From a virus: a stretch of DNA of 61,038 nucleotides. The stretch covers positions 1-61,038 of IMG/VR virus record IMGVR_UViG_3300046514_000354; one strand, written 5' to 3'. How positions within the stretch are numbered: the stretch's first letter is position 1; every line of letters starts with the position of its first letter. The notes under the pieces were generated by a model that saw only the letters and a program-made list of their open reading frames with translations, was not told the origin of the DNA and made no database searches. The translations under genes and the position numbers were made by a program. Shown piece by piece: positions 1 through 61,038 of the stretch.

Positions 1-127
1 CGGAAGGTCACGCTCGGTCCGCCGCTGAAGCGGGACGAGCAGACCACCACCACGGTAAGCGATCGTTGGCTGGTGGCACGTCCGGCAGACGGCTCAGCAC
101 TGCCCACGTACTGCGTGGCGCGGGACT
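1..127. repeat. Terminal 127-bp direct repeat (circular overlap)
   Basis: Bases 1-127 are identical to bases 60912-61038. A perfect repeat of exactly 127 bp at both contig ends is the usual sign of a circular assembly graph closed with k=127, not of a biological terminal repeat. An open reading frame continues across the join, which supports a circular or circularly permuted molecule. Confidence 0.93.
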
Positions 128-162
128 ACGGCAACACCGGCGTGCACGGAAAGAAGAAGTAG
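1..162 (+). CDS. 3' part of the gene crossing the contig ends
   Basis: Frame 1 is open from base 1 (codon CGG, Arg) to the TAG at 160-162 and is the C-terminal continuation of the frame starting at 60744. Bases 1-127 duplicate the right end, so only 128-162 add new codons. The next gene's ATG (163) follows the stop without a gap, suggesting translational coupling. Confidence 0.85.
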   Translation, partial: RKVTLGPPLKRDEQTTTTVSDRWLVARPADGSALPTYCVARDYGNTGVHGKKK

Positions 163-603
163 ATGGCTGCTCCTTGCGACATTCTCCTGACAGCCGACGG
201 CTACATCACCCAGGCACTGGAGATGGTGTATCTTGACGGGAAAGACTACGTCATGATCGACACCGCAGATCTGGATGGGGATCCAACACGCTGCCGCGTT
301 CAATGGGCGGGAAGTGACGGTAAGACCGAGATCGTAGCGGTCAGCCGCATCTACAAGAACAAGACAGAAGTGGGTGTTGAGTATCCGCCGACGATGATGG
401 ATATCATCACCATCATGCCGGCGAACGGCGACAGCATTTGGTTCGTGTGCGATAAGCACGGCCAGATGTATGCCTACGAAGAGACATCCGTCAAGGACAG
501 CGATGGCGATTGGGTCGACATCGAAGACGGGATGGCTCTGTCGGTTCCCGCGCAGTCGCTCAGAAAGCTGGACGGTTCGGAAGTGTACCACGAGCTGAAC
601 TAG
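163..603 (+). CDS. Hypothetical early protein (146 aa)
   Basis: ATG abuts the preceding TAG (160-162), so translation is probably coupled. The protein is acidic, has no membrane segment, and is rich in short beta-like stretches with many Asp residues. No recognised domain. It is followed by a hairpin-RBS cassette at 604-680. Confidence 0.8.
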   Translation: MAAPCDILLTADGYITQALEMVYLDGKDYVMIDTADLDGDPTRCRVQWAGSDGKTEIVAVSRIYKNKTEVGVEYPPTMMDIITIMPANGDSIWFVCDKHGQMYAYEETSVKDSDGDWVDIEDGMALSVPAQSLRKLDGSEVYHELN

Positions 604-680
604 CCTGCGGGTGGCGCTCTTCGGAGCGTTGCCCGGAGCCTAGGACATAGTAGGCTTCTATACAGATACAGGGAGGAATG
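604..680 (+). promoter_or_regulatory. Hairpin-RBS cassette
   Basis: A 12-bp stem, 608-619 with 624-635, closes on a UUCG loop (620-623). The stem base is CGGG/CCCG. It is followed by 'atacagatac' and AGGGAGGA, then ATG. There is no T-tract, so it is not a textbook intrinsic terminator. It is one of about a dozen related cassettes in the early region. Confidence 0.75.
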
Positions 681-1400
681 ATGGAAAAGATTCACGTAAG
701 TGGGCAGAGGACTCCGCCTCCAGATTGGGCGAAAGCTCATACGGAGCCGAAGATCACTCCGCCTCAGCGTCAGTTCCTGCTCGATCTCATCAAGGAGCGG
801 GAAGCGGACGCTGCCGAGAAGTCAGGCAAGATCGATCTGATCATGAAGTGCCTGCGCATCTCGGAAGACGAAGAGGAGTTCGGGATGTCGAAAGCCAAGG
901 CGTCCGAGCTCATCACGTGGTTTCTGGCACGTCCGAAGAAGCCGACTGAGCAGGACAAGGCTCAGAAAGCAGGGCGTGCCGAGGATCTCGAGTGGCAGAA
1001 AGCTCTGGTGGATTTGCCGCCGGGACGCTACGCCATCGAGAACAACGAGGGTGAACTGCGCTTCTACCTGCGCTGGCAGGGCAGAGGCCAGAACAGTGAT
1101 CGGTTTGCGCTGTACGTCATTCATGGTCCGTACGAGAGCAAGCTGCCTCGTCCGGCTCAGGTGACCATCGCGCAGAAGATCCTGGATGCTGGCGTGCGTA
1201 AGTGCGCTCTGCGTTACGGGGCAGAGATCGGCGAATGCAGCAACTGCGGTCGTCGTCTCACGAACCGTATCTCTCGCGAGCTCGCGATCGGCCCGATCTG
1301 CGGCGGTCGCATGTTCGGCGACGAGTGGAAGACCGAAGTCAAAACGAAGCGTGCCGAGATCGTTGCACGCGGAGAGGATCCCGATGAGGAACTCGAATAG
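681..1400 (+). CDS. Hypothetical protein with C-terminal zinc ribbon
   Basis: About 239 aa. The C-terminal part has a CSNCGRRL segment followed by GPICG, a treble-clef-like Cys4 pattern common in small actinophage proteins (CxxCGRxL...GiGPxC). The N-terminal half is charged and predicted helical, with a WFLARPKKP linker. Two adjacent ATGs exist (678 and 681); 681 gives the 4-nt spacing from AGGGAGG seen in the sister cassettes, so I prefer it. Nucleic-acid binding is an inference. Confidence 0.85.
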   Translation: MEKIHVSGQRTPPPDWAKAHTEPKITPPQRQFLLDLIKEREADAAEKSGKIDLIMKCLRISEDEEEFGMSKAKASELITWFLARPKKPTEQDKAQKAGRAEDLEWQKALVDLPPGRYAIENNEGELRFYLRWQGRGQNSDRFALYVIHGPYESKLPRPAQVTIAQKILDAGVRKCALRYGAEIGECSNCGRRLTNRISRELAIGPICGGRMFGDEWKTEVKTKRAEIVARGEDPDEELE

Positions 1401-1608
1401 GCCGGTGCCATGGCCTTGGGGATCTCACCCCGGATGGATCGGGGTGCTGTAGGCAAAGGAGGTGATCGTCATAGACACGAACATCGAACGGGGACCGTTC
1501 TCCTGGGTGAAGGCCCAGGGCGGAAACGGACCCTGACCTAGTCTGCGGGTGGGGCTCACTGAGCCCTGCCCGGAGCCTAGCAGCTCCATATACAACAAGG
1601 GAGGAAAG
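1401..1608 (+). promoter_or_regulatory. Intergenic region with two hairpins, possible tiny ORF and RBS cassette
   Basis: A perfect 7-bp hairpin CACCCCG/CGGGGTG lies at about 1428-1448, followed by AAAGGAGGTG at 1456-1464. A 24-codon frame opening with GTG (1462..1536) is possible but overlaps its own SD, so support is weak. The second hairpin, 1546-1557 with 1561-1572 (12 bp, CGGG base, 3-nt loop), belongs to the recurrent cassette and leads to AAGGGAGGAAAG before the ATG at 1609. Confidence 0.55.
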
Positions 1609-1806
1609 ATGGACAGACCTGGTCTCAACAGGACCAGTCTAACCCTGGCCCACATGCACATGGCCCTGGAGAGTCATCTTGAAGATGCCAAGAAAGCAGG
1701 CATCGAGGATCTCCGCGGCCTGGACGACGCCATGATGGGCATTGAAGATGCTCAGAAAGGCATCCTTGCATTCGTCAAGGTTCTTGACGGTGACGGTGCG
1801 CCATGA
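1609..1806 (+). CDS. Hypothetical small helical protein (65 aa)
   Basis: ATG at 1609 sits 4 nt after GGGAGG of the cassette. The protein is predicted mostly helical, with Met- and His-containing N-terminal and Asp-rich C-terminal halves. Its TGA overlaps the ATG of the next gene (ATGA at 1803), the start of a three-gene coupled set with the membrane protein and the basic protein downstream. No known domain. Confidence 0.75.
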   Translation: MDRPGLNRTSLTLAHMHMALESHLEDAKKAGIEDLRGLDDAMMGIEDAQKGILAFVKVLDGDGAP

Positions 1807-1958
1807 GTAGGCTGATCGCAAACGTAGTGATGGTGCTTGTGATGTTCTTGGCCATTCAGCTGAATCTCTGGCTGTTTGGTCAGGCTGCGACATTCTGGTT
1901 TATCACAGGCATCTTGATTGCGATCATCTTCGGTGCCGTCAAAGCGTGGCGGTCATGA
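1803..1958 (+). CDS. Small two-helix membrane protein (51 aa)
   Basis: The frame starts at ATG 1803 (4-bp overlap with the upstream stop) and ends at TGA 1956-1958, itself overlapping the next ATG (1955). Two hydrophobic stretches, roughly residues 5-25 and 28-46, and a basic C-terminus (VKAWRS) indicate a double-spanning inner-membrane protein. Role unknown; early phage membrane proteins often act in host takeover or exclusion, but nothing here shows that. Confidence 0.72.
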   Translation: MSRLIANVVMVLVMFLAIQLNLWLFGQAATFWFITGILIAIIFGAVKAWRS

Positions 1959-2188
1959 GTAAGACGAAGGCACCACGGCCCAAAGCTGAGGTGTATCAGA
2001 TTGAGGAGCACGGGCATCGCGGGATCGTGGCCGTGGTACGTGCCTCAACTCCGACGCAGGCTCTCGAGGAGTATTTCGTGAGCAGCAACCTGAAGCAGAA
2101 GGGCTACAAGAAGGGTAAGAGGGTCGGCAACACTCTGCAGGTCACAGGCAAGGCAGAGGTTAAGATACTCACAGCAGTTCGCGTCTAG
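1955..2188 (+). CDS. Hypothetical basic protein (77 aa)
   Basis: ATG at 1955 overlaps the previous TGA by 4 bp. The N-terminus is Lys-rich (MSKTKAPRPK) and the middle has beta-like GIVAVVRASTPTQALEEYF, followed by a KQKGYKKGKR basic patch. This resembles the compact early proteins that bind nucleic acid or host proteins, but no family is recognised. Confidence 0.78.
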   Translation: MSKTKAPRPKAEVYQIEEHGHRGIVAVVRASTPTQALEEYFVSSNLKQKGYKKGKRVGNTLQVTGKAEVKILTAVRV

Positions 2189-2194
2189 TCAGAA

Positions 2195-2395
2195 AAGGAT
2201 TGAGCAGCGGGATGCTGCTCGCCGCGCTCGAGAGTTGTCCTCCCTGGACTCTCTGGAGCGCGGCGCGGAGCATCCATGTGCTCTGGGGCGAAATCCCTGG
2301 TAAACCACAAGGTTTGCCGAGGACTAGCCAACGGCTGAAGAATCAGGTACGGTTCTTCAGTAACCACCCGGCCCAAGCCATGGGCCAAACCTAAC
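2195..2395 (+). ncRNA. Candidate structured RNA or structured 5' leader
   Basis: This gene-free stretch is packed with inverted repeats: 2202-2208/2214-2220 (7 bp); 2220-2229/2256-2265 (10 bp, extended inward to about 18 bp); 2268-2272/2279-2283; 2299-2306/2311-2318 (8 bp, loop ACAA); 2326-2329/2333-2336; 2335-2342/2353-2360 (8 bp); 2370-2374/2382-2386. The density is much higher than in other intergenic gaps. It precedes the basic protein gene at 2418 and could be a leader, a processed RNA or a protein-binding RNA. No Rfam class is recognised. Confidence 0.5.
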
Positions 2396-2417
2396 AGAAC
2401 GGGAAGGGAGCATCACC

Positions 2418-2939
2418 ATGGCGAAGGAACTTCAGCAGAGCTTGCTCAACAAGCTCGTCACCGTCCTCAAGAAGAAGGACGGATTCGGTCAGTCGGAGAC
2501 GTTCTACGTCAACGCGACTGGGATCGAGCGCTCGCAGATCGGCCGGTATCTCTACCAGGCTGAGCTGCTCGCGGATCCCAGCGTCAAGATCCCGGCGACC
2601 ACGAAGGCGATCGTCGCTGCACGGAACCAGGGTGTTCGTTGGCCGCGGATTGCGGTTCGCGCGGGCATCTCGGAGTCGGCAGCGAAGGAGCTCTTCGAGG
2701 CTTCGGGAACTGCGGCTGCCGATTCGTACACGGGCCGTGGCCGCAAGACCTTCGAGTCAAGCGGTGCGACCAGTGGGCGTCGTGGTGCCGGTAGCAAGAA
2801 GACCGGCGTCAAGGTCACGGCTGCGGCTTCGGGTCGTCGGCGTGGAGCAGGGGCGAAGAACAAGTCCCAGGCTGCTCCGGCGTCCCGTCGCGGTCGGGGA
2901 ACGCGCTCGTCCGCAAGGGCTGGCGCGGACCCCAAGTAG
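2418..2939 (+). CDS. DNA-binding-like protein with long basic tail
   Basis: 173 aa; SD is GGGAAGGGAG upstream of ATG 2418. Residues about 1-95 look like a small helical domain with a helix-turn-helix-like segment (WPRIAVRAGISESAAKELF). Residues about 100-173 are low-complexity and strongly basic, with repeated GRRGAG / GRRRGAG / SRRGRG motifs and Ala/Ser/Lys, like the C-terminal tails of actinobacterial nucleoid proteins. A role in coating or compacting DNA, or binding RNA, is inferred. It ends in tandem TAGTAG. Confidence 0.8.
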   Translation: MAKELQQSLLNKLVTVLKKKDGFGQSETFYVNATGIERSQIGRYLYQAELLADPSVKIPATTKAIVAARNQGVRWPRIAVRAGISESAAKELFEASGTAAADSYTGRGRKTFESSGATSGRRGAGSKKTGVKVTAAASGRRRGAGAKNKSQAAPASRRGRGTRSSARAGADPK

Positions 2940-2995
2940 TAGCGGCGGCCAAGACTGCCCTGGACGGCGACCCATCGGATCTCGAAAGACTTCTG

Positions 2996-3319
2996 GTGGG
3001 TCGCCGTATTTGGGTCGTCGTCCCTGCTTTCGAGGGGTCACCTGCTCACGCATATGACTGTCGCGTGCTCAGCCTCAAAGCCTTTCTCCCAGCTGGGCCA
3101 GTCGGCGAAGGTGAGCCGAATGCCTACGAAGGCATCAGGAGAAAGCATCTCCTCAAGTTGTGGACAGACCCAGGTGGTAACAGGGTGCTGACCGTTGGGA
3201 GCATTCGTCTTCACGATCCCATGAGGACCGGGGAGATCACGAGAGCTCAGAAGCAACTAAGCTCGGAGAAGAATGTAGGCGTCGCACCGATCATTGACGA
3301 TCTACCAGACTACGAGTGA
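2996..3319 (+). CDS. Hypothetical protein (107 aa), start uncertain
   Basis: Annotated from GTG 2996, which lacks a clear SD. The same frame is open and coding-like upstream to about 2939 (TALDGDPSDLERLLVG) and beyond into the end of the preceding gene, with no ATG/GTG/TTG. So either a non-standard start or a link to the 2418 gene by frameshift is possible. No domain recognised; the C-terminus is acidic (IIDDLPDYE). Confidence 0.6.
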   Translation: MGRRIWVVVPAFEGSPAHAYDCRVLSLKAFLPAGPVGEGEPNAYEGIRRKHLLKLWTDPGGNRVLTVGSIRLHDPMRTGEITRAQKQLSSEKNVGVAPIIDDLPDYE

Positions 3320-3399
3320 TGCGTTGCGGGTTGTCCCACTCCGTGGGGCTTCCTGGAGCACATGACCGTGCTTCAATACCAATACAGGGAGGATGAATA
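3320..3399 (+). promoter_or_regulatory. Hairpin-RBS cassette
   Basis: The stem arms are CGGG..GTCCCAC and GTGGGGC..CCTGG (3327-3356), with a TCC loop and a small internal mismatch. 'Caataccaatac' and AGGGAGGA follow, then ATG 3400. Confidence 0.68.
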
Positions 3400-3657
3400 A
3401 TGAGCGGTACAGATGCGCTGTTCTTTGCGGGCATCGCCTGCTTCGTTGTTGCTGTCTTCACATTCATCGTTGCTTGGCTGGTGGATGTGGCCCGCGACTC
3501 TCGTGACCTCAAGGAGATGGTCAACGAGGGTCGCAGGGTCTACCAGGGTCGCATCCGGGGTATGATCTACTTCATGATCGACATCCCCGACGTGGCCGAG
3601 GCCACAGACGCTGAGTGGCAGCTTCAGAGCCTGCTCTACGAGTACCGGCAGCTGTAA
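3400..3657 (+). CDS. Small membrane-anchored protein (85 aa)
   Basis: The N-terminus (residues about 5-28, ALFFAGIACFVVAVFTFIVAW) is one membrane helix. The rest is a charged soluble domain of about 55 residues, probably cytoplasmic. TAA overlaps the ATG of the next gene (TAATG at 3655-3659), so the pair is coupled. Function unknown. Confidence 0.78.
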   Translation: MSGTDALFFAGIACFVVAVFTFIVAWLVDVARDSRDLKEMVNEGRRVYQGRIRGMIYFMIDIPDVAEATDAEWQLQSLLYEYRQL

Positions 3658-3911
3658 TGGTTGACATCACATACCAAGATGTGATCAGAGTCGCCGACGA
3701 GAACAACGAGGCGGACATCGATGACTGGATCGAGAGAAACGGTCTGAGCGATGAAGTCTTGAAGAAAGTCACTCACGACTTCTACTACATGTGCTATCGG
3801 CAGATCGCAGGCGGTGACGACGTAGAGCAAGCCATGAAGTGTTGTATCCTGGCTGCCTTCACGATCGGCGTCGATGTAGGACGGGAATTCATTCCCAAGA
3901 CAGAACTCTGA
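3657..3911 (+). CDS. Hypothetical acidic protein (84 aa)
   Basis: Starts at ATG 3657 overlapping the upstream TAA. The N-terminal half is Asp/Glu-rich and the C-terminal half has two Cys (CYRQ, KCCIL) and a helix. No recognised family. Coupled to the membrane protein before it, so it may be its soluble partner. Confidence 0.76.
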   Translation: MVDITYQDVIRVADENNEADIDDWIERNGLSDEVLKKVTHDFYYMCYRQIAGGDDVEQAMKCCILAAFTIGVDVGREFIPKTEL

Positions 3912-3987
3912 TCTGCGGGTGAACCCTCCTGCGGTGGGGTTTGCCCGGAGCTCAGCGAGCTCCAATACCAAGACAGGGAGGATGGAA
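3912..3987 (+). promoter_or_regulatory. Hairpin-RBS cassette
   Basis: Stem CGGGTGAACCC (from 3916) pairs with GGGGTTTGCCCG (to 3947). Then come a short GAGCTC..GAGCTC inverted repeat, 'caataccaagac' and AGGGAGG before the start at 3988. Confidence 0.68.
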
Positions 3988-4233
3988 ATGGCTAAGACGA
4001 AAGAGCCACTGGAGAGTCAGTTGCCGACCTACTCGGTCAAGCGCAGCGTAGACTTCCCCAGTTGGTTAGTCGTCACATGTCCTTACGAGGACTGCGGCGA
4101 CGTCTTCCTGGTGCGTGCAAGTAGGTGGCTGAAGCCAATGAGGAGGACCACTCACAGTGGCGATCCGTTCACTATCACTGGTAGAAGCTGCCCCTACTGC
4201 ATGAGGGTAAGTCACAAACCCAGAGTCTCCTGA
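3988..4233 (+). CDS. Zinc-ribbon protein (81 aa)
   Basis: ATG 3988 is 6 nt after AGGGAGG; a second ATG at 3982 lies too close to the SD. CPYEDC and CPYC pairs about 40 residues apart form a probable Cys4 zinc ribbon with basic residues between (RASRWLKPMRRTTH). Probably a nucleic-acid-binding or transcription-related small protein; the specific role is unknown. Confidence 0.78.
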   Translation: MAKTKEPLESQLPTYSVKRSVDFPSWLVVTCPYEDCGDVFLVRASRWLKPMRRTTHSGDPFTITGRSCPYCMRVSHKPRVS

Positions 4234-4281
4234 ATCAGCTATAATCAGGGGCTATCACCAAACCACCCGGAAGGTAACACC
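4234..4281 (+). promoter_or_regulatory. Possible promoter (-10 TATAAT) and RBS before the helicase gene
   Basis: A perfect TATAAT lies at 4240-4245, about 37 nt before the helicase ATG. No convincing -35 (TTGACA-like) is found 16-18 nt upstream, so an extended -10 or activated promoter would be needed. GGAAGG sits 7-12 nt before ATG 4282. Confidence 0.35.
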
Positions 4282-6186
4282 ATGCCAAATGCATTTGCTG
4301 AGCTGTCTCCCTCAGGGGACAAGATCGAGGTCCACTTCAAGTATGACAAGGATCTCGTCACACTCATCAAAGAGGTACCAGGCGCACGGTTTGTTCCGGT
4401 CACCAACGGTGGTCCCATGTGGACCGTCCCGCTGAACCTGGACATCGCGCGGCGTCTGAACGAGAACATGGGACCGGGTCTCGTCCTCGGACGCGCATTG
4501 CGTGTCTGGGGCAAGGAGGCTCGGAAGCGTGAGAAGAACCTCCATGCTCTGGCAAGCATTGATTCGGTTGAGCCTGAAGCTCTTGCCCTCAAGGACAAGA
4601 TCCCAGGCATGGCCGAATGGATGCGCGGCTACCAGCGTGCAGATGTTCAGTTCCTGGCTGCTACGTCGGCGATCAACGCCAACGAGCCGGGGCTTGGTAA
4701 GACATCTGAGACCATCGCTGCCATCTTCGAGGCAGGGCTTGAGAACGGCCAGCACCTTGTGGTCGCTCCTAAGACCTCACTCGAGACTGTTTGGCGGTCT
4801 GAGATCGAGCGCTGGACGGAGCACTGCGAGAAGCCGCATGAGGTCATCTGCTACAGCGGTGAACTCAGCACGGCTGCTCGTGAACATGCCATCGAGGAGT
4901 TCTGGGCATGCGTGGATGAAGACTGGCCTGTTTGGTTCGTCTGCACCCCGCAGACCTTGCTCGGTGGGCACGATCCCAACGTCGAGGAGTGGAACACCTT
5001 CACGATCGACGAGTTCCATAAGACAGGGTTGACGAACACGTCAGCCAAGAAGGGCACGGGCACGAAGTTCGGAGACGCCGTCAAGGAGATCAAGTCCAAG
5101 CGGCGTTACGCTCTCTCCGGGACACCGATGGGCGGCAAGCCCATCAAGCTCTGGGGAGCGCTGCACTTCCTGTATCCGGAGCAGTTCACGTCCAAGTGGC
5201 AATGGGCCAAGACGTGGCTGGATGTCTCCAGCAATGGGTATGGGCAGGACATCGGCGGTGTTCTCAGAGGTCGTGAGGATGAGTTCTACAAGGCTCTGTC
5301 TCCGTACCTAGTGCGGCGGCTGAAGTCTGAAGTGCTCACCCAGCTGCCTCCGAAGCAGTTCGTCGATGTCTGGTGCGACATGACGCCGAAGCAGAAGAAG
5401 CAGTACGACGACTTCGCTGCCAAGGCGGAAGCTGAGATCGAGGGCATGAAGCTCAACGCTCTCGGCATTCTCGCAGAGTACACTCGGCTGAAGGTCTTCG
5501 CAGATGCTTACTGCGAGGAGATGGTCGAGAAGATGGTTGACTGCGGCATGTGCAAGGGCACAGGCGATGTTGAGGGTGTAACCTGCCCTCGTTGTCTGGG
5601 CTCTGGTAAGCGCAAGCAGCAGCACCCCATCCCGAGCAACGAGTCGGGCAAGCTGCAATACCTGCTTGAGCGGCTGAACGAGAACGGCATCGACCCTGAC
5701 GATCCTTCAGGCGACAGTTGTGCTGTGGTGGCCAGTCAGTTCAAGCTGGTGGCCGACATGGTTCACGCCTATCTGAACGCCAAGGGCATCTATGCCGAGA
5801 AGATCACAGGCGACACATCCGGTAAGGAACGCGCTCGCATTCAGGAGCAGTTCCAGAAGGGTGGTGTCGGCTCACCCCGCGTTGTGGTGATGACTACCAC
5901 AGCCGGTGGTGTGGCAATCACTCTTGACCGGGCAGATACCTGCCACATCCTGGACGAGACATGGGTCCCGGACGATCAAGAGCAGTTGGCCGATCGTATT
6001 CACCGCGCATCGCGGATGCACCAGGTCACGGTGTACTCCTACCGTTGCAAGGACACGATCGAGGAGGACATCCACGCTCTGGTGCAGGACAAGGCCCAGA
6101 TCAACCGGGCAATCTTGGATATCAGGCGGCAGGGCTTCCGCGCCGACCACAAGCCTCAGGTTGTAACCGAAGAGGTTGCAGCATGA
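4282..6186 (+). CDS. SNF2-type superfamily 2 helicase with zinc-finger insert
   Basis: 634 aa. The two RecA-like lobes show Walker A NEPGLGKT (residues 134-141), a DEFH box in TIDEFHK, motif III SGTP, and a C-terminal motif VI region with DQEQLADRIHRASR. The N-terminal ~100 residues are a beta-rich HARP-like or substrate-binding part. Inserted between the lobes (about 419-440) is a DnaJ-like pair CGMCKGTG / CPRCLGSG, probably one zinc site. The likely role is ATP-dependent DNA translocation or fork/D-loop remodelling in phage replication or recombination. Confidence 0.93.
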   Translation: MPNAFAELSPSGDKIEVHFKYDKDLVTLIKEVPGARFVPVTNGGPMWTVPLNLDIARRLNENMGPGLVLGRALRVWGKEARKREKNLHALASIDSVEPEALALKDKIPGMAEWMRGYQRADVQFLAATSAINANEPGLGKTSETIAAIFEAGLENGQHLVVAPKTSLETVWRSEIERWTEHCEKPHEVICYSGELSTAAREHAIEEFWACVDEDWPVWFVCTPQTLLGGHDPNVEEWNTFTIDEFHKTGLTNTSAKKGTGTKFGDAVKEIKSKRRYALSGTPMGGKPIKLWGALHFLYPEQFTSKWQWAKTWLDVSSNGYGQDIGGVLRGREDEFYKALSPYLVRRLKSEVLTQLPPKQFVDVWCDMTPKQKKQYDDFAAKAEAEIEGMKLNALGILAEYTRLKVFADAYCEEMVEKMVDCGMCKGTGDVEGVTCPRCLGSGKRKQQHPIPSNESGKLQYLLERLNENGIDPDDPSGDSCAVVASQFKLVADMVHAYLNAKGIYAEKITGDTSGKERARIQEQFQKGGVGSPRVVVMTTTAGGVAITLDRADTCHILDETWVPDDQEQLADRIHRASRMHQVTVYSYRCKDTIEEDIHALVQDKAQINRAILDIRRQGFRADHKPQVVTEEVAA

Positions 6187-6290
6187 TCGCTACCTGCAAT
6201 CTGTGTGGGAAATTCAGTGTACCATGGGATGAGATCGGCAAGGCGCTCATGGAGCAACACCTGAAGTCCTGCAAGAAGGTGAAGAGATGA
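6183..6290 (+). CDS. Micro zinc-finger protein (35 aa)
   Basis: ATG 6183 overlaps the helicase TGA and its own TGA overlaps the next ATG (6287), so it sits inside a coupled operon. CNLC and HLKSC, about 20 residues apart, form a C2HC-type zinc finger covering almost the whole protein, followed by KKVKR. Probably nucleic-acid or protein binding and possibly a helicase partner (inference from coupling). Confidence 0.72.
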   Translation: MIATCNLCGKFSVPWDEIGKALMEQHLKSCKKVKR

Positions 6291-6781
6291 GCTTCAACGA
6301 GGACGGTTCAACCAGCTTCCTCATCGTTGATCACGAGATCGCTCAGAACACGGATCTTGTTATCTATGTGCTTGACGTCTGGCAGGGTGATCGTGAAGAT
6401 CCTGCTGTCGGCGTCGCCCGGTACATGGGCGTGTTCAAGGGTGAAGACCTCACGACCGACGATGGGGAAGCACTCGATCCTGACTTCAGCAAGTGGAAGC
6501 CAGGCTACTACAACGAGAAGAAGATCATCCCTCAGCCTCTCTTTTGGGAGACCCTGGAGGAGATCAAGAAGGGTGATCGGGACGCGGAGAACTTCAAGAG
6601 GCAGACAGAAGGGCTTCTTCTGAAGGATGACTACTCCTTCGGTTCGCGTCATGTTGAGAGAACACTGTACCAGGGGTTCGTTGAGGCCATTGACATCCTC
6701 GCCGTTGATGGTGAGAACGAAGAGGCCTGGGCCGCTGTAAACAAATACAGGGAGCACAAGGCTCTCGAATACGAAAGGTAG
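6287..6781 (+). CDS. Hypothetical acidic protein (164 aa)
   Basis: Start overlaps the upstream stop (ATGA). Acidic, soluble, mixed alpha/beta sequence rich in Asp/Glu and aromatic residues (YMGVFKGEDL, FWETLEEIKKGD). No domain recognised. Next gene follows after 2 nt. Confidence 0.78.
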   Translation: MSFNEDGSTSFLIVDHEIAQNTDLVIYVLDVWQGDREDPAVGVARYMGVFKGEDLTTDDGEALDPDFSKWKPGYYNEKKIIPQPLFWETLEEIKKGDRDAENFKRQTEGLLLKDDYSFGSRHVERTLYQGFVEAIDILAVDGENEEAWAAVNKYREHKALEYER

Positions 6782-6783
6782 AG

Positions 6784-7029
6784 ATGGAAGGACGCATCAG
6801 AGCGGATCACCCAACCGGCAAGCTACACGGTTACAAGATCGCAGACAGCAGCAACGTAAACTACGTTGGCTGGCAAGATGGCGACATGATCGTGTGGTTC
6901 AAGACTGGCGCCTACGTGTATGTGGGCGTCAGCCGTCAACGGGCCGTTGCATGTGCGCTCGCCAAGAGCGTAGGCGGCTATCTCAACAAGGTCGTCAAGC
7001 CTGCCCATAAGGCGGTGAAACTGGCTTGA
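6784..7029 (+). CDS. KTSC-domain protein (81 aa)
   Basis: Residues about 20-72 match the KTSC pattern: Ser-Ser-N-V..V-G-W, a beta strand MIVWFKTGAYVYVGV, then helix ALAKSVGGYLNKVVK. KTSC domains occur alone in many phages and fused to lysyl-tRNA synthetases; their function is not established. The TGA overlaps the TTG start of the next gene. Confidence 0.82.
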   Translation: MEGRIRADHPTGKLHGYKIADSSNVNYVGWQDGDMIVWFKTGAYVYVGVSRQRAVACALAKSVGGYLNKVVKPAHKAVKLA

Positions 7030-7412
7030 TCCAGGTGTGGGCAGCCATTGTAGCAGGCTGTTTCATGCTCGGGGCTTACCTGTCCTGGCGGGAGCACCGG
7101 CGGGACGCCTCCAACCACCGTACGCAGCCGGGGTGGGTGTACTTTCTCACCCCGGAGGGTGGCGCGGTCAGCGACCCACCAGCACCCATCAAGATAGGCA
7201 TGACCCACAGGGATCCGTACGAGGAACGACTTCCTGAAATTGAGACTATGTCTCCGAAGCCTCTCGAGATCCTACTGGTGGTTCAAGCAAGTGATCCTGC
7301 CCAGTTGGAACGGGCTATTCACAAAGAGCTAGCAGGGTCACGGCTGCACGGCGAGTGGTTCGATCGCCAAGCAGTGCTAGCTTTCCTAGACGCGGTGTCC
7401 CCAACTTGGTGA
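7026..7412 (+). CDS. Membrane-anchored GIY-YIG-like (T5orf172 type) protein
   Basis: TTG start at 7026 overlaps the KTSC stop. A hydrophobic N-terminus (AAIVAGCFMLGAYL) is followed by GWVYFL, then KIGMT, an Arg in RLPEI and a later Glu (LHGEWF), the arrangement of the T5orf172/GIY-YIG nuclease fold. Length 128 aa fits a single nuclease domain plus anchor. It may be a nicking or DNA-processing enzyme tethered to the membrane. Catalytic activity is inferred from motif spacing only. Confidence 0.75.
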   Translation: MIQVWAAIVAGCFMLGAYLSWREHRRDASNHRTQPGWVYFLTPEGGAVSDPPAPIKIGMTHRDPYEERLPEIETMSPKPLEILLVVQASDPAQLERAIHKELAGSRLHGEWFDRQAVLAFLDAVSPTW

Positions 7413-7416
7413 ATCT

Positions 7417-7440
7417 AAAAGACCCCTATAGGGGTCTTTT
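7417..7440 (+). terminator. Bidirectional intrinsic terminator
   Basis: AAAAGACCCC (7417-7426), loop TATA, GGGGTCTTTT (7431-7440): a perfect 10-bp stem with an A-tract on one side and a T-tract on the other. It ends the transcript that includes the helicase and GIY-YIG genes and would stop leftward polymerase too. Confidence 0.88.
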
Positions 7441-7594
7441 AACCGCAATTGCTCGCGCGAGCTCGCGCACGCACGCGGGACACCGACGACCACTCCGGGT
7501 GAAATCCTCTCCTAGGCGCACGCGTGCGCTCGGGGGAGGGATTCATCTGGTAGTGGGTCTCGCGCGCGCGAGGGACAAATACAAGGGAGGTTTC
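7441..7594 (+). promoter_or_regulatory. GC-alternating control element, copy 1
   Basis: Contains CTCGCGCGAG, the 14-bp palindrome GCGCACGCGTGCGC (7516-7529), CTCGCGCGCGCGAG near 7560, a 19-mer (7505-7523) repeated in inverted orientation at 56124-56142, and GGGAGGGATTCA (7534-7545) repeated inverted at 56010-56021. It lies just after a terminator and before a gene, so it is likely a promoter or operator region. An RBS AAGGGAGG precedes ATG 7595. Confidence 0.6.
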
Positions 7595-7759
7595 ATGGAT
7601 GTCCTAATGCAGTTTGGTGACGGTAATCACCAAGTTCTGCCGGTAGAGGCAGATGATCCGGGAGATGCCGTACAAGAGGCCAAAGACTGGGTACTGAGTC
7701 ATGCCTGGTTTGAGGTTCAGGATGACCAGGGCCAGGTATTGGCCACCACTAACCTGTAA
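7595..7759 (+). CDS. Hypothetical acidic micro-protein (54 aa)
   Basis: ATG 7595 is preceded by acAAGGGAGGTTTC. Acidic, with EADDPGDAVQEAKDW and a C-terminal beta pair. First gene after control element copy 1, so it is probably strongly expressed. No known family. Confidence 0.7.
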   Translation: MDVLMQFGDGNHQVLPVEADDPGDAVQEAKDWVLSHAWFEVQDDQGQVLATTNL

Positions 7760-7914
7760 AGAGCGGGGCAGCTAGTGGGGACTAGCGCGCCGGTGCCCGG
7801 TCCGGTATACTCCCCGCTGTAGTGAACGACGGCTGGTGAGGGATCGGGTTTGGGTGAAACGGGTTGCCCGGTCCCTCACCAAATACTCAGCAACAAGACA
7901 CGAGGGAGGATTGA
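7760..7914 (+). promoter_or_regulatory. Branched hairpin region and RBS cassette
   Basis: AGCGGGG (7762-7768) pairs with CCCCGCT (7812-7818), enclosing GCTAGT/ACTAGC (7771-7786) and CCGG/CCGG (7790-7805), a three-way-junction arrangement. A second hairpin, GGTGAGGGA (7835-7843) with TCCCTCACC (7872-7880), contains the familiar CGGGT...GCCCG. GAGGGAGGA precedes ATG 7915. A TATACT lies at about 7806-7811 and could be a -10 box. Confidence 0.55.
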
Positions 7915-9054
7915 ATGCCGGGAAGGCAAAGTGCGAAGCAACGGCAGGTTGGTCGGGAGAGCTCAGCCCGTAGGGGTCCTAGTAGCCGCAATGCGGTGAA
8001 CGGCAGTGCCCCGGCCAATCTGCCGATGCTCCGTACCTCAGAGCGCGGGACCATGAAGCGTTGTGAGTTCCTATGGGACATCACGTACAACCAGAACCTG
8101 AAGTCCGGTGAGGATCGCCCGGCTCTACGCTTCGGTACGCTCGTGCACAAAGCACTGGCAGCGTACTACATTCCCGGCGTGAAGCGGGGAGCACACCCCG
8201 CAAAAGCCTTCACTCGTGCCTACAAGGCAGATCTGCGCAAGAACCAGAGCAAGTTCGGTGCGCGGATGGAAGAGGACGACAAGTGGGTAGACGCGCTAGA
8301 GCTCGGCGTCGCCATGATGGAGAATTACGTCGACGAGTACGGAGAAGACGACAAGTGGGAGGTTCTCGTCACCGAGCACCCCTTCAAAGTTCTCGTGCAT
8401 CACACCATTGATAGATGGAGCCTCGATGGCACCCAAACAACTGCTCTTGCGGGTGAGCCGTGGTTCTGGTATACCGGCGTTCTGGACGGTGTGTGGCGTA
8501 ACCGCAGCTCAAAGGAGCTCTGGATCCCCGACCACAAGAGCGCTGCCTCTCTGAGCGATAGCAAACTCGCATATCTGCAGATGGATGACCAGGCCGGTGC
8601 ATACTGGTCGTTCGGAGTTGAGTACCTGTACGCGTCGGGAATCCTGAAGCCAGAGCAGAAGCTGGCCGGTATGCTCTACAACTTCATGCGGAAAGCCCTG
8701 CCCGATGAGAGGCAGTCCCGCGTCGAGAAGGGTAAGCGCATCTACCTCAACTTGGACGGCAGCGACAGCAAGAAGCAACCATCGCCCTACTTCATGCGCA
8801 TGCCCATCTTCCGCGACGAGCCAGACCGCGAGATGGCCAAGCACCGGGCGATGGCGGACTTCCGCCGCACGGAGATGTTGCGTAGCGGCGAGCTCGAGAT
8901 CGGCAAGAGTCCGGGGCAGTTCACCTGTCCTGGTTGCCCAGCAAGGGATATTTGCGAACTGCACGAGGTAGGTGCTGACTGGGCGACGTTCCGTGACCAG
9001 ACCACCTACACCTGGGAACCATACGCTGAGCATGAGGTGTACGATGGTCGTTGA
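7915..9054 (+). CDS. RecB/Cas4-like PD-(D/E)XK exonuclease with Fe-S cysteines
   Basis: 379 aa. An early Cys (MKRCEFLW), FGTLVHKAL with the conserved His, and PDHKSA (the D-x-K part of the core) are followed by a C-terminal CPGCPARDIC cluster. One N-terminal plus three C-terminal Cys is the Cas4/AddB-type 4Fe-4S pattern. It should resect DNA ends 5'-3' to feed the annealing ATPase and SSB-like protein encoded just downstream. ATG 7915 follows GAGGGAGGA. Confidence 0.88.
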   Translation: MPGRQSAKQRQVGRESSARRGPSSRNAVNGSAPANLPMLRTSERGTMKRCEFLWDITYNQNLKSGEDRPALRFGTLVHKALAAYYIPGVKRGAHPAKAFTRAYKADLRKNQSKFGARMEEDDKWVDALELGVAMMENYVDEYGEDDKWEVLVTEHPFKVLVHHTIDRWSLDGTQTTALAGEPWFWYTGVLDGVWRNRSSKELWIPDHKSAASLSDSKLAYLQMDDQAGAYWSFGVEYLYASGILKPEQKLAGMLYNFMRKALPDERQSRVEKGKRIYLNLDGSDSKKQPSPYFMRMPIFRDEPDREMAKHRAMADFRRTEMLRSGELEIGKSPGQFTCPGCPARDICELHEVGADWATFRDQTTYTWEPYAEHEVYDGR

Positions 9055-9180
9055 GAAGACCCCTCTGTCTGACTGTGGCGAAGTTGGTGCTTTGCTAAGC
9101 GGTGCCGCCACAGCACCTTGCCCCCGCAGGGTTGCTGTGCAAGCAACCAGCAAGCAGTCGGCCACCAAGAGGGGTCTTCT
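9054..9180 (+). ncRNA. Candidate structured RNA closed by a 13-bp stem
   Basis: AGAAGACCCCTCT (9054-9066) is perfectly complementary to AGAGGGGTCTTCT (9168-9180). Inside are CTGTGGCG/CGCCACAG (9073-9080 with 9106-9113) and GTTGCT/AGCAAC (about 9131-9147), so the unit can fold as a multibranched RNA. It begins at the last base of the nuclease stop codon. Its stem core resembles the terminator at 7417-7440, so an expanded terminator loop is an alternative. Confidence 0.5.
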
Positions 9181-9242
9181 GAGCGATTTGTCCTACATTT
9201 CACAGAATCGAATTTTCCTTCCGGCCAGAATGGAGATCTGAG

Positions 9243-9533
9243 ATGCAACACATGGGGTCGGGACAATTCGGGTCTGGTACGTTTGGCGGCGAGACGCTGA
9301 CCAACGACATCAACCTACGCGAGTACAAGATGCGCACGAAGACTCTCATGTACATCGCATGGGACAGACCACCCGGAGCCCAGGGCTATCTCATCTTGAA
9401 GAACGGGCTGGTAGCTTCGCGCACGTTCGATCCTGCTCATACCTCCACGCCCATCAGCTACATTGCTGGCGACGTCTTCACGGTACAAGCCGTTAAGCTC
9501 GACACCATCAAGGAAGGATCAATCAAAGCATGA
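9243..9533 (+). CDS. Small beta protein with FGSGTFGG motif (96 aa)
   Basis: ATG 9243 follows GGAG by about 8 nt; M4 (9252) is an alternative. The N-terminus SGQFGSGTFGGE shares FGSGTFGG with the C-terminus of the gpI-like tail protein (26234..26926). The remainder resembles one FN3-like beta sandwich (YIAWDRPPGAQGY..). It may be a virion or cell-surface-related small protein placed in the early region. Stop overlaps the next ATG. Confidence 0.72.
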   Translation: MQHMGSGQFGSGTFGGETLTNDINLREYKMRTKTLMYIAWDRPPGAQGYLILKNGLVASRTFDPAHTSTPISYIAGDVFTVQAVKLDTIKEGSIKA

Positions 9534-9817
9534 TCCCGATCTGTCCCAACTGCAAGGCGAAGTTCTCTCATGACGCAGAGAAGGAGTGCTGCAAGAAGTG
9601 CGGGCTGCCCGACGAAGTTCGCGAGCGTGGCGAGGGTGCTGTGGTCGCGTGGCATGAGCAGACGCTAGAGAACAAGCGTTTGTTTGGCCGCATTCACGCA
9701 CGAACCGAGAACCGTCCCATGTTCGGGATGAGCAAGCGTGAGAACAAGAAGCTTCGTGAGAAGGGTCGTCAGCGTCGCCGCAATAAGCACGGAAGGGTAG
9801 GCAAACATGCAGCCTGA
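9530..9817 (+). CDS. Zinc-ribbon protein with basic tail (95 aa)
   Basis: CPNC near the N-terminus and CCKKCG about 20 residues later form a zinc ribbon; the C-terminal half is very basic (KRENKKLREKGRQRRRNK). Starts at ATG 9530 overlapping the previous stop. It is probably a nucleic-acid-binding accessory of the recombination genes that follow. Confidence 0.78.
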   Translation: MIPICPNCKAKFSHDAEKECCKKCGLPDEVRERGEGAVVAWHEQTLENKRLFGRIHARTENRPMFGMSKRENKKLREKGRQRRRNKHGRVGKHAA

Positions 9818-9962
9818 GCTCGCAGCAGCAATCAGAAAGCTGGAGCACTCGGCAGAGGGCGAGGGCTTCTCTGCCTCAGTCACACCGGCGGAATGCCAGA
9901 TCCTCCTGTCGTACATCAACACACTGAACGAATACATCGAGGGGCTCACGCATGGCGGGTAG
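9807..9962 (+). CDS. Hypothetical micro-protein (51 aa)
   Basis: ATG 9807 has GGAAGGGTAG upstream and overlaps the previous gene by 11 nt; its own end overlaps the ATPase start (9952) by 11 nt. Helical, with an EC in the middle and acidic patches. The nested overlaps argue for a real, coupled gene. Confidence 0.62.
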   Translation: MQPELAAAIRKLEHSAEGEGFSASVTPAECQILLSYINTLNEYIEGLTHGG

Positions 9963-10836
9963 AGGCGCAAAGCTGCAAGCGGTACCTGCCGCGATGCAGA
10001 GCGATCCCACAGACGGATCGCCGCAGATCAGCCCTGTTGATCGTCTTGACTGGGTGCGCTGCGTCATCCACTCATTCCCTGGTTGGGGAAAGACCTCTCT
10101 AATCGGCAGCGGCGCGGAGGCAGGGATCAAGACCCTGATCATTCGCTCGCCGATGGACCTGATCCCTTCCCGCGTACTCCAGGCCAGCCAGCACCACCCA
10201 GGCATGATTGACCAGGTGGTAGCCAGTACCTGGGAGGACATGGGCAAGGTCCTGGAGCATCTACGGATGAGCAACCACGGATACAACTGGGTGTGGTGGG
10301 ACAACATCTCAGTCGCCCAGGACGTTCTGCTGGACGACATCTGGGAGGCCACCACTCTGCTTCGTCCTGATCGTCTAGCTCTCACACCGAAGGGTGGGCT
10401 GGACAAGGGCGAGTATGGTCGCAACATGGAGCGCATTCAACAATGGGTGCGGCACATGGTAGGCTGCAACACATTCCACTTCGGCATCATGGCCCACCCG
10501 TTCGAGGGCAATCACCCCACGAACGACGAAGGTGGTACGCTTCTGCGCCCATACGTGCAGGGTAAGCAGATGACGGAGAAGATCTGCGGCTACGCAAACC
10601 TAGTCGGCTTCCTGGAGTTGATGGAGAACGATGAGGGTGTGCAGTGGCGGCGGTTGCACGTGAAGGAGTCTCCTCGTTGGTATGCGAAGGATCAGTACGA
10701 TGCCTTCCCCAAGGGCTATGTCGACAATCCGACCGTCGGTAAGCTCATGGCAGCCATTGAGGAAAGCAAGAAGTCCGGCCGCGCCAATGCGGCATCTACG
10801 ACCACCCGGCGTGGCCGGGGAAGAAGGGGGCAATAA
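9952..10836 (+). CDS. RecA-like phage ATPase (Sak4/AAA_24 type)
   Basis: 294 aa. Walker A SFPGWGKTS (residues 41-49) and a Walker B-like strand YNWVWWDN (about 112-119); a basic C-terminal tail ends RRGRGRRGQ. Proteins of this type (AAA_24/Sak4) act with a phage SSB in single-strand annealing recombination. The neighbours, an exonuclease upstream and an SSB-like protein 2 nt downstream, fit that role. Confidence 0.85.
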   Translation: MAGRGAKLQAVPAAMQSDPTDGSPQISPVDRLDWVRCVIHSFPGWGKTSLIGSGAEAGIKTLIIRSPMDLIPSRVLQASQHHPGMIDQVVASTWEDMGKVLEHLRMSNHGYNWVWWDNISVAQDVLLDDIWEATTLLRPDRLALTPKGGLDKGEYGRNMERIQQWVRHMVGCNTFHFGIMAHPFEGNHPTNDEGGTLLRPYVQGKQMTEKICGYANLVGFLELMENDEGVQWRRLHVKESPRWYAKDQYDAFPKGYVDNPTVGKLMAAIEESKKSGRANAASTTTRRGRGRRGQ

Positions 10837-10837
10837 C

Positions 10838-11716
10838 TTGCCAACAATCCTCGATTACGACGTCACTGACGTCGAGGAGTCTGGTGGCGGCACTGGCGTC
10901 AAGGCAAAGCCTGGCGTCAAGGTTGCCAAGATCATGCAGGCGCAGCACCGCACCGAGAAGAACGACGGCAGTCCGGCCAACGACATCCGGCTTGCTCTCA
11001 ACGTCGGTGCTGATTTCGACTGGGTCTTCACCTACGTCGGTCTCAACGATGCCAGTGACTGGAAGCTGAAGCAGCTCATCCGGGCCATCGGCAAGAAGGA
11101 CAAGGGGAAGCTCAATCTCGAGAAGGACGTGGCGGGCAAGATCATCCGCGTCAAGCTCAACCCCGACAGCTACGAAGGAGAGCCCACGGTCAAGGAAGCG
11201 GGTCTGTTCCCACCGCAGCCGGGCGACTCCGAAGATGATCTGGGAGGCTCCGTCTCCGAGAGCAGCACAGCCAAGCCCGTCGGTCCTGATGAGGACGACG
11301 CGGCTGCAACGACCTCTGAGTACCCTGATGGGTACGATCCCGTCCGCGAGGACGAGAACGACGAGGAGGTCGGCAAGTACGAAGATTGGCCCGAAGAGGA
11401 TCTGCTCGGTGAGGTCGAAGATCGTGGTCTCACGATGCCGGGTGGTCGCGGTGCCAAGAGCAAGAAGGCAATCGAGGCTCTGCGCGCCGATGACGAGGCC
11501 GCAGGCTCGCCTGCCGAAGCGGGCGGGGAAGCAACTGACGAGGCTCCTGAAGACGAGTACGACTCGTGGGATCTCGAGCAGTTGAAGCAGGAGTGGACCG
11601 ATCGCCAGCTGGATGATCTTCCGGCGATCAAGGGTCGCGGTGCTGCCGATCGCATGAAGGTTGCGATCATCGAGGGGCTCCGCCAAGACGACGTCGAGAA
11701 CCCCTTCACTCCCTAA
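10838..11716 (+). CDS. SSB-like protein with long acidic C-terminus
   Basis: TTG start at 10838, one base after the ATPase TAA; 292 aa. Residues about 1-130 carry a beta-rich region with VGLNDASDWKLKQLIRAIG and GKIIRVKLNPD that looks like a phage OB-fold ssDNA-binding protein. The remaining half is highly acidic and ends in a SAP-like helical repeat (EQLKQEWTDRQLDDLPA). Acidic SSB tails recruit replication partners. OB-fold assignment is by pattern and context. Confidence 0.75.
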   Translation: MPTILDYDVTDVEESGGGTGVKAKPGVKVAKIMQAQHRTEKNDGSPANDIRLALNVGADFDWVFTYVGLNDASDWKLKQLIRAIGKKDKGKLNLEKDVAGKIIRVKLNPDSYEGEPTVKEAGLFPPQPGDSEDDLGGSVSESSTAKPVGPDEDDAAATTSEYPDGYDPVREDENDEEVGKYEDWPEEDLLGEVEDRGLTMPGGRGAKSKKAIEALRADDEAAGSPAEAGGEATDEAPEDEYDSWDLEQLKQEWTDRQLDDLPAIKGRGAADRMKVAIIEGLRQDDVENPFTP

Positions 11717-11718
11717 AG

Positions 11719-12003
11719 ATGCCTGCTGCTGACGGGACATTCCGGACGGACGACATGGCGCTAGCGACTGTGCTGGCGCTGGGTGGCTTCAAGTACGAAG
11801 TCATCAAGTACACTGAGCGCAAGGCTCTGTGGATCTTCTCCTGGGAAGACGCCAGGGAAGAAGAGTTCGATGATCTGGTTGACAACTACCAGGACTTCCT
11901 ACACATGTGCGAAGTCAGGCAGTTCATCCAGAGGTACAAAGAGCTCAAGACAGAGATCACGAACAAGCTCAGGTCGTCCGACCGGATTGTTCCGGCAGCG
12001 TAG
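11719..12003 (+). CDS. Hypothetical protein (94 aa), DUF5659-like
   Basis: Starts 2 nt after the SSB-like gene. The N-terminal TDDMALATVLALGGFKYEV followed by a WIFSWED strand resembles the small DUF5659 family seen in phages; the C-terminal half is a charged helix. Function unknown. Likely cotranscribed with the primase-helicase. Confidence 0.75.
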   Translation: MPAADGTFRTDDMALATVLALGGFKYEVIKYTERKALWIFSWEDAREEEFDDLVDNYQDFLHMCEVRQFIQRYKELKTEITNKLRSSDRIVPAA

Positions 12004-12016
12004 GGTCCTCTCCCCA

Positions 12017-14860
12017 GTGGCTCTCACGCGTCGTCAATTCGATCTCCTTGCGCCCTATCTCGAGGGCGACCACCCCACACACCAGAATGTGGATCGTGAT
12101 ACAGGCGAGGTAACTCGTGAGTGGAATCTGGTTTGTCCTCTACATCAAGACAACAAGAGGTCGGCCAGCATCAATATCGACAAGGGCGTGTTCTTCTGCA
12201 ATGTATGCGGAGGCATGCCTATCGTCAGGCTCATGGGCAAGAAGGCAGAGTGGCAGCCAGCGCCAACGCTCAATGGTAACCACCACCGCCCTGACCCAGA
12301 TGCACCCGCGCCAACCTCCAAACAGCGTACTCTCACCGAGGGGCACATCAAGGGATGGCACAGCGCACTGCTGAGTAACGCAGGAGCTATGCGTTGGCTT
12401 GATGAAGTGAGAGGTTTGAGTCAGCAGACCATTGAGAAGTATGAGATCGGCTACGACTCAGGACGCATCTACACCATTCCCGTGCGCGGACCAGAGAACG
12501 AGATCTGGAACGTCAGGTTCTATGATCCCAGCCCTGGCGCTGTGCGCCGCAAGATCTGGTCTGAGTCAGGCTACGGATCTCCCAATCGTCTGTACCCTAT
12601 CTCCGTGTTTGACCTAGACCCGTCTGAGATCGTCATCGGAGAAGGTGAGTGGGACATTCTGCTGCTGCTACAGAACGGCATTCCTGCCGTAACACGCACC
12701 GGCGCTGCAGATGTCTGGCTCGCCGAGTGGGGCAGCTTCTTCAAGGACCGCACCGTGTACCTCTGCAACGACCGCGACGACAAGGGCTCAAAGGCTGACC
12801 GCGTGATCGCTAGATCACTGCGCCACGTAGCAGATGTGCGCGTGATTGAGCTGCCCTATCCGCGCGAGAAGAAACACGGCAAGGATGTGACTGACTTTCT
12901 CCTGGAACACTACCCATCTGACTTCCGCGAACTGATGAGCAAGGCTCGTCCGGCTAACAAACGGCGCGGAGCAGGCTCGGGCACTAAGTCAAAGCAGGAA
13001 CTCGCGACAGTGCTAGATACGTTTGACGCTCACAACGTCGGCACGCCGCTGACTACGATCGTCACGATCAAGGGTCGTAAGGAACCGGGTTACACAATCC
13101 CCAAGGTCGTACAGATGGCCTGCACGCAGGACGCCGGGAACAAGTGTGCGATCTGCCCGATGCGCGCAGCTAACGGCGAGGCAACGCTTGAGATCAATGC
13201 GGACGACCCGCTGGTTCTCAGCATGATTGACTACACCACGCCGCAGATGAAGGCAACGCTGGCCGGAGCCTATGGTGTCCCAGGCGGTAAGTGCCCAAAG
13301 CTGATGCAGGACATCACGGAGTACCAGTCAGTTGAGATCCTGTTCGGGCGTCCGGCGTTGGACTACTCAGACGGTAGCATCGTCGACCCCAAGAAAGCCG
13401 CCACGTACAAGAACATCAAGATCACATCGGTAGGGAGGCACGACACGGCGAGCAACAACACGGTACAGATCACCGGAGCGTTGCAGCCAAACCCAAGGAC
13501 TCAGGGAAACGAGTTCTTGGTGAGTGAGTTGGAAGGGATGGAGACTTCGGTTGATCGCTTCGAACTCACGGATCAGTCCATCGCTCTCATGAAGCGGTTC
13601 CAGGGCAATGGTAGACCTCTGCACAAGGTAGCAGAGATCAACCGTGCGCTCTCGGAGCACATCACTAGGGTGCACGGACGCCCTGAGATGCACGCTGTGA
13701 TGGACTTGACTTACCACTCCGTGATCAGTTTCAACTTTGCCGGGGAGTACATCCACCGTGGATGGCTGGAGAGCCTCATATTGGGAGACACACGAACCGG
13801 CAAATCTCAAGCAGCACAACGCATGATGTCTCACTACGGTGCGGGCGAGATGATCTCCTGTGAGGCAGCCTCCTTCGCGGGTGTAGTGGGAGGTCTGCAG
13901 ACGATCGGGCAGAAGGACTGGGTTGTTACCTGGGGAGTCATCCCTCTCAATGACCGTCGTCTGGTAGTCCTGGACGAGATCAGCGGTCTGACCCCAGAAG
14001 AGATTGCACAGATGAGCGACATCCGTTCATCAGGGCAAGCCAAGCTGGTCAAGATCCAGCAGGAGACAACCTGGGCTCGTACGCGTCTGCTGTGGCTGGC
14101 TAACCCCCGCAACGCTACCATGGCCAACTACACCTACGGGGTGGATGCCATCAAGCCTCTCATCGGCAACGCTGAGGACATCGCCAGGTTCGACCTGGCT
14201 ATGGTAGTCACGCTGTTCGACGTAGCCAGTGAGACAATCAATCAGCCAGCCGTAGGAGGAGAGCTACTGTACACCGCCGAGGCCTGCCACACGCTGCTCA
14301 TGTGGGTCTGGACGCGCGGAGCCAACAACATCATCTGGGCTACTGGCGCAGAGGACCGCGTGTTCTACCAGGCCAACGAGATGGGTAAGCTGTATGTGGA
14401 GGATCCTCCGCTGATTCAGGCAGCCAACGTCCGCATCAAGCTGTGTCGTTTGGCCATCGCGATAGCTGCCCGCACGTTCAGCACGGACGACAGCTACGAG
14501 AATATCGTGGTGCACCCCTACCATGTAGATGCTGCCGTACAGATGATCAATCTCCTGTACGGTATGCCGTCCTTCGGGTACCGCGAGCGCAGCCGCGAGA
14601 GGCTTGCTGATCGCTATGCTGCCGAGGACGCACGTGATGAGATGAGCCAGTACCTGAAGGGTCGTCCCATCTTGGCGAAGTACCTACGCAGCGCCGGTAA
14701 GTTCCGCCGCCAGGATCTGGACGAGATCATGAACATCTCAAGAGAGGAGAGCAACGCAATCATCTCCACCCTGTATGAACACAGGATGGTGCGCAAGGTA
14801 CTAGGCGACATTGTCGTCGAGCCAACGCTGCACTCACTACTGAGGGAGCTCAAATGGTAA
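12017..14860 (+). CDS. Primase fused to MCM-like AAA+ helicase
   Basis: GTG 12017 gives 947 aa. N-terminus: CHC2-type zinc site (C40, H43, C61, C64), then a TOPRIM domain with GEGEWD and NDRDDKG. Middle: a second Cys cluster (MACTQ..CAICP..GGKCP) and beta-rich linker. C-terminal half: AAA+ with GDTRTGKS, VVLDEIS, WLANPRN and ARFDLA, then a sensor-2-like VRIKLCRLAIAIAARTF, the signature order of MCM helicases. It probably unwinds DNA and synthesises primers at the phage fork. Confidence 0.88.
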   Translation: MALTRRQFDLLAPYLEGDHPTHQNVDRDTGEVTREWNLVCPLHQDNKRSASINIDKGVFFCNVCGGMPIVRLMGKKAEWQPAPTLNGNHHRPDPDAPAPTSKQRTLTEGHIKGWHSALLSNAGAMRWLDEVRGLSQQTIEKYEIGYDSGRIYTIPVRGPENEIWNVRFYDPSPGAVRRKIWSESGYGSPNRLYPISVFDLDPSEIVIGEGEWDILLLLQNGIPAVTRTGAADVWLAEWGSFFKDRTVYLCNDRDDKGSKADRVIARSLRHVADVRVIELPYPREKKHGKDVTDFLLEHYPSDFRELMSKARPANKRRGAGSGTKSKQELATVLDTFDAHNVGTPLTTIVTIKGRKEPGYTIPKVVQMACTQDAGNKCAICPMRAANGEATLEINADDPLVLSMIDYTTPQMKATLAGAYGVPGGKCPKLMQDITEYQSVEILFGRPALDYSDGSIVDPKKAATYKNIKITSVGRHDTASNNTVQITGALQPNPRTQGNEFLVSELEGMETSVDRFELTDQSIALMKRFQGNGRPLHKVAEINRALSEHITRVHGRPEMHAVMDLTYHSVISFNFAGEYIHRGWLESLILGDTRTGKSQAAQRMMSHYGAGEMISCEAASFAGVVGGLQTIGQKDWVVTWGVIPLNDRRLVVLDEISGLTPEEIAQMSDIRSSGQAKLVKIQQETTWARTRLLWLANPRNATMANYTYGVDAIKPLIGNAEDIARFDLAMVVTLFDVASETINQPAVGGELLYTAEACHTLLMWVWTRGANNIIWATGAEDRVFYQANEMGKLYVEDPPLIQAANVRIKLCRLAIAIAARTFSTDDSYENIVVHPYHVDAAVQMINLLYGMPSFGYRERSRERLADRYAAEDARDEMSQYLKGRPILAKYLRSAGKFRRQDLDEIMNISREESNAIISTLYEHRMVRKVLGDIVVEPTLHSLLRELKW

Positions 14861-15627
14861 AGGACATCATGATCCTGGGGTGCGGGCCGTCAGGACTACT
14901 GTGTGCGTGGGCTATGGAGAGCCAGGGTCACAGCGTCTCCATTCTCTCGCGCAAGGAGAAGTCCGTGATTCCGGGCAGCCAGCACTTGCACGGGCCGGTG
15001 CCCGGTCTGACCTCGCCCTACCCGGAGGGCACCATTCAGTTCGTCCGCATGGGCAATGCCCAGGACTACGCGGAGAAGGTGTACGGAGATCGCCGTCGTC
15101 TGACGGGCTGGGAGAACTACTTCCAGGTGTATCCGTCCTGGAATGTGCTCAGAGCATACGACCTACTCTGGGACCGCTACGAGAGCAGGATCATCGAGGG
15201 TGAGATCAACCACGACGTTGTGATGTCCTGCAAGTTCCACAGCGACTTGGTCATCAGCACCGTCCCGGCGCAGGTACTGTGCTACAACAACTGCGCATTC
15301 AACTCTGTGCCGTACTACATGAAGCAGCTGCCCACTCCGCCAGCAGACCAGAACAACGAGGTCGTGGTGTACAACGGCTTGCCGGAAGACCACTGGTACC
15401 GTTGGAGCATCCTGGGAGGGTTGTGCAGCATTGAGACAACTGCTCCCAGTTGGTCAGAGAACGTAGACGACGGCTGGGTGCAGGGCTGGAAGGCAGTCAG
15501 TAACCGCTGCACGTGTCACCCGGATGTAGTACGCTGTGGACGCTGGGCGGAGTGGACGCATGGGGTCACCATGTATAACGCATACCAAAAGGCATACTCA
15601 CTAGCAAGGGAGCTAGCAAATGAGTGA
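14854..15627 (+). CDS. FAD/NAD(P)-binding Rossmann oxidoreductase-like protein
   Basis: 257 aa; ATG 14854 overlaps the primase-helicase end. The N-terminus MVKDIMILGCGPSG carries GxGxxG (residues 9-14) followed by a helix and SVSILSRKEKS, the dinucleotide-binding fold of FAD-dependent oxidoreductases. A middle strand LVISTVPAQVL matches the second flavin-contact strand of that superfamily. Shorter than typical two-domain flavoenzymes. Substrate unknown; placement among replication genes suggests nucleotide or base chemistry, which is inference. Confidence 0.75.
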   Translation: MVKDIMILGCGPSGLLCAWAMESQGHSVSILSRKEKSVIPGSQHLHGPVPGLTSPYPEGTIQFVRMGNAQDYAEKVYGDRRRLTGWENYFQVYPSWNVLRAYDLLWDRYESRIIEGEINHDVVMSCKFHSDLVISTVPAQVLCYNNCAFNSVPYYMKQLPTPPADQNNEVVVYNGLPEDHWYRWSILGGLCSIETTAPSWSENVDDGWVQGWKAVSNRCTCHPDVVRCGRWAEWTHGVTMYNAYQKAYSLARELANE

Positions 15628-15943
15628 ATTTGAACCAGTCAGTTTCACGGCCTACAACAACGGCAAGATTCTCTCACAAGGCGACTTCGATGAGTACTGG
15701 GACTTCCAGCACGGTGCCTTCGCTGTCCACGTGGACCGTGAGCAGATCCGTCGTGGGCTGTGGAAGCAGTATCCTGCTCTCGACCAGTTCAATCAGATCA
15801 AGGTCAAGGTTGACCGCGTCATCAACTCCTTGAAGCTAGGCGTTGATCTACAGGACAACATCGTGCAGAACATCGTCGAGGAGTCCTACGACATCGTCAA
15901 CTACGCTAACTTCGGCGCGCGGATCGTGCAGGGCAGGGTGTGA
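15620..15943 (+). CDS. Hypothetical protein (107 aa), Nmad/DUF1599-like end
   Basis: ATG 15620 overlaps the previous stop by 8 nt. The C-terminal DNIVQNIVEESYDIVNYANF resembles the end of small nucleotide-modification-associated (DUF1599-like) proteins, where a helix with Asp and an NYA motif recur. The similarity is weak. Stop overlaps the GTG of the next gene. Confidence 0.7.
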   Translation: MSEFEPVSFTAYNNGKILSQGDFDEYWDFQHGAFAVHVDREQIRRGLWKQYPALDQFNQIKVKVDRVINSLKLGVDLQDNIVQNIVEESYDIVNYANFGARIVQGRV

Positions 15944-16161
15944 GTCACCTGCCGGACCAGCCGCATGAGGTGCCCTTCCGTGAGGTGGAGCACGACATCG
16001 TCGATCTGGAGTTCCCAGACCTGTTCTGGCCACGCCACATCGGTATCTATCGTCAGGCTGAGTACCACATGACCGAAGAGGAGCTCAAGGAGTGGGAGGA
16101 CGACATGCGCCGCAAGGATCAGGCGCGAGCGAAGCTAGGAGGCTTCGGGTTCCGTGGCTGA
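15940..16161 (+). CDS. Hypothetical protein (73 aa)
   Basis: GTG 15940 overlaps the preceding TGA; its own TGA overlaps the polymerase GTG (16154). Acidic, with His/Pro-rich N-terminus (HLPDQPHEVPF) and a charged helix (TEEELKEWEDDMRRKDQ). Position suggests a polymerase-linked small protein. No domain recognised. Confidence 0.7.
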   Translation: MSHLPDQPHEVPFREVEHDIVDLEFPDLFWPRHIGIYRQAEYHMTEEELKEWEDDMRRKDQARAKLGGFGFRG

Positions 16162-19100
16162 GAAGCTGAAGGGTCCTGGGCTGCTGAGCAGTGCGAGCTC
16201 TGGTGGCGGTGAGTGGCGCACAGGTACGCCTGAGGAGCGCATCGACACCAAGTTCGTAGATGTCAAGATCCCGGTACACCGTCACGGTGACCACACGACC
16301 CCTGTCGTCGTGCGCAAGGTCAACAGGACCCGGCGTGTTCCGCAACGCACCAAGGAGATGACCTTTGCAAGCACTCACCATCACACTACGTTTTCGTACG
16401 GAGACGGTTATGCCCTACCCGAAGCACACATTCGCCGTGCTGAAGAGATCGGTCTTTCCGCCATGGCCGCAACCGAGCACGGGAATGTATCATCACACGT
16501 ACAGCTTGAAGTTGCTGCCAAGAAGTCAGGCGTCAAGCCTCTGTATGGAGTTGAGCTGTATACGGGCGAGCTCGGGGAGAACGCCACACAGCGAAAGAAC
16601 CATCTCACTATCCTGGCTGAGAACGAAACTGGGTATGGCAACCTTCTACAGCTAGTCACGAAGACATTCGCGGAGGGCTTCTACTACGAGCCCACTGCCG
16701 ACGGCAAGATGCTCGCAGCGCACAAGGAAGGGCTGGTTGTTCTGTCTGGCTGTCAGGGCAGCGCGCTCTTCACCACCCTGGTAGGAGGCAAGCATGTCGC
16801 GGAAGAAGACGCCAGTTACTCTAGAGCCAAAAGGCTCGCCTCTCAATTCAAGAGGACGTTCGGCGATTCTTACTACATCGAGATCCAGGCATTCCCTGAG
16901 TTGGTCAAGACGAGGCAGGCGAATCCGTTACTGGTGGCGATGGCTGAGGAACTTGCGATACCGTACGTCGTAACCTTCGACTGCCACTACACGGTGCCTG
17001 AGGAGAAGGAGATGCAGAAGATCCTGCACAACCTTCGTCCCGGCGAGAAGCGATCAATTGAGGATATGGCCCGTGAGTGGGGATACGACAGCAACCTCTG
17101 CCCGCCATGGAGTGATAGCATGGTGGTGCGTAAGCTCATAGCTACGGGACTCAGCAAGCAACAGTCCATCAACGCGGTGCTTGCTTCGCGGGACATCGCG
17201 GATCGCTGCACAGTTGACTTGCCTTCTCTACCGATGGTGCGCTACCCGCTCCCGCCCGGATACACTTCCGCCCTTGATCTCTGGAGGGACTGGCTGAGTA
17301 AGGGGTGGCACGAGCGCGGCTGTGAATCGCTGCCTCCCAAGGTGCGCAGGGAGTATCTGCAGCGTCTCAACTACGAGATGCGCATCATAGAGGAGAAGGA
17401 TTTCGTTGATTACTTCCTGGTCGTCGCCGACGCACTCCAGTTTGCGAAGAATGAAGACATCGGGGTTGGGCCTGCACGCGGCAGTTCCGCTGGATCTCTC
17501 GCCTGTTGGTTGCTACGCATCACCGAAGTCAATCCGATGCTCTACCCCGAGGATCTCATCTTTGAGCGTTTCATTGATATTACTCGTCAGGACCTACCGG
17601 ATATTGACGTCGATTTCAATTCGGAAAGACGAGGAGAGGTCTACGACTATCTCGTAACCAAGTACGGTGCTGAGTGCGTCGGCAACGTCGGCACCTTCAC
17701 AAAGTACAAGGGCAAGAACTCTCTGGATGCAGCGGCACGAGTCTTCGGTGTGCCCAAGTGGGAAGTTGATTCAATCAAGGATGTCCTGATCGAGAGGAGC
17801 TCAGGTGACCTACGCGCAAGTGCGACGATTGAGGATACTGCTGAGCAATTTCCCCAAGCACGTGAGGTGTTCGAGCGACACCCGGACCTTGGCGCAGCGC
17901 TTGACCTTGAGGGTAACTACGCAGGATTCGGAGTCCACAGCGCTGGTCTCGTTGTATCGACCGGGCCCATTACCCAGGTCGCAGCCACCTATCAGCGTGT
18001 GGTTAAGAAAGAGATCCGCCAGGTCATCTCCATGGACAAGTACGATGCCGAGAAGAAGGGACTCCTGAAGCTGGACTTCCTCGGTCTGAGCAACATGACC
18101 GCGATCGACGGCATGCGCAAGGAGATGGGGTGGTCGCTTGATGATCTGTACAACGTGGACGTTCATGACCCCGTTCTTATCGAGGGGTTCAACAAGAACG
18201 ACGTCATCGGTATCTTCCAGTTCGAAGGGCCAGCCTGCCGCTATGTGAACGGCGCTCTGCAGCCTGACAACTTCAAGCAGGTGTACGACGTCACCGCTTT
18301 GGGTCGTCCTGGGCCGTTGCACAATGGTGCGGCCAATGCCTACATCGACATCAAGCACGGGCGCGAGGAGTACGTCAGCATGCACCCGGCCATGGGGGCA
18401 ATCTGCGACGCCACCTACGGACAGGTTGTCTACCAGGAGCAGATCCTGCGCATCCTCGGCGAGATCGGCGGCTTCGATCACACGCACCGTGCTGAGGTGC
18501 GCCGCATCATCTCGCGCAAGATCGGGGAGCAGGAGTTCAACCGCCGGTGGGGCAGGTTCCGCGACGGAGCGAAAGAACTGCACGATATGGAAGAGGAGAT
18601 TGCGCGCAGGATCTGGATGACCTGTATCACAGCAGGCTCCTACGCTTTTAACGCAGCGCACGCGGTCAGCTACGCTATGATCGCTTCGCACGCGATGTAC
18701 TTCAAGCGTTACCACCCGGAGCTCTTCTACAAATACTCGCTCAACATCAGTAATGATGACCGGCAGCGTACCTTGCTCCGAGATACGCAACGCAAGGGTC
18801 GGCACATCAAAATCTTGCCGCCACATCCTCTGCACAGCGGTGTTAATTGGGAGAAGGAGGGAGACGCGCTGGTTGCTGGCTTCTCACAGGTACCGAACAT
18901 TGGTCTCAACATCGGGGCGGACATCGTCAAGTACAGGGATAGTCTGCCCGAACTGGACGAGAGTTTTGACTGGGAGCGGTTGCTTGAGGTTCCCGGTATC
19001 GGTCCCAGGAAGATGGAGCAGATCAGAGAGTTCTCCAACAAGGGTGATGATCCCTTCGGAGCGCTGTGGCTTGATCGCTCCATTGAGATCACCAAGGCCG

Positions 19101-19531
19101 AACTGAAGTCAGGCAAGCTGATGGCTCCGATGCCGACACACGTCGCAGAGGATCTGCCCTACGAGAAGGGCGACGACATTGAGGTCGTGTGGCTGGGAAC
19201 AATCACTAGCCGCAACGAACGAGACCTCTTTGAGTTCAACCAGGCGAAGGGTGCGGAGCTCGACATGAGCGATCCCAAGCACCCGAAGCTCAACGGAGAG
19301 CTCATCAAGGATCCACATCTGGATAAGTGGGTGGTGATGGTTGGTCATGATGAGTCAGACCAGATCGGGCTCAGGGTTGACCGCTGGCGCTATCCCCGCT
19401 TGCGGGAGAAGGTGTGGCGCATCAGACCGGGCAAGGACCTCATCCTCGTTCGGGGAGTAAAGCCAGGGTGGATGCCCACAAGGCAGCTCACCATCAGCGA
19501 GATCTGGATCATTGATCCGGACGCAGCATGA
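16154..19531 (+). CDS. dnaE: DNA polymerase III alpha subunit (DnaE-type)
   Basis: GTG 16154, 1125 aa, close to bacterial DnaE length. PHP domain begins STHHHTTFSYGDG with TEHGN (the usual Asp replaced by Glu). The catalytic region contains GPARGSSAGSL and PDIDVDFNSERR, the acidic residues of the C-family active site. A helix-hairpin-helix (EVPGIGPRKMEQI) and a C-terminal OB-like region follow. An N-terminal extension of about 70 residues precedes the PHP domain. It should be the replicative polymerase, exonuclease supplied by PHP or host. Confidence 0.95.
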   Translation: MAEKLKGPGLLSSASSGGGEWRTGTPEERIDTKFVDVKIPVHRHGDHTTPVVVRKVNRTRRVPQRTKEMTFASTHHHTTFSYGDGYALPEAHIRRAEEIGLSAMAATEHGNVSSHVQLEVAAKKSGVKPLYGVELYTGELGENATQRKNHLTILAENETGYGNLLQLVTKTFAEGFYYEPTADGKMLAAHKEGLVVLSGCQGSALFTTLVGGKHVAEEDASYSRAKRLASQFKRTFGDSYYIEIQAFPELVKTRQANPLLVAMAEELAIPYVVTFDCHYTVPEEKEMQKILHNLRPGEKRSIEDMAREWGYDSNLCPPWSDSMVVRKLIATGLSKQQSINAVLASRDIADRCTVDLPSLPMVRYPLPPGYTSALDLWRDWLSKGWHERGCESLPPKVRREYLQRLNYEMRIIEEKDFVDYFLVVADALQFAKNEDIGVGPARGSSAGSLACWLLRITEVNPMLYPEDLIFERFIDITRQDLPDIDVDFNSERRGEVYDYLVTKYGAECVGNVGTFTKYKGKNSLDAAARVFGVPKWEVDSIKDVLIERSSGDLRASATIEDTAEQFPQAREVFERHPDLGAALDLEGNYAGFGVHSAGLVVSTGPITQVAATYQRVVKKEIRQVISMDKYDAEKKGLLKLDFLGLSNMTAIDGMRKEMGWSLDDLYNVDVHDPVLIEGFNKNDVIGIFQFEGPACRYVNGALQPDNFKQVYDVTALGRPGPLHNGAANAYIDIKHGREEYVSMHPAMGAICDATYGQVVYQEQILRILGEIGGFDHTHRAEVRRIISRKIGEQEFNRRWGRFRDGAKELHDMEEEIARRIWMTCITAGSYAFNAAHAVSYAMIASHAMYFKRYHPELFYKYSLNISNDDRQRTLLRDTQRKGRHIKILPPHPLHSGVNWEKEGDALVAGFSQVPNIGLNIGADIVKYRDSLPELDESFDWERLLEVPGIGPRKMEQIREFSNKGDDPFGALWLDRSIEITKAELKSGKLMAPMPTHVAEDLPYEKGDDIEVVWLGTITSRNERDLFEFNQAKGAELDMSDPKHPKLNGELIKDPHLDKWVVMVGHDESDQIGLRVDRWRYPRLREKVWRIRPGKDLILVRGVKPGWMPTRQLTISEIWIIDPDAA

Positions 19532-19546
19532 GAGAGGAGGTTACAT

Positions 19547-19786
19547 ATGGAGGCATCACAACATCATCCGATTCACACGGGCAGCCCGTACCACTGGGTG
19601 CGCGTCACGGACGACAATGGGAACTTCTTCCATGCCGAGACGAACGCCGAGCTCGGGTCGGAAGTGATCAGCGCTTGGGTTCGCTTCGACAAGGAGTCCG
19701 GCTTCGGCAACAACGTCGGAGAGATCACCTTCAAGCAGGATCTGCACAGACGGCCGGACGGGTCGTACGGAGTAGGCGGAGGCTGA
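19547..19786 (+). CDS. Hypothetical protein (79 aa)
   Basis: ATG 19547 follows GAGAGGAGGTTACAT. Contains HPIHTGSPYHWVRV and a WVRF strand, ending in a Gly-rich VGGG. Compact beta protein, no family recognised. Confidence 0.72.
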   Translation: MEASQHHPIHTGSPYHWVRVTDDNGNFFHAETNAELGSEVISAWVRFDKESGFGNNVGEITFKQDLHRRPDGSYGVGGG

Positions 19787-19912
19787 TCCTGCTGGTGGGG
19801 CGTCCAATCGTATGGGGCGTGTACTTGTATCCCGGCTCGTGGGGGATGTCCGGGGTACGACCAGTGGGCAGGGACGGCAGCCTACTGAGGTCTGTAATCG
19901 ACGAAAGGATCG
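19787..19912 (+). other. Intergenic, 126 nt, no supported gene
   Basis: Open frames here are short and run into the next gene out of frame. AAAGG sits 5-9 nt before ATG 19913 and is the only clear signal. No strong hairpin or T-tract is seen. Confidence 0.5.
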
Positions 19913-20422
19913 ATGCGCAAGACGATCGTCATCCTGTTTGCAGTCTTCGCCCTGGGAGCGGCGACGGACGCAAGCGCCAAACTGATGGTGACCAGGCAGT
20001 GTGGGACGTTGTCCTGCATCAACAGTCGCCAGCTACAGAACCTGAAGCACGCACGGTACGTCTGCAACTATGGACGTCACCAAACGCGAAGATGGAACTG
20101 CGCAGCAGTCAAATGGCTCAAGCGCGAGTACGAACAAACCCAGGCGGTGCTGCACCCAGTGGTGCCGTCGGATCTAAGCGCATGGTTGTGCATTCATCGC
20201 TACGAAGGTGCCTGGACAAGCAACACGGGCAATGGTTACTACGGTGGGCTACAGATGGACTCAGGGTTCATGGCTCGCTATGGTTCCGACTTCGAAGCAA
20301 GATGGGGTACAGCCGACAACTGGCCAAGCTGGGCTCAGCTAACAGCAGCCAGGCGTGCACGTGACAGCGGTCGCGGATACGGTCCGTGGCCGAACACCGC
20401 CCGTTTCTGCGGGCTATTGTAA
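19913..20422 (+). CDS. Secreted Rpf-like transglycosylase
   Basis: 169 aa. N-terminal signal peptide (MRKTIVILFAVFALGAATDASA) is followed by a Cys-containing linker and a C-terminal domain with WLCIHRYEGAW, GYYGGLQMD and WPNTARFCGLL. This is the resuscitation-promoting-factor/transglycosylase-like fold, with the catalytic Glu in RYEGAW. It would cut glycan strands in the host wall from outside the membrane. It is unusual inside a replication operon; two Cys pairs may form disulfides after export. Confidence 0.85.
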   Translation: MRKTIVILFAVFALGAATDASAKLMVTRQCGTLSCINSRQLQNLKHARYVCNYGRHQTRRWNCAAVKWLKREYEQTQAVLHPVVPSDLSAWLCIHRYEGAWTSNTGNGYYGGLQMDSGFMARYGSDFEARWGTADNWPSWAQLTAARRARDSGRGYGPWPNTARFCGLL

Positions 20423-20431
20423 GGGAGCAAC

Positions 20432-20827
20432 ATGCTGACCAAAGGACAGATCGCACAGGCGATTGCGGACGACACGGGGCTCGGTAAGAACCTCGTGATG
20501 AACGTCCTCAGTTCCCTGGCAGCTGTCGCCTCGGATGAGGTTGGAGCCGGCAACGACTTCACAGTCCCAGGCGTCGCTCGCATCTCGTGGGCCTACCGTG
20601 TCGCCAAGAAGAAGGGCGAGCGGTGGAAGAAGGGCGAGTCGGTGCAGGGATTCGGTGGAGTCACCGAAGTGAAGACGGAAGACAGTCCTCCCATCGCGGC
20701 CAAGGCTCGTCTCACGGCGCGGCCGACAGGAGGAGTCTCCCATCACAAGCCGAAGTCAGACCCGCAGGCTCAGAAGGACTTCCTGAAGAGCAGCGCGGGC
20801 AAGGCTGTCGCAAGCAGGAAGAAGTAG
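20432..20827 (+). CDS. HU/IHF-like DNA-binding protein with basic tail
   Basis: 131 aa; SD AAGGGAG before ATG 20432. Starts MLTKGQIAQAIADDTGLGKN and runs through FTVPGVARI, the helical body and beta start of HU-fold proteins; the beta arm is altered and the C-terminus is Lys/Ser-rich (SAGKAVASRKK). Binds and bends DNA, probably for replication or packaging organisation. Confidence 0.85.
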   Translation: MLTKGQIAQAIADDTGLGKNLVMNVLSSLAAVASDEVGAGNDFTVPGVARISWAYRVAKKKGERWKKGESVQGFGGVTEVKTEDSPPIAAKARLTARPTGGVSHHKPKSDPQAQKDFLKSSAGKAVASRKK

Positions 20828-20832
20828 GGATC

Positions 20833-21819
20833 ATGGGCGACGACATTGTCAAGTACAGCGATGCGGCGATGTACGACGCCCAGCCGATCCTCGGCGCGGA
20901 GGAGGGCGTGCGGCTTCGGCCGCGCGTCTTCCTCCTCAACGCCACGCCGGATCCGCTGGGAACGTGCGCTGCCGACATGCGCATGTACCGGGGTGATCCC
21001 GTCTACAGCTTGGACGAGATCACAGACGAACAGCGTCGCTGGGCCTGGGAAGAGCTCAGCAAGACAATTCTCAACACACCGCTGGAGGGCGTCAGCCTCA
21101 AGTTCATGATCGAGGCGGTCACACGTTCCTTCACGCACCAGATGGTGCGGCAGCGCGTGGGTGCGTACTACGTGCAGGAGAGCCTGCGCTTCGCAGTCAA
21201 GCGTGGTCTGGCTCAGGAGGTCGCCCTGCCGCCCAGCATCGTACAGACAGATGAGGGTGTGGGCAAGATCTGGCACGATACGATCGCCACGATTGAGACT
21301 GCCTACCAGCAGCTGGTAGATGCCGGGGTACCGGCGGAAGACGCACGAGGTCTGCTGCCGCACGCGGTCACAACTCGCATCATCTACCACACCAACCTGC
21401 GCGGTCTCTTCAATGAGGCAGGCAAGCGTCTCTGTACGCAGGCGCAGTTCGAGTGGCGCCACGTCTTCCTCGAGATCATGAAGGCAATCCGCGGCTATTG
21501 CTCCAATGCTTTCGCCGCGCAACACCGCCGTGACGACTGGCAGTGGCAACTCATCGGTACGCCTGCGCCGACGACGTTCACACCCGTCTGCTACCACACC
21601 GGCTCCTGTCAGTTCATGAGCATGCTTGATCGGGGCTGCACGATCCGTGACCGCGTACAGGCATTTGCGGCTTCCGGCGTTCCGTCATCGCAGTGGCATC
21701 AGGGTCACGGATTCGGAGACAAGGATGTCATTGCAAATGCTATCGACTCTATCCAGCCGGAAGAGTGGATGGCGGATCCGACGGCTGGGGTCACGACGGA
21801 GACCAACCGACCAGAATGA
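20833..21819 (+). CDS. thyX: Flavin-dependent thymidylate synthase
   Basis: ATG 20833 gives 328 aa. Contains FTHQMVRQRVGAYYVQESLRF, matching the ThyX signature in its actinophage form (RQR instead of RHR, one extra residue before the Ser, then S-x-R-F). A second conserved stretch is LPHAVTTRIIYHTNLRGL..EAGKRLCTQAQFEWR. Makes dTMP from dUMP with FAD, NADPH and methylene-THF. The variant motif leaves open a related pyrimidine reaction. Confidence 0.88.
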   Translation: MGDDIVKYSDAAMYDAQPILGAEEGVRLRPRVFLLNATPDPLGTCAADMRMYRGDPVYSLDEITDEQRRWAWEELSKTILNTPLEGVSLKFMIEAVTRSFTHQMVRQRVGAYYVQESLRFAVKRGLAQEVALPPSIVQTDEGVGKIWHDTIATIETAYQQLVDAGVPAEDARGLLPHAVTTRIIYHTNLRGLFNEAGKRLCTQAQFEWRHVFLEIMKAIRGYCSNAFAAQHRRDDWQWQLIGTPAPTTFTPVCYHTGSCQFMSMLDRGCTIRDRVQAFAASGVPSSQWHQGHGFGDKDVIANAIDSIQPEEWMADPTAGVTTETNRPE

Positions 21820-22232
21820 ATCTCGACCACGACAGCAGGCAAGCGATTAGGCAAGCCATCTCCGACCGTCAGAAGCGGAGATGGCTTGCCGACGAACGCA
21901 TTCTTCGTCAGAGCTACAGAGGGGTCTCGCCCGATTCACGCATGGGCAAGAGGATAGCACGCAATCTACAGAGGAGGATGTTCCCATTGAATTTGACTCG
22001 TCCCCAGGCGATCGCACTATTTGGTATCTCGACGAACGCGCCGACAGACACGATCCTGACCGTAGAGGGTCCGGCAGATGACTACGGCAACATCATCATC
22101 TCAACAATGTCGCGGCTGGCTCCTGCCCTCAACTGCAGGTGGAAGCTACTGGTCAAGGGAGGGTATGAGAAGCTGGTCGAGACAACTGATGTCGGCGAGC
22201 TAGACCCGGTACTTGACGATGAGTCAGCTTGA
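21816..22232 (+). CDS. Hypothetical basic protein (138 aa)
   Basis: ATG 21816 overlaps the ThyX stop. The N-terminal half is Arg-rich (RQKRRWLADERILRQSYRG); the C-terminal half is beta-like with PADDYGNIIISTMSRL. Coupled to the next gene (its ATG 22219 lies inside). Unknown function. Confidence 0.75.
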   Translation: MNLDHDSRQAIRQAISDRQKRRWLADERILRQSYRGVSPDSRMGKRIARNLQRRMFPLNLTRPQAIALFGISTNAPTDTILTVEGPADDYGNIIISTMSRLAPALNCRWKLLVKGGYEKLVETTDVGELDPVLDDESA

Positions 22233-22389
22233 GCTGACGGACCAGCCGGGGTGGCACTACAGTGAACGTAGCGCCCTAGCTGTCCCGGAGGAGTGGCATC
22301 CTAGTGTTTGGAGTGTGGTTAGTACGGGGTTAGGCTGGGAGTTAGACTCTTCAGGTGTTCCGGCTTTGGAGGAGCCAGCGCAACCGTGA
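22219..22389 (+). CDS. Hypothetical Trp-rich micro-protein (56 aa)
   Basis: ATG 22219 overlaps the preceding gene by 14 nt and its TGA overlaps the next GTG (22386). Four to five Trp in 56 residues (PGWHY, EEWH, SVWSV, GLGWEL), acidic, no Lys. Tight overlaps at both ends support it being translated. Confidence 0.62.
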   Translation: MSQLELTDQPGWHYSERSALAVPEEWHPSVWSVVSTGLGWELDSSGVPALEEPAQP

Positions 22390-22841
22390 AGCTGCTTGAG
22401 TCATATCTAGACCTGAAACTGCCTATCCCTGAGGGAGTCACCAGCAGCACGCTGGCTGAGGCAGAGCAGGAGCGATTGGCCAAACTGGCTGCGATCGCTC
22501 GCGCTGTGCAGACCTTCCCGCGTAGGCTCGGCACCGAAGCCTCTCCTGCTGAGCTATCACTTGACAAGAAGAGAGCCAAGCGCATAGCCTATGTCGCAGA
22601 GAAGCTGCTCAGCGGTTGGGGCGGCGACCCTTCCGTCCTACCCGGTGACGTACAACGTGAAGCAGCCATCGTGGACTGGGAAAGATGGTGGGACGAACAT
22701 CAGATTTGGCTCGAGACCCGGAAGCATTTTTTCGCGACATGGTGCTACAAGGCAGGGCTGAACGGAGACCTGGCCTGGTGCAAGTCAGCGATCAACCGTC
22801 TTGACAACGAGCACAACTGGTTCGAGAACGCACTGCGCTAG
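22386..22841 (+). CDS. Hypothetical helical protein (151 aa)
   Basis: GTG 22386 overlaps the upstream stop by 4 nt. Predicted mostly helical with several Trp (DWERWWDEHQIWLETRKHF, NWFENALR). It is the last gene of the rightward operon and its stop overlaps the stop of the leftward gene (22838) by 4 bp; no terminator is visible between them. Confidence 0.78.
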   Translation: MKLLESYLDLKLPIPEGVTSSTLAEAEQERLAKLAAIARAVQTFPRRLGTEASPAELSLDKKRAKRIAYVAEKLLSGWGGDPSVLPGDVQREAAIVDWERWWDEHQIWLETRKHFFATWCYKAGLNGDLAWCKSAINRLDNEHNWFENALR

Positions 22842-23272
22842 TGATCTGTGATCGTCGGCGTTGTAGTCGTCGTGATGGGAACTGTCGTGGGGTTTGAATT
22901 AGGCACCACGATCTGTGCCAACACCAGACAGTTCTGAAGCGGAGCCAGAGCATCGATGAACGTAAGGATCGTCTCTGAAGCCGCTTCCCTACGAGCCTTG
23001 CGTACGCCTGACTTCGTCAGCAGCTTGTTCAGAGCTCGGACAGCATGCCGATGACGTCGGTTTTGATCTTGACAGCCTCTGACTACTGACTCCACGCGCT
23101 GCCTCTGAATCAGAGCACCCTGGCTGTGGTTGGAGTGCACAGCGAAGATCACGATGATGGTGAACACAGCGAGCCACACCGAGATAGCGATGCGGAACTT
23201 CCTGTCGCTTGCGTAACCGCGCTCGCCCTTCTTGCCCTGCTTCCCTGGCTCGCCTTGCAGACCTGGGATCAT
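22838..23272 (-). CDS. Membrane protein with collagen-like N-terminus (144 aa)
   Basis: Start ATG 23272 overlaps the upstream TGA (ATGA). Residues about 4-20 are five Gly-x-y triplets (GLQGEPGKQGKKGERG), then one membrane helix (ISVWLAVFTIIVIFAV), a long extracytoplasmic-like charged helix, two Cys, and a Thr/Pro-rich tail. Last gene of the leftward operon. Could be a lysis or spanin-like or surface protein; not assigned to a family. Confidence 0.75.
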   Translation of the reverse strand: MIPGLQGEPGKQGKKGERGYASDRKFRIAISVWLAVFTIIVIFAVHSNHSQGALIQRQRVESVVRGCQDQNRRHRHAVRALNKLLTKSGVRKARREAASETILTFIDALAPLQNCLVLAQIVVPNSNPTTVPITTTTTPTITDH

Positions 23273-23445
23273 GCGAATACCGCCGTGACTAGGATGATGA
23301 TCCAAGTGATGACGAATCCCACCGCCATGAAGGTCAGGGTGATCGGGTTTTCCCTAGCTACACCCTCGAGAACTTCTCTCAAGACCTTCACCCTTTCTAC
23401 GATCACTTCTTCTTGTCTCCCCATTGCGTAATGGAGATGCCGCAT
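23269..23445 (-). CDS. Small membrane protein (58 aa), holin-like
   Basis: ATG 23445 follows GGAGG by 6 nt and is preferred to the inner Met at 23424. A charged helix (QEEVIVERVKVLREVLEGV) is followed by one C-terminal membrane helix (LTFMAVGFVITWIIILVTAVF). It overlaps the upstream membrane gene by 43 nt. Size and topology fit a pinholin or antiholin; unproven. Confidence 0.7.
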   Translation of the reverse strand: MRHLHYAMGRQEEVIVERVKVLREVLEGVARENPITLTFMAVGFVITWIIILVTAVFA

Positions 23446-23621
23446 AGTGAACCTCCAAAGATCAGGAACTCGTAGTGGAATGCCGCTGGGTCCACCACTG
23501 TTAGTACGAGCTCCGATGCCGCGATCGCCAAGCCAGCGGCCATCAAGATCTTTTCCCTGGTTAGATGCCATGCTGAATCCCTCTGTAGAGAGTCCCTCGA
23601 TTCTTGTTCAAGATCTGCCAA
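23403..23621 (-). CDS. Small membrane protein (72 aa), holin-like
   Basis: TTG 23621 is 6 nt after AAGGGG. Two hydrophobic segments (ILMAAGLAIAASELVLTVV and FLIFGGSLCGISITQ) flank a short loop and the C-terminus is GDKKK. Pattern typical of small phage holins. It and the next two membrane genes form a separate group far from the endolysin-holin pair at 49.5-50.6 kb. Confidence 0.7.
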   Translation of the reverse strand: MADLEQESRDSLQRDSAWHLTREKILMAAGLAIAASELVLTVVDPAAFHYEFLIFGGSLCGISITQWGDKKK

Positions 23622-23631
23622 TACAAACCCC

Positions 23632-24588
23632 TTAACTCACCCTCAGAGGTACTGCACGAATGACACCGAAGGCAGGAACATCTCCTGTCCAGGTAAGAGT
23701 ACCTCCGGCGGAGATACCGGCCACGGTGAACTGAGCCGCTAGATCAGCGATCTCTCCATAGGTGCCACCGACGGGAACATTGGTGACGAGATGGATCGCG
23801 TTGCGTCCTGTGATAGAACCAGTAGATGGCGTTGCTGTCGCTGTTCTTGGGATGGGGTTGTTACCTGTGGAATCAAGCTGACCGCTGATCCATACCCTGT
23901 AGCTGCCTGCACGAGGAAGGGTCAGGGCGGCACTCGCGACCGCTTCAAGCGTAGTCCCACCGAGGAAGCCCCAGTTCGCGATAGCTGCGTTGTATCTAAG
24001 TTCCCACTCCCAAGTAGGAGCCGTGACTGAGTCAGTCAACGTGAAGCGTTGCTTGTCCACCGGCGAGCCAGGCAACGAGATACCGTAGCCAGCAATGCGA
24101 ACGTCGTCACCGCCTAGCACCATTCCGGCAGAAGAGCCGATGGCGCGTAGAGCCTCTGTGCTTGCGCCTGCCCCTCCTGACGGGAACAGGGCAGCAGCGA
24201 TCTTGGCCGCTGTGACTGCTCCTGCTGCGAGCTCAGCCGTAGCGACAGAGCCGTCTACGATCTTACTGGCGTCTACGGAGTTGGCCGCAAGCTTCGCCAG
24301 GGTGACGCTGCCGTCAGCGATCCCGGAGGAGACATTGAGAGGGCCAATCCATGCAGCGCCGGTGTCGTAGAACAACTGGGAGGTATCCGTCTCCCACCAC
24401 ATCCTGCCTCCGCCTGTTGCAGCAGGGGCACCGGCTCCGGCCGCAGGACGCAGAGCGTGAGTGGATTGCCCGAAGACGACGTCGAGCTCCAGAGCGGCGA
24501 TGATGACGCCGATGTCGCGCGGAACGTCTGCTGAGTCCGTCCTCGCCGGACTCGGATACGAAAGACTCCTACGTGAGCTGGTGAGCAC
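23632..24588 (-). CDS. Tail fibre-like protein (318 aa)
   Basis: GTG 24588 with GAGGAGG 4 nt upstream. N-terminal part has WWETDTSQLFYDTGAAW, a motif frequent in tail fibres, then repeated SVTLAKLAANSVDASKIVDGSV-type units and a C-terminal beta sandwich. Probably a distal fibre or receptor-binding component next to the spike gene. Confidence 0.78.
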   Translation of the reverse strand: MLTSSRRSLSYPSPARTDSADVPRDIGVIIAALELDVVFGQSTHALRPAAGAGAPAATGGGRMWWETDTSQLFYDTGAAWIGPLNVSSGIADGSVTLAKLAANSVDASKIVDGSVATAELAAGAVTAAKIAAALFPSGGAGASTEALRAIGSSAGMVLGGDDVRIAGYGISLPGSPVDKQRFTLTDSVTAPTWEWELRYNAAIANWGFLGGTTLEAVASAALTLPRAGSYRVWISGQLDSTGNNPIPRTATATPSTGSITGRNAIHLVTNVPVGGTYGEIADLAAQFTVAGISAGGTLTWTGDVPAFGVIRAVPLRVS

Positions 24589-24605
24589 AGACCCTCCTCA
24601 ATTTC

Positions 24606-26234
24606 CTAGGACGCCATCCAGTTCCATACGTACACGGTTGCTGCCGTCAGGGCAGATGCGAACGTCAGAATGACGTTGGTACCGTCTGCAGTGACGTGGT
24701 ACAAAGGGGCACCGCGTGAGTTCACAGAGCCCGGCTGCGCGTCGAAGATCTGAGGCGTATAGCCTAGCCCATGCGCGATGTTGACGGTTGTTACTGCTCC
24801 TGGAGTGGAGGAAAAGACCCCACCCTTGACCGGCAGACGACGATCAGTGATCGCTGCGTTGGAGAACCACGGCGACGTTCTTGCTCCTCCGTGGTTGACG
24901 TTGCCGATAACCAGAGGTTTGCCGTTTGAGAAGGTGCAGTCGATGAGGGCAGCCGGGTTTGCTTCTGCACCCACAGGACCGAGATTGGTTGAGACACCAT
25001 CGATGGTCCAGTATTCAGAGTCGTTCATCTTGAATGGGGCATGCGTGACGCCTGTTGCTCCTTCGTCATCGAACAGACAGTTGCGAACAACGCAGGAGTA
25101 TGCTGTGATGGCGTCGATCCAGGAGATAGCAGCAGCCCCGGTGAAGAGTGAGTACCCTGTGAAGTCGCAGTTGACGAAGTAGTTCCAGAGAGCTCTTGTT
25201 GAAGCGCCGTAGATCTTTACCGGGTTGCCCTTCATGTTCGTGAGCTCGATCTTGTTATTGACGAAGTAGATACGGTGCGGAGCGTTCAGTCCAGCGGTCT
25301 GGTTGGCCGAAAGAGCAATCACACCCGAGACGCCAGAGACTCCTGCACCATCCCCGGTGAACTCGCATCCGATGAACCAGATGTTGTTGCTGTTGTTGGC
25401 TGTGTAGCCCAGACCCGTCGCGGGGTTGCCATCTCCGCGACCTAGGATCCTGACGCTCTCAGTGCCAACGGTAGTTCCATCAACGCTGGTGCTTACATTG
25501 TTGAAGCAGGTGTCGAACCAGCAGTCGGTGAAACGAGAGTCGTAGAACTGGATGGCTTCAACAGCCGGACCCTTGTTGTTAGCGAAGTACACACCCTCCA
25601 CATGAATGATGTGCGTGTGGTAGCACTTCATGAGTGGTGCTGCGGACGCGACGCCGTTACCATCCAGCGTCAGATCCTCAACTGTCATACCTTGCGCCTG
25701 GATCTCAGTTGTTGTAGCACAAGTGCCGCAGAAGTTCAGGATCGGGAGATTCGTTCCCGTCTTACGACGAAGGGATGTTCCATAGGTGGTCCTACCACCA
25801 GAGCCCATGAACTTGATGTAGTTGCCGTAGTTGCCATCTCCAAGGATCTGATCATTCGGCATGACGAGAGTGGAGACGATGTACACACCAGGAGGGAAGA
25901 AGACGATACCAGAGTGTGTATGAGCACCACCCAGCGTTGTGATCACCGGTGTTGCATTGATCGCGTTCTGAATCGCCGTCGTGTCGTCTGTGGCGCCGTC
26001 GCCGACGGCACCGAAGTCTTTGACATTCAGAACAGCCATGCCGGAGCCGATTGCGTCAAGACGAGCCTTGACTGTTGAGAACGAACCAGAGGGGTTGATC
26101 CCTAGTTCACCCTCGATCTTGTTGATCGCATCCGCCAGGTCGTTGTGAACCTGCGGATGTACAGTGACCTGGTTCTCCGCGTCGCTATGCGACGTGCCGA
26201 ATGCATCGATCCCTGTTGGATACGCTGAAGCCAT
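24606..26234 (-). CDS. Tail spike with pectate-lyase-like beta-helix
   Basis: 542 aa. LNVKDFGAVGDGATDDT near residue 75-95 is the classic start of the pectate-lyase-3 right-handed beta-helix; many short repeating strands follow to about residue 470, then a C-terminal beta domain. Preceded by an N-terminal attachment domain. Likely binds or cleaves a host surface polysaccharide; the substrate cannot be read. Confidence 0.87.
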   Translation of the reverse strand: MASAYPTGIDAFGTSHSDAENQVTVHPQVHNDLADAINKIEGELGINPSGSFSTVKARLDAIGSGMAVLNVKDFGAVGDGATDDTTAIQNAINATPVITTLGGAHTHSGIVFFPPGVYIVSTLVMPNDQILGDGNYGNYIKFMGSGGRTTYGTSLRRKTGTNLPILNFCGTCATTTEIQAQGMTVEDLTLDGNGVASAAPLMKCYHTHIIHVEGVYFANNKGPAVEAIQFYDSRFTDCWFDTCFNNVSTSVDGTTVGTESVRILGRGDGNPATGLGYTANNSNNIWFIGCEFTGDGAGVSGVSGVIALSANQTAGLNAPHRIYFVNNKIELTNMKGNPVKIYGASTRALWNYFVNCDFTGYSLFTGAAAISWIDAITAYSCVVRNCLFDDEGATGVTHAPFKMNDSEYWTIDGVSTNLGPVGAEANPAALIDCTFSNGKPLVIGNVNHGGARTSPWFSNAAITDRRLPVKGGVFSSTPGAVTTVNIAHGLGYTPQIFDAQPGSVNSRGAPLYHVTADGTNVILTFASALTAATVYVWNWMAS

Positions 26235-26926
26235 TATGGACCTCCGAATGTTCCTGAGCCGAATGTACCCTCGCCGAAGTTTCTGCTCGGGGATGACGGG
26301 ATGCCTGAGTTGTTGAACAGAAGATGCTGGTAGTCTACATAGATGGAGAATGCATTCGAGTACAGAGGAGCATTGACGAGCAGATCGCCGTAGGACTGAC
26401 CATCAATGTTCTGGTAGAGCAAGATGATGCCTGCCGGCTTCTGAGAGACCAGAGCGGCCAGAGTTGCGATAGGATCTGGCGTCTCTGAACTCTTGGTGAT
26501 GACCGTCATGGTGTAGGCATCAGTGTTGCGCTCTACGAAGTTAACGGTTTTCGTCCCTGTGAGTGTGGCCTGTGCTGCGAGGACCATCGCGCTGATGGTG
26601 CCGCGATTCCACCCTCCGACAGAGGCGATCTGCGTCCTCTGCTGTGCATCGGTCAGTCCTGCGGTCAGCTGAACACCGACGAACTGCGCCAGCCAGGGCA
26701 GGGCCACCGTAGGAGCGCGTGTGAGGTCTAGGACTTGAGACCAGCCAGGAGCGAGCTCACCGCTGACGATCTGATCCCTGCCGTAGTCGTCAACGATCTG
26801 GAATAGCTCACCCAGAGCGGCGCAGTAGTTCGCAAGGGCATAGCCATACAGCGCATCATTTTGCGCTAGCGGTGCGACAGCGTCATATAGACGCTGCGCA
26901 AAACTCTTGAGGACAGGAGCAGACAA
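26234..26926 (-). CDS. P2 gpI-like baseplate wedge protein
   Basis: 230 aa, TTG start directly after the gpJ-like stop. N-terminus LKSFAQRLYDAVAPL and LPWLAQFVGVQL with a long middle helix are typical of gpI/tail-protein-I. The C-terminus carries FGEGTFGSGTFGG, shared with the early protein at 9243. Connects baseplate to spike/fibre. Confidence 0.8.
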   Translation of the reverse strand: MSAPVLKSFAQRLYDAVAPLAQNDALYGYALANYCAALGELFQIVDDYGRDQIVSGELAPGWSQVLDLTRAPTVALPWLAQFVGVQLTAGLTDAQQRTQIASVGGWNRGTISAMVLAAQATLTGTKTVNFVERNTDAYTMTVITKSSETPDPIATLAALVSQKPAGIILLYQNIDGQSYGDLLVNAPLYSNAFSIYVDYQHLLFNNSGIPSSPSRNFGEGTFGSGTFGGP

Positions 26927-28111
26927 CTAGATGGCTGTTCCCGTCAGCGTGTTCGTCTGAGGAAGCGGAGCGACACCCGTCATAGTGATGTCCTGGCGAG
27001 CGAGAGTGTTGCCGTGTATCGCGATCGTCAGGTCGTAGTTCACACCGGTGGTCGTGATGTAGTCAACGCCAGGAACCTCGTTGATGACCTGTGCGACCTC
27101 CAGATAGCGGATGATCGTCTTGTTGACCCAGAGGTTGCTGCCCTGCCCCTCCGAGCCCCAGATAGCGGGACTGAGGTAGGAAGCCAGCGCTGCATTGATT
27201 GAGGCAACAACGCTGGTGGGGTCGAAGCCAGGCAGCGTCTGCACCTTGTAGGTCACATCGATCGCGTTCACCGTCGGGTCTACGACGTTGACGATGAAGT
27301 TGACTTCTCTCCTCGCCTGAAGGTCTGCCTGGATTGCAGCCTTGTGAGTTGAATCAACAGGGTTGCCCTGCTCGTCGATGGCGGCTACCGCAACGGTGCG
27401 CGCATTCGTGAAGGTCGGAGGAGGACCAGGGCTGTATCCGTCGATGGCTGTCGCACGGAAGACACCTGGGATGTTCCTGGCGAACACGGCGAAGTCATTG
27501 GGGAGGATCGGACGAGGGGCGATCAGCTGAAGGTACGAAGTCAAGCGACCCAGGTACTCGTCATCCGTCTCAGCGTCAACACCACCGCCTGTGACTGCGT
27601 TCTGCGTCACACTTGAGACGAAGGCAAGAGGATCGATCAGCTGGATGGTGCCGCCGATGGTACCGAGACCGGAGGAGTCAGCGCCAGGCGTGACAGCGAC
27701 GACCAGGACGTTGTTGGCGACCGTTGATCCGGCAGGGATGACCGTATCGGTGACTGTCTCGAAGGCAAAGACCTCATCGCCAGTCTTGGCGATGCTGACC
27801 TGCGTCCCCAGAGGGATCGTGTAACCAGCATTGTCCTTCATGGTCCAGGTCGTAGCAACTGAGGCTGCCGTGTCGTCCAGCGGTGGCAGGTTGATCAGAG
27901 TTGCCCCGAACCAGCGGAAGATGCTCCGGGGGATTGCGCTGGCTACATCACGAGACTCAGCGGCAGCAGCAGACATTGCCTGCGCCAGCCAAGTGTCGAG
28001 GTTGCCTGCTCCCGGCTCCCAGCCAGGAACGATGGTCTGCATGAACGTGACGAAGTCGTCCATGATGTCCTGCGGATCTGTTTCGATCGGCAGCTCAATG
28101 TAACTGCTCAA
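26927..28111 (-). CDS. Baseplate J-like protein
   Basis: 394 aa, of gpJ/Mu gp47 type. Contains GGGVDAETDDEYLGRL and the ARNIPGVFRATAIDGYSPG region that define the Baseplate_J family, and a beta-rich C-terminus. Forms the baseplate wedge with the gp25-like and gpI-like products encoded on either side. Start overlaps the gp25-like stop. Confidence 0.9.
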   Translation of the reverse strand: MSSYIELPIETDPQDIMDDFVTFMQTIVPGWEPGAGNLDTWLAQAMSAAAAESRDVASAIPRSIFRWFGATLINLPPLDDTAASVATTWTMKDNAGYTIPLGTQVSIAKTGDEVFAFETVTDTVIPAGSTVANNVLVVAVTPGADSSGLGTIGGTIQLIDPLAFVSSVTQNAVTGGGVDAETDDEYLGRLTSYLQLIAPRPILPNDFAVFARNIPGVFRATAIDGYSPGPPPTFTNARTVAVAAIDEQGNPVDSTHKAAIQADLQARREVNFIVNVVDPTVNAIDVTYKVQTLPGFDPTSVVASINAALASYLSPAIWGSEGQGSNLWVNKTIIRYLEVAQVINEVPGVDYITTTGVNYDLTIAIHGNTLARQDITMTGVAPLPQTNTLTGTAI

Positions 28112-28461
28112 GACGCACCACCTTCCTGCCGAGTAGAGACACGGACAGAGACCCTGGCGATCAGTTGATCAAACTGATCAGGATGCTGTTCGAAGATCAC
28201 ATTGGCTCTAGGCTCCTGAAGCAGGATCCTCTCTGCCGCATCGGCAACATCAAGAGGTTGCTTCTGGAATGTGAAGTCATCAGACCCGAAGTCCGGGCTG
28301 ACTTCACGCTCACCTACGCGCGTGAGGAGAACTGCTGCGACGCAGTTGCTGATGTCCTCTATGGTATCCTGCTCCACCACAGCGGGATGACCGCTCGTAG
28401 CTAGACGAAACGGGAAGTCGAAGTGAGGGACGACGACAGGATCACTCATGAGAATGGCCAC
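28108..28461 (-). CDS. gp25-like baseplate wedge protein (gpW)
   Basis: 117 aa. DFPFRLATSGHPAVVEQDTIEDISNCVAAVLLTRVGER carries the GPW_gp25 pattern, and EVSPDFGSDDF fits the family; it keeps the helix and Glu residue that nucleate sheath assembly. Located between the gpV-like and gpJ-like genes as in P2-type baseplates. Confidence 0.88.
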   Translation of the reverse strand: MAILMSDPVVVPHFDFPFRLATSGHPAVVEQDTIEDISNCVAAVLLTRVGEREVSPDFGSDDFTFQKQPLDVADAAERILLQEPRANVIFEQHPDQFDQLIARVSVRVSTRQEGGAS

Positions 28462-28703
28462 CAGGCTGCGATCCAGGGGTTGCGACGATTGTCAAATACG
28501 ACAAGACACTCATCGCCAGCAGCAGGTAGAGAAGTCGTGTCGCGAGATTGCCAACGACACGGACCCCACTGAAGAAAAGGGTCGAAGTCAGGGATGACAA
28601 CAGGAACGAGATCTGAGAGGTCTGCGGCACCGACGGATACTTTACCGTACCACACCGTGCGACCTTCTGGGGCATCAGGGATCTGATCACGGAAGTCACT
28701 CAT
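28446..28703 (-). CDS. gpV-like baseplate OB-fold protein (85 aa)
   Basis: ATG 28703 overlaps the hub stop (ATGA). Sequence GRTVWYGKVSV..PVVIPDFDP..WGPCRW..LPAAGDECLVVFD and WIAAWWPF looks like a single OB domain of the gp5/gpV central-spike N-terminus. No C-terminal needle repeat is present, so the spike is very short or another gene supplies the tip. Confidence 0.75.
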   Translation of the reverse strand: MSDFRDQIPDAPEGRTVWYGKVSVGAADLSDLVPVVIPDFDPFLQWGPCRWQSRDTTSLPAAGDECLVVFDNRRNPWIAAWWPFS

Positions 28704-30694
28704 GCTCTCACCAGAGGAGCGTTGGCGAGATCGTTGCAATCTGGGTGACCATTCTTCGTGCCATCCGTGTTTACACCTACATGCGTATGGTTTGCCCCTC
28801 CCCACTTGGCATAGTCACCGATGGTACCGATCTGTTCACCGGCTGTGACAGTACTGCCTTCAGTAACGGAGCGTGTGCCCATGTGTGTGTAGTAATACTT
28901 GGCACCAGATTGACCCTGTAGATACACAGACCAACCAAAGGGACCGTGTACACCCAGCATCGGGTCAGACGGCCCTTGCGTCGGATCGTGACCGGACAGC
29001 TTGAAGATCTTTCCGCTCTCAACAGCCACGATGGGAGCGCCGGCATCGCCACCGAAGTCAATAGCGGGATAGCCAGCAAGACCAACGGTCTGATGCTCAC
29101 CCTGGATGACGTGCGTGTTGTGACCGAAGGGCACAGGTTGAACTTCACCGCCAGGAGTCTTGAACTGCTGGTTGCTTCCGGTGTCGATCGCGGCAGGAGC
29201 TCCTGTCCATGTTGCACTCGTGCTGCCTGGCAGATTGCTGCCGGAAGGTTCAGGCAGACGCGGCTGCTTCTTCTTCAGCGTGATGGTCGTCCTGGTGTCG
29301 AAGACACTGCGTGAGATGTCGTTCACCAGCCAGCGTCCGTTCCAGGGACCCATGTCCTTCAGCTGCACAACGCTGCCCGGAGGCGCTGCCCACTTGGAGG
29401 CGCGGCACGTCACGGTGCAGGTGGCGCTCTTCGTTCCCTCTGTGTAGGTGCCGTCGATCGCCTCAACACCAGGAGTGTCTTCAGAGATCACCGCGATCGG
29501 TGAGGACTTCAGAAGGTCATCCTCAGAGATGAAGTAGAACTTGCCGCTGACGAAGAATGCTCGCCAGTTGACTTCTTGCGCGAGACGCGTGATGCAGTCC
29601 CAGCTACTCTCCTTGCCCCATGCGGTCTGCTTCTTGGTCGGAGGCACACCCCTGTAGAACTCGTAGTCTCCTGTGTCGGAGACAGTAGAGAATTGCGAGT
29701 TGGCTGCTGCAACCGTTCCATCGAGAACACCATAGGTTGCAACAGTCCGCTCAGCTTCCGTGCGCCACTGCGCATACAGCTGACCGTTGGCACTGAGTTG
29801 TACAGCCTGTACAGCAGCCCAGTACTGAGCGCCAGGATGCGCTGATAGATAGTTCATCAGATGTTCGTAGAACGCCTGGGCATCCTCAGCTACGTTCCGA
29901 GAGGCAGGCCATCCCTGACTGGCGCGCTGCTGGAATGCTCCTACGCTGTCCAGGTCGCCGCCGATCAGATTGCGCATCGTGCTCTCTTGGATGACGCACA
30001 TCATCGCCATGACCAAAGCCTTGCGCGGAACCAGCATGGCCCTGCCCTGATCAAGCACTGCGTTGGCGACGTTGCGCTGCTCCTCACTCATGGGCACACC
30101 TTTGACCGTGAGATCGTTGGTCTTAGGAATGCCCAGGGAGCGGTCGCTGACAAGGTTCGTCTTGTCGGAGGGAGAGACCGCCCCCTGGATCGGTTGAACT
30201 TTGTTGAGCTCCGGGATGTAGTATGGGAGATGCGGAGCGTACTCCTTCGGTTCTCGCAGAAGACGCAGGACGAACTGTGCCCTGGTGATCTTCTGGCGGG
30301 ACGTGCTGAGAGCCTGCTTGATCGGCTTGTTGTACCGACGAAGGATCGCGACCTCACGGTCCTCAAAAGTCAGGTCGATCTGATCATCGTTCTTCTCTAC
30401 ACCAACCAGCCTGAAGAAGAGGCCATCGATCTCGATGTCGTTCTTTGAGCTGAGCCTGCCTGATCTGAGCAGAGTCCTGGCCCTGTCCTCTACTTCAACC
30501 TTGATTGTGCTTGCACCCTGCATGGTGCGCTGGATGGTGACATCCTTCACAGCCTCGATGATGTTGATGTCGGAGTGATTGAGCGCAAGGTACAGTGCGC
30601 TCAGATCTACATCATCGCCCATCAACTCCAGCTGGGTCTGCTTCAGCCGGGAGGGACGGAGCAGGTCTACAGCCTTGGTCTTGGCTACGGTCAT
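28700..30694 (-). CDS. Baseplate hub with transglycosylase-like and M23 peptidase domains
   Basis: 664 aa. Residues 1-200 are gpD/gp27-like hub (TIKVEVEDRARTLL). About 215-320 hold a lysozyme-like domain with IQEST (Glu 237) and DSVGAFQQRASQGW, the actinobacterial GDrDSvGlFQQRpSQGW family. About 400-500 is a second hub beta domain. From about 530 to the end is an M23 endopeptidase with YYTHMG and NHTHVGV; the first zinc His is replaced (GYPAID). Injected tails would use it to open the wall. Confidence 0.9.
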   Translation of the reverse strand: MTVAKTKAVDLLRPSRLKQTQLELMGDDVDLSALYLALNHSDINIIEAVKDVTIQRTMQGASTIKVEVEDRARTLLRSGRLSSKNDIEIDGLFFRLVGVEKNDDQIDLTFEDREVAILRRYNKPIKQALSTSRQKITRAQFVLRLLREPKEYAPHLPYYIPELNKVQPIQGAVSPSDKTNLVSDRSLGIPKTNDLTVKGVPMSEEQRNVANAVLDQGRAMLVPRKALVMAMMCVIQESTMRNLIGGDLDSVGAFQQRASQGWPASRNVAEDAQAFYEHLMNYLSAHPGAQYWAAVQAVQLSANGQLYAQWRTEAERTVATYGVLDGTVAAANSQFSTVSDTGDYEFYRGVPPTKKQTAWGKESSWDCITRLAQEVNWRAFFVSGKFYFISEDDLLKSSPIAVISEDTPGVEAIDGTYTEGTKSATCTVTCRASKWAAPPGSVVQLKDMGPWNGRWLVNDISRSVFDTRTTITLKKKQPRLPEPSGSNLPGSTSATWTGAPAAIDTGSNQQFKTPGGEVQPVPFGHNTHVIQGEHQTVGLAGYPAIDFGGDAGAPIVAVESGKIFKLSGHDPTQGPSDPMLGVHGPFGWSVYLQGQSGAKYYYTHMGTRSVTEGSTVTAGEQIGTIGDYAKWGGANHTHVGVNTDGTKNGHPDCNDLANAPLVRA

Positions 30695-31380
30695 GGCGCT
30701 GGGATCCTCAGCTTGGCTCCGACGGTTAGTTTCTGCGGATCACGGATGTTGTTGGCATTCGCGATCTGGTGCCACTTGCTTGAGGAGCCGTAGAAGTGGG
30801 CAGCGATCTTGCTGAGGGTATCACCGCTCTTGACGACATACGTCTTGGGCCAACCGCTCGTGCTCTTGGTTGATGCCGTCGTCTTGGAAGATGTGACCTT
30901 GCCCGGTTGAATCCCTCTGAACTGCGTGATGTCCTCGGCACGGTACTCCAGCAGGTTGATGACGCAATCCTGCCTCAGACGGGCCATCACACCGTTGCTG
31001 GCGAAGTCCCTGATGACGTTGTCTCCCCAGACCAGGTTCTCGATGACCCAGATCTTCGGCCCAGGGTTCTGTAGACCTCGGCCGGTGATCTGAACGGTAG
31101 GAGGAGCGCCACCTGTCGTCGGAGGCAGAGCCATCCTGCTGAGACGGCTGATGTCGGTCTCCTGGCTGATCTGATCCCTCACCCCGTCAAACAGTACAGG
31201 GACAGCGAAGCGCAGAGGATCCTTGCCGTTCCAGACGGTCAGCCCTACGCGACGAGAGCGTGTCTCAACAACCCATCCGCCGTAACCGCTCGGAATGTTG
31301 GGAGGCGTCTCACCGAGGAGCACGACGACAGGGCTGATACCGGCAGCCGAGATGGTGACCTTCTGCATCTCATGCGTCAT
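30691..31380 (-). CDS. LysM-domain baseplate protein
   Basis: 229 aa. Residues about 175-229 are a LysM module (TYVVKSGDTLSKIAAHFYG...NNIRDPQKLTVGAKLRIP). The N-terminal part is a beta domain similar to the P2 gpU/T4 gp53-type tube-hub linkers. LysM in contractile tails is usually structural or peptidoglycan-binding. Sits between tape measure and hub, overlapping both. Confidence 0.87.
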   Translation of the reverse strand: MTHEMQKVTISAAGISPVVVLLGETPPNIPSGYGGWVVETRSRRVGLTVWNGKDPLRFAVPVLFDGVRDQISQETDISRLSRMALPPTTGGAPPTVQITGRGLQNPGPKIWVIENLVWGDNVIRDFASNGVMARLRQDCVINLLEYRAEDITQFRGIQPGKVTSSKTTASTKSTSGWPKTYVVKSGDTLSKIAAHFYGSSSKWHQIANANNIRDPQKLTVGAKLRIPAP

Positions 31381-33338
31381 TTGCGAGCCTGCTGCTGGTC
31401 GATCTCTTCGGCGACAACATCAGCCAGAACCTTGCGGCCGATCTGCACCTTGACCCTTGTCGTCTTGTTCTTGTTGTCTGGCTGATTCATCCAGGACTCG
31501 TTGTAGTTGAACGGAGAGAGCTTGGTCTGACCATTGCTGGCCCTGCTAGGTACCTTCAGAGAGGGCATAGAGAGCACGTTGCCTGGTGAAGCCAGAGGCA
31601 GGAGTCCACCAGCGGGATGACCAGCCAGAGCGGGACGAGAGAGGATGGGGCTGGGACCAGCGTTGCCGGAACCAGTGAGCCAGTGCCACGCTCCTCTCAG
31701 GGCATTCCAGATGCTGTAGATGTGCTTGAGAGTTTCGTACGCTGCAACCAGCGGGAAGAACGCCACTGTGAGAGCGGCAGCGAACTCAAGCTTGTGATCC
31801 CTGACCCAGTTCCAGGTTCTGTTGACCAGGTCATGGAAGGCATCCCACTTGAAGTACAAGACACCCAGGAGAATCACGAGCCCGGCGATCGCTGCGACGA
31901 TGATCGTGATAGGAGCTAGCGTGATCGCCCATGCGATGCCAGCTGCAATCCCCTCAGCGGTGAAGGCATCAGCTAGTGCGGTCGTAGCCGCTACATACAG
32001 CCACGTGGCTCCCTCTGCGATCCATGTCCAGAAGGTAGCCAGTTTCGTCATGAGGGCATATCTGCCCGTCGCAACGGCTGCTAGGAACTGGAAGAAGGTC
32101 AGCTCTTTGGTTGCCTTGGTAGCCAGGACTTCGGAGAGACCCATCGCTGCCGTCCAGAAGGCAGCAAGCTTCGTCACTCCCCAGTAGGTCACCAACAGAG
32201 GTATCAGGATGTAGAGGAACCATCCGAACTTCTGAGTCAGAGGCACGATCATCATCAGGACTCCGTGTAGCAGCAACAGGACGATGTAGATCGATCCCCA
32301 CAGAGGCTTAGATGTTGCCAGCGCTGAGATGACCGCTGAGAAGTTCTGCCAGAGAAGGTGCAGATCGTCTGCTACTTGTTTCCAAATGATGACCGCATGA
32401 GGATCAATAGCAGCAACAACAGAAGTAATGGATGTTGCATTCGTCACCCTTGCGTTGAAGGAATCGAACCATGCATTCATCCGGGCGAACGCTCCCCCTG
32501 ACTTCAGGAACAGACTGTTCTCCAGGTGACCGGCCAGCTGAGAGATGTTGTCCTTCAGGGTGGTGAACAGACCATGCACCGTGAGCGACTGCCGGTAGGC
32601 GGCATTCATGAACCCTGGTGTGTTCTCGATGTAGTCGTTCAGAGCCTTGAGTGCTGTCTGCACGGGAATGCCGAGATTGCCCACATGGTGCATCTGGTCT
32701 GCTGTGAGACCGAGCTCCTGTGTGAGCGCTGCGAAGATTGGGAGTCCGTCACGGGCCAGCTGGTTCACTGTCTGCCCCGTCAGATGACCCTGGTAGGCCA
32801 TGTGCTGGAGAGCGACAGCTACGCGGTTGAGTGCTCCTGGCGATGTACGACCTGTAGCAGATAGAGCATCAACGATAGAGTGCAACGTCGTGTTGACTGT
32901 CTCCGCGCTGATGCCGGCTGTGCGCATCCCCAGGTACATCTGCCGGAATGCGATGGTGACGTCCTTGAACTGGAACGGTGTGTGCTTGGTGAAGTTGAAC
33001 AGGTAGTCAAGCTCATCCTGTACGTTGCCGATGTCACCGGCCACCGGCTGTAGAGCGACCCTTGCGCTCTGCATCGCACTGTTGAAGTCATAGCCCCATT
33101 TGACTGCGGCGATGCCTGAGGCTACGATCGCAAGCGTAGCACCGTACATCAAGCGTCTCATCGTGAAGAGAGCCTGGTTCATGATGTAGCCGCGACGGGC
33201 TGTGCCCGCCATGGCTAGCCCTGCCTCTTCTGATGCAACACCAAGCTGCCGGACGGAGGCGGCGGATTCCTCCGTCCCTGCAATGAAGGCAGCCTGGCCT
33301 TGCAGCCTGAGGAATACGAGGATCTCTTCTTCGGTCAT
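31377..33338 (-). CDS. Tape measure protein
   Basis: 653 aa, long helical with hydrophobic stretches (residues about 345-510) and an N-terminal TMP domain (WGYDFNSAMQSARVAL, TMRTAGISAE-type repeats, TGRTSPGALNRVAVALQHMA). By the usual ~1.5 angstrom per residue, tail length would be near 100 nm. ATG overlaps the stop of the frameshift extension (ATGA at 33338-33335). Confidence 0.92.
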   Translation of the reverse strand: MTEEEILVFLRLQGQAAFIAGTEESAASVRQLGVASEEAGLAMAGTARRGYIMNQALFTMRRLMYGATLAIVASGIAAVKWGYDFNSAMQSARVALQPVAGDIGNVQDELDYLFNFTKHTPFQFKDVTIAFRQMYLGMRTAGISAETVNTTLHSIVDALSATGRTSPGALNRVAVALQHMAYQGHLTGQTVNQLARDGLPIFAALTQELGLTADQMHHVGNLGIPVQTALKALNDYIENTPGFMNAAYRQSLTVHGLFTTLKDNISQLAGHLENSLFLKSGGAFARMNAWFDSFNARVTNATSITSVVAAIDPHAVIIWKQVADDLHLLWQNFSAVISALATSKPLWGSIYIVLLLLHGVLMMIVPLTQKFGWFLYILIPLLVTYWGVTKLAAFWTAAMGLSEVLATKATKELTFFQFLAAVATGRYALMTKLATFWTWIAEGATWLYVAATTALADAFTAEGIAAGIAWAITLAPITIIVAAIAGLVILLGVLYFKWDAFHDLVNRTWNWVRDHKLEFAAALTVAFFPLVAAYETLKHIYSIWNALRGAWHWLTGSGNAGPSPILSRPALAGHPAGGLLPLASPGNVLSMPSLKVPSRASNGQTKLSPFNYNESWMNQPDNKNKTTRVKVQIGRKVLADVVAEEIDQQQARK

Positions 33339-33544
33339 CCGCCGAAGACCCTCCCCACAGCGTTGGCGATCATCGTAGCACGATCGAGATCCCTCTGACG
33401 TTGAAGCTCCGTAGCAGCCCTACTGATCAATGCGATCCTATCACGCTCTTCAGCGTTCTTGGTCATAAGGAATCTTCTGGCTGCATCGTACCCCAACATG
33501 AGAGCTATTTCCGCTGCTACTCCAATCTCGTCGTGCTCTAGAAG
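33335..33544 (-). CDS. Frameshift extension of the tail assembly chaperone (T part)
   Basis: Frame -1 relative to the 33538..34083 gene is open for 69 residues (from LLEHDEIGVAAE to GRVFGG) with no good start of its own, ending in TGA that overlaps the tape-measure ATG. The slippery heptamer GGGAAAC lies at 33550-33544 just before the zero-frame TAG (33540-33538). The product is a 249-residue fusion, as in lambda G/GT and P2 E/E'. Confidence 0.8.
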   Translation of the reverse strand, partial: LLEHDEIGVAAEIALMLGYDAARRFLMTKNAEERDRIALISRAATELQRQRDLDRATMIANAVGRVFGG

Positions 33545-34083
33545 TTTCCCCCGTACATCTCCTCAGAGATGTTCGTGGTTGTGTCGGTCATCCACCTGTT
33601 CAAGAACATGTTGTGCTGGCTGATCGCTACGTCGTTGTTCGCGAACAGACCGAACACCACGTCTCGTGCGCGATCAGGGTTGTCGATGCGATCGGCGAAG
33701 CCAAGAGCTTCAGCAAGATCGCTACTGAAGCCGAGGACCGCGTTGCCGTTGATCGTCAGAGGGGCAGGTGCGGATCCGTCGCCCTTGTCGATGAACAGGC
33801 CGGTACAGGCAGCGATGATGGTATCCACTGCCGCATTGATGGCACGGTCCCACCGCTGCTTGAACTCACGGCGAACCTTGTTGCCCAGACGTTCGATCTC
33901 CTGACCGTCGAGCAGCCGGTACTGAATGAGCAGGATCGGCGGAGACTTGTCATACCCGGGAACCGGGATGAAGGTGGTCTTGGTGTCAGCAAGATCCCTT
34001 CTCTTCGCCGCCAGTTGCTCAAGCAGATTCTCCGGCTGCTCGTCGGTCTGGACGATGGGCTGTACTGCGTCTTCGTCAAGCAT
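33538..34083 (-). CDS. Tail assembly chaperone (G-like)
   Basis: 181 aa from ATG 34083. Acidic N-terminus, a beta domain (TFIPVPGYDKSPPILLIQY), then helices. Position between tube and tape measure and the GGGAAAC slip site near the 3' end identify it as the short chaperone that coats the tape measure during tail assembly. Confidence 0.85.
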   Translation of the reverse strand: MLDEDAVQPIVQTDEQPENLLEQLAAKRRDLADTKTTFIPVPGYDKSPPILLIQYRLLDGQEIERLGNKVRREFKQRWDRAINAAVDTIIAACTGLFIDKGDGSAPAPLTINGNAVLGFSSDLAEALGFADRIDNPDRARDVVFGLFANNDVAISQHNMFLNRWMTDTTTNISEEMYGGNF

Positions 34084-34107
34084 GTGCGCTCCCTCCTCAC
34101 CAACCCC

Positions 34108-34551
34108 TTACGAGGTTGGGTAACCTTCTACGACCATCTCGAGTTCGATGAGCCCGGCCGCGTTGCCTTCGGAGTCGACCTCCGGGGCGGTGACGCGATC
34201 GAGGACACCCTTGTACACGATGGGGCGTCCGTAGACGTTCCCATCAATGTCGAGCGGCTGCTTGGAGATGACCATGTCGGACTTGCCGACAGAGTCAAGC
34301 AGCTGGCCGACGACATCGTGGTCACGCCCGAGACGGTACAGCCGTGAGACCACGACGTTCGCAGTCACCCGCTGCCCTCCGAGCGAAACCGGCGGTGCCA
34401 TGCCGCCTGGCCGGTACGACGTGGCCGACGAAGAGAGACCGCCACCGGTCAACTTGTCGAACACGCCGTAGTTGAGCATGTTGCCGTTCGTCGGATGTGC
34501 GATCTGCACACTGACGGAGTACGTGTCTTGACGTGTAGGTCCACCAGACAT
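34108..34551 (-). CDS. Tail tube protein
   Basis: 147 aa. Residues FDKLTGGGLSSSATSYRPGGM and VVVSRLYRLGRDHDV, ending with LIELEMVVEGYPT, fit the beta-barrel tube proteins of contractile tails. Directly downstream of the sheath gene, TAATG overlap. Confidence 0.87.
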   Translation of the reverse strand: MSGGPTRQDTYSVSVQIAHPTNGNMLNYGVFDKLTGGGLSSSATSYRPGGMAPPVSLGGQRVTANVVVSRLYRLGRDHDVVGQLLDSVGKSDMVISKQPLDIDGNVYGRPIVYKGVLDRVTAPEVDSEGNAAGLIELEMVVEGYPTS

Positions 34552-36011
34552 TACGACACATCCGATGTGATCGGAACATTCACGATCTGGATCGTGACGA
34601 GCTCCGCATCTGGTGATGGGCGAACGGTCACATTCGCGCGGAGCTCGTTACCCGCGAGGACCGTTGGAGTGTTGACCGAAGCGCCAACGTCGACGGCGAA
34701 GGCATCGGAGGCGACGAGACCATAGATCTGCCCCGACTCCCAGTCAGCCTGGCACAGAGCCGTCAGAGCACCGCCATAGGCGGAGATGAGATGGCCCTGC
34801 CCATCGATGGGCTTGAACACGAACTGCTCGCCCACGTTGAAGCAACGAGCTACCAGGCCCATCAGGTAGCGCGAGATGCTGAGGTCGAGCAGGTTGGGCT
34901 GGCTGATCGGATCGGCCAGCGACCTCCATCCGTAGATACGGATGCCGATGTTCATGTTGCGGATGACGTTGACGCCAGCCGTGTTCAGCTGGTCCCTCGT
35001 CGTGGCGTCGATGCCAGCCTGGGACAGAGCGACTGCGAATCCCGACTGTCCAAGCTCACCCGCTGCGGGAGTGTCCGGCCCGTAGAGAGCGTCGACGATT
35101 GCCGTGCGACCAGCCACAAGTGCGCTGGGAGGAACGGTGCGGAACGTACCCGCGATGACGCCAGGCACGATGACCCATGGCCAGAAGCCTCCGCCATACG
35201 CACCGTTCCCGGTGGTCTTGGCATTGGTGGCCGATGTGATCAGCGTTGCCGCCGTCGGCGTGTCGGGGTAGTCCAGAATGCCGATGCGGTTCATGTTGCG
35301 AGCATGATCGAGCAGCTGCGTATGCCCCACATCCGTCGTGCGACCCGGAGCCGAGACATTGCCCGGTCCCAAATCCTTGCCCATCAGGTTCAGCGACGCG
35401 AGCCACTGAGTGTCCGTGATGTTGTTGCGGTCGTCAGCACCGCCCGTGAGGGCAGCCGCCGCCACCACGACAGGAACCAGAGCAGTGGCGCCAAGAGTGA
35501 TGGCGACATAGCTACTTCCTGCCGACCACGTAATGGCATCCTGCTGCGTCACGCAGTTCGGTGACGCTTCGAGAAGGACATTGTTGGAGTCGAAGACCTG
35601 AATGACGAACGTGCCGCCAACAGATCCTGCTGCAACACCGACCTTCAGGCTGTTTCCGGCGTTGGGAGCGGAACCTGCACCCGGTCCCAGAGCCTTGACA
35701 ACCAGCGAGATGCCTGCACCCGAGTCCAGAAGGTTCTTGGATGCTGTGACGGCCGCAGGTCCCACAACCCTGGTCACCCACGCCGACGATCCGCCCTCCC
35801 GGAAGAAGACCTCCATCGCGTCGTAGAGAACAGAGAATGCGACACGAGTACCGAACAGGCGGATGAAGTCATCCATCGACCTGATCAGCGTCGGGGTCAG
35901 AGGTCCGGCATCGGTCTGCCCAACCACGAACCACGCACCCGTATCCGTCGGGGACGAGCGGGGTGGCGGAGACGTCTTGACGAGGACCTGTGTTCCAGGC
36001 CTGAGTGCCAT
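34551..36011 (-). CDS. Contractile tail sheath protein
   Basis: 486 aa. N-terminus RPGTQVLVKTSPPPRSSPTDTGAWFVVGQ, DDFIRLFG and FFREGGSSAWVTRVVG, and the C-terminal IRIYGWRSLADP plus NVPITSDV are hallmark sheath segments. This gene, with the tube, gp25-like and J-like genes, shows that the virion has a contractile tail. Confidence 0.94.
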   Translation of the reverse strand: MALRPGTQVLVKTSPPPRSSPTDTGAWFVVGQTDAGPLTPTLIRSMDDFIRLFGTRVAFSVLYDAMEVFFREGGSSAWVTRVVGPAAVTASKNLLDSGAGISLVVKALGPGAGSAPNAGNSLKVGVAAGSVGGTFVIQVFDSNNVLLEASPNCVTQQDAITWSAGSSYVAITLGATALVPVVVAAAALTGGADDRNNITDTQWLASLNLMGKDLGPGNVSAPGRTTDVGHTQLLDHARNMNRIGILDYPDTPTAATLITSATNAKTTGNGAYGGGFWPWVIVPGVIAGTFRTVPPSALVAGRTAIVDALYGPDTPAAGELGQSGFAVALSQAGIDATTRDQLNTAGVNVIRNMNIGIRIYGWRSLADPISQPNLLDLSISRYLMGLVARCFNVGEQFVFKPIDGQGHLISAYGGALTALCQADWESGQIYGLVASDAFAVDVGASVNTPTVLAGNELRANVTVRPSPDAELVTIQIVNVPITSDVS

Positions 36012-36248
36012 TTACGCCTCCTCTCCTTGCGCTTGCGTCTTCGCCTCTTGGCGCTTGACGCGGTTGCTTGCGAGCTTCGCTTCGTGCTCGCCTTTCTCAT
36101 CGATCCCGATGAGGGCACCACGTGCGAGAAGATCCTCGTTGTGATCTTCCCGTACCTGATCCTCGTCGAGCTCGACAGTCTCGCCGGGAGCAATCATCCG
36201 CCCGTCGGCGAGGTCCTCCGCGTGGTTGCCCACGTTCTTGTATTCCAT
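36012..36248 (-). CDS. Small acidic protein (78 aa)
   Basis: ATG 36248 with GGAG 7 nt upstream. MIAPGETVELDEDQVREDHN and a Lys/Glu/Gln-rich C-terminal helix. This type of small protein often sits before the sheath gene in actinophage and Mu-like myoviruses; function not established. Confidence 0.75.
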   Translation of the reverse strand: MEYKNVGNHAEDLADGRMIAPGETVELDEDQVREDHNEDLLARGALIGIDEKGEHEAKLASNRVKRQEAKTQAQGEEA

Positions 36249-36252
36249 CCGT

Positions 36253-36888
36253 CTACTCCTCTACTTGGACGGTGGCGGTGACGACATCAGCCGTCGGCCA
36301 ATCGCTTCCCGGCTGTTCAACCGGGTCTGGATCAGGCGGTGGTCCGCCGAACACAGCAGGACCGCCGTACCTGTTCACTACTCCGTCAACTTCAACTTCA
36401 AAGACAACCTGGCCCGCACCGATGGTCTGGTCATCCGTGAAGTTGAAGTCATCGTCGTAGCTTTCATCAAGCCAGGTTGAACCGTCAGCGAACCCTCCCA
36501 GACTCTGCTTCTGAAGCATGATCGTGCGACAGATCGCTGTGTACGTCCTGACAAGACGCTTGGTAGATGGCCGATCACTTCCGACCACAAAGACTCCTAC
36601 GCCCAGGTGGAAGAATGCACGGAAGGAGCCGTCACCTTCCTGCGCAGGCTTCTTGCCCGATAGACCTGGGCTGATGGCGACGATAGCAGGAAGGAGATCA
36701 GCATTGCTGCGATCGATCCTGTCTGCCGTGAGGAATGACTTTGGTGCAGGAAGAGATCCCACTGGGAAGAGATCAGGGTGCTGAATCTCGAGCTCCTTGA
36801 CGTACACAGGGAACCATGCCTCGATCGTATCAAGACATGCCTTCTCGAGATCGTCAGCGATCTTGATTGCTGAGAAGATGTCCGTCAT
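36253..36888 (-). CDS. Neck/tail terminator-like protein (211 aa)
   Basis: Beta-rich with VGVFVVGSDRPSTKRLVRTYTAICRTI, a pattern of phage tail-terminator/minor tail proteins, and a Pro-rich spacer (GGPPPDPDPVEQPG). Located between the morphogenesis protein and the sheath region. Assignment rests mainly on position. Confidence 0.7.
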   Translation of the reverse strand: MTDIFSAIKIADDLEKACLDTIEAWFPVYVKELEIQHPDLFPVGSLPAPKSFLTADRIDRSNADLLPAIVAISPGLSGKKPAQEGDGSFRAFFHLGVGVFVVGSDRPSTKRLVRTYTAICRTIMLQKQSLGGFADGSTWLDESYDDDFNFTDDQTIGAGQVVFEVEVDGVVNRYGGPAVFGGPPPDPDPVEQPGSDWPTADVVTATVQVEE

Positions 36889-37334
36889 CCTGCCCTCCAG
36901 GCAGCCATCAGATACTCACGGATGACTCCGCGCATCGCGGTGCGGTCTGCAACGGTGAACTTGATGAAGGGGCGGTTGCGTTGCGACGGGGCAGCCTGGG
37001 GCAAGCTGGAGCCCACGACGAGGCTCGCAGGACTTACCTCCAGGACCTGCCCCGGTGCGCCAGGCTCGGTCACGGAGCGGCGCAAAGCAAGAGTCATGTG
37101 GTTGATGCGAGGATCCTGTCCGTTCCGGATCTTGCGAGCCAGCCAGTCAGGAGAGTCCTGTTTCCAGGAGCCACCGCCACGACGACCCTGAGAGTTGAAG
37201 ACAGTCTTCTCGATGCTGAAGATCAACTGTGCGACAGACTCCATCGCAGGAGCAGCGTCGGCAGCAGCCTGCCCCAAGCGTGTGAACTTGGTGGAGACCT
37301 GCTTGACGCCCATCGCCTTGATGAAGAATTCCAC
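36885..37334 (-). CDS. Virion morphogenesis / tail completion protein
   Basis: GTG 37334 follows the upstream stop by 1 nt; ATG 37379 (44-nt overlap) and ATG 37313 are alternatives, none with a clear SD. Contains AQLIFSIEKTVFNSQGRRGGGSWK and LTLALRRS-like helix, as in P2 gpS / Mu gpG-type virion morphogenesis proteins. C-terminal GVIREYLMAAWRAG helix. Confidence 0.75.
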   Translation of the reverse strand: MEFFIKAMGVKQVSTKFTRLGQAAADAAPAMESVAQLIFSIEKTVFNSQGRRGGGSWKQDSPDWLARKIRNGQDPRINHMTLALRRSVTEPGAPGQVLEVSPASLVVGSSLPQAAPSQRNRPFIKFTVADRTAMRGVIREYLMAAWRAG

Positions 37335-37335
37335 C

Positions 37336-38058
37336 TTACCAGCGCCCCAGATACCAGTTGTTGGGCTGAGGGAAGGCATAGCTGGCGCGCGTGGCTGGGT
37401 TGGTATCTACCACACTGGTATCCCCCGCCTCTGCTGAGGACACGGCGCTCTGAAGAGCGGCCAACGCTGACTCGTACTCAGCTTTGAGCTGGTCATAGAT
37501 ACTGCGGGATGTGTTGACCTGATCAGGGAAGAAGTCAAGCTCGATCTGCATCGCTGCCCGGATGGCCACCACGTTGGAGGCATCGTTGATCAGGAAGTCA
37601 GGAACGACATCACCGACTACATCAGCAACTTCCGTGATGACGTCTGATGTGATCGCCTGAGCCTGCGAGTCAGTAGGCAGTGTGTCGGGTGTGAAGCTAC
37701 CGATCACATTGCCGTACTTGTCCCTCGTGCGCGACAGGATCTTCCGGGCGACCTGATCAACAGTTGGCTCATACGCCAGCATCGTTCCGTTGTACTGCGG
37801 CACAGTGGGCTGCCCTGTGGCGCCCAGAGAGTCTGTGAAGGTGATTCTGTACCAACCATAGGCAAGCGTCGCATTGTCCGTAGTGAAGTTGCGCGCCTGC
37901 GGATCAGTAGCGTCTGTGTCAAGCGGTGAGAGGGGCTGCGTGTCGATCAGCGTCCAAGGACCAGCGCTGGCCGGTGCCTCCTCGATCATGGCATTGGTCC
38001 ACTTGACTCCGTCGAAGCGAGCAGACGGCCTGTAGTTCTCAAACGTAACAACCGTCAC
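37336..38058 (-). CDS. Head-tail connector-like protein (240 aa)
   Basis: GTG 38058 overlaps the repeat-protein stop (GTGA). The N-terminal ~100 residues form a beta sandwich (FN3-like: WTLIDTQPL, YGWYRITFTDSLGATG); the C-terminal half is helical with DQVARKILSRTRDKYGNV, resembling gp6-type connector/adaptor proteins. Fits the head completion position. Confidence 0.72.
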   Translation of the reverse strand: MTVVTFENYRPSARFDGVKWTNAMIEEAPASAGPWTLIDTQPLSPLDTDATDPQARNFTTDNATLAYGWYRITFTDSLGATGQPTVPQYNGTMLAYEPTVDQVARKILSRTRDKYGNVIGSFTPDTLPTDSQAQAITSDVITEVADVVGDVVPDFLINDASNVVAIRAAMQIELDFFPDQVNTSRSIYDQLKAEYESALAALQSAVSSAEAGDTSVVDTNPATRASYAFPQPNNWYLGRW

Positions 38059-39554
38059 AGTACCCTCCCCGTGTTCTGTCGCTTGACGAAACCAGAGCCC
38101 ATCTTGTCAACTTGTCCTGTCCTGATCACCGGCAGTAATGTTAGCGTATCGAGAGTTCTCGCAGCGACGTCCAGTCCCGTAGCGGCTTCCTGGTCCGATA
38201 GCACAGCAGCCAGGATGCGCTGATCAGCTGTGAGGCCGAGATCAGCCACCGAGAGGATCAGACGGCCAAGGGCATCTGTACCCTGCCCTGAGTCAGCAAG
38301 GACATACACAACCTTGGGGTCTGCGAACTCTGAATCAGAGCCGTTCTCGGTCACAGTTGCTCTGGCGATGACCAGTCCTACTTCGGTGATTGTTCCGAGA
38401 TCAGCAGAGCTGACAGAAGCCTTGACTGTCGGTGTCTCTGTGGTCGTGCCGTTCGCATCAGAGGAGGAGAACACAGCATGAACCGTTGCTGTCTCAACAT
38501 CTGACTCAGAGTCTGAAGCAGGAATGAGTGCCGTCTCAGTTGCCGACTCTGTGTCTGTTCCTGAGTCAGAACCAGCAGGGCTACCCGGAGCAGAGGCATT
38601 GCCCGAGTCTGCACCCGCACCGACGTCGGCGTCTCCGATCTTAGCGACCAAAGAGATCGACTCAACATCTGACCCAGCATCAGTGACAAGCTGACCAATG
38701 GCTGCAATCTCAGTGGTTGTTCCGTTGATGTCAGTGCCGCTCAGTGCTGCATGCAGAGATGGGGTTTCACTGTCACTGCCTGCTTCGGTGACGATCTGTG
38801 AGATCGCACCAACTTCTGAATCAGAACCGGCATCGGTGACTGTTGTCTTGTTGACCAGAGACGGAGTATCAACGCCGGATCCTAGATCAGAGCCAGGGAT
38901 CGTGACGACGGGATTCGGAGTCTCAGCCACAGTGCCGGCATCCGTGATGCTCTCAACAGCAACAAGACTCTGCGCTTCAGAATCAGATCCTGAGTCAGAC
39001 CCGGAGATAGGAACGGTGACAGCAGGTGTTTCCGTCGTTGTCCCATTGGCGTCTGTGGCTGTGTAGACAGCTTTCTCTACAGGGGTCTCAGCTGATGTAC
39101 CAGCCTCGGCGATACTTTCTGCCGCGACTAGGGATGTTGTCTCAGAATCTGTCCCTGAATCAGTAGAGGGGATCGCGAAGGTGACAGCCACAGATTCAGT
39201 TGTTGTGCTGTTCGCATCCGTATCCGTGTATGCAGCATGCTCGGACGGTGTTTCAGTTGTTGCCCCGTTGGCGTCTGTTCCGGCAGCCTGATAGACGAGA
39301 GCAGGCGTTTCCGTCGTTGTGCTGTTCGCATCCGTAACAGGCAGCGCTGCGACGAGGCTGGGAGCTTCTGTCGTCGTGCTGTTTGCATCTGTATCAGAGA
39401 CAGGCGTACCACTAGGGGCGGCACTGGAGATACTGAACCAGGCAACCTCCTGGATGTCACGACGACGGATGAACCGACGGCGAACCTGCTCCTGAGAGAG
39501 CCCACGACCAACTGCAATGTCGCGGACCTGCTCTCCTGATAGACCGCGAGGCAT
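38055..39554 (-). CDS. Asp/Thr/Ser tandem-repeat protein (499 aa)
   Basis: Residues about 45-400 are 15-20 degenerate units of 17-20 residues of the form TDANGTTTETPSLVAA or SDAGSDSETPSLVA. N-terminus has a Gln/Arg helix pair (LSGEQVRDIAVGRGLSQEQVRRRF) and the C-terminus is a helical domain. Regular acidic repeats suggest an extended beta-solenoid or calcium-binding fibre on the capsid or neck. No close family recognised. Confidence 0.82.
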   Translation of the reverse strand: MPRGLSGEQVRDIAVGRGLSQEQVRRRFIRRRDIQEVAWFSISSAAPSGTPVSDTDANSTTTEAPSLVAALPVTDANSTTTETPALVYQAAGTDANGATTETPSEHAAYTDTDANSTTTESVAVTFAIPSTDSGTDSETTSLVAAESIAEAGTSAETPVEKAVYTATDANGTTTETPAVTVPISGSDSGSDSEAQSLVAVESITDAGTVAETPNPVVTIPGSDLGSGVDTPSLVNKTTVTDAGSDSEVGAISQIVTEAGSDSETPSLHAALSGTDINGTTTEIAAIGQLVTDAGSDVESISLVAKIGDADVGAGADSGNASAPGSPAGSDSGTDTESATETALIPASDSESDVETATVHAVFSSSDANGTTTETPTVKASVSSADLGTITEVGLVIARATVTENGSDSEFADPKVVYVLADSGQGTDALGRLILSVADLGLTADQRILAAVLSDQEAATGLDVAARTLDTLTLLPVIRTGQVDKMGSGFVKRQNTGRVL

Positions 39555-40342
39555 TAGTTCAGAGCTTCAACCAGGAAGATGTGGCCCTGGATCGAGTAGG
39601 CAGTCGCCAGCGACCACTTACCCGTGAGAGACCAGAACTGATCTACCGTCATGTCGACCGTGACTGCTGCTGGAGTGGCAGAGCCAGCAGAGCCCAAGTA
39701 GCCAGCGGTCTGGTTGGCAATGGTCAACGCCTGCGCCGCAGAGGTAGCGTCGCCTTGAGCGAACACAGTTCCTGTTGAGCTGACTGAACGTACTACAGCC
39801 GAGCCCTCACAGAACCACTGCGTCGCGGTCTGGATCGTTGTGTCCATCGTGATCGCACCCGATACGCACCACGTCGTTGTCGGGATCACATTCGTGAGCG
39901 CCGAGCCGACCTTGAACGTCAGCGTAGCTGCTGTGGTCAACGTCGTCTGACGACCGCGTGCCTTCCAGTGAAGTGTGCGACCAGGAAGACCACCAGGCAT
40001 GAGATAGTTCGCAGGGATCTTCAGCGCTGGGAACAGGAACGCCTCCGTCGAGCTCGACGCGATCGCTGTGCCGTCAACAATCACTGACGACAAGAGCTCC
40101 TCGTAGCCCAGTCCTGCCTTCAGCATGGCGATCCTGCCGTCTGCAGCGAGACGTGACTTCTCGAGATTCTCTACGATCTTGTCCGGCAGAAGAGACAACA
40201 AAGTTCCGTATCTCTCCATCTCGATCACCGGGCCGGGTAGATCCTCTTCCATGACCCAATTGCAGAGGACATGACGCTCTCCGCGATCAGGGATGCGAGA
40301 GACCAGTGCATCCCAGTGCTTGCGTAGTGGATCGATTCTCAT
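39554..40342 (-). CDS. Virion structural protein (262 aa)
   Basis: ATG 40342 with GGAGGG upstream. The N-terminal third is helical and charged (MEEDLPGPVIEMERYG), the rest is Thr/Ala-rich beta (TTLTTAATLTFKVGSAL...TMDTTIQTATQW), typical of capsid decoration or fibre proteins. Not placed in a family. Confidence 0.75.
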   Translation of the reverse strand: MRIDPLRKHWDALVSRIPDRGERHVLCNWVMEEDLPGPVIEMERYGTLLSLLPDKIVENLEKSRLAADGRIAMLKAGLGYEELLSSVIVDGTAIASSSTEAFLFPALKIPANYLMPGGLPGRTLHWKARGRQTTLTTAATLTFKVGSALTNVIPTTTWCVSGAITMDTTIQTATQWFCEGSAVVRSVSSTGTVFAQGDATSAAQALTIANQTAGYLGSAGSATPAAVTVDMTVDQFWSLTGKWSLATAYSIQGHIFLVEALN

Positions 40343-40350
40343 CTGCCCTC

Positions 40351-41547
40351 CTAGAAAGGTCCGAAGTGACGTGCAGGAATTTCATTGCGTGGCGTAAGAA
40401 GTGGTGCTGCTGCTCCGACCCTCGTCGGGACTTTGAATGTTGCGATCATCGAGGTCCAGTTGAGCGGAGAGATCGTGTCAGCGAGGTCAAGCGCGGTCGT
40501 CGCGTCCGTCTCCTGGTAAAACAGCGCCGAGCGACCTGTCGTGTTCGCTTCCTCCAGTTTCTCCCACGGCGACGCTGCTCCCCATGTGTAGCCTGAGTCA
40601 CCTGTGGTGAAGCCAACAGCAACCTCGTCTACCTGGCCTAGAGAGCCTGTCGCGCCGGAGTCGGCAACTGTCGGGTTGTTACCCTGCACTCCGACGGTCT
40701 GATCAAGCGCAGCTGCAAACGCAGTACCGGCGGAGACATCAAGGAACACGCCACGGTTAGATCCGGCTCCGGCGTTCTGCACGCAAACGATAGACAATGT
40801 GGCTGTCGTCGCGGCGAAGCAGTACCAGAGGATTCCGCAATGACCATCCGTCGTCTGGTTGACGCCGATCGCCTTGGACCAGGTGTTGATGCCATCACTC
40901 GGTGGTGTGGCTCCGGCGTGCGTACCCGCAAGACGCTGCCCTATCACGAGCAGATCTCCGGCCGTCACCAACTTGGTGAGCGTCTGGGGGTTGTTGCCTG
41001 CGTCGTAGCCATCGTGTGCAACCGCGAGACCATAGTTGACAAGCCAGGAGTAGCCCTGGGTGCCCCCGATATCCGACCAGGTCGGCGTCCCGGGATTCCC
41101 CGTCGACGCGTATGTGACGCCGGACGCGATCCAGCCATCGGCAGGATCAATCGAGAAGTCCCAGACAACTTGGAAACGGGCATCGCCGCCGGTCTGGGTG
41201 CCCCACCACAGGCCAACCCAGTACTTCGTGTTCGGAGCTAGCGTCGGCGGGACAGACCAGGGGAACAGGATCCACTGCGCTGCTGCTGTGGTGTTGTCTA
41301 CTACGACCTGATCGGAGGTTCCGACAACCGTCGTCGCTGGTGTCGTCCCGGCTCCTCCGTCGGCGAAGATGACCATGCGGACAGCATTGCTTCTTGCGCC
41401 CGTGCTAGACAAGGAGTCGAACCAGGCACGGCTGTTGCGGACGATCCCTCCGGCTGCGTCCGTCTGGAACCAGCCAGTGACGAGGATCCTGTCGGGCAGA
41501 TTGTTGTCGACATGGGAAGCGACGGATGGGTAGCCAAGAGCAGGCAT
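40351..41547 (-). CDS. Virion structural protein, beta-sandwich (398 aa)
   Basis: Two beta-rich halves: N-terminal WFDSLSSTGARSN...YWVGLWWGTQ, a fold like those of phage surface adhesion domains, and C-terminal ADSGATGSLGQVDEVAVGF, followed by a helix-poor tail. TGATG overlap with the LuxR-type gene. Probably a capsid/neck surface protein that may bind host glycans. Confidence 0.75.
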   Translation of the reverse strand: MPALGYPSVASHVDNNLPDRILVTGWFQTDAAGGIVRNSRAWFDSLSSTGARSNAVRMVIFADGGAGTTPATTVVGTSDQVVVDNTTAAAQWILFPWSVPPTLAPNTKYWVGLWWGTQTGGDARFQVVWDFSIDPADGWIASGVTYASTGNPGTPTWSDIGGTQGYSWLVNYGLAVAHDGYDAGNNPQTLTKLVTAGDLLVIGQRLAGTHAGATPPSDGINTWSKAIGVNQTTDGHCGILWYCFAATTATLSIVCVQNAGAGSNRGVFLDVSAGTAFAAALDQTVGVQGNNPTVADSGATGSLGQVDEVAVGFTTGDSGYTWGAASPWEKLEEANTTGRSALFYQETDATTALDLADTISPLNWTSMIATFKVPTRVGAAAPLLTPRNEIPARHFGPF

Positions 41548-41831
41548 CAGCGAATCTCCGAACCTATCAAGCCACGAGACAGTCCGATGTAGACAGCATG
41601 AGCACGGTTGCGTGCACCGAGGATAGCCAAAATGTGTTTGACGTGCGACTTCACGGTTTCTTCGGTGATGAACAACTCTCTACCGATCTCATCGTTCTGC
41701 TTGCCCTCGCCTACTGCAAGAAGGACCTGTGCTTCCCTGTCCGTCAGATCATGCCTAGTTGCGCGCTTCCGGAGCATCGGGTGAAAGTCTGCATCCATCT
41801 CATCTCTGTAGCTGAACCCGACCCTCTTCAT
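41547..41831 (-). CDS. LuxR-type HTH regulator (94 aa)
   Basis: Residues about 28-85 carry LTDREAQVLLAVGEGKQNDEIGRELFITEETVKSHVKHILAILGARNRAHAV, the complete GerE/LuxR helix-turn-helix. No receiver domain, so it is a stand-alone DNA binder. Start overlaps the sigma-like gene's stop (ATGA), so the two are co-expressed within the structural operon. Confidence 0.88.
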   Translation of the reverse strand: MKRVGFSYRDEMDADFHPMLRKRATRHDLTDREAQVLLAVGEGKQNDEIGRELFITEETVKSHVKHILAILGARNRAHAVYIGLSRGLIGSEIR

Positions 41832-42403
41832 GCCGCTGCCTTATCTGCCTCAAAGAGAGCTTTGACGCGTAGATAGTTAACACGGCTGGGAGACACACCG
41901 AGAACTACCTCGGCATCTTCCCGATCAAGGACCAGAGCCATCATCCACCGCTGTGGCATCTTGGTCAGTGTTTCCAACTTCTCCTTGAACAGCAGCCTGG
42001 TAACTGGATCGATTTGTCTCGTGCCTGTCGCCGGTATCTCATCAGCCAGCGTGTCTGAGTCAGGGCTATCGCTGATCAGTTCATCCAGCGAGAAGACGTT
42101 GGTGATCCAGCCCATTGGCTTGTAATTAGGATAGAGCCTAGGACTCTTGAGCTCGTCCTGTCTCTTCAGATTGCGACCCTCATCACGGGCAGCGTACACT
42201 GCCTTGTCTAACAGCAGTTGCTTGCACATGTGCCTCGGAAGCGACAGATCAACCTTCTGTGCTGCGATCCAGGCGGCCAGAATTGCTTCTGCCACAACAT
42301 CTTCACGATGCCTCTCTGGATATGCGTATGCAGCTCTTTTAACGACAGAGCGAATCTTCGGCAAGAGCTCTTCGAAGAACGCTGTCTGCTCGTCTGTGAT
42401 CAT
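41828..42403 (-). CDS. ECF-like sigma factor (191 aa)
   Basis: ATG 42403. Region-2-like helices in the first 50 residues (FFEELLPKIRSVVKRAAYAYPERHREDVVAEAILAAW) and a region-4-like HTH in the C-terminal 60 (LETLTKMPQRWMMALVLDREDAEVVLGVSPSRVNYLRVKALFE). Likely directs host RNA polymerase to phage promoters. Lies right after an intrinsic terminator, with the LuxR-type gene coupled behind it. Confidence 0.8.
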   Translation of the reverse strand: MITDEQTAFFEELLPKIRSVVKRAAYAYPERHREDVVAEAILAAWIAAQKVDLSLPRHMCKQLLLDKAVYAARDEGRNLKRQDELKSPRLYPNYKPMGWITNVFSLDELISDSPDSDTLADEIPATGTRQIDPVTRLLFKEKLETLTKMPQRWMMALVLDREDAEVVLGVSPSRVNYLRVKALFEADKAAA

Positions 42404-42408
42404 GAGGC

Positions 42409-42444
42409 AAGAAAGGGACGGCCCATAGACTGCGGACCGTCCCC
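42409..42444 (-). terminator. Intrinsic terminator on the - strand
   Basis: On the - strand, GGGACGG (42443-42437) pairs with CCGTCCC (42421-42415), followed by TTTCTT. It separates the head genes (right) from the sigma/LuxR and later tail genes (left), so downstream expression requires readthrough or a new promoter. Confidence 0.8.
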
Positions 42445-42455
42445 ATTCTGCTCTC

Positions 42456-43115
42456 TTACGAGAAGGTGACCTGAGCCGTGAGGGTCCATGTTCCCGTTGC
42501 CTTGGTGCCCAGGGCAGAGACCTTGCGGTTCAAGTTCTTGGTGCCGAGCAGGAAGCCCGAGCCTGATGCCGAGGTAGCACCGGCAGCGATGCTCCATTCC
42601 GCCCAGACGTAGTTCGCCTCTGCTGAGGTGAAGTCCGACTGGAAGGAAACCGTCTGCGAAGAGCGAGACGGGAAGGTGGCGTTCATCACCTTGTAGAAGT
42701 GGTTGGTCGCAGCCTGAAGATCCGTCTGCGTCGCCGCTTCTGCTGTGGAGGAGTCACCGACCCCGATGAAGGCGTTGGTGTTGCCCCATGCGTTCGCTGC
42801 CGTCTGATTCGTCAGAACGGTGGCGATCATGGTGAGGTCCTCCAGCTGAGCAATGCCCTCGTTGAGGAGCAGGTTGCCCTGTACCTCAGCGCACTCCTCA
42901 GGCTCTCCTACCAGCGCGCGTAGCGCGGCGGAGGAGAGGCCATGCTTGATCGGGATCAGCTGTGGGCGGACGAAGCTACCCACCGCCCCAAGCATGTGCG
43001 TGATGCCGAGACGATCGAGCTTCCGTCTTCCGAAGTCGACAGCCTCTTCGCTCCACTTCTCACAGACCCAGAGCGTTGTGCCCCTCGGTCCGACTTCGAT
43101 CGCTTGAGCGTTCAC
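42456..43115 (-). CDS. Virion structural protein (219 aa)
   Basis: GTG 43115 overlaps the preceding stop. NAFIGVGDSSTAEAATQTDLQAATN is the pattern of head-fibre/tail-fibre attachment proteins in many phages; the C-terminal region is beta (ASGSGFLLGTKNLNRKVSALG). Probably capsid- or neck-associated. Confidence 0.76.
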   Translation of the reverse strand: MNAQAIEVGPRGTTLWVCEKWSEEAVDFGRRKLDRLGITHMLGAVGSFVRPQLIPIKHGLSSAALRALVGEPEECAEVQGNLLLNEGIAQLEDLTMIATVLTNQTAANAWGNTNAFIGVGDSSTAEAATQTDLQAATNHFYKVMNATFPSRSSQTVSFQSDFTSAEANYVWAEWSIAAGATSASGSGFLLGTKNLNRKVSALGTKATGTWTLTAQVTFS

Positions 43116-43519
43116 TGTGCGACCTCCGATGCGATCACGCCATCAGCGTCGGCAATCTGACGATCTGAGATCTCGGCCAGAGCACGAAGCTTGGCGGGAA
43201 CATCTGCCCCATCAGCCTCGAGCTCTTCGATGAGAGCTCTTGCCTCGGCTACGATCGTTGAGAGCGTGGGCTTGGCGATGTCCACAGGACGATGAGCGTG
43301 GTGCAGCGGAGCATCAGCATCTTCGCTGATTGAGCCCCACTTGATCATCTCGGCGATCTGCTCATCAGCCGAAATGGCCTGATCGCCTAGAAACTTTCTT
43401 GCGAGCTCTTCACTCTCTACGAACTTGCCGTAAGGGATCATCTGACCGGGCTCGAAACGCCCATCTTCGATGAACGGCAAGTTGATGTAGGTGAGAGCCT
43501 TGAGATCTTTCTCAGACAC
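43112..43519 (-). CDS. Hypothetical head-associated protein (135 aa)
   Basis: GTG 43519 has AAGGAG upstream at good spacing. The first 60 residues are a small globular part with YINLPFIEDGRFEPGQMIPYG; the C-terminal half is a long helix (STIVAEARALIEELEADGADVPAKLRALAEI). Likely a connector or small head protein by position. Confidence 0.72.
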   Translation of the reverse strand: MSEKDLKALTYINLPFIEDGRFEPGQMIPYGKFVESEELARKFLGDQAISADEQIAEMIKWGSISEDADAPLHHAHRPVDIAKPTLSTIVAEARALIEELEADGADVPAKLRALAEISDRQIADADGVIASEVAQ

Positions 43520-43540
43520 TCCACATCTCCTTTTGAAGGA

Positions 43541-43578
43541 GGAGGGGCCAGCCGCTTGCATACACGACTGGCCCCTCC
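43541..43578 (-). terminator. Strong hairpin between head genes
   Basis: GGAGGGGCCAG (43541-43551) is perfectly complementary to CTGGCCCCTCC (43568-43578), 11 bp with a 16-nt loop. On the - strand it is followed by TCCTTCAAAA with only a weak T-run, so it may attenuate or protect the 3' end of the capsid transcript rather than end it fully. Confidence 0.65.
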
Positions 43579-43593
43579 ACGCTTACCGTTCCC

Positions 43594-44106
43594 CTACTTG
43601 CCCTTGAGGTCTTCGATGCGCTTGTCGATCGCATCGGCGACACCCTTGCGGGGCTGGTTGTCGGAGGCGATGGCCTCTGCGTCGTAGAACTTCTCCAGCG
43701 TCTCGAGGTCCGCATCCTCCGGGATCAGAGACAGCGTCTTGTCGATGCTGAGTCTGTTCTCGACGATGTAGTCCGCGATCTCCTGGTCAGACGCAGAGGA
43801 GACGTCGAGGCTGCCTTCGCCCGCGACGGTCTCTTCGCCCAACTGAGCAGGACGCTCGCCAGCCATGACGCGATAGATGGTATCCGCTTCCGGACCGGCA
43901 TACGTGCCTGCGTCGATCTGCTTGCGCTCGGCGTCCGTGTAGAACGCATCGAGCTCTTCACCCCGCTTGACGTACGCGGGGTTGGTGATGTCGACAACCT
44001 GCCCCTGGTGAGCGATGCGCTCCGTCAGGACAGCCTGTCCGTGCACCGGAGAGTCGACCTCTTCGAACCACGTGAAGAGGCGGACCTTGATGAGCTTCTC
44101 AGCCAA
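43594..44106 (-). CDS. Hypothetical head protein (170 aa)
   Basis: TTG 44106 with AAGGAGG 8 nt upstream. Starts with a beta segment (IKVRLFTWFEEVDSPVHGQ) and ends with a helical SAP/Rho-N-like segment (SDQEIADYIVENRLSIDKTLSL...FYDAEA). Just downstream of the capsid gene; a head completion role is inferred. Confidence 0.75.
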   Translation of the reverse strand: MAEKLIKVRLFTWFEEVDSPVHGQAVLTERIAHQGQVVDITNPAYVKRGEELDAFYTDAERKQIDAGTYAGPEADTIYRVMAGERPAQLGEETVAGEGSLDVSSASDQEIADYIVENRLSIDKTLSLIPEDADLETLEKFYDAEAIASDNQPRKGVADAIDKRIEDLKGK

Positions 44107-44122
44107 GTGACTCGCCTCCTTC

Positions 44123-45202
44123 CTAGGTCAGACCGGTGAACTTGAGGACCGCGAACGAGTTGTTCGCGTACATCAGCGGCCGAACAGACGACTGAACCCA
44201 CGTCTGCTGCTTGCCGCTTGGGTCACGCCAGGTCTCGGTGCTGAGCGGCTGCTCGACACGCATCTCCCCGACCTGACCCTCTGCCAGCGCGTATGCCGTG
44301 CCGGCAGTGATGCGGTTGGTGACGAAGATGTCGATGTCGTAGCTGTCCAGCAGAGCACCGAGCTTGTCGCCGTAGATGCCCTCGAGGTTGAACATTTCCG
44401 CCGGGTTGAGCACCCAGAGGTTGTAGTCCATGTTCATCTCTTCCTGCTCGGCGACGAGATCCGCTTTCGCGAAGTCACGTGCCGGGAAGAGAGGCCAGTT
44501 GGACCCTGCTGCGTACGTGGTGTTCACGGAGCCCCACGAGACGCCGACCACGGACCGAGAGTTCGCCGTGATGAATGCCTCGAGGGTTTGAACGCCACGC
44601 TGGTTGATCTTGCGAACGATCGTGTTCGCCATCTGCCGCATCGCACGGACGAACTCGGAGACGTTGTTCCTGTCCCTCGCCTCGTCGGTGAAGCGGAACT
44701 TCGCGCCCCACTTCTCGACGGTTGCCGCGAACGGTGCCCTGCGGCTGAAGGAGACTTCCGGGAACTCTGAACCCGGCTCGACACGCTGTACATCGCGATC
44801 AGCGTACAGATCGGGATACACGACGACGTCGTAGATCACTGCACCGCCCGTCACACCACCTGCTGATGTGAACGCGCGGTCGACGAAGAACCGCTGCCTC
44901 GTCAGGTCGAGAACCATCGGCGTGATCACACGCGTCGGATTCTGAAGTGCGAGGTCCAGCGTGAGCTGCGTCGTGCTGATCGTCGGCGGACCCAACGGGT
45001 TCGTGACGGCAGCAGGATACGGAGCAGCCTGAACCGGAGGAGCCGTCACAGGCTCGAAACGAGCCGCAACGAATCCCCGAGCGGAGCGGAGACCCATGCG
45101 CCTGAGCTCCGGGTCCATGCGACCCGCAGCCACAAGTGCATCCATGACCCCAGGCTCGTAGATCACCTTGGAGCCGTGGTCGTGCTGAAGAACTGATTCC
45201 AT
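44123..45202 (-). CDS. Major capsid protein (HK97 fold)
   Basis: 359 aa, start ATG 45202 with GAGGAGGAAAC. Has the N-arm, IYDVVVYPDLYADRDVQ (E-loop region) and the P/A-domain strands EKWGAKFRFTDEARDRNN..MANTIVRKINQRGV, and ends LMYANNSFAVLKFTGL. Downstream of cement and protease/scaffold genes as expected. No large N-terminal delta domain, consistent with the separate scaffold. Confidence 0.88.
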   Translation of the reverse strand: MESVLQHDHGSKVIYEPGVMDALVAAGRMDPELRRMGLRSARGFVAARFEPVTAPPVQAAPYPAAVTNPLGPPTISTTQLTLDLALQNPTRVITPMVLDLTRQRFFVDRAFTSAGGVTGGAVIYDVVVYPDLYADRDVQRVEPGSEFPEVSFSRRAPFAATVEKWGAKFRFTDEARDRNNVSEFVRAMRQMANTIVRKINQRGVQTLEAFITANSRSVVGVSWGSVNTTYAAGSNWPLFPARDFAKADLVAEQEEMNMDYNLWVLNPAEMFNLEGIYGDKLGALLDSYDIDIFVTNRITAGTAYALAEGQVGEMRVEQPLSTETWRDPSGKQQTWVQSSVRPLMYANNSFAVLKFTGLT

Positions 45203-45220
45203 GTTTCCTCCTCTCCGCTA

Positions 45221-45682
45221 CTAGACGCCAGGACCCTGGAGCGGGTAGAGCTCGACGACGACGTCGAGTGCTGCCCCTGCCACGGTGCTGTGGGCTTTCC
45301 CGACGCGGCGGTTGCCGGCGGCTGACACGTACGGAATGACACGACCTGAGCCGTCCACCATGAGCTCCTGACCGGCGTTGACGGCAGCGCCTGACGTCAC
45401 GGGCAGCATGGTGCCGCCGCCGCGAATCAGAACTGCCTTACCGGCAGAGGGGACGTCCCAGTTGATGACGCCACTCGTCTCACCGTTGGCCGTCGGAGCA
45501 GCCGGGCAGAGGAGGTTGCCGCCATCGCCAGCCGCCAGCGGGTCAGTTGCGAGCAACGGACCCTGCGACTGGTATGCAGTGAGCGGACCAGCGAACGTCT
45601 TGCCGGTCATGGCGTACCCCGCATGGACCGTGATGGTCTGCGTGTACGGACCTTCGTAGAACGGAATGCACTCGTTCGTCAT
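45221..45682 (-). CDS. Capsid cement/decoration protein (DUF2190-like)
   Basis: 153 aa. Pattern of a repeated beta domain with VINWDVPSAGKAVLIRGGGTMLPVTSGAAVNAGQEL..DGSGRVIPY and GKAHSTV is like the DUF2190/gpD-type stabilisers. Located immediately upstream of the capsid gene. Confidence 0.78.
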   Translation of the reverse strand: MTNECIPFYEGPYTQTITVHAGYAMTGKTFAGPLTAYQSQGPLLATDPLAAGDGGNLLCPAAPTANGETSGVINWDVPSAGKAVLIRGGGTMLPVTSGAAVNAGQELMVDGSGRVIPYVSAAGNRRVGKAHSTVAGAALDVVVELYPLQGPGV

Positions 45683-45688
45683 CTCGCC

Positions 45689-46372
45689 CTACCTCCGATA
45701 GTTCGCATCGGTGGAGATGCGAGATCGAGGGGCGACACCGCCGGAAGCAGCGACCTGAGCCTCTTCGGCACGGTGGCGTGCAACCTCCGGGAACCACGAG
45801 GCCGAAGTGGCAGCGACGATCTCTGCCTCGACCTGCTGGGTGCCGAGCTCGTCAGGCGCATGACCGTGGCCACGCTCCGTGACGGGCACAATTCCCTTGG
45901 CGAGCGACGCGAGCGTCTTCTCCCCGTTGGGATCGGACTCGAGCAGCTGAAGCCACCCGTCCTTGCTGGCAGGCGGGATGCGTCCATCAGTGATGGCCGC
46001 CGCCACGAGACCTTCGCGGTCCCGCTTGAGCTGCGCATCCATGAAGGAGTTGACGCTGCCGAGACTGGCCAGCGTTGCGTCCCACGTGTTCTTGTCGACC
46101 TGAACCACTTGGGCTCCGGCCGTTGCCGCCACCGGCATCGCCTCCGGCGCAGGCTGTGCTGCGACGGGTGCGACAGGCGCGGCTGGCTCAGCTGCCGTAG
46201 GCGGCACGAGCACAAGCGTCGGGGCTACCGGCGTTGTGGGTGTCGGCTCGGCGGCGGGTGTTGCAGGCTCGGCGGCAGTGATGCCCGCCCTCTGCAACAG
46301 AGCCGTCTGGACCTGCTCGTCGGACGCGTCCTCGGGCAGGTTCAGGTGCTTCCGGATCTCTTTGGGATCCAT
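45689..46372 (-). CDS. Nested scaffolding protein (internal start)
   Basis: In-frame ATG 46372 (MDPKEIRKHLNLPED) is preceded by AGGAGG with 4 nt spacing, much better than needed for a random internal Met. Product 227 aa, helical plus Pro/Ala-rich, ending at the same stop as the protease. This is the protease/scaffold nested arrangement of lambda C/Nu3 and Mu. Confidence 0.7.
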   Translation of the reverse strand: MDPKEIRKHLNLPEDASDEQVQTALLQRAGITAAEPATPAAEPTPTTPVAPTLVLVPPTAAEPAAPVAPVAAQPAPEAMPVAATAGAQVVQVDKNTWDATLASLGSVNSFMDAQLKRDREGLVAAAITDGRIPPASKDGWLQLLESDPNGEKTLASLAKGIVPVTERGHGHAPDELGTQQVEAEIVAATSASWFPEVARHRAEEAQVAASGGVAPRSRISTDANYRR

Positions 46373-47290
46373 TGCGCCTCCTGTTGTTTCCGGGCTGCTT
46401 TCTGCCCGAGATGGCCAACTGGCTAGGACCTCACGGCCGATCGCCAGGGTTGCCGCAACATGACTCGCTGCGGTCAGCTGCGATTCCCGATCAGCGGGAA
46501 CGTAGTCGAGCACGACAGGGTCTGCGTCTCCGAACGCAACCTCTCCCTTGTCGTCACTGCTGAAGGGAAGCTTGTGCAGCATCCCCGTCTCGTCGTCGAG
46601 GACGACAAGTTCGTTTGGGTCCGAGAGGACCGCCTGGATCCACCACTTCTGAGCCGCAGAGTTCGCAAGCACATACTTCTTGTAGAACGTGTTGCGAACT
46701 TTGTCGACGCTCGCGGAAGCGGCGGCCCGTTTGAACAACTTCATCGGATCACCCCCAGGTTGATTGCTGGCCGCGACTGCCAGAGCGAGCTCTGGGGCAA
46801 TGACGACGTCTGCGGGTACTTCCTCCCCGTAGTACTGAGGGAGGTCTTCGAGCACCGTGATACCGGGCCAGTTCACACCCAGCAGCTTGCAAGCTGTGAG
46901 CACGAATGGCCAAGTCTTACCGTGCGCGCTTTCAACGTCCCAGTAGCCCTCAATGCTGCGGCTAGGGAACGCGAAGGGAAGGATCGGAGCGAGCCACTTC
47001 GGCACACCGACATAGTCAGCGTAGATCGTCATGCCGTTCTCCGATAGGCGAAGATTGGTTGCCTTGCCGAAGGCAGGTCCTCCGTCGTACACCTTCTCGT
47101 CGTTGTAACGAGGATCGATATGACCAAGCCCAAGACGAGGCTGCGGAATGCTCTCGTCTTCGTTGGCGGCCATGACGGCAGACCGGAGATGCTCCGGCGT
47201 GAACGTAGTCGGCCCAGTGCTGAGCATGTACTCGATCCCGCACTGCATGACGGGCACATTCGGCACTGTGACTACGACTGGCTGTTTCAT
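45689..47290 (-). CDS. Mu gpI-like prohead protease fused to scaffold
   Basis: 533 aa. N-terminal half contains the conserved GLGHIDPRYNDEK segment, the PFAFPSRSIEGYW site and a WPGI motif of the Mu I-like serine protease family. Residues about 305-440 are a Pro/Ala-rich linker and the C-terminus is helical scaffold. An internal start at residue 307 has its own strong RBS (next entry). Confidence 0.83.
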   Translation of the reverse strand: MKQPVVVTVPNVPVMQCGIEYMLSTGPTTFTPEHLRSAVMAANEDESIPQPRLGLGHIDPRYNDEKVYDGGPAFGKATNLRLSENGMTIYADYVGVPKWLAPILPFAFPSRSIEGYWDVESAHGKTWPFVLTACKLLGVNWPGITVLEDLPQYYGEEVPADVVIAPELALAVAASNQPGGDPMKLFKRAAASASVDKVRNTFYKKYVLANSAAQKWWIQAVLSDPNELVVLDDETGMLHKLPFSSDDKGEVAFGDADPVVLDYVPADRESQLTAASHVAATLAIGREVLASWPSRAESSPETTGGAMDPKEIRKHLNLPEDASDEQVQTALLQRAGITAAEPATPAAEPTPTTPVAPTLVLVPPTAAEPAAPVAPVAAQPAPEAMPVAATAGAQVVQVDKNTWDATLASLGSVNSFMDAQLKRDREGLVAAAITDGRIPPASKDGWLQLLESDPNGEKTLASLAKGIVPVTERGHGHAPDELGTQQVEAEIVAATSASWFPEVARHRAEEAQVAASGGVAPRSRISTDANYRR

Positions 47291-48813
47291 GTGCGCCTCC
47301 AGAGTCTACGCCACAAGGAGTCTGCGGAACCCGACAACGGAGGGAGCGCCGGTTCGCCGGGTCCCGCAGCTTTTGTCGGAGTGCCAGTCGGCGCAGGCTG
47401 AACTTGCTGCCCTGGCTGTGTACCGCTTGTTGCTGGGTTGGCCTGGCCCTTCTGTTCGAAGGGCTGACGCGGACCACCCAGTGTGACCTCGGGGCGCGGC
47501 TCCGTCTTCTTCGGCATGACATTCCGGTAGCGGACCCAGTTCTCTGTCTCCTGGTCCATGGTGATGACCCCGCGATCAACGAGCATAGCCAGCTGGTCCA
47601 TTCCCAGACTGTCCTCGCTGCTGCGCTCCCATGTGAGACGTGGAGTGAGCTTCTCGTCCTCTCCGTAGTTCCAGTCAACGATATCCTCGATGAGATGTTC
47701 TGTCGTCGTCTCGCAGTACCAATCTGCGATGTGACGCTGCCCCACGAGGAAGAAGTCCTCGAAGGTCTCGCTGAGAGCAAACGAACCAACGTGCTGCCCG
47801 TTCTGGGCAAGGTTCGCAAGCTGCAACAGGAAGCGTCGCGCCATGCTCTCGTCGTAACGCTTGATTGTGCCGTCGATATCTGACCCTGTCCCTCTTGCGA
47901 TGTTCAGCTCAGCGCCATGCGGCAGAGCGCCACCGGCTGTGTCGCCGATGCGGAATGCCCGCATCATCTGGTCAAGAGACTCGATCTCGTCAACCGTCGC
48001 GCCCATAGGCGCATTCGCGTACGGAACTCCTCCGGCGCGCTCGTGATTGATGATCTCGATGCGCATAGCGCGATCCTTCAGCAGCCAGTCCTTGTACACG
48101 TCGCGCAACATGCTGCGACCAGACCAGCTGAGACCTTCCTGACCAAAGACATAGCCGATCAGGTTGTCGACAGGAATCTCGGGACCCAGAAGGTCTGTGG
48201 GGTTGGTGAGGTTGCGACCAACAGGTTGCCACTGAATGATGGAAACCAGACCACCGTCGTCGGCAACATTGATCTGTCTGATGGTTTGGGGCATGCGGGG
48301 TGCAAGCTTCCTCAACCTCCATTTGCCGTCAACGATCTCTCCCACGATGTTGAAGTACATGTGACCATAGATCGCAGAGAGCATCGCCTGGACTACGTGC
48401 TTGTTGTGAGAGAATCTCCCCTTCATACGACCGCGAGGCTGATCGTCCTTGCCCAAGATGGGTACATTGAGGTCCTCACTGATCTCCTGCACCATCTTGT
48501 CGTCGCAGCCGTTCGGATCAAGTACGAACCTCAGCTGGCAGATCCCCCACATGACGGCTGTGACGAGACCTGCCAGCTGCGAGTCAGTGCGCATCTGGTT
48601 GTACAACGGTACGTTGTATGGCCAGCGCAACTCCGGAACGTACTCCCACTCGTCGATGTACATCCGCCATGGGCCGTTGGCGGCCAACAGCGACTGATTT
48701 GCACCCCCGAGGACACCTAGTCCTCCAAGGCCCATATCAGGAACACCGAGCTCCTTCGTAGGAGCACGAGTGCCAATGCCTGTCGTCGAGCGTGGGCGGC
48801 CAACAGAGGGCAT
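47287..48813 (-). CDS. Portal protein (DUF935/Mu gp29-like)
   Basis: ATG 48813 within TAATG of the preceding stop, 508 aa. Contains WRMYIDEWEYVPELRWPYNV, DLLGPEIPVDNLIGYVFGQEGLSWSGRSMLRDVYKDW, the classic portal core, and HIADWYCETTTEHLIEDIVDWNYG. A Pro/Gln-rich tail follows. Forms the dodecamer at the packaging vertex. Confidence 0.88.
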   Translation of the reverse strand: MPSVGRPRSTTGIGTRAPTKELGVPDMGLGGLGVLGGANQSLLAANGPWRMYIDEWEYVPELRWPYNVPLYNQMRTDSQLAGLVTAVMWGICQLRFVLDPNGCDDKMVQEISEDLNVPILGKDDQPRGRMKGRFSHNKHVVQAMLSAIYGHMYFNIVGEIVDGKWRLRKLAPRMPQTIRQINVADDGGLVSIIQWQPVGRNLTNPTDLLGPEIPVDNLIGYVFGQEGLSWSGRSMLRDVYKDWLLKDRAMRIEIINHERAGGVPYANAPMGATVDEIESLDQMMRAFRIGDTAGGALPHGAELNIARGTGSDIDGTIKRYDESMARRFLLQLANLAQNGQHVGSFALSETFEDFFLVGQRHIADWYCETTTEHLIEDIVDWNYGEDEKLTPRLTWERSSEDSLGMDQLAMLVDRGVITMDQETENWVRYRNVMPKKTEPRPEVTLGGPRQPFEQKGQANPATSGTQPGQQVQPAPTGTPTKAAGPGEPALPPLSGSADSLWRRLWRRT

Positions 48814-49529
48814 TAGCCCATGATCACCGTGAAGTCGCCCTGTTCGCTGAGCAGCTGGAACCACGTGCGGACCGTGAAGAAGAAGTGACCCGCCTTGCCC
48901 CAGGTCTTGCTCCAGCTGTTGACTGCCTCGAGATGGTCATCGAGATACGACTTGCCTGATGTGACGTGGTAGCCGATGATCTCGAACTCATGGCCGCCAC
49001 GAACTTGGCCAGAGATCTTCACCAGCCCATTCGCATCAGGAGTGTCGAACCCCTCGTACCAGTTGACTCCTGTTGCTCCGCTGCGACTCTGGAGAGACGT
49101 CAGAGCAGAAGTGCCGGTGAAGGCATGCTGGTACTTCTTGCAGTAGCCAGCCTTGATCGCTGCCTTCGCTGCCGCGAGCCCGGAAGAGCCGGTGTCGTCT
49201 GGCGGGTACTCACCAGGGAACCCATCCAGCACAGTTGCCTCGTGGTACAGGGCAACTGCGTCCGGCTCGTACAGAAGCTTCTTCCAATCGGTCAGATAGA
49301 GAGGCTCCGTGTTGACCAGACCTGCGAGAGCATTCCCTGTGCAGCTTCCGAGGTCGCCCTGGTCGAAGATCACTCCGTGCCGCTTGTGCACAACGGTGTT
49401 CCGCACAACGGCACCTTCCGGATCCGGAAGAGCAAATGCCCTTGAAGCTGGGTCATGCTCGACATGGCGTCCCAGCGGCTTTCCTGGGACGGGGATCTCG
49501 GGAATGAGAACTCTTGTGATGTCTGTCAT
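48813..49529 (-). CDS. Papain-like (C1) cysteine peptidase
   Basis: 238 aa. Q57 and C63 in DQGDLGSCTGNA, H180 in GGHEFEIIGY and N204 in NSWSKTWG reproduce the papain Gln-Cys-His-Asn set in order and spacing. No signal peptide or propeptide inhibitor is obvious. Between holin and portal, so either a virion-associated protease or a lysis/host protein hydrolase. Unusual in phages. Confidence 0.85.
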   Translation of the reverse strand: MTDITRVLIPEIPVPGKPLGRHVEHDPASRAFALPDPEGAVVRNTVVHKRHGVIFDQGDLGSCTGNALAGLVNTEPLYLTDWKKLLYEPDAVALYHEATVLDGFPGEYPPDDTGSSGLAAAKAAIKAGYCKKYQHAFTGTSALTSLQSRSGATGVNWYEGFDTPDANGLVKISGQVRGGHEFEIIGYHVTSGKSYLDDHLEAVNSWSKTWGKAGHFFFTVRTWFQLLSEQGDFTVIMG

Positions 49530-49569
49530 CTCAGCGGGTGATCCTAGCTGATCTCAGCTGGCCTGGCTA

Positions 49570-49914
49570 CTACGGGGTGTTTCTGACCTGGTACACCAGG
49601 CCGGTTGCAGTGACAGCTGCCACGAATGCGACCAGGTATTCCGCCTGCGTGATGTGGTTGTCGGCGAGAGCGGTGACGAGCGACGCGATGCCTGCTGATA
49701 GGAATGCGACAGCAGCTTTCGCAATCGGCGCTACTGATGGAATGTTCTCGACAGCCGCGACAATGCCGCCCGAACCGAGCACGGTGCCGGCGATGAGCAG
49801 CCAGTCCGTTGCATGAAGAGAGCCGATGTCCATGTTGTTGCCGGTGCCGAGCGCAACCGTGAGAGCGCCTGCCGCCGACACGAGTGTGGCGATGAACGCC
49901 TTGAGATACTTCAC
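49570..49914 (-). CDS. Holin-like membrane protein (114 aa)
   Basis: GTG 49914 is preceded by GGAGG and overlaps the endolysin TAG (TAGTG). Three hydrophobic segments (AFIATLVSAAGALTVAL; WLLIAGTVLGSGGIVAAV; AKAAVAFLSAGIASLVTAL and VAFVAAVTATGLV) resemble actinophage holins (e.g. GNNMDIGSLHATDW pattern). Adjacent to the endolysin. Confidence 0.8.
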   Translation of the reverse strand: MKYLKAFIATLVSAAGALTVALGTGNNMDIGSLHATDWLLIAGTVLGSGGIVAAVENIPSVAPIAKAAVAFLSAGIASLVTALADNHITQAEYLVAFVAAVTATGLVYQVRNTP

Positions 49915-50603
49915 TATGCCTCCTTGATTCCTTGGGTCGTGGCAGGGTTGCCACTGTCCCTGTTCTTGAGGAATGTCTCGAACCTGGCCCACCATGTCGC
50001 TGAGATCTTCTTGGGCACAGCTGGCCGGACATTCGCGTTTTCCTTGCCGTAGTGCTTCCAGGGTCCTTCGCCGAGCTTCCACGCAACCCAGCTGAACCAG
50101 CCGGTCATCGCTCTGAGCTTCTCGACAGGCGTCATGGGTGTATCCGGAGCCGGGAGGCGCAGGAATTGCTTGATACGGCGATCCCAAGAAGCCCGGTACT
50201 TGTTCGGGGCACCCTGATGGCCGAATGACCACAGCCACGGATCGCCGGCACCCAACTCGATCACCATCGCGGCGTGCTCATCACCATTGATACCGAAGGT
50301 CATGATGTCGCCGATCTTCAGGTCTGCCGCAGAGGACAGATGCTCCAGATGGAAGCAGATCGTCTGACTGTTGCCGTATGGTGCGAAGCCGTTGCCCATC
50401 GGGTCAGGGCAGCCAGGGACCCACCAGGCATTGAACTGAACACCCTTTGAGCAGTCACCCTTCTTGCGACCGATGGAGAATGCTCTTGCTGCTGTGGGCA
50501 TGTAGATCGGACGGATTGCCTCATATGTCCAGTCATGATGTTGAGACTCCTCCAGGAGACTCTTTTGCATGACGTCATGCAGACCTGTGCGGATATCGCT
50601 CAT
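49914..50603 (-). CDS. Endolysin, NlpC/P60-like
   Basis: 229 aa. C51 in GDCSKGVQF, H110 in GDEHAAMVIE and a following polar residue (LWSFGHQG) form an NlpC/P60-type active site; CSKG is the usual phage variant. C-terminal 70 residues with W and Y repeats (WFSWVAWKLGEGPWKHYG) look like a wall-binding domain. Cuts peptidoglycan peptides; next gene is the holin. Confidence 0.82.
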   Translation of the reverse strand: MSDIRTGLHDVMQKSLLEESQHHDWTYEAIRPIYMPTAARAFSIGRKKGDCSKGVQFNAWWVPGCPDPMGNGFAPYGNSQTICFHLEHLSSAADLKIGDIMTFGINGDEHAAMVIELGAGDPWLWSFGHQGAPNKYRASWDRRIKQFLRLPAPDTPMTPVEKLRAMTGWFSWVAWKLGEGPWKHYGKENANVRPAVPKKISATWWARFETFLKNRDSGNPATTQGIKEA

Positions 50604-50612
50604 TGCTCCCTC

Positions 50613-52148
50613 CTACATGACTTTCTCGAGCAGGTCGCCGGAAAGAGTCTCCGGCCGAGGCTCGCCCTCGCGCAGAGGTACGACGCCGGCAGAGACAAGA
50701 GACATCACAGCGGCGTCAGCATGGTTCGGCGAAGGCATGCCGCGAGCAAGCATGTCTTCCTTCGTCTCCACATAGATGCGGCCTGCGGAGTCGGTGTTCC
50801 ACTTGATGCTGCCTAGTTGGGCAGCAAGCGTGTCGTCCTTGGGGTCGAGATCGATGAGACCCTCTTCCATCTGTTCCTTGAAGGTCCACCAGGTCTCTGA
50901 ACGACGGTTCTTAAACTTGGCAGGGTTTACTGCACGCGTGCTCCCCTGATAGCCCGCAACATTGAGCCTCTGCTCACGAAGCCTGTCATACACCCCCGCG
51001 CCGAGGCCGATGATGTCGATGTTGGCCGGTGGACGCTTGGCGCCATGCGAACGAAGGATCCTTGCGATCCTGCCCGCAGAGGACATGGTGTCTTCTTTGC
51101 TCCACTCTGCAACAAGACGGACAACCCCTCCTCTGTTATGGTACACGACGCTCTTGTCAACGCCGTATCTGGCGATGTCGCAGCCGTAGCGTCCGAGATC
51201 GAAGCCTGGTAGCTCCCTCTGGTGACAGTACTCGATCAGAGATGGCGAGATGAGATATTCATCCGAGACATCCGGGAACTCACCCTCCACCTTGCTTTGC
51301 CACCGTGGACTACCCTCTCCCCATTCCCGGCGCGCAGTCTCGATGTACTCAGATGATGTGAGCTGCTCGACGATGTCTTCGGGAATGTCCTCTTCTGCTA
51401 CTGCCTTCAAGACATCCCACGCCGAGATCCTGATGACGTTCCAGCCAGACCCCGGCTTGCAGACTTTGGCAAATCTGCTGTTCGGGTCATCAGGGTTCCC
51501 GATGGCGAGGATGCGAGCATTCTTGTTCGTGACTAGCGCAAGTACGCTATCCCACAGCGCTTCCGGAATCCCGTTCGCCTCATCGAGGATCGCAAGGAGG
51601 TAGCGCGCATGAATGCCCTGGAAGGTGTTCTCGTCGTAGTCCTGAGGCTTGCGCCCCATTCCGATAATCTCCTCGGACGCATCCAGCCTCTTGGTGCCTT
51701 CTTCACCCATGAGCCAGAGACACTCTCGCGTGATGCGTCCGGGAAGCTTGCCCTGATAGTGACGACGGCGCAACTCGCGCCAGAGGATTGCCTCAACCTG
51801 CGGCCAAGATGGCGCAGTGGTGATCAGGAATGCTTCACCGAGAGGATGCGTCTGAGGATCAAGCCACCACGCACCCGCCACAGAGGCAGAGTAGGTCTTG
51901 CCCGGTCCGTGACAGGCCTTGACCGCTGTGAAGCGGTTGACCTTGATTGACTCGAGAATCTCGATCTGCTTCGACCAAAGATAGAGACGCATCTTGTCCT
52001 TGGCCCACGCATTTGGCTCCCACAGGTACGGAGTGGGCTCCGGGAACATATGCGCCAGAGCCTTCTCAATAGTGCCTGGTGGTAGCTTCTGCTCGACAGC
52101 AAGAACGTGCGGGGCACGGGAATGCCCTCCTTTCAAGTTCTTGGTCAC
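50613..52148 (-). CDS. terL: Terminase large subunit
   Basis: 511 aa, GTG 52148 overlaps the TerS stop. Walker A ACHGPGKT (residues 78-85), Walker B LLAILDEAN, motif C AIGNP, and a RNase H-like nuclease domain from about 325 (CDIARYGVDKS...IIGLGAG..NHADAAVMSL). Packages DNA into the prohead. Confidence 0.94.
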   Translation of the reverse strand: MTKNLKGGHSRAPHVLAVEQKLPPGTIEKALAHMFPEPTPYLWEPNAWAKDKMRLYLWSKQIEILESIKVNRFTAVKACHGPGKTYSASVAGAWWLDPQTHPLGEAFLITTAPSWPQVEAILWRELRRRHYQGKLPGRITRECLWLMGEEGTKRLDASEEIIGMGRKPQDYDENTFQGIHARYLLAILDEANGIPEALWDSVLALVTNKNARILAIGNPDDPNSRFAKVCKPGSGWNVIRISAWDVLKAVAEEDIPEDIVEQLTSSEYIETARREWGEGSPRWQSKVEGEFPDVSDEYLISPSLIEYCHQRELPGFDLGRYGCDIARYGVDKSVVYHNRGGVVRLVAEWSKEDTMSSAGRIARILRSHGAKRPPANIDIIGLGAGVYDRLREQRLNVAGYQGSTRAVNPAKFKNRRSETWWTFKEQMEEGLIDLDPKDDTLAAQLGSIKWNTDSAGRIYVETKEDMLARGMPSPNHADAAVMSLVSAGVVPLREGEPRPETLSGDLLEKVM

Positions 52149-52813
52149 GCAGCCTCGATCATCTTCGCCTCATCCACCCTGCCGCCGTCGAGAGCGATCA
52201 AGTGATTGCGCACGATGGTCGGTGCTTTCGCCCTGCCCTCAGCGTCAAGATGGGGCCAGAGATCTTCGAGGATGCGCTTGGTGTAGTTTGCGAGCATCTC
52301 GCCGTATGTCTCGGCCAGTTTGACCGCACGCTCAGCGATACCCAGGCTGATCGCCATCTGCGAGTACCGCGCAAGATCAGCCATGGCGTGCTGGCGCTCT
52401 CGTGCGTACAGATGGAACTGCTTGCCCACCATCGTGTCCTCAACCCAGTGGATCTCGTCGAGGTCGTGCATCCTGTCCGTCAGCCATTGAACTTCGCCGG
52501 CACGGATCTTGATGCACCAGATGATGGCGTCAAGAGGGTTGATCTCCATCGGCGTGCCCAGAAGCAGCCGGTACTCCTCTTTCGCAGCTGCCTTCACATG
52601 GCTGGGAACTGATCCGCCGTGGAACTTGCACTTGCCGATGCCGGGGTGGGGTGTGCCCCAACCGGCAGCCATGTTGCAATGACCGCCTGAGCGTTTCTTG
52701 ACGCCGCAGACAGTCTTGGTCTTCTTGGGAGGCTTGTAGTTCTTGCGCGTTGCAGCAGGAGGCTTTGGTGCCTGTGCGCTAGCAGGACTCCCAGGTTTGA
52801 TTCCTCCGGCCAT
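52145..52813 (-). CDS. terS: Terminase small subunit-like with HGG zinc motif
   Basis: 222 aa. CGVKKRSGGHCNMAA...GIGKCKFHGGS is the zinc-binding HGG signature common to small terminase subunits of actinophages, followed by a helical region (residues 75-200). The N-terminus is Lys/Pro-rich. Directly upstream of TerL with a 4-bp overlap. Confidence 0.84.
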   Translation of the reverse strand: MAGGIKPGSPASAQAPKPPAATRKNYKPPKKTKTVCGVKKRSGGHCNMAAGWGTPHPGIGKCKFHGGSVPSHVKAAAKEEYRLLLGTPMEINPLDAIIWCIKIRAGEVQWLTDRMHDLDEIHWVEDTMVGKQFHLYARERQHAMADLARYSQMAISLGIAERAVKLAETYGEMLANYTKRILEDLWPHLDAEGRAKAPTIVRNHLIALDGGRVDEAKMIEAA

Positions 52814-53025
52814 CAGGCAGGCGCATGCGGTGGACGATGAACGACAGCCAAGGTCTCGTAACCGGGCTTCCGACGGATGTCGGTGCCTCTGAGCCAGTCA
52901 CCATCTTTGGTGAACTGAACATTGCCTCTGGGAGTTGGACTCTGACCTGGTCCCAACGGAACATCCACCCAATCGACGGGTGAGGGGGCTAGGGAGTCCT
53001 GCTGCGGCTGACGAAGGTTCGTCAC
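52813..53025 (-). CDS. Hypothetical Pro-rich protein (70 aa)
   Basis: GTG 53025, no clear SD; TGATG overlap with TerS. Contains SPVDWVDVPLGPGQSPTPRG and basic region. First gene after GC-alternating element copy 2. No known family. Confidence 0.6.
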   Translation of the reverse strand: MTNLRQPQQDSLAPSPVDWVDVPLGPGQSPTPRGNVQFTKDGDWLRGTDIRRKPGYETLAVVHRPPHAPA

Positions 53026-53040
53026 GTGCTGAAGCGTACC

Positions 53041-53155
53041 GGATGCGGCGCGAGTGAGCGCCTACGCTCGCGAGGGAGGCCAAAAGTGTGGCTTCCTCGC
53101 GCGCGCGAGCGCGCACGCGTGCGCGCGCATACGTGCGCGAGCGCGAGAGGATTGG
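53041..53155 (-). promoter_or_regulatory. GC-alternating control element, copy 2
   Basis: Contains the same 14-bp palindrome GCGCACGCGTGCGC (53111-53124) as 7516-7529, many CGCGAG/CTCGCG words, and on the - strand AATCCTCTC in the same relative place as at 7503. A bulged hairpin GAGGGAGGCC/GGCTTCCTC flanks it. It is upstream of the TerS/TerL transcript in the direction of transcription. Confidence 0.55.
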
Positions 53156-53707
53156 CTAGTCGATGCCCAGCGTTTGGTAGTGCTTGAGGAAATAGGCGAC
53201 ATGCTGGAATGCGGATCTTTCGTGTTCACGACCCACAACCCAGCACTCCCATTCCTTCAACCGGGCATTTGTTGCGTATGACTTGGCCTGACTGGCAGTT
53301 TGAAGGATCATGCTAGGAACATGTACCTGGCGTTTGCGACCCCTCGCCTGGGCAATGTACTCATCAGCCCGACCCATCCGATATCCCTCAACGCCCCAAA
53401 TCAGCGCGGTGCTGATCTTGGCGGAGTCACCGGAATAGGTGTTGCTGCCTGTGTAGACAAAATCTTCGCAGATGAACCACACGCGATCCTTGGGCAGCAA
53501 CGCTGAGTTGACGCATGCTCGATAGAATGCTGCCCACAGCGTGGTGATTTCTCTGATCTGGCTGCGCTCGTCACCCTCTGTGGTTGCGCTGCCGGAGTCT
53601 AGGCGTGTTCGCAGTTGATCACCAACCTCGGGGAGAGTGGGGTTGAAGATCCCCCAGGCTAGACCAGTTGCGCCTCCTGGGTCGACCGCGAACACGCCTA
53701 GATTCAT
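53156..53707 (-). CDS. RuvC-like Holliday junction resolvase
   Basis: 183 aa, TAATG start overlap. VFAVDPGGATGLAWG carries the first catalytic Asp, RVWFICEDFV the Glu, and HERSAFQHVAYFL the C-terminal part of a RuvC/RNase H fold. It resolves branched DNA before packaging; it sits directly upstream of the terminase unit. Confidence 0.83.
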   Translation of the reverse strand: MNLGVFAVDPGGATGLAWGIFNPTLPEVGDQLRTRLDSGSATTEGDERSQIREITTLWAAFYRACVNSALLPKDRVWFICEDFVYTGSNTYSGDSAKISTALIWGVEGYRMGRADEYIAQARGRKRQVHVPSMILQTASQAKSYATNARLKEWECWVVGREHERSAFQHVAYFLKHYQTLGID

Positions 53708-53895
53708 TACGCTGTCTCGTTCACGCGTGACGTGTTCGAGTCAAACGTCGACTCCTGGGCCGTATCGGCCAGGAATGCCGGACGCTGCGGATGCATCATG
53801 GGTCCACCCCGCAACGCCGTCAGGCCGATCGTTCTGCCTGTCTGGGCAGTCGGAGACGCATTGCGCCGTCCGCTCTGTCCCGTGAGTTTGAACAT
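53707..53895 (-). CDS. Hypothetical small protein (62 aa)
   Basis: ATG 53895 with GAGAGGAGGAAC upstream. Rich in Gly, Ala, Thr and Arg (TGQSGRRNASPTAQTGRTIGLTALRGG). No domain recognised. Coupled to the RuvC-like gene by overlap. Confidence 0.68.
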   Translation of the reverse strand: MFKLTGQSGRRNASPTAQTGRTIGLTALRGGPMMHPQRPAFLADTAQESTFDSNTSRVNETA

Positions 53896-53913
53896 GTTCC
53901 TCCTCTCCTTCAG

Positions 53914-54186
53914 CTAGCTAGCCAGCCTGAATCCTAGCTCATGCGGCTCTCCCGCGAAGAGTAGGATCGCGTCAGGAGGCATCTGACGATCGTACACCAT
54001 TGGGAACTCTTTCATCTCCTTCAAATCTGAGACCAGCATCCGCACCTCAAGTTTGGTACAGCGACCATGTACCATGAAGAAGGGCTGTGGTGTATTCGAG
54101 ACTTGTGCAATGAACGTGTCCGTCAGAGAGTCCGTCTTGAACAGCGCCCTGCCCGTCCTGATGTCACGGACAATTCCGGAGGTCAT
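53914..54186 (-). CDS. Hypothetical protein (90 aa)
   Basis: ATG 54186 overlaps the zinc protein stop (TGATG). Mixed beta/helix with RCTKLEVRMLVSDLKEMKEFPMVYDRQ. No family recognised. Confidence 0.73.
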   Translation of the reverse strand: MTSGIVRDIRTGRALFKTDSLTDTFIAQVSNTPQPFFMVHGRCTKLEVRMLVSDLKEMKEFPMVYDRQMPPDAILLFAGEPHELGFRLAS

Positions 54187-54425
54187 CAGTTCGCACTCAA
54201 GTACGGGACCATGCCCTGATCATCGCACATGCCGCACTTGTCTGCTCTGGCGACGAAGGTGGGGGCACCGAACAACCATCCCGCATCCTGGTAGGTGATG
54301 TGCCATCCGTTCTTGCACCCCTCGCAAGGGCAGGCGATCCGGTTCGGCAGATCCCACAACCTGAGGAGGTTGTTGACCGAGATGTGTGCCGGTGCCGGCG
54401 TGACCTCGACTCCGTCGATGATCAC
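54186..54425 (-). CDS. Cys-rich zinc protein (79 aa)
   Basis: GTG 54425 overlaps the upstream micro-protein TGA (GTGA) and is 8 nt after GGAGG; the earlier GTG at 54440 has no SD. CPCEGCKNGWH and CGMCDDQG supply four to five Cys and a His for zinc. Probably a small regulatory or nucleic-acid-binding protein. Confidence 0.74.
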   Translation of the reverse strand: MIIDGVEVTPAPAHISVNNLLRLWDLPNRIACPCEGCKNGWHITYQDAGWLFGAPTFVARADKCGMCDDQGMVPYLSAN

Positions 54426-54541
54426 AGGTACGACCTCCACAGCATGACGACGATGGCGACATCGACGATGACACCGATCAAGATGATCAGCATAACAGCC
54501 CGAGAGATTCCAGGCTTCTGTTCATACCACTCGCCGCTCAT
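54422..54541 (-). CDS. Single-pass membrane micro-protein (39 aa)
   Basis: ATG 54541 overlaps the upstream TGA and TGA 54424-54422 overlaps the next GTG. MSGEWYEQKPGISR is followed by a 20-residue helix (VMLIILIGVIVDVAIVVML) and WRSYL. Overlaps at both ends support expression. Function unknown. Confidence 0.65.
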   Translation of the reverse strand: MSGEWYEQKPGISRAVMLIILIGVIVDVAIVVMLWRSYL

Positions 54542-54726
54542 GCCGAGTCTTCTTCTGCCGGAGCAGGGACAATCACACCGTCCTGGTACCACAACAAAGC
54601 ACGCTCAGCCTGCGGACGATTCGAGAACACCGCAACCTGGATGGTGCTATCAAGTTTGCCCTGGACAACAGGGTCGGGATCGCCATCTGTGGGAGTCAGA
54701 TGACCGATCACAAGAAACTTCGGCAT
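54538..54726 (-). CDS. Hypothetical protein (62 aa)
   Basis: Start ATG 54726 (MPKFLVIGHL) after GGGAAGG; longer upstream frame rejected. Beta-alpha pattern with VAVFSNRPQAERALLWY, C-terminus acidic. Stop overlaps the micro-membrane gene start. Confidence 0.72.
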   Translation of the reverse strand: MPKFLVIGHLTPTDGDPDPVVQGKLDSTIQVAVFSNRPQAERALLWYQDGVIVPAPAEEDSA

Positions 54727-54730
54727 GTTG

Positions 54731-54967
54731 TTACCTTCCCTCTGCATGTAGCATGCTGAACACGCATTCAGTTTCGGTGCGGGTCGGCCACGGTCCTTCG
54801 GGGTTGGACACTTCGGTATCGCACAACACGTAGGTCTCGCGTCCTTCCCGATGGATGCGTATGTTGACTGAGTGCGAGATGGATACTGTGACCTCGTGTA
54901 CACGGCCGATGTTGATCGTCTCGGCAGGTTCGTCAAGCTGAACGCTGAGTTTGAGCGGAGTGCGCAT
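54731..54967 (-). CDS. Hypothetical beta protein (78 aa)
   Basis: ATG 54967 with AAGGAG 9 nt upstream, overlapping the preceding TGA (TGATG). Beta-rich (RVHEVTVSISHSVNIRIHREG), one Cys pair. No family recognised. Confidence 0.7.
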   Translation of the reverse strand: MRTPLKLSVQLDEPAETINIGRVHEVTVSISHSVNIRIHREGRETYVLCDTEVSNPEGPWPTRTETECVFSMLHAEGR

Positions 54968-55110
54968 CAGGATGAACTCCTTCCGTAGACGAAGGTCACC
55001 AACAGTGCAAACAGAACCATGATGCTTGAGATGATTGTTGATCCTGATGTCCAGCCGATGATCAGTATTGTGCAAGTGATGAGCTCCCATGACTGCACAG
55101 GGTTCTTCAT
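54967..55110 (-). CDS. Small membrane protein (47 aa)
   Basis: ATG 55110 in TGATG overlap. Two close hydrophobic segments (LITCTILIIGW and STIISSIMVLFALLVTFVY) suggest a helical hairpin. Overlaps at both ends. Possibly an exclusion or accessory lysis protein; unproven. Confidence 0.63.
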   Translation of the reverse strand: MKNPVQSWELITCTILIIGWTSGSTIISSIMVLFALLVTFVYGRSSS

Positions 55111-55289
55111 CAGAGGTTCACCGCCTTTGCGTTACTGATCTGCCACTTGACTCCGTCTGTGATCATGGATGGTGGAATGCCGTCCGGAACCTCAAACCAT
55201 TGAATCTGGCGGTACAGGTAGTCTGCCTGGCCGGGTGTGAGTTCGCCAGACATCATGAGGAAGAGGCAGAGGATCTGCGCCGGGGTCAT
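55110..55289 (-). CDS. Hypothetical protein (59 aa)
   Basis: ATG 55289 (MTPAQILCLF) has GGAG 7 nt upstream and overlaps the leader peptide TGA. One hydrophobic helix (AQILCLFLMMSG), then an amphipathic part ending in VNL. Unknown. Confidence 0.68.
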   Translation of the reverse strand: MTPAQILCLFLMMSGELTPGQADYLYRQIQWFEVPDGIPPSMITDGVKWQISNAKAVNL

Positions 55290-55330
55290 CGCCAATCTCC
55301 TGCCGGTGGTAGCTTCCGGATTGCGCTCAT
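55286..55330 (-). CDS. 14-codon leader peptide upstream of 59-aa gene
   Basis: ATG 55330 is 4 nt after GGAGG and reads MSAIRKLPPAGDWR, then TGA overlapping the next ATG (ATGA). Strong RBS and exact overlap suggest translational coupling or attenuation. Too short to be a usual protein gene. Confidence 0.45.
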   Translation of the reverse strand: MSAIRKLPPAGDWR

Positions 55331-55463
55331 GGTGCCTCCTTGCTGTATGCCGGGTGGTGGCGTCCCCACCGCTGTCTGCTGCGACCACCCGGACGCGCGC
55401 AATAGGGTGGGGACGCCGTGGTTAGCGTACCCGGTCTAGTCTAGTCGGGAAGTTTGTGGTGCG
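55331..55463 (-). promoter_or_regulatory. Leader with 12-bp perfect hairpin
   Basis: GGCGTCCCCACC (55359-55370) and GGTGGGGACGCC (55406-55417) form a 12-bp stem, with an inner CCGGGTGG part. On the - strand it precedes 'catacagcAAGGAGG' and the leader ATG, the same hairpin-then-RBS order seen in the + strand cassettes. Confidence 0.6.
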
Positions 55464-55781
55464 CTAGTGGTTCAGGACGAACGGGATGACCAGGTCGGCG
55501 ATCGCTGCCATACTCCGGGCAGCTAGCACTTCTGGTGTGACGCCGTTCTTCATGCCATACCACCGCAGGCCCATCTCTCGTCGGGCAGCCTTGACCTGCT
55601 CTTCGAACTCCTCGTGCTGTGACTGCCCCATCAAGATGCCGTGGCACATGACCTCGGCACAGTAGATAGAGCGGTGCGCGTAGGACTCTTCCGACATCGG
55701 CTTCTTGTACGGGGCAGGCTGCTCAAACCCCTGATGCCGCAACCAATACCCCGGTGTGTGCAGTTCGGATTCTTCGGACAT
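55464..55781 (-). CDS. Hypothetical protein (105 aa)
   Basis: ATG 55781 with CAGGAGGG upstream. MSEESELHTPGYW and an internal MSEESYAHRSIY repeat the same start, and helical C-terminus (SMAAIADLVIPFVL). It is the first leftward gene; nothing codes further right for 1.9 kb. No family. Confidence 0.75.
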   Translation of the reverse strand: MSEESELHTPGYWLRHQGFEQPAPYKKPMSEESYAHRSIYCAEVMCHGILMGQSQHEEFEEQVKAARREMGLRWYGMKNGVTPEVLAARSMAAIADLVIPFVLNH

Positions 55782-55863
55782 GGTATTGCGCTCCCTCCTG
55801 TGCTGTGTATGCGGGTGGTAGGTAAAGGATACCTGCTCTAGTGTGTAATTTCTGGGTGGCAGC
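55782..55863 (-). promoter_or_regulatory. Leader of the leftward operon, possible promoter
   Basis: On the - strand it reads 'gcatacacagcacAGGAGGG' before ATG 55781, matching the RBS context of the + cassettes. A TATCCT box lies about 50 nt upstream of the ATG without a clear -35. Confidence 0.4.
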
Positions 55864-55903
55864 GGAGCTCTACGGAGCCCTACGGAGCCCTACGGAGCCC
55901 TAC
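55864..55903. repeat. Four 10-bp direct repeats
   Basis: GGAGCTCTAC then GGAGCCCTAC three times in exact 10-bp register (55864-55903), followed by GGTAC. One helical turn per unit puts every copy on the same DNA face, like protein-binding iterons or an operator array. Confidence 0.75.
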
Positions 55904-55963
55904 GGTACAGTCTGAAATTGCGTGGTGGCGGATTTTCAATGCGGCGGCTGCATGGGCGGGGGT

Positions 55964-56192
55964 TTGCTCGCTCTCGCGCACGCACGCGCGAGGCATCCTG
56001 AAGTGGTGGAGTGAATCCCTCCCGACGGGCGCACGCATGCGCGCGCACGCATACGAGAGATCGAGATCTCGCGCGTAACGCGCCTACGCTCGCGGGTTCT
56101 ACGAAGTAGAACCTCGTACGCGTGCGTGCGCCTAGGAGAGGAAAAATCCCGGAGTGTGGAGGGTGGCTCGCGAGCGCGAGGGCGCGGGCGCG
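55964..56192 (-). promoter_or_regulatory. GC-alternating control element, copy 3
   Basis: Contains CGCACGCACGCGCGAG, GCGCACGCATGCGC (56027-56040), GAGATCGAGATCTC, and GTTCTACGAAGTAGAAC. The 19-mer at 56124-56142 is the inverse of 7505-7523 and TGAATCCCTCCC at 56010-56021 is the inverse of 7534-7545, in the same order on the - strand. It faces the leftward operon. Confidence 0.6.
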
Positions 56193-57687
56193 GCACGTTT
56201 TCGAGTGAGATTTATGTGAGAGAGCGGGATAGCGTGTCGCAGTTGAGAGAGAAAACTTGATGAAAAGATTGCGCTAAAGTGGCTATAAGAGCTCGAAATT
56301 TGAGGAAGTTAGTGTTTATCGGATTGTGCGGAAAGTCTGGAAAGTTGTGCTATATTTCACGGATAGGTGTGAAATTTTTGAATGGGGACCGTTTATGGTG
56401 ATTGTGCTTGTATTTTATGGGTAATTGACCAGTTCGCGGTACCCGCACCGCCCACGGGTCCCCTATTTGGCGTAATTTTCAAAGTAATTCAATTCGTTTA
56501 TCAATTATTGATAGTAATTGAACTAGTAATTCAAACTTTCGTAAATAATCGCGAGAAATTGGGCGACCCCTTTAGCCCTTCACGCTAGGTACCAAATACC
56601 AAATCCCAAGAAAAGTGCCATATTAGCAGGGCTTTTCCTCATCACCCCCTATTTGTACCTTTTGCCGGTATTTACAACCCCTACCCCTACCCTACCCGAT
56701 AGTTAACTAGGTTAATAGTTCGTAGGTAGTACCGGGTACCGTTCGGTTTATCGGTTATTACGTTTTTGAAATATGCCAATTACCAGGGCTTTTGTCCCCT
56801 AACTGGCGCAAATAGGGTAGCCCAACTTACCTACCACGCCCCGTTTACCCCCGCTTAGGGACCAAATAGGGGCCAATTACGGCCAATTTTACGAAATTCC
56901 CGCAAATAGCGGGTTTTTCGTAATAGCCAATCGTATATTTGGCCCTTAGTTGGCACTTTTAGCGGTACGCTACGGGCGCGTCGCGCGCTACGCGCGGTCG
57001 CCGGGGCGCTTATAGCCCGCCCCGCCCGCCCCGGCCCTTAGCGGCTACGGCGCGGGGGTTACGGGGGTAGCGCCCCGTACACCTAGCGCCCCGCCGGGGC
57101 GCGCGGTACAGGGTACCTGGTACCCCCGTTTTGTAGGCTACGCGGGGGTAGGGCGGTACTTCCCGGGCCGCGCGCGTACGGGGTACTAGGGCTTACTTAC
57201 CTAAATGGCTCGCGCTTAGTTAGGGGGTAGGCAATTAGGGCGAAATTACCGGGGCGCGTTTATACCCCGGTAATTGACGGCGCTTACCCCTTTGGCGGTA
57301 GCGCGTACCCCGTACCTAATCGGCGCTCCGCTACCTACGGCGGGGCCAAATTAGGTTAGCCCAATTACCCCGCTAGTTAGAAACCGCGCCCGTAAGGGTT
57401 GCCTTAAACCTAGCCCGGTAATTGGCCTTATTTACGGTACGCGTTACGACTAGCCCTACGGTAAGGCAGTTAGCTAATTGGTACGGCTCGGGCTTAGGTA
57501 ACTAGGTGGTATTCCGGGTGCGCCGGTAGTCGGCGCGTTTTGCGTAACTAAATTGGCGTTAATAGCGTAGTCGTTAGCCCTAAAAATCCTCCCTCCCTGA
57601 CGCGTACGGGCCGGTAATTGGCGCCTAGCTAATTGCCGGTCCCTACGTTATTCTCGGTAGCTAATACCTACCAAAAGGCGGTTGAAA
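56193..57687. other. 1.5-kb non-coding island of unusual composition
   Basis: No convincing gene or long ORF. From about 56.38 kb to the first gene TpA and CpG steps are very frequent and CpA/TpG steps rare, the reverse of most DNA; GTAC, AATT, CTAG, CCGG, GGCC and GCGC words recur. The left part (56200-56600) is A/T-rich. RBS AAGGCGG precedes ATG 57688. A replication origin, packaging or regulatory region, or recently acquired DNA, is possible. Confidence 0.65.
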
Positions 57688-57978
57688 ATGAACTACCTAG
57701 TAAGCGGTAATTCCGTGACGTTTGAAAACGCTGATGAAACCGTAAGCGTTTGGTTTTCTGAAGGTGATGACGTCGCTGAAAGCGGTACGGTAATTCCGGC
57801 CGGTGAATTGGCCGTGGCTTTCTCTGACTCTATGGGTACGGTAATCGTCCCGTTTAGTGAAGTGCTTTCTGCCGTAACCCTTACGGTTCCGGCTACGTTT
57901 GACGTTGAAATTCGCGCCCTGGTTAATCTGGTCGGCGCGGTCGCGCTACTTCTTGACTTGGCGGCTAATAACGCCTAG
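57688..57978 (+). CDS. Hypothetical beta protein (96 aa), atypical codons
   Basis: ATG 57688 with AAGGCGG 6 nt upstream; a TTG at 57682 is an alternative. Sequence is Val/Ala/Thr-rich and beta-like (VTFENADETVSVWF), with a C-terminal hydrophobic helix (LVNLVGAVALLLDLAA). Codons such as GTA, CGT, TTG, AAT are commoner than elsewhere, as in the island upstream. Confidence 0.7.
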   Translation: MNYLVSGNSVTFENADETVSVWFSEGDDVAESGTVIPAGELAVAFSDSMGTVIVPFSEVLSAVTLTVPATFDVEIRALVNLVGAVALLLDLAANNA

Positions 57979-58054
57979 CTAAACCGCTACCGGGAATAAC
58001 GTAGGGAATTCCCCCTACAAACCGGGCTTAAAGCCCAAAACAGGGAGGTAAGAA
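57979..58054 (+). promoter_or_regulatory. Hairpin-RBS cassette, divergent member
   Basis: GTAGGG/CCCTAC and GGGC/GCCC stems, then 'cccaaaacAGGGAGG'. The usual CGGG base is replaced, but the order hairpin, acAGGGAGG, ATG (58055) is kept. Confidence 0.55.
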
Positions 58055-58372
58055 ATGACCACCAACGCTACCACCGATACGGTAAGCGTTACCACCAACT
58101 CAGGCGAAACCCTCACGGTTAAGCTCGAGGATACCACCGACGTCATTCGGGCGCTACTTTTGGCCCGGAAAGAAGGGTACGAAGCCCGCCGGACCGCGAA
58201 AGCGGCAGCGAACGCCGAGGCGAAAGCGGCCAAGGCGAAAGCGGCCACCGAGCGCGAAGCGGCGCGGAATCTGAAGCGGAACGCGCGGCTTGAGAAGTTG
58301 CGCGCCCAGCTGAACGCGCTTGAGAATCCCCCGGCGAAAGCGGCCGGTAAGAAGTCGAAGAAAGCTGCCTAG
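58055..58372 (+). CDS. Ala/Lys-rich coiled protein (105 aa)
   Basis: First 30 residues are Thr-rich beta, then an Ala/Lys/Glu helix (AANAEAKAAKAKAATEREAARNLKRNARLEKL) and a AAGKKSKKAA tail. This resembles basic helical nucleoid-like tails, so DNA binding is possible. No known family. Confidence 0.72.
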   Translation: MTTNATTDTVSVTTNSGETLTVKLEDTTDVIRALLLARKEGYEARRTAKAAANAEAKAAKAKAATEREAARNLKRNARLEKLRAQLNALENPPAKAAGKKSKKAA

Positions 58373-58445
58373 TAAGTAGCGGCGGGGATTACTTCGGTAA
58401 TCCCGCGCCGGTGCCAATTAGGTACCAATAACAGGGAGGAATTAA
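58373..58445 (+). promoter_or_regulatory. Hairpin-RBS cassette
   Basis: CGGCG-GGGATTAC, UUCG loop, GTAATCCC-GCGCCG (58380-58410) with one bulge, then 'taccaataacAGGGAGGA' and GTG 58446. Confidence 0.7.
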
Positions 58446-58715
58446 GTGACGGATATTTGGTATTCCGTTACGGGCACGGTCATCGGATTCTTGAACTACG
58501 AATTCGGCGGCCACCCGGAGTATGACATGCTGGTAATCCGTACCGAAACCGGCCTGGCGCTAAGATGGACCGGGCACGACTTCGGAATCGTAAAACGGGC
58601 TGCTAGTTTGGTCGCGGATGATGACGACGTCATCCCCGGTGATGAAGTTGAATTCTCAACGTGTAAGCGTGAGCAGGATTCCTATACGGAATCCGTAAGC
58701 GGCGCGGATCGTTAG
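58446..58715 (+). CDS. Hypothetical acidic protein (89 aa)
   Basis: GTG 58446 after AGGGAGGAATTAA. Beta-rich (WYSVTGTVIGFLNYEFGG..YDMLVIRTETGLALRW), a small SH3- or OB-like barrel is possible. Codon use still differs from the main genome. Unknown function. Confidence 0.7.
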   Translation: MTDIWYSVTGTVIGFLNYEFGGHPEYDMLVIRTETGLALRWTGHDFGIVKRAASLVADDDDVIPGDEVEFSTCKREQDSYTESVSGADR

Positions 58716-58781
58716 CGGTTGGGATTCCTACGGGAATCCCTTCCGGTAACGCATAAGCGTACCAAAACAGGGAGGAATACC
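58716..58781 (+). promoter_or_regulatory. Hairpin-RBS cassette
   Basis: GGGATTCC (58721-58728), loop TACG, GGAATCCC (58733-58740), flanked by CGG/CCGG, then 'taccaaaacAGGGAGGA' and ATG 58782. Confidence 0.72.
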
Positions 58782-59126
58782 ATGGATCGCATTATCACGA
58801 TCGGTCACGACTACGGTCGGATCATCCTTGAGATGCCAGAGCGGAAAGACAAGCCGCTCAGCCCTCAGAACTGGAAAGCTCTCGAGGAAGCCGATAACCG
58901 CTTCTATCGCGGAAACCCCGGGATGAACGGTTACACGCACGTGATGAGCAACGACGGATCTGCCGCTCTGAACGAACTGTGGGACACCGCCTGGATGGCA
59001 GTTGAAGCCGAGATTGACGGCTTTGAGCATAAGGGTAGCGAAACCCTCATCCGGGCACGGACTGCGAAGCGTGTCTGCCAGGCCTACGCGCTGATCAACT
59101 TCGGCGCTGAGATCCTTCTGGCGTAG
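58782..59126 (+). CDS. Hypothetical protein (114 aa)
   Basis: ATG 58782. N-terminal RIITIGHDYGRIILEMPER (beta), then helical with WDTAWMAVEAEIDGF and CQAYALINFGAEIL. From here codon use returns to the genome norm. No known family. Confidence 0.75.
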   Translation: MDRIITIGHDYGRIILEMPERKDKPLSPQNWKALEEADNRFYRGNPGMNGYTHVMSNDGSAALNELWDTAWMAVEAEIDGFEHKGSETLIRARTAKRVCQAYALINFGAEILLA

Positions 59127-59191
59127 CGGGTAGGGCAGCTTAGGCTGCCCCTCCCGGTACCTCAGATGAAGTACCATAACAGGGAGGAAAG
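59127..59191 (+). promoter_or_regulatory. Hairpin-RBS cassette
   Basis: CGGG-ta-GGGCAGC / GCTGCCC-ct-CCCG (to 59156), then 'gtaccataacAGGGAGGAAAG', ATG 59192. Confidence 0.72.
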
Positions 59192-59308
59192 ATGTCAGCT
59201 TCAGGAAAGCTGGTCCAAGCGGCCATCATCGCTCACGACTCGCATTCTCCGCTGGCCATGAAGTTCAAGGCAGCGGTCCTGGCGAAGCAGTCCGGTAAGC
59301 GGTCATGA
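59192..59308 (+). CDS. Micro-protein (38 aa)
   Basis: ATG 59192, 4 nt after GGGAGG. Helical and basic (KLVQAAIIAHDSHSPLAMKFKAAVLAKQSGKRS). TGA overlaps the next ATG (59305). Real by RBS and coupling; function unknown. Confidence 0.65.
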   Translation: MSASGKLVQAAIIAHDSHSPLAMKFKAAVLAKQSGKRS

Positions 59309-59442
59309 CCCCGGAAGAAGAGCGGGCAACGTGGAAAGCCGATCGCGAGTTCTGGCTCATCATCCTCACGACGTGGGAGATGTGGGAGATCGAAGCGCAG
59401 GAAGCGTACGCTGAAGCCTGCGAGAAGTCAACACGCTGGTAA
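59305..59442 (+). CDS. Trp/Glu-rich micro-protein (45 aa)
   Basis: Starts in ATGA overlap and ends TAA 59440-59442. Very acidic and aromatic (TWEMWEIEAQEAYAEA). Predicted helical. Coupled to the basic micro-protein before it, so the two may pair. Confidence 0.62.
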   Translation: MTPEEERATWKADREFWLIILTTWEMWEIEAQEAYAEACEKSTRW

Positions 59443-59524
59443 GACAGCGGCGGCGGTTCTCATAAGCAGAACCGCGCGCCGGTGCTTATCCGAGCACTAG
59501 ATACAAAACAGGGAGGATGCAGAA
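59443..59524 (+). promoter_or_regulatory. Hairpin-RBS cassette
   Basis: CGGCG-GCGGTTCT/AGAACCGC-GCGCCG (59448-59482, loop cataagc), then a short GAGCAC and 'atacaaaacAGGGAGGA', ATG 59525. Confidence 0.7.
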
Positions 59525-60298
59525 ATGTCCGACGACAAGAAGATCAACGTCATCAATGGTCTCTTGCGGAAAGCGGAAAGCACGACGCCTGAAGAGGCGG
59601 AACTGCTCTTCGCGAAAGCTGCCGAGCTCATGGCCAAGTACCAGATTGATGAAGCCATGCTCAGGGCTCAGCAGCCCCAGGCGCGCGGAACGGTGCAGCG
59701 TGAGAAGTTCGTCACGGTAAGCATCTGGCGCTACCCGGTCGCAGAGATGAAGTGGCGCGTCGCGACTGCGATGGGTCTGAAGGTCATCAAGCTCCACAGT
59801 AACGAGTGGGTTGAGGTGGACGGAAAGCTGTACAAGGAGACCGAGCGGCACGAGATGTTCGGCTTCCAGGAAGATCTGGACCACTTCAAGATGATCATTC
59901 AGTCCCTCGAGATCCAGATGCTGCGGGCTGAGCTCGCGTGGTGGTCCCAGCATTCGGACGCCTATCGCAGCCAGACGAAGTCTGCCCAGCACAAGGCTCG
60001 GCGCGGATTCATGTTCGGCTTCGCCGGTGGCGCAGCTGAGAAGTATGCCGAGGTCGGCCGCAAGGCGAAAGCTGAGGCAGAGAAGGAGCACGGCACCAGC
60101 GGTGTTGAGCTGGTGCTTCGTGACAAGTCGCTGGCGATTCAGGACGCGTTCCACGAGGCTTATCCGAGCACTCGTAGCGTCGCTGACCGTAAGTCACGCG
60201 GCGACGTCTTCGCGAACTCGAAGGGTCGTGAAGCAGGACGCAACGCCGACGTCGGTACTGCCGGTGTGGGCGGAAGTCGCAAGTCACTGCCAAGTTGA
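59525..60298 (+). CDS. DUF2786-domain protein (257 aa)
   Basis: N-terminus INVINGLLRKAESTTPEEAELLFAKAAELMAKYQIDEAML is the DUF2786 domain found in actinophages and actinobacteria. The middle is an alpha/beta domain (WRVATAMGLKVIKLHSNEWVEV) and the C-terminal half a basic coiled helix. Function not established; often early and nucleic-acid related. Confidence 0.85.
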   Translation: MSDDKKINVINGLLRKAESTTPEEAELLFAKAAELMAKYQIDEAMLRAQQPQARGTVQREKFVTVSIWRYPVAEMKWRVATAMGLKVIKLHSNEWVEVDGKLYKETERHEMFGFQEDLDHFKMIIQSLEIQMLRAELAWWSQHSDAYRSQTKSAQHKARRGFMFGFAGGAAEKYAEVGRKAKAEAEKEHGTSGVELVLRDKSLAIQDAFHEAYPSTRSVADRKSRGDVFANSKGREAGRNADVGTAGVGGSRKSLPS

Positions 60299-60369
60299 GT
60301 AGCGGTGTCCCTTCCTCACGGAAGGGCACCCGGTGCTCAATCCTGAGTACTGAACAGGGAGGAATCATC
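60299..60369 (+). promoter_or_regulatory. Hairpin-RBS cassette
   Basis: CGGTG-t-CCCTTCC/GGAAGGG-CACC (60303-60333), then 'gtactgaacAGGGAGGAATCATC', ATG 60370. Confidence 0.7.
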
Positions 60370-60669
60370 ATGGCCAAAGCTGCTCTCGAGCAGGACGGCA
60401 TGGGTGGCCTGAAGGTCATCGTGCCGGCGTGGGATGACAAGGTCATCTACGAGATCACCATGAACAAGATGGCGGAAATCTGCGATGAAGCTACAGAGGA
60501 CGGTCAGTCCGAGCCCGAGTGGGATCTCGTGACGAGCATGACCTATGAAGCCATTCGCGACGCCCTCAATCTGCACGATTCGCTGTACCTCGGCGATCTC
60601 ATGCAGGCAGTAAGCCAAGCGGTTCAGCCCGGTCCTGGCTTCGACAAGATCAAGACCTTCACGGTCTAG
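60370..60669 (+). CDS. Hypothetical acidic protein (99 aa)
   Basis: ATG 60370 after AGGGAGGAATCATC. Mixed with MGGLKVIVPAWDDKVIYEI, then acidic helix (EICDEATEDGQSEPEWDLV). No known family. Confidence 0.75.
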   Translation: MAKAALEQDGMGGLKVIVPAWDDKVIYEITMNKMAEICDEATEDGQSEPEWDLVTSMTYEAIRDALNLHDSLYLGDLMQAVSQAVQPGPGFDKIKTFTV

Positions 60670-60743
60670 TAGCGGGTGCCTACCGGCCACGGTAGGCTTC
60701 CCGGTGCTACAGCCGTAACACCATACATACACAGGGAGGAAAC
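60670..60743 (+). promoter_or_regulatory. Hairpin-RBS cassette
   Basis: CGGGT-GCCTACC/GGTAGGC-TTCCCG (60673-60702), loop GGCCAC, then 'catacatacacAGGGAGGAAAC', ATG 60744. Confidence 0.72.
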
Positions 60744-61038
60744 ATGGACAAAGCTCCGACACCGGCGAAGCTCACGCTTCTCGAAGAGGGCGACTTGATC
60801 CGCAATGCTTACAAGAACGGTAAGCGGAACAAGGACGGCCACAAGACGGTCATGCTGCCTCATCAGCAGTTGACGGTTCAGCGGTTCATCATCACGCCGT
60901 TGGACAAGACTCGGAAGGTCACGCTCGGTCCGCCGCTGAAGCGGGACGAGCAGACCACCACCACGGTAAGCGATCGTTGGCTGGTGGCACGTCCGGCAGA
61001 CGGCTCAGCACTGCCCACGTACTGCGTGGCGCGGGACT
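60744..61038 (+). CDS. Hypothetical protein, 5' part of the gene crossing the contig ends
   Basis: ATG at 60744 follows a strong AGGGAGG site by 4 nt. The frame is open to the contig end and continues through 128..162 after removing the 127-bp overlap, giving a 109-residue protein. It is Lys/Thr-rich, begins MDKAPTPAKLTLLEEGD and ends in GKKK. I recognise no family. It lies in the early + strand cluster and its stop is followed directly by the ATG of the next gene at 163. Confidence 0.85.
   Translation, partial: MDKAPTPAKLTLLEEGDLIRNAYKNGKRNKDGHKTVMLPHQQLTVQRFIITPLDKTRKVTLGPPLKRDEQTTTTVSDRWLVARPADGSALPTYCVARD
60912..61038. repeat. Right copy of the 127-bp terminal overlap
   Basis: Same bases as 1-127. 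One copy should be removed before counting genes or genome length; the unique circle is 60,911 bp. Confidence 0.93.

Follow-up and report, generated by a model that had tools for sequence, protein, structure and literature searches.

We asked why the DNA that separates the late from the early genes of an uncultivated soil phage should be almost free of the dinucleotides CA and TG. The phage is represented by the window, the whole stretch of 61,038 nucleotides that was analysed (IMG/VR record IMGVR_UViG_3300046514_000354). Bases 1-127 of the window are identical to bases 60912-61038 and a second contig spans the join, indicating that the genome of ~60.9 kb (60,911 bases) is circular in the assembly. 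The terminase, portal, protease, capsid and tail sheath genes lie on the left strand and the helicase, exonuclease, primase, DnaE-type polymerase and ThyX genes on the right strand; this gene content, the tail sheath included, indicates a contractile-tailed phage (myophage). Among the cultured phages closest in terminase, protease or polymerase, many are phages of actinobacteria. We found no close cultured relative of the window phage and no prophage relative in 84,980 bacterial genomes. The leftward late genes end at 55781 and the rightward early genes start at 57688, with the island between both (Table 1) and a likely small terminase gene 4 kb from it.

Sliding-window odds ratios departed clearly from the genome average, confirming that the bias is real. 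At 57001-57500 the odds ratio was 3.23 for TpA (0.57 in the genome), 0.24 for CpA/TpG (1.16 in the genome) and 0.15 for GpA/TpC (1.24 in the genome). An earlier note, made from the letters alone, had reported that TA and CG exceed CA and TG at 57301-57360, and we counted 7 TA, 8 CG, 1 CA and 0 TG there; the note had overlooked that GA/TC are shunned in the island even more strongly than CA/TG, and the bias proved stronger than it had described. In the core of the island (56901-57687), C or G rarely stands before A and C or G rarely follows T, with 6.6 SA+TS steps per 100 bp (where S is C or G) compared to 29.9 in the genome. AT-runs of the form T...A account for 55% of the runs in the core versus 5.5% elsewhere. 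Mutual information in the island is concentrated at lag 1, i.e. the dependence is essentially between neighbouring bases. The CA/TG-poor segment scored 73.6 and the GA/TC-poor segment 81.2, while the top scores of 100 whole-genome first-order simulations were 10.4 and 13.9, respectively. According to the best-scoring joint segment, the biased zone extends from 56435 to 58475 and fades across the first three early genes, which bears out the earlier description of a non-coding island of odd composition that spills into the adjacent genes. The proposed extent (56193-57687) held for the island itself and failed for 56193-56419, where SA+TS is 27.0 (29.9 in the genome). The other intergenic DNA of the window phage is normal (SA+TS 28.6 and TA 2.7 per 100 bp), so the bias does not extend to its non-coding DNA at large; neutral non-coding DNA was rejected on the same comparison (6.6 in the core versus 28.6).

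Table 1. Features of the island and its surroundings (positions in the window)
Feature	Position	Strand	Description
CG-rich zone	55940..56192		GCGCAC/GCATGC/TACGCG words and inverted repeats; adjoins late genes
Flanking zone	56193..56419		C-poor on + strand, without the bias; sets island apart from late side
Island	56420..57687		Non-coding, CA/TG/GA/TC-poor, TA-rich; 56901-57687 strongest
Hairpin TACGAAATTCCCGC-AAATA-GCGGGTTTTTCGTA	56889..56924	+	Terminator-like to the right, T-run; fold z -6.3
CCTCCCTCCCT block	57588..57598	+	Complementary to early-gene Shine-Dalgarno box
First early gene	57688..57978	+	96 aa; CA/TG 24 vs 35.9 and GA/TC 31 vs 46.3 expected from own codons; CA/TG z -2.8
Second early gene	58055..58372	+	105 aa, Lys/Ala-rich; CA/TG 21 vs 35 expected, z -3.4
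Third early gene	58446..58715	+	89 aa; weakly affected, CA/TG z about -2.2 to -2.3
ACAGGGAGG copies	668, 3384, 3973, 58040, 58431, 58767, 59179, 59508, 60354, 60731	+	

Is the avoidance shared by related phages? As relatives we took contigs with a related capsid or terminase, the terminase being 54-77% identical to that of the window. In 12 of 14 contigs the CA/TG minimum of the whole stretch (400-base window) falls in an island beside the early genes. CA/TG numbered 4 versus 82 expected in the 737-bp island of G021, 8 versus 102 in 948 bp of G022, 37 versus 185 in 1373 bp of G016 and 169 versus 404 in 3123 bp of G013. All 12 tabulated island stretches (window and relatives) are poor in CA as well as TG on one and the same strand. 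The avoidance of GA/TC is lineage-specific: it is strong only in the window and moderate in some others, GA/TC are enriched in the islands of G021, G022 and G016, and the three most extreme islands show no depletion of GA/TC or TA words. G008 and G015, which are 92% identical to each other, have a weak island only. Sequence similarity between islands is absent in most pairs and present between the window and G006, the window and G007, G006 and G007, G012 and G027, and the two sister genomes within G016 (see below); the islands of the window and G005 share a 28-base match only. Thus, conservation of the rule reaches further than that of the sequence. The CA/TG-free stretches of G022 and G021 are sharp-edged, and in G022 there is a CA/TG every ~5 bp just outside. 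By eye, each of these two stretches takes in a gene with untranslated DNA on its flanks and reaches as far as a hairpin with T's behind it, and so resembles what would be expected for a transcription unit. Ahead of the CA/TG-free unit, L139 (5900-6655) and L125 (7000-7577) have T/G-rich zones in which repeated GGCTTA...TTGACTTG-like words, seen by eye, are possibly promoter arrays. The 3.1-kb island of G013 (L124, 13722-16844) consists largely of GGAATTCC-like words, 54 of which lie within one mismatch (simulated maximum, 26).

The bias enters genes, and we therefore compared each gene with versions in which synonymous codons were shuffled by the phage's own usage, giving z-scores. The three lowest CA/TG z-scores among the 72 window genes belong to the three genes beside the island, the second early gene having the lowest of all; homologues of this gene mark the island in the relatives. 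Gene 58782-59126 was not clearly affected, the effect having faded by 58782. An island gene was the most CA/TG-depleted gene in all eight genomes with genes inside the island (window, G012, G016, G019, G021, G022, G013 and G025), and in G013 the four lowest-scoring genes all lie within its island. The avoidance is independent of reading frame (CA/TG versus expected: G021, 1/42; G022, 4/45; G016, 3/33). Moreover, the amino acids that depend mostly on codons with CA or TG (His, Gln, Met, Cys and Trp) make up 0.5-1.1% in G021, G022 and G016 versus 10.6-11.2% of the proteome. The shifts in synonymous codons and in amino acids in the island genes indicate a nucleic-acid constraint that overrides protein composition.

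Next to strength and extent stands the question of whether mutation or selection keeps CA/TG low. The record of G016 (IMGVR_UViG_3300046533_000294, 129,757 bases) contains two phage genomes, ~80% identical, joined end to end and each with an island; the record is probably a chimeric assembly. The identity of this sister pair is 76.6% in the island core and 77.7% in nearby late genes, and the ratio of transitions to transversions is 94:124 in the island and 112:164 in the late genes. When the 218 substitutions of the pair were placed randomly, ~58 CA/TG were expected (at least 42 in 1000 trials), while 8 and 4 were observed. An ordinary substitution spectrum with so few CA/TG indicates continuous removal by selection and not an unusual mutation hot spot. 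The suggestion that the DNA comes from a different mutational background is thus disfavoured, as the avoidance is also found in the same place in diverged relatives. Hypermutation is disfavoured both by the G016 pair and by the conservation of the island region between G008 and G015 (96-99.5%). Within the window population the single difference seen was a 7-base tandem duplication; the AAATACC-unit duplication in the region of 56594 is present in the window and absent in contigs L004, L080 and L083. We consider it very probable that a dinucleotide-free start zone maintained by selection exists as a phenomenon.

The letters of the island had also suggested an abundance of self-complementary words. 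Four-base palindromes numbered 129 compared to 124.7 expected from first-order composition, indicating that the words, which are indeed there, are a mere by-product, and selection for palindromes was rejected. Relaxed restriction avoidance, another of the earlier suggestions, did not survive the same count, as there is no palindrome excess over first-order expectation and GATC, CATG, TCGA and TGCA are absent; nor are four-base palindromes rarer than expected from lower-order composition, the signature of restriction-site avoidance. The statement that no gene fits was correct: 56590-57680 has no frame of at least 40 aa and the island no tRNA. A hidden gene or an altered code was rejected, there being no frame and no three-base periodicity. 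An Rfam search of the island gave no RNA above threshold, and RNA folding in 200-nt windows over 56201-57800 gave z-scores of -2.1 to 0.5 against dinucleotide-matched controls, i.e. no excess; a structured RNA or known RNA family was rejected except for the single short hairpin listed in Table 1. In the window, 8- and 10-mers were within the simulated range (no iterons), matches in a sigma-70 promoter scan were no commoner than chance and no helical phasing of TA steps was seen. Purine-pyrimidine alternation in 55940..56192 was not significant, and an alternating zone as a conserved element was rejected because it is not significant in most genomes.

Several local elements accompany the island. 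The hairpin sits at the left edge of its strongest part, and related hairpins with a CCGC-(T/A)-rich loop were found by eye in G007, G025 and G001. Purine blocks like CCTCCCTCCCT, facing into the island, were likewise seen in G008, G001, G025, G007 and G016. A 22-base inverted repeat (57640-57661 and 57986-58007, 95% complementary) lies on either side of the first early gene, and a tandem 10-base repeat, CGGAGCCCTA, is located beside the late genes (55863-55902). The word ACAGGGAGG occurs ten times in the early region (0.8 expected), throughout on the + strand. When six of the gaps concerned were folded, each had a long hairpin (GUAGCGG...CCGGUGC type; z -2.9 to -4.4) upstream of the box, and the box with its hairpin looks like a repeated start cassette.

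What, then, could remove CA/TG from this zone? Since each of the 12 stretches is poor in both CA and its complement TG on one and the same strand, the simplest target would be a double-stranded DNA step; and since the early operon begins with this stretch, the simplest reason would be that early reading or entry is harmed by an agent acting on CA/TG. Such an agent is our inference. Our favoured explanation, which we put forward tentatively, is that some agent which acts on the phage DNA as a double strand recognises the CA/TG step, and that this step is kept out of the start zone. The island and the first early genes would form this zone, from which selection would continually remove CA/TG (in the window also GA/TC). 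The agent could modify a base, nick the DNA, attack it in the manner of a restriction enzyme or be a compound that binds to it. Elsewhere in the genome the phage would tolerate the agent, but not where the host polymerase or the entry machinery reads first; the first transcription unit would therefore carry no targets, and the island would be the part that must stay untouched. The broader proposal, that a soil actinophage-like family keeps, through selection on its DNA, a CA/TG-free first transcription unit because a dinucleotide-specific agent acts on the remaining phage DNA, is somewhat doubtful.

Several observations speak against the favoured explanation. The close relatives G008 and G015 are without a strong island, as are several cultured relatives with a similar replication module, and the avoidance of GA/TC is not common to the lineages. 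Searches with Pfam, PHROGs and PADLOC, which covered most early proteins and some of those of the relatives, recognised no DNA-modification, restriction or nicking genes. The gene at 14854-15627 has an FAD/NAD-binding fold (PHROG 8720) and is conserved near DnaE in all long records of relatives that span this part; in G016, HAD, methyltransferase and short-chain dehydrogenase genes lie beside its homologue, as in mycobacteriophage cluster D. The neighbourhood is possibly a nucleotide-modification module. As a modification gene that tracks island strength it was rejected, since it is also present in G015 with its weak island.

The main counter-evidence comes from Arthrobacter phage Wollypog (NC_070760), which, like the window phage, has non-coding DNA at the junction of the late end and the first early gene (22.3-23.55 kb), with zones of differing word usage. 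Its segment 23040-23550 strongly avoids CA (0.22) and GA (0.34). In contrast to the island, TG is not avoided on the same strand (0.96), so the double-stranded word fails there; the first gene is apparently unaffected by eye and the region has no known sequence similarity to the island. A constraint at the RNA level or on the template strand would produce this asymmetry. Ahead of its AT-rich and CA-poor zones, Wollypog also has a strongly alternating purine-pyrimidine, CG-rich zone (L163, 22380-22920; z 5.8). Odd non-coding DNA with other word habits occurs at the same junction in Nocardia phage P3.1, and at the right genome ends of Gordonia phages Pleakley (L166, 13184-14106) and RedRaider (L167, 15601-16425), where GGGGTAGGGG and TATATA-type words and low AG/CT differ from the habits of the island. 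The P3.1 and Gordonia regions may form a wider class or may be a separate matter. No comparable island was found in the scanned parts of Amigo, LazerLemon, Troll4, Gibson, Karate and Sparcetus. The CA-poor, low-complexity acidic genes of Gibson, Troll4 and Karate were rejected as islands, as they have TA of 0-0.5 and GA of 1.5-2.2, and their CA-poverty is explained by protein composition.

Three explanations are weaker rivals to a recognition step in double-stranded DNA: a constraint on RNA, the exclusion of primase sites and a mutational process. The first holds that an endoribonuclease or RNA-binding protein of host or phage acts on CA and UG (and GA and UC) in the early leader or first mRNA. 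The resemblance of the free stretch to a transcription unit and the strand-specific pattern of Wollypog fit this idea, as does the fact that sense TG is shunned more than sense CA in G016, G012, G007, G006 and G027. However, the idea requires two or four separate RNA words that happen, lineage after lineage, to be reverse complements (unless transcription covers both strands), and the island has no excess of RNA structure; we regard this explanation as unlikely.

The island, where the genes diverge and near which the cumulative GC skew has its minimum (54-55 kb), is a possible replication origin, although the switch in gene direction confounds the skew. CTG- or GTC-type triplets serve as primase sites, and an origin free of primase start sites (T then G/C) could restrict priming. 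The window spares CAA/TTG and shuns CAC, CAG and CAT, which is reminiscent of primase triplets. Nevertheless, TTG is also shunned in G021 and G022, the avoidance runs through whole genes and primases usually read three bases, making it improbable that primase sites account for the island. A local mutational process that turns CA/TG into TA and CG, mainly via transitions, would agree with the total YpR frequency, which is nearly unchanged in the core (~0.27 versus 0.25). It has just as little to recommend it, since the island of the G016 pair diverges like its late genes, the island edges are sharp and the region is highly conserved between the weak-island G008 and G015.

Chemical defence is a very unlikely explanation. 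Here, intercalators secreted by actinomycetes in soil would be the agent, and an early region without their preferred intercalation steps would stay transcribable. Intercalating antibiotics stop T5-like phages after first-step transfer and are thus a real antiphage pressure (PMC13250531), and some indolocarbazole derivatives favour TpG.CpA steps (PMC6009268). On the other hand, daunorubicin favours WCG (PMC2536678) whereas CG is enriched in the island, and no phage gene supports this idea. It is highly improbable that the leader avoids translation starts (NTG) and Shine-Dalgarno-like words: the loss of TG does remove ATG, GTG and TTG and that of GA removes GGAGG, but CA is shunned on the same strand, the avoidance persists at synonymous sites inside translated genes and Wollypog keeps TG. 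Equally remote is the idea that the island simply shows the relaxed composition usual in long non-coding stretches of phage DNA, for although non-coding islands of odd composition occur in other actinophages, either at this junction or at the end of the genome, the other intergenic DNA of the window phage is normal, coding genes are affected and the pattern is maintained under divergence.

Finally, we compared the island with known systems. Local avoidance of restriction sites occurs in phage DNA that enters first, e.g. the first-step-transfer region of T5. This is the nearest idea, as there too a defined early region is without words present elsewhere in the genome; unlike in T5-type avoidance, the word in the island is two bases long and is removed inside genes at amino-acid cost, and palindromes are not the target. 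In phages with 7-deazaguanine/DpdA systems or Mu Mom, the target words are so short that, in principle, they could set an unmodified gap apart from a modified genome, and very short modification targets do exist in phages, with dPreQ0 replacing ~30% of G in Rosebush and CAjan (PMC6884629). In contrast to these phages, no DpdA, Mom, QueC/D/E or hmU-type genes were recognised here. The CpG/UpA suppression of eukaryotic RNA viruses is likewise a dinucleotide avoidance under selection, but it is genome-wide and concerns CpG and UpA, while the island is local and enriched in CpG and TpA. We found no published description of such an island in open-access text, and precedent may exist elsewhere. A near-absolute ban on a dinucleotide over 0.4-3 kb, which overrides codon and amino-acid choice across deep divergence, points to a selective agent at work as infection begins. 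Its identification might bring to light a new DNA modification, a host or chemical defence, or a constraint on early transcription. Moreover, dinucleotide-free segments are easily searched for and might point to regions of entry or early control in phages that have not been cultivated.
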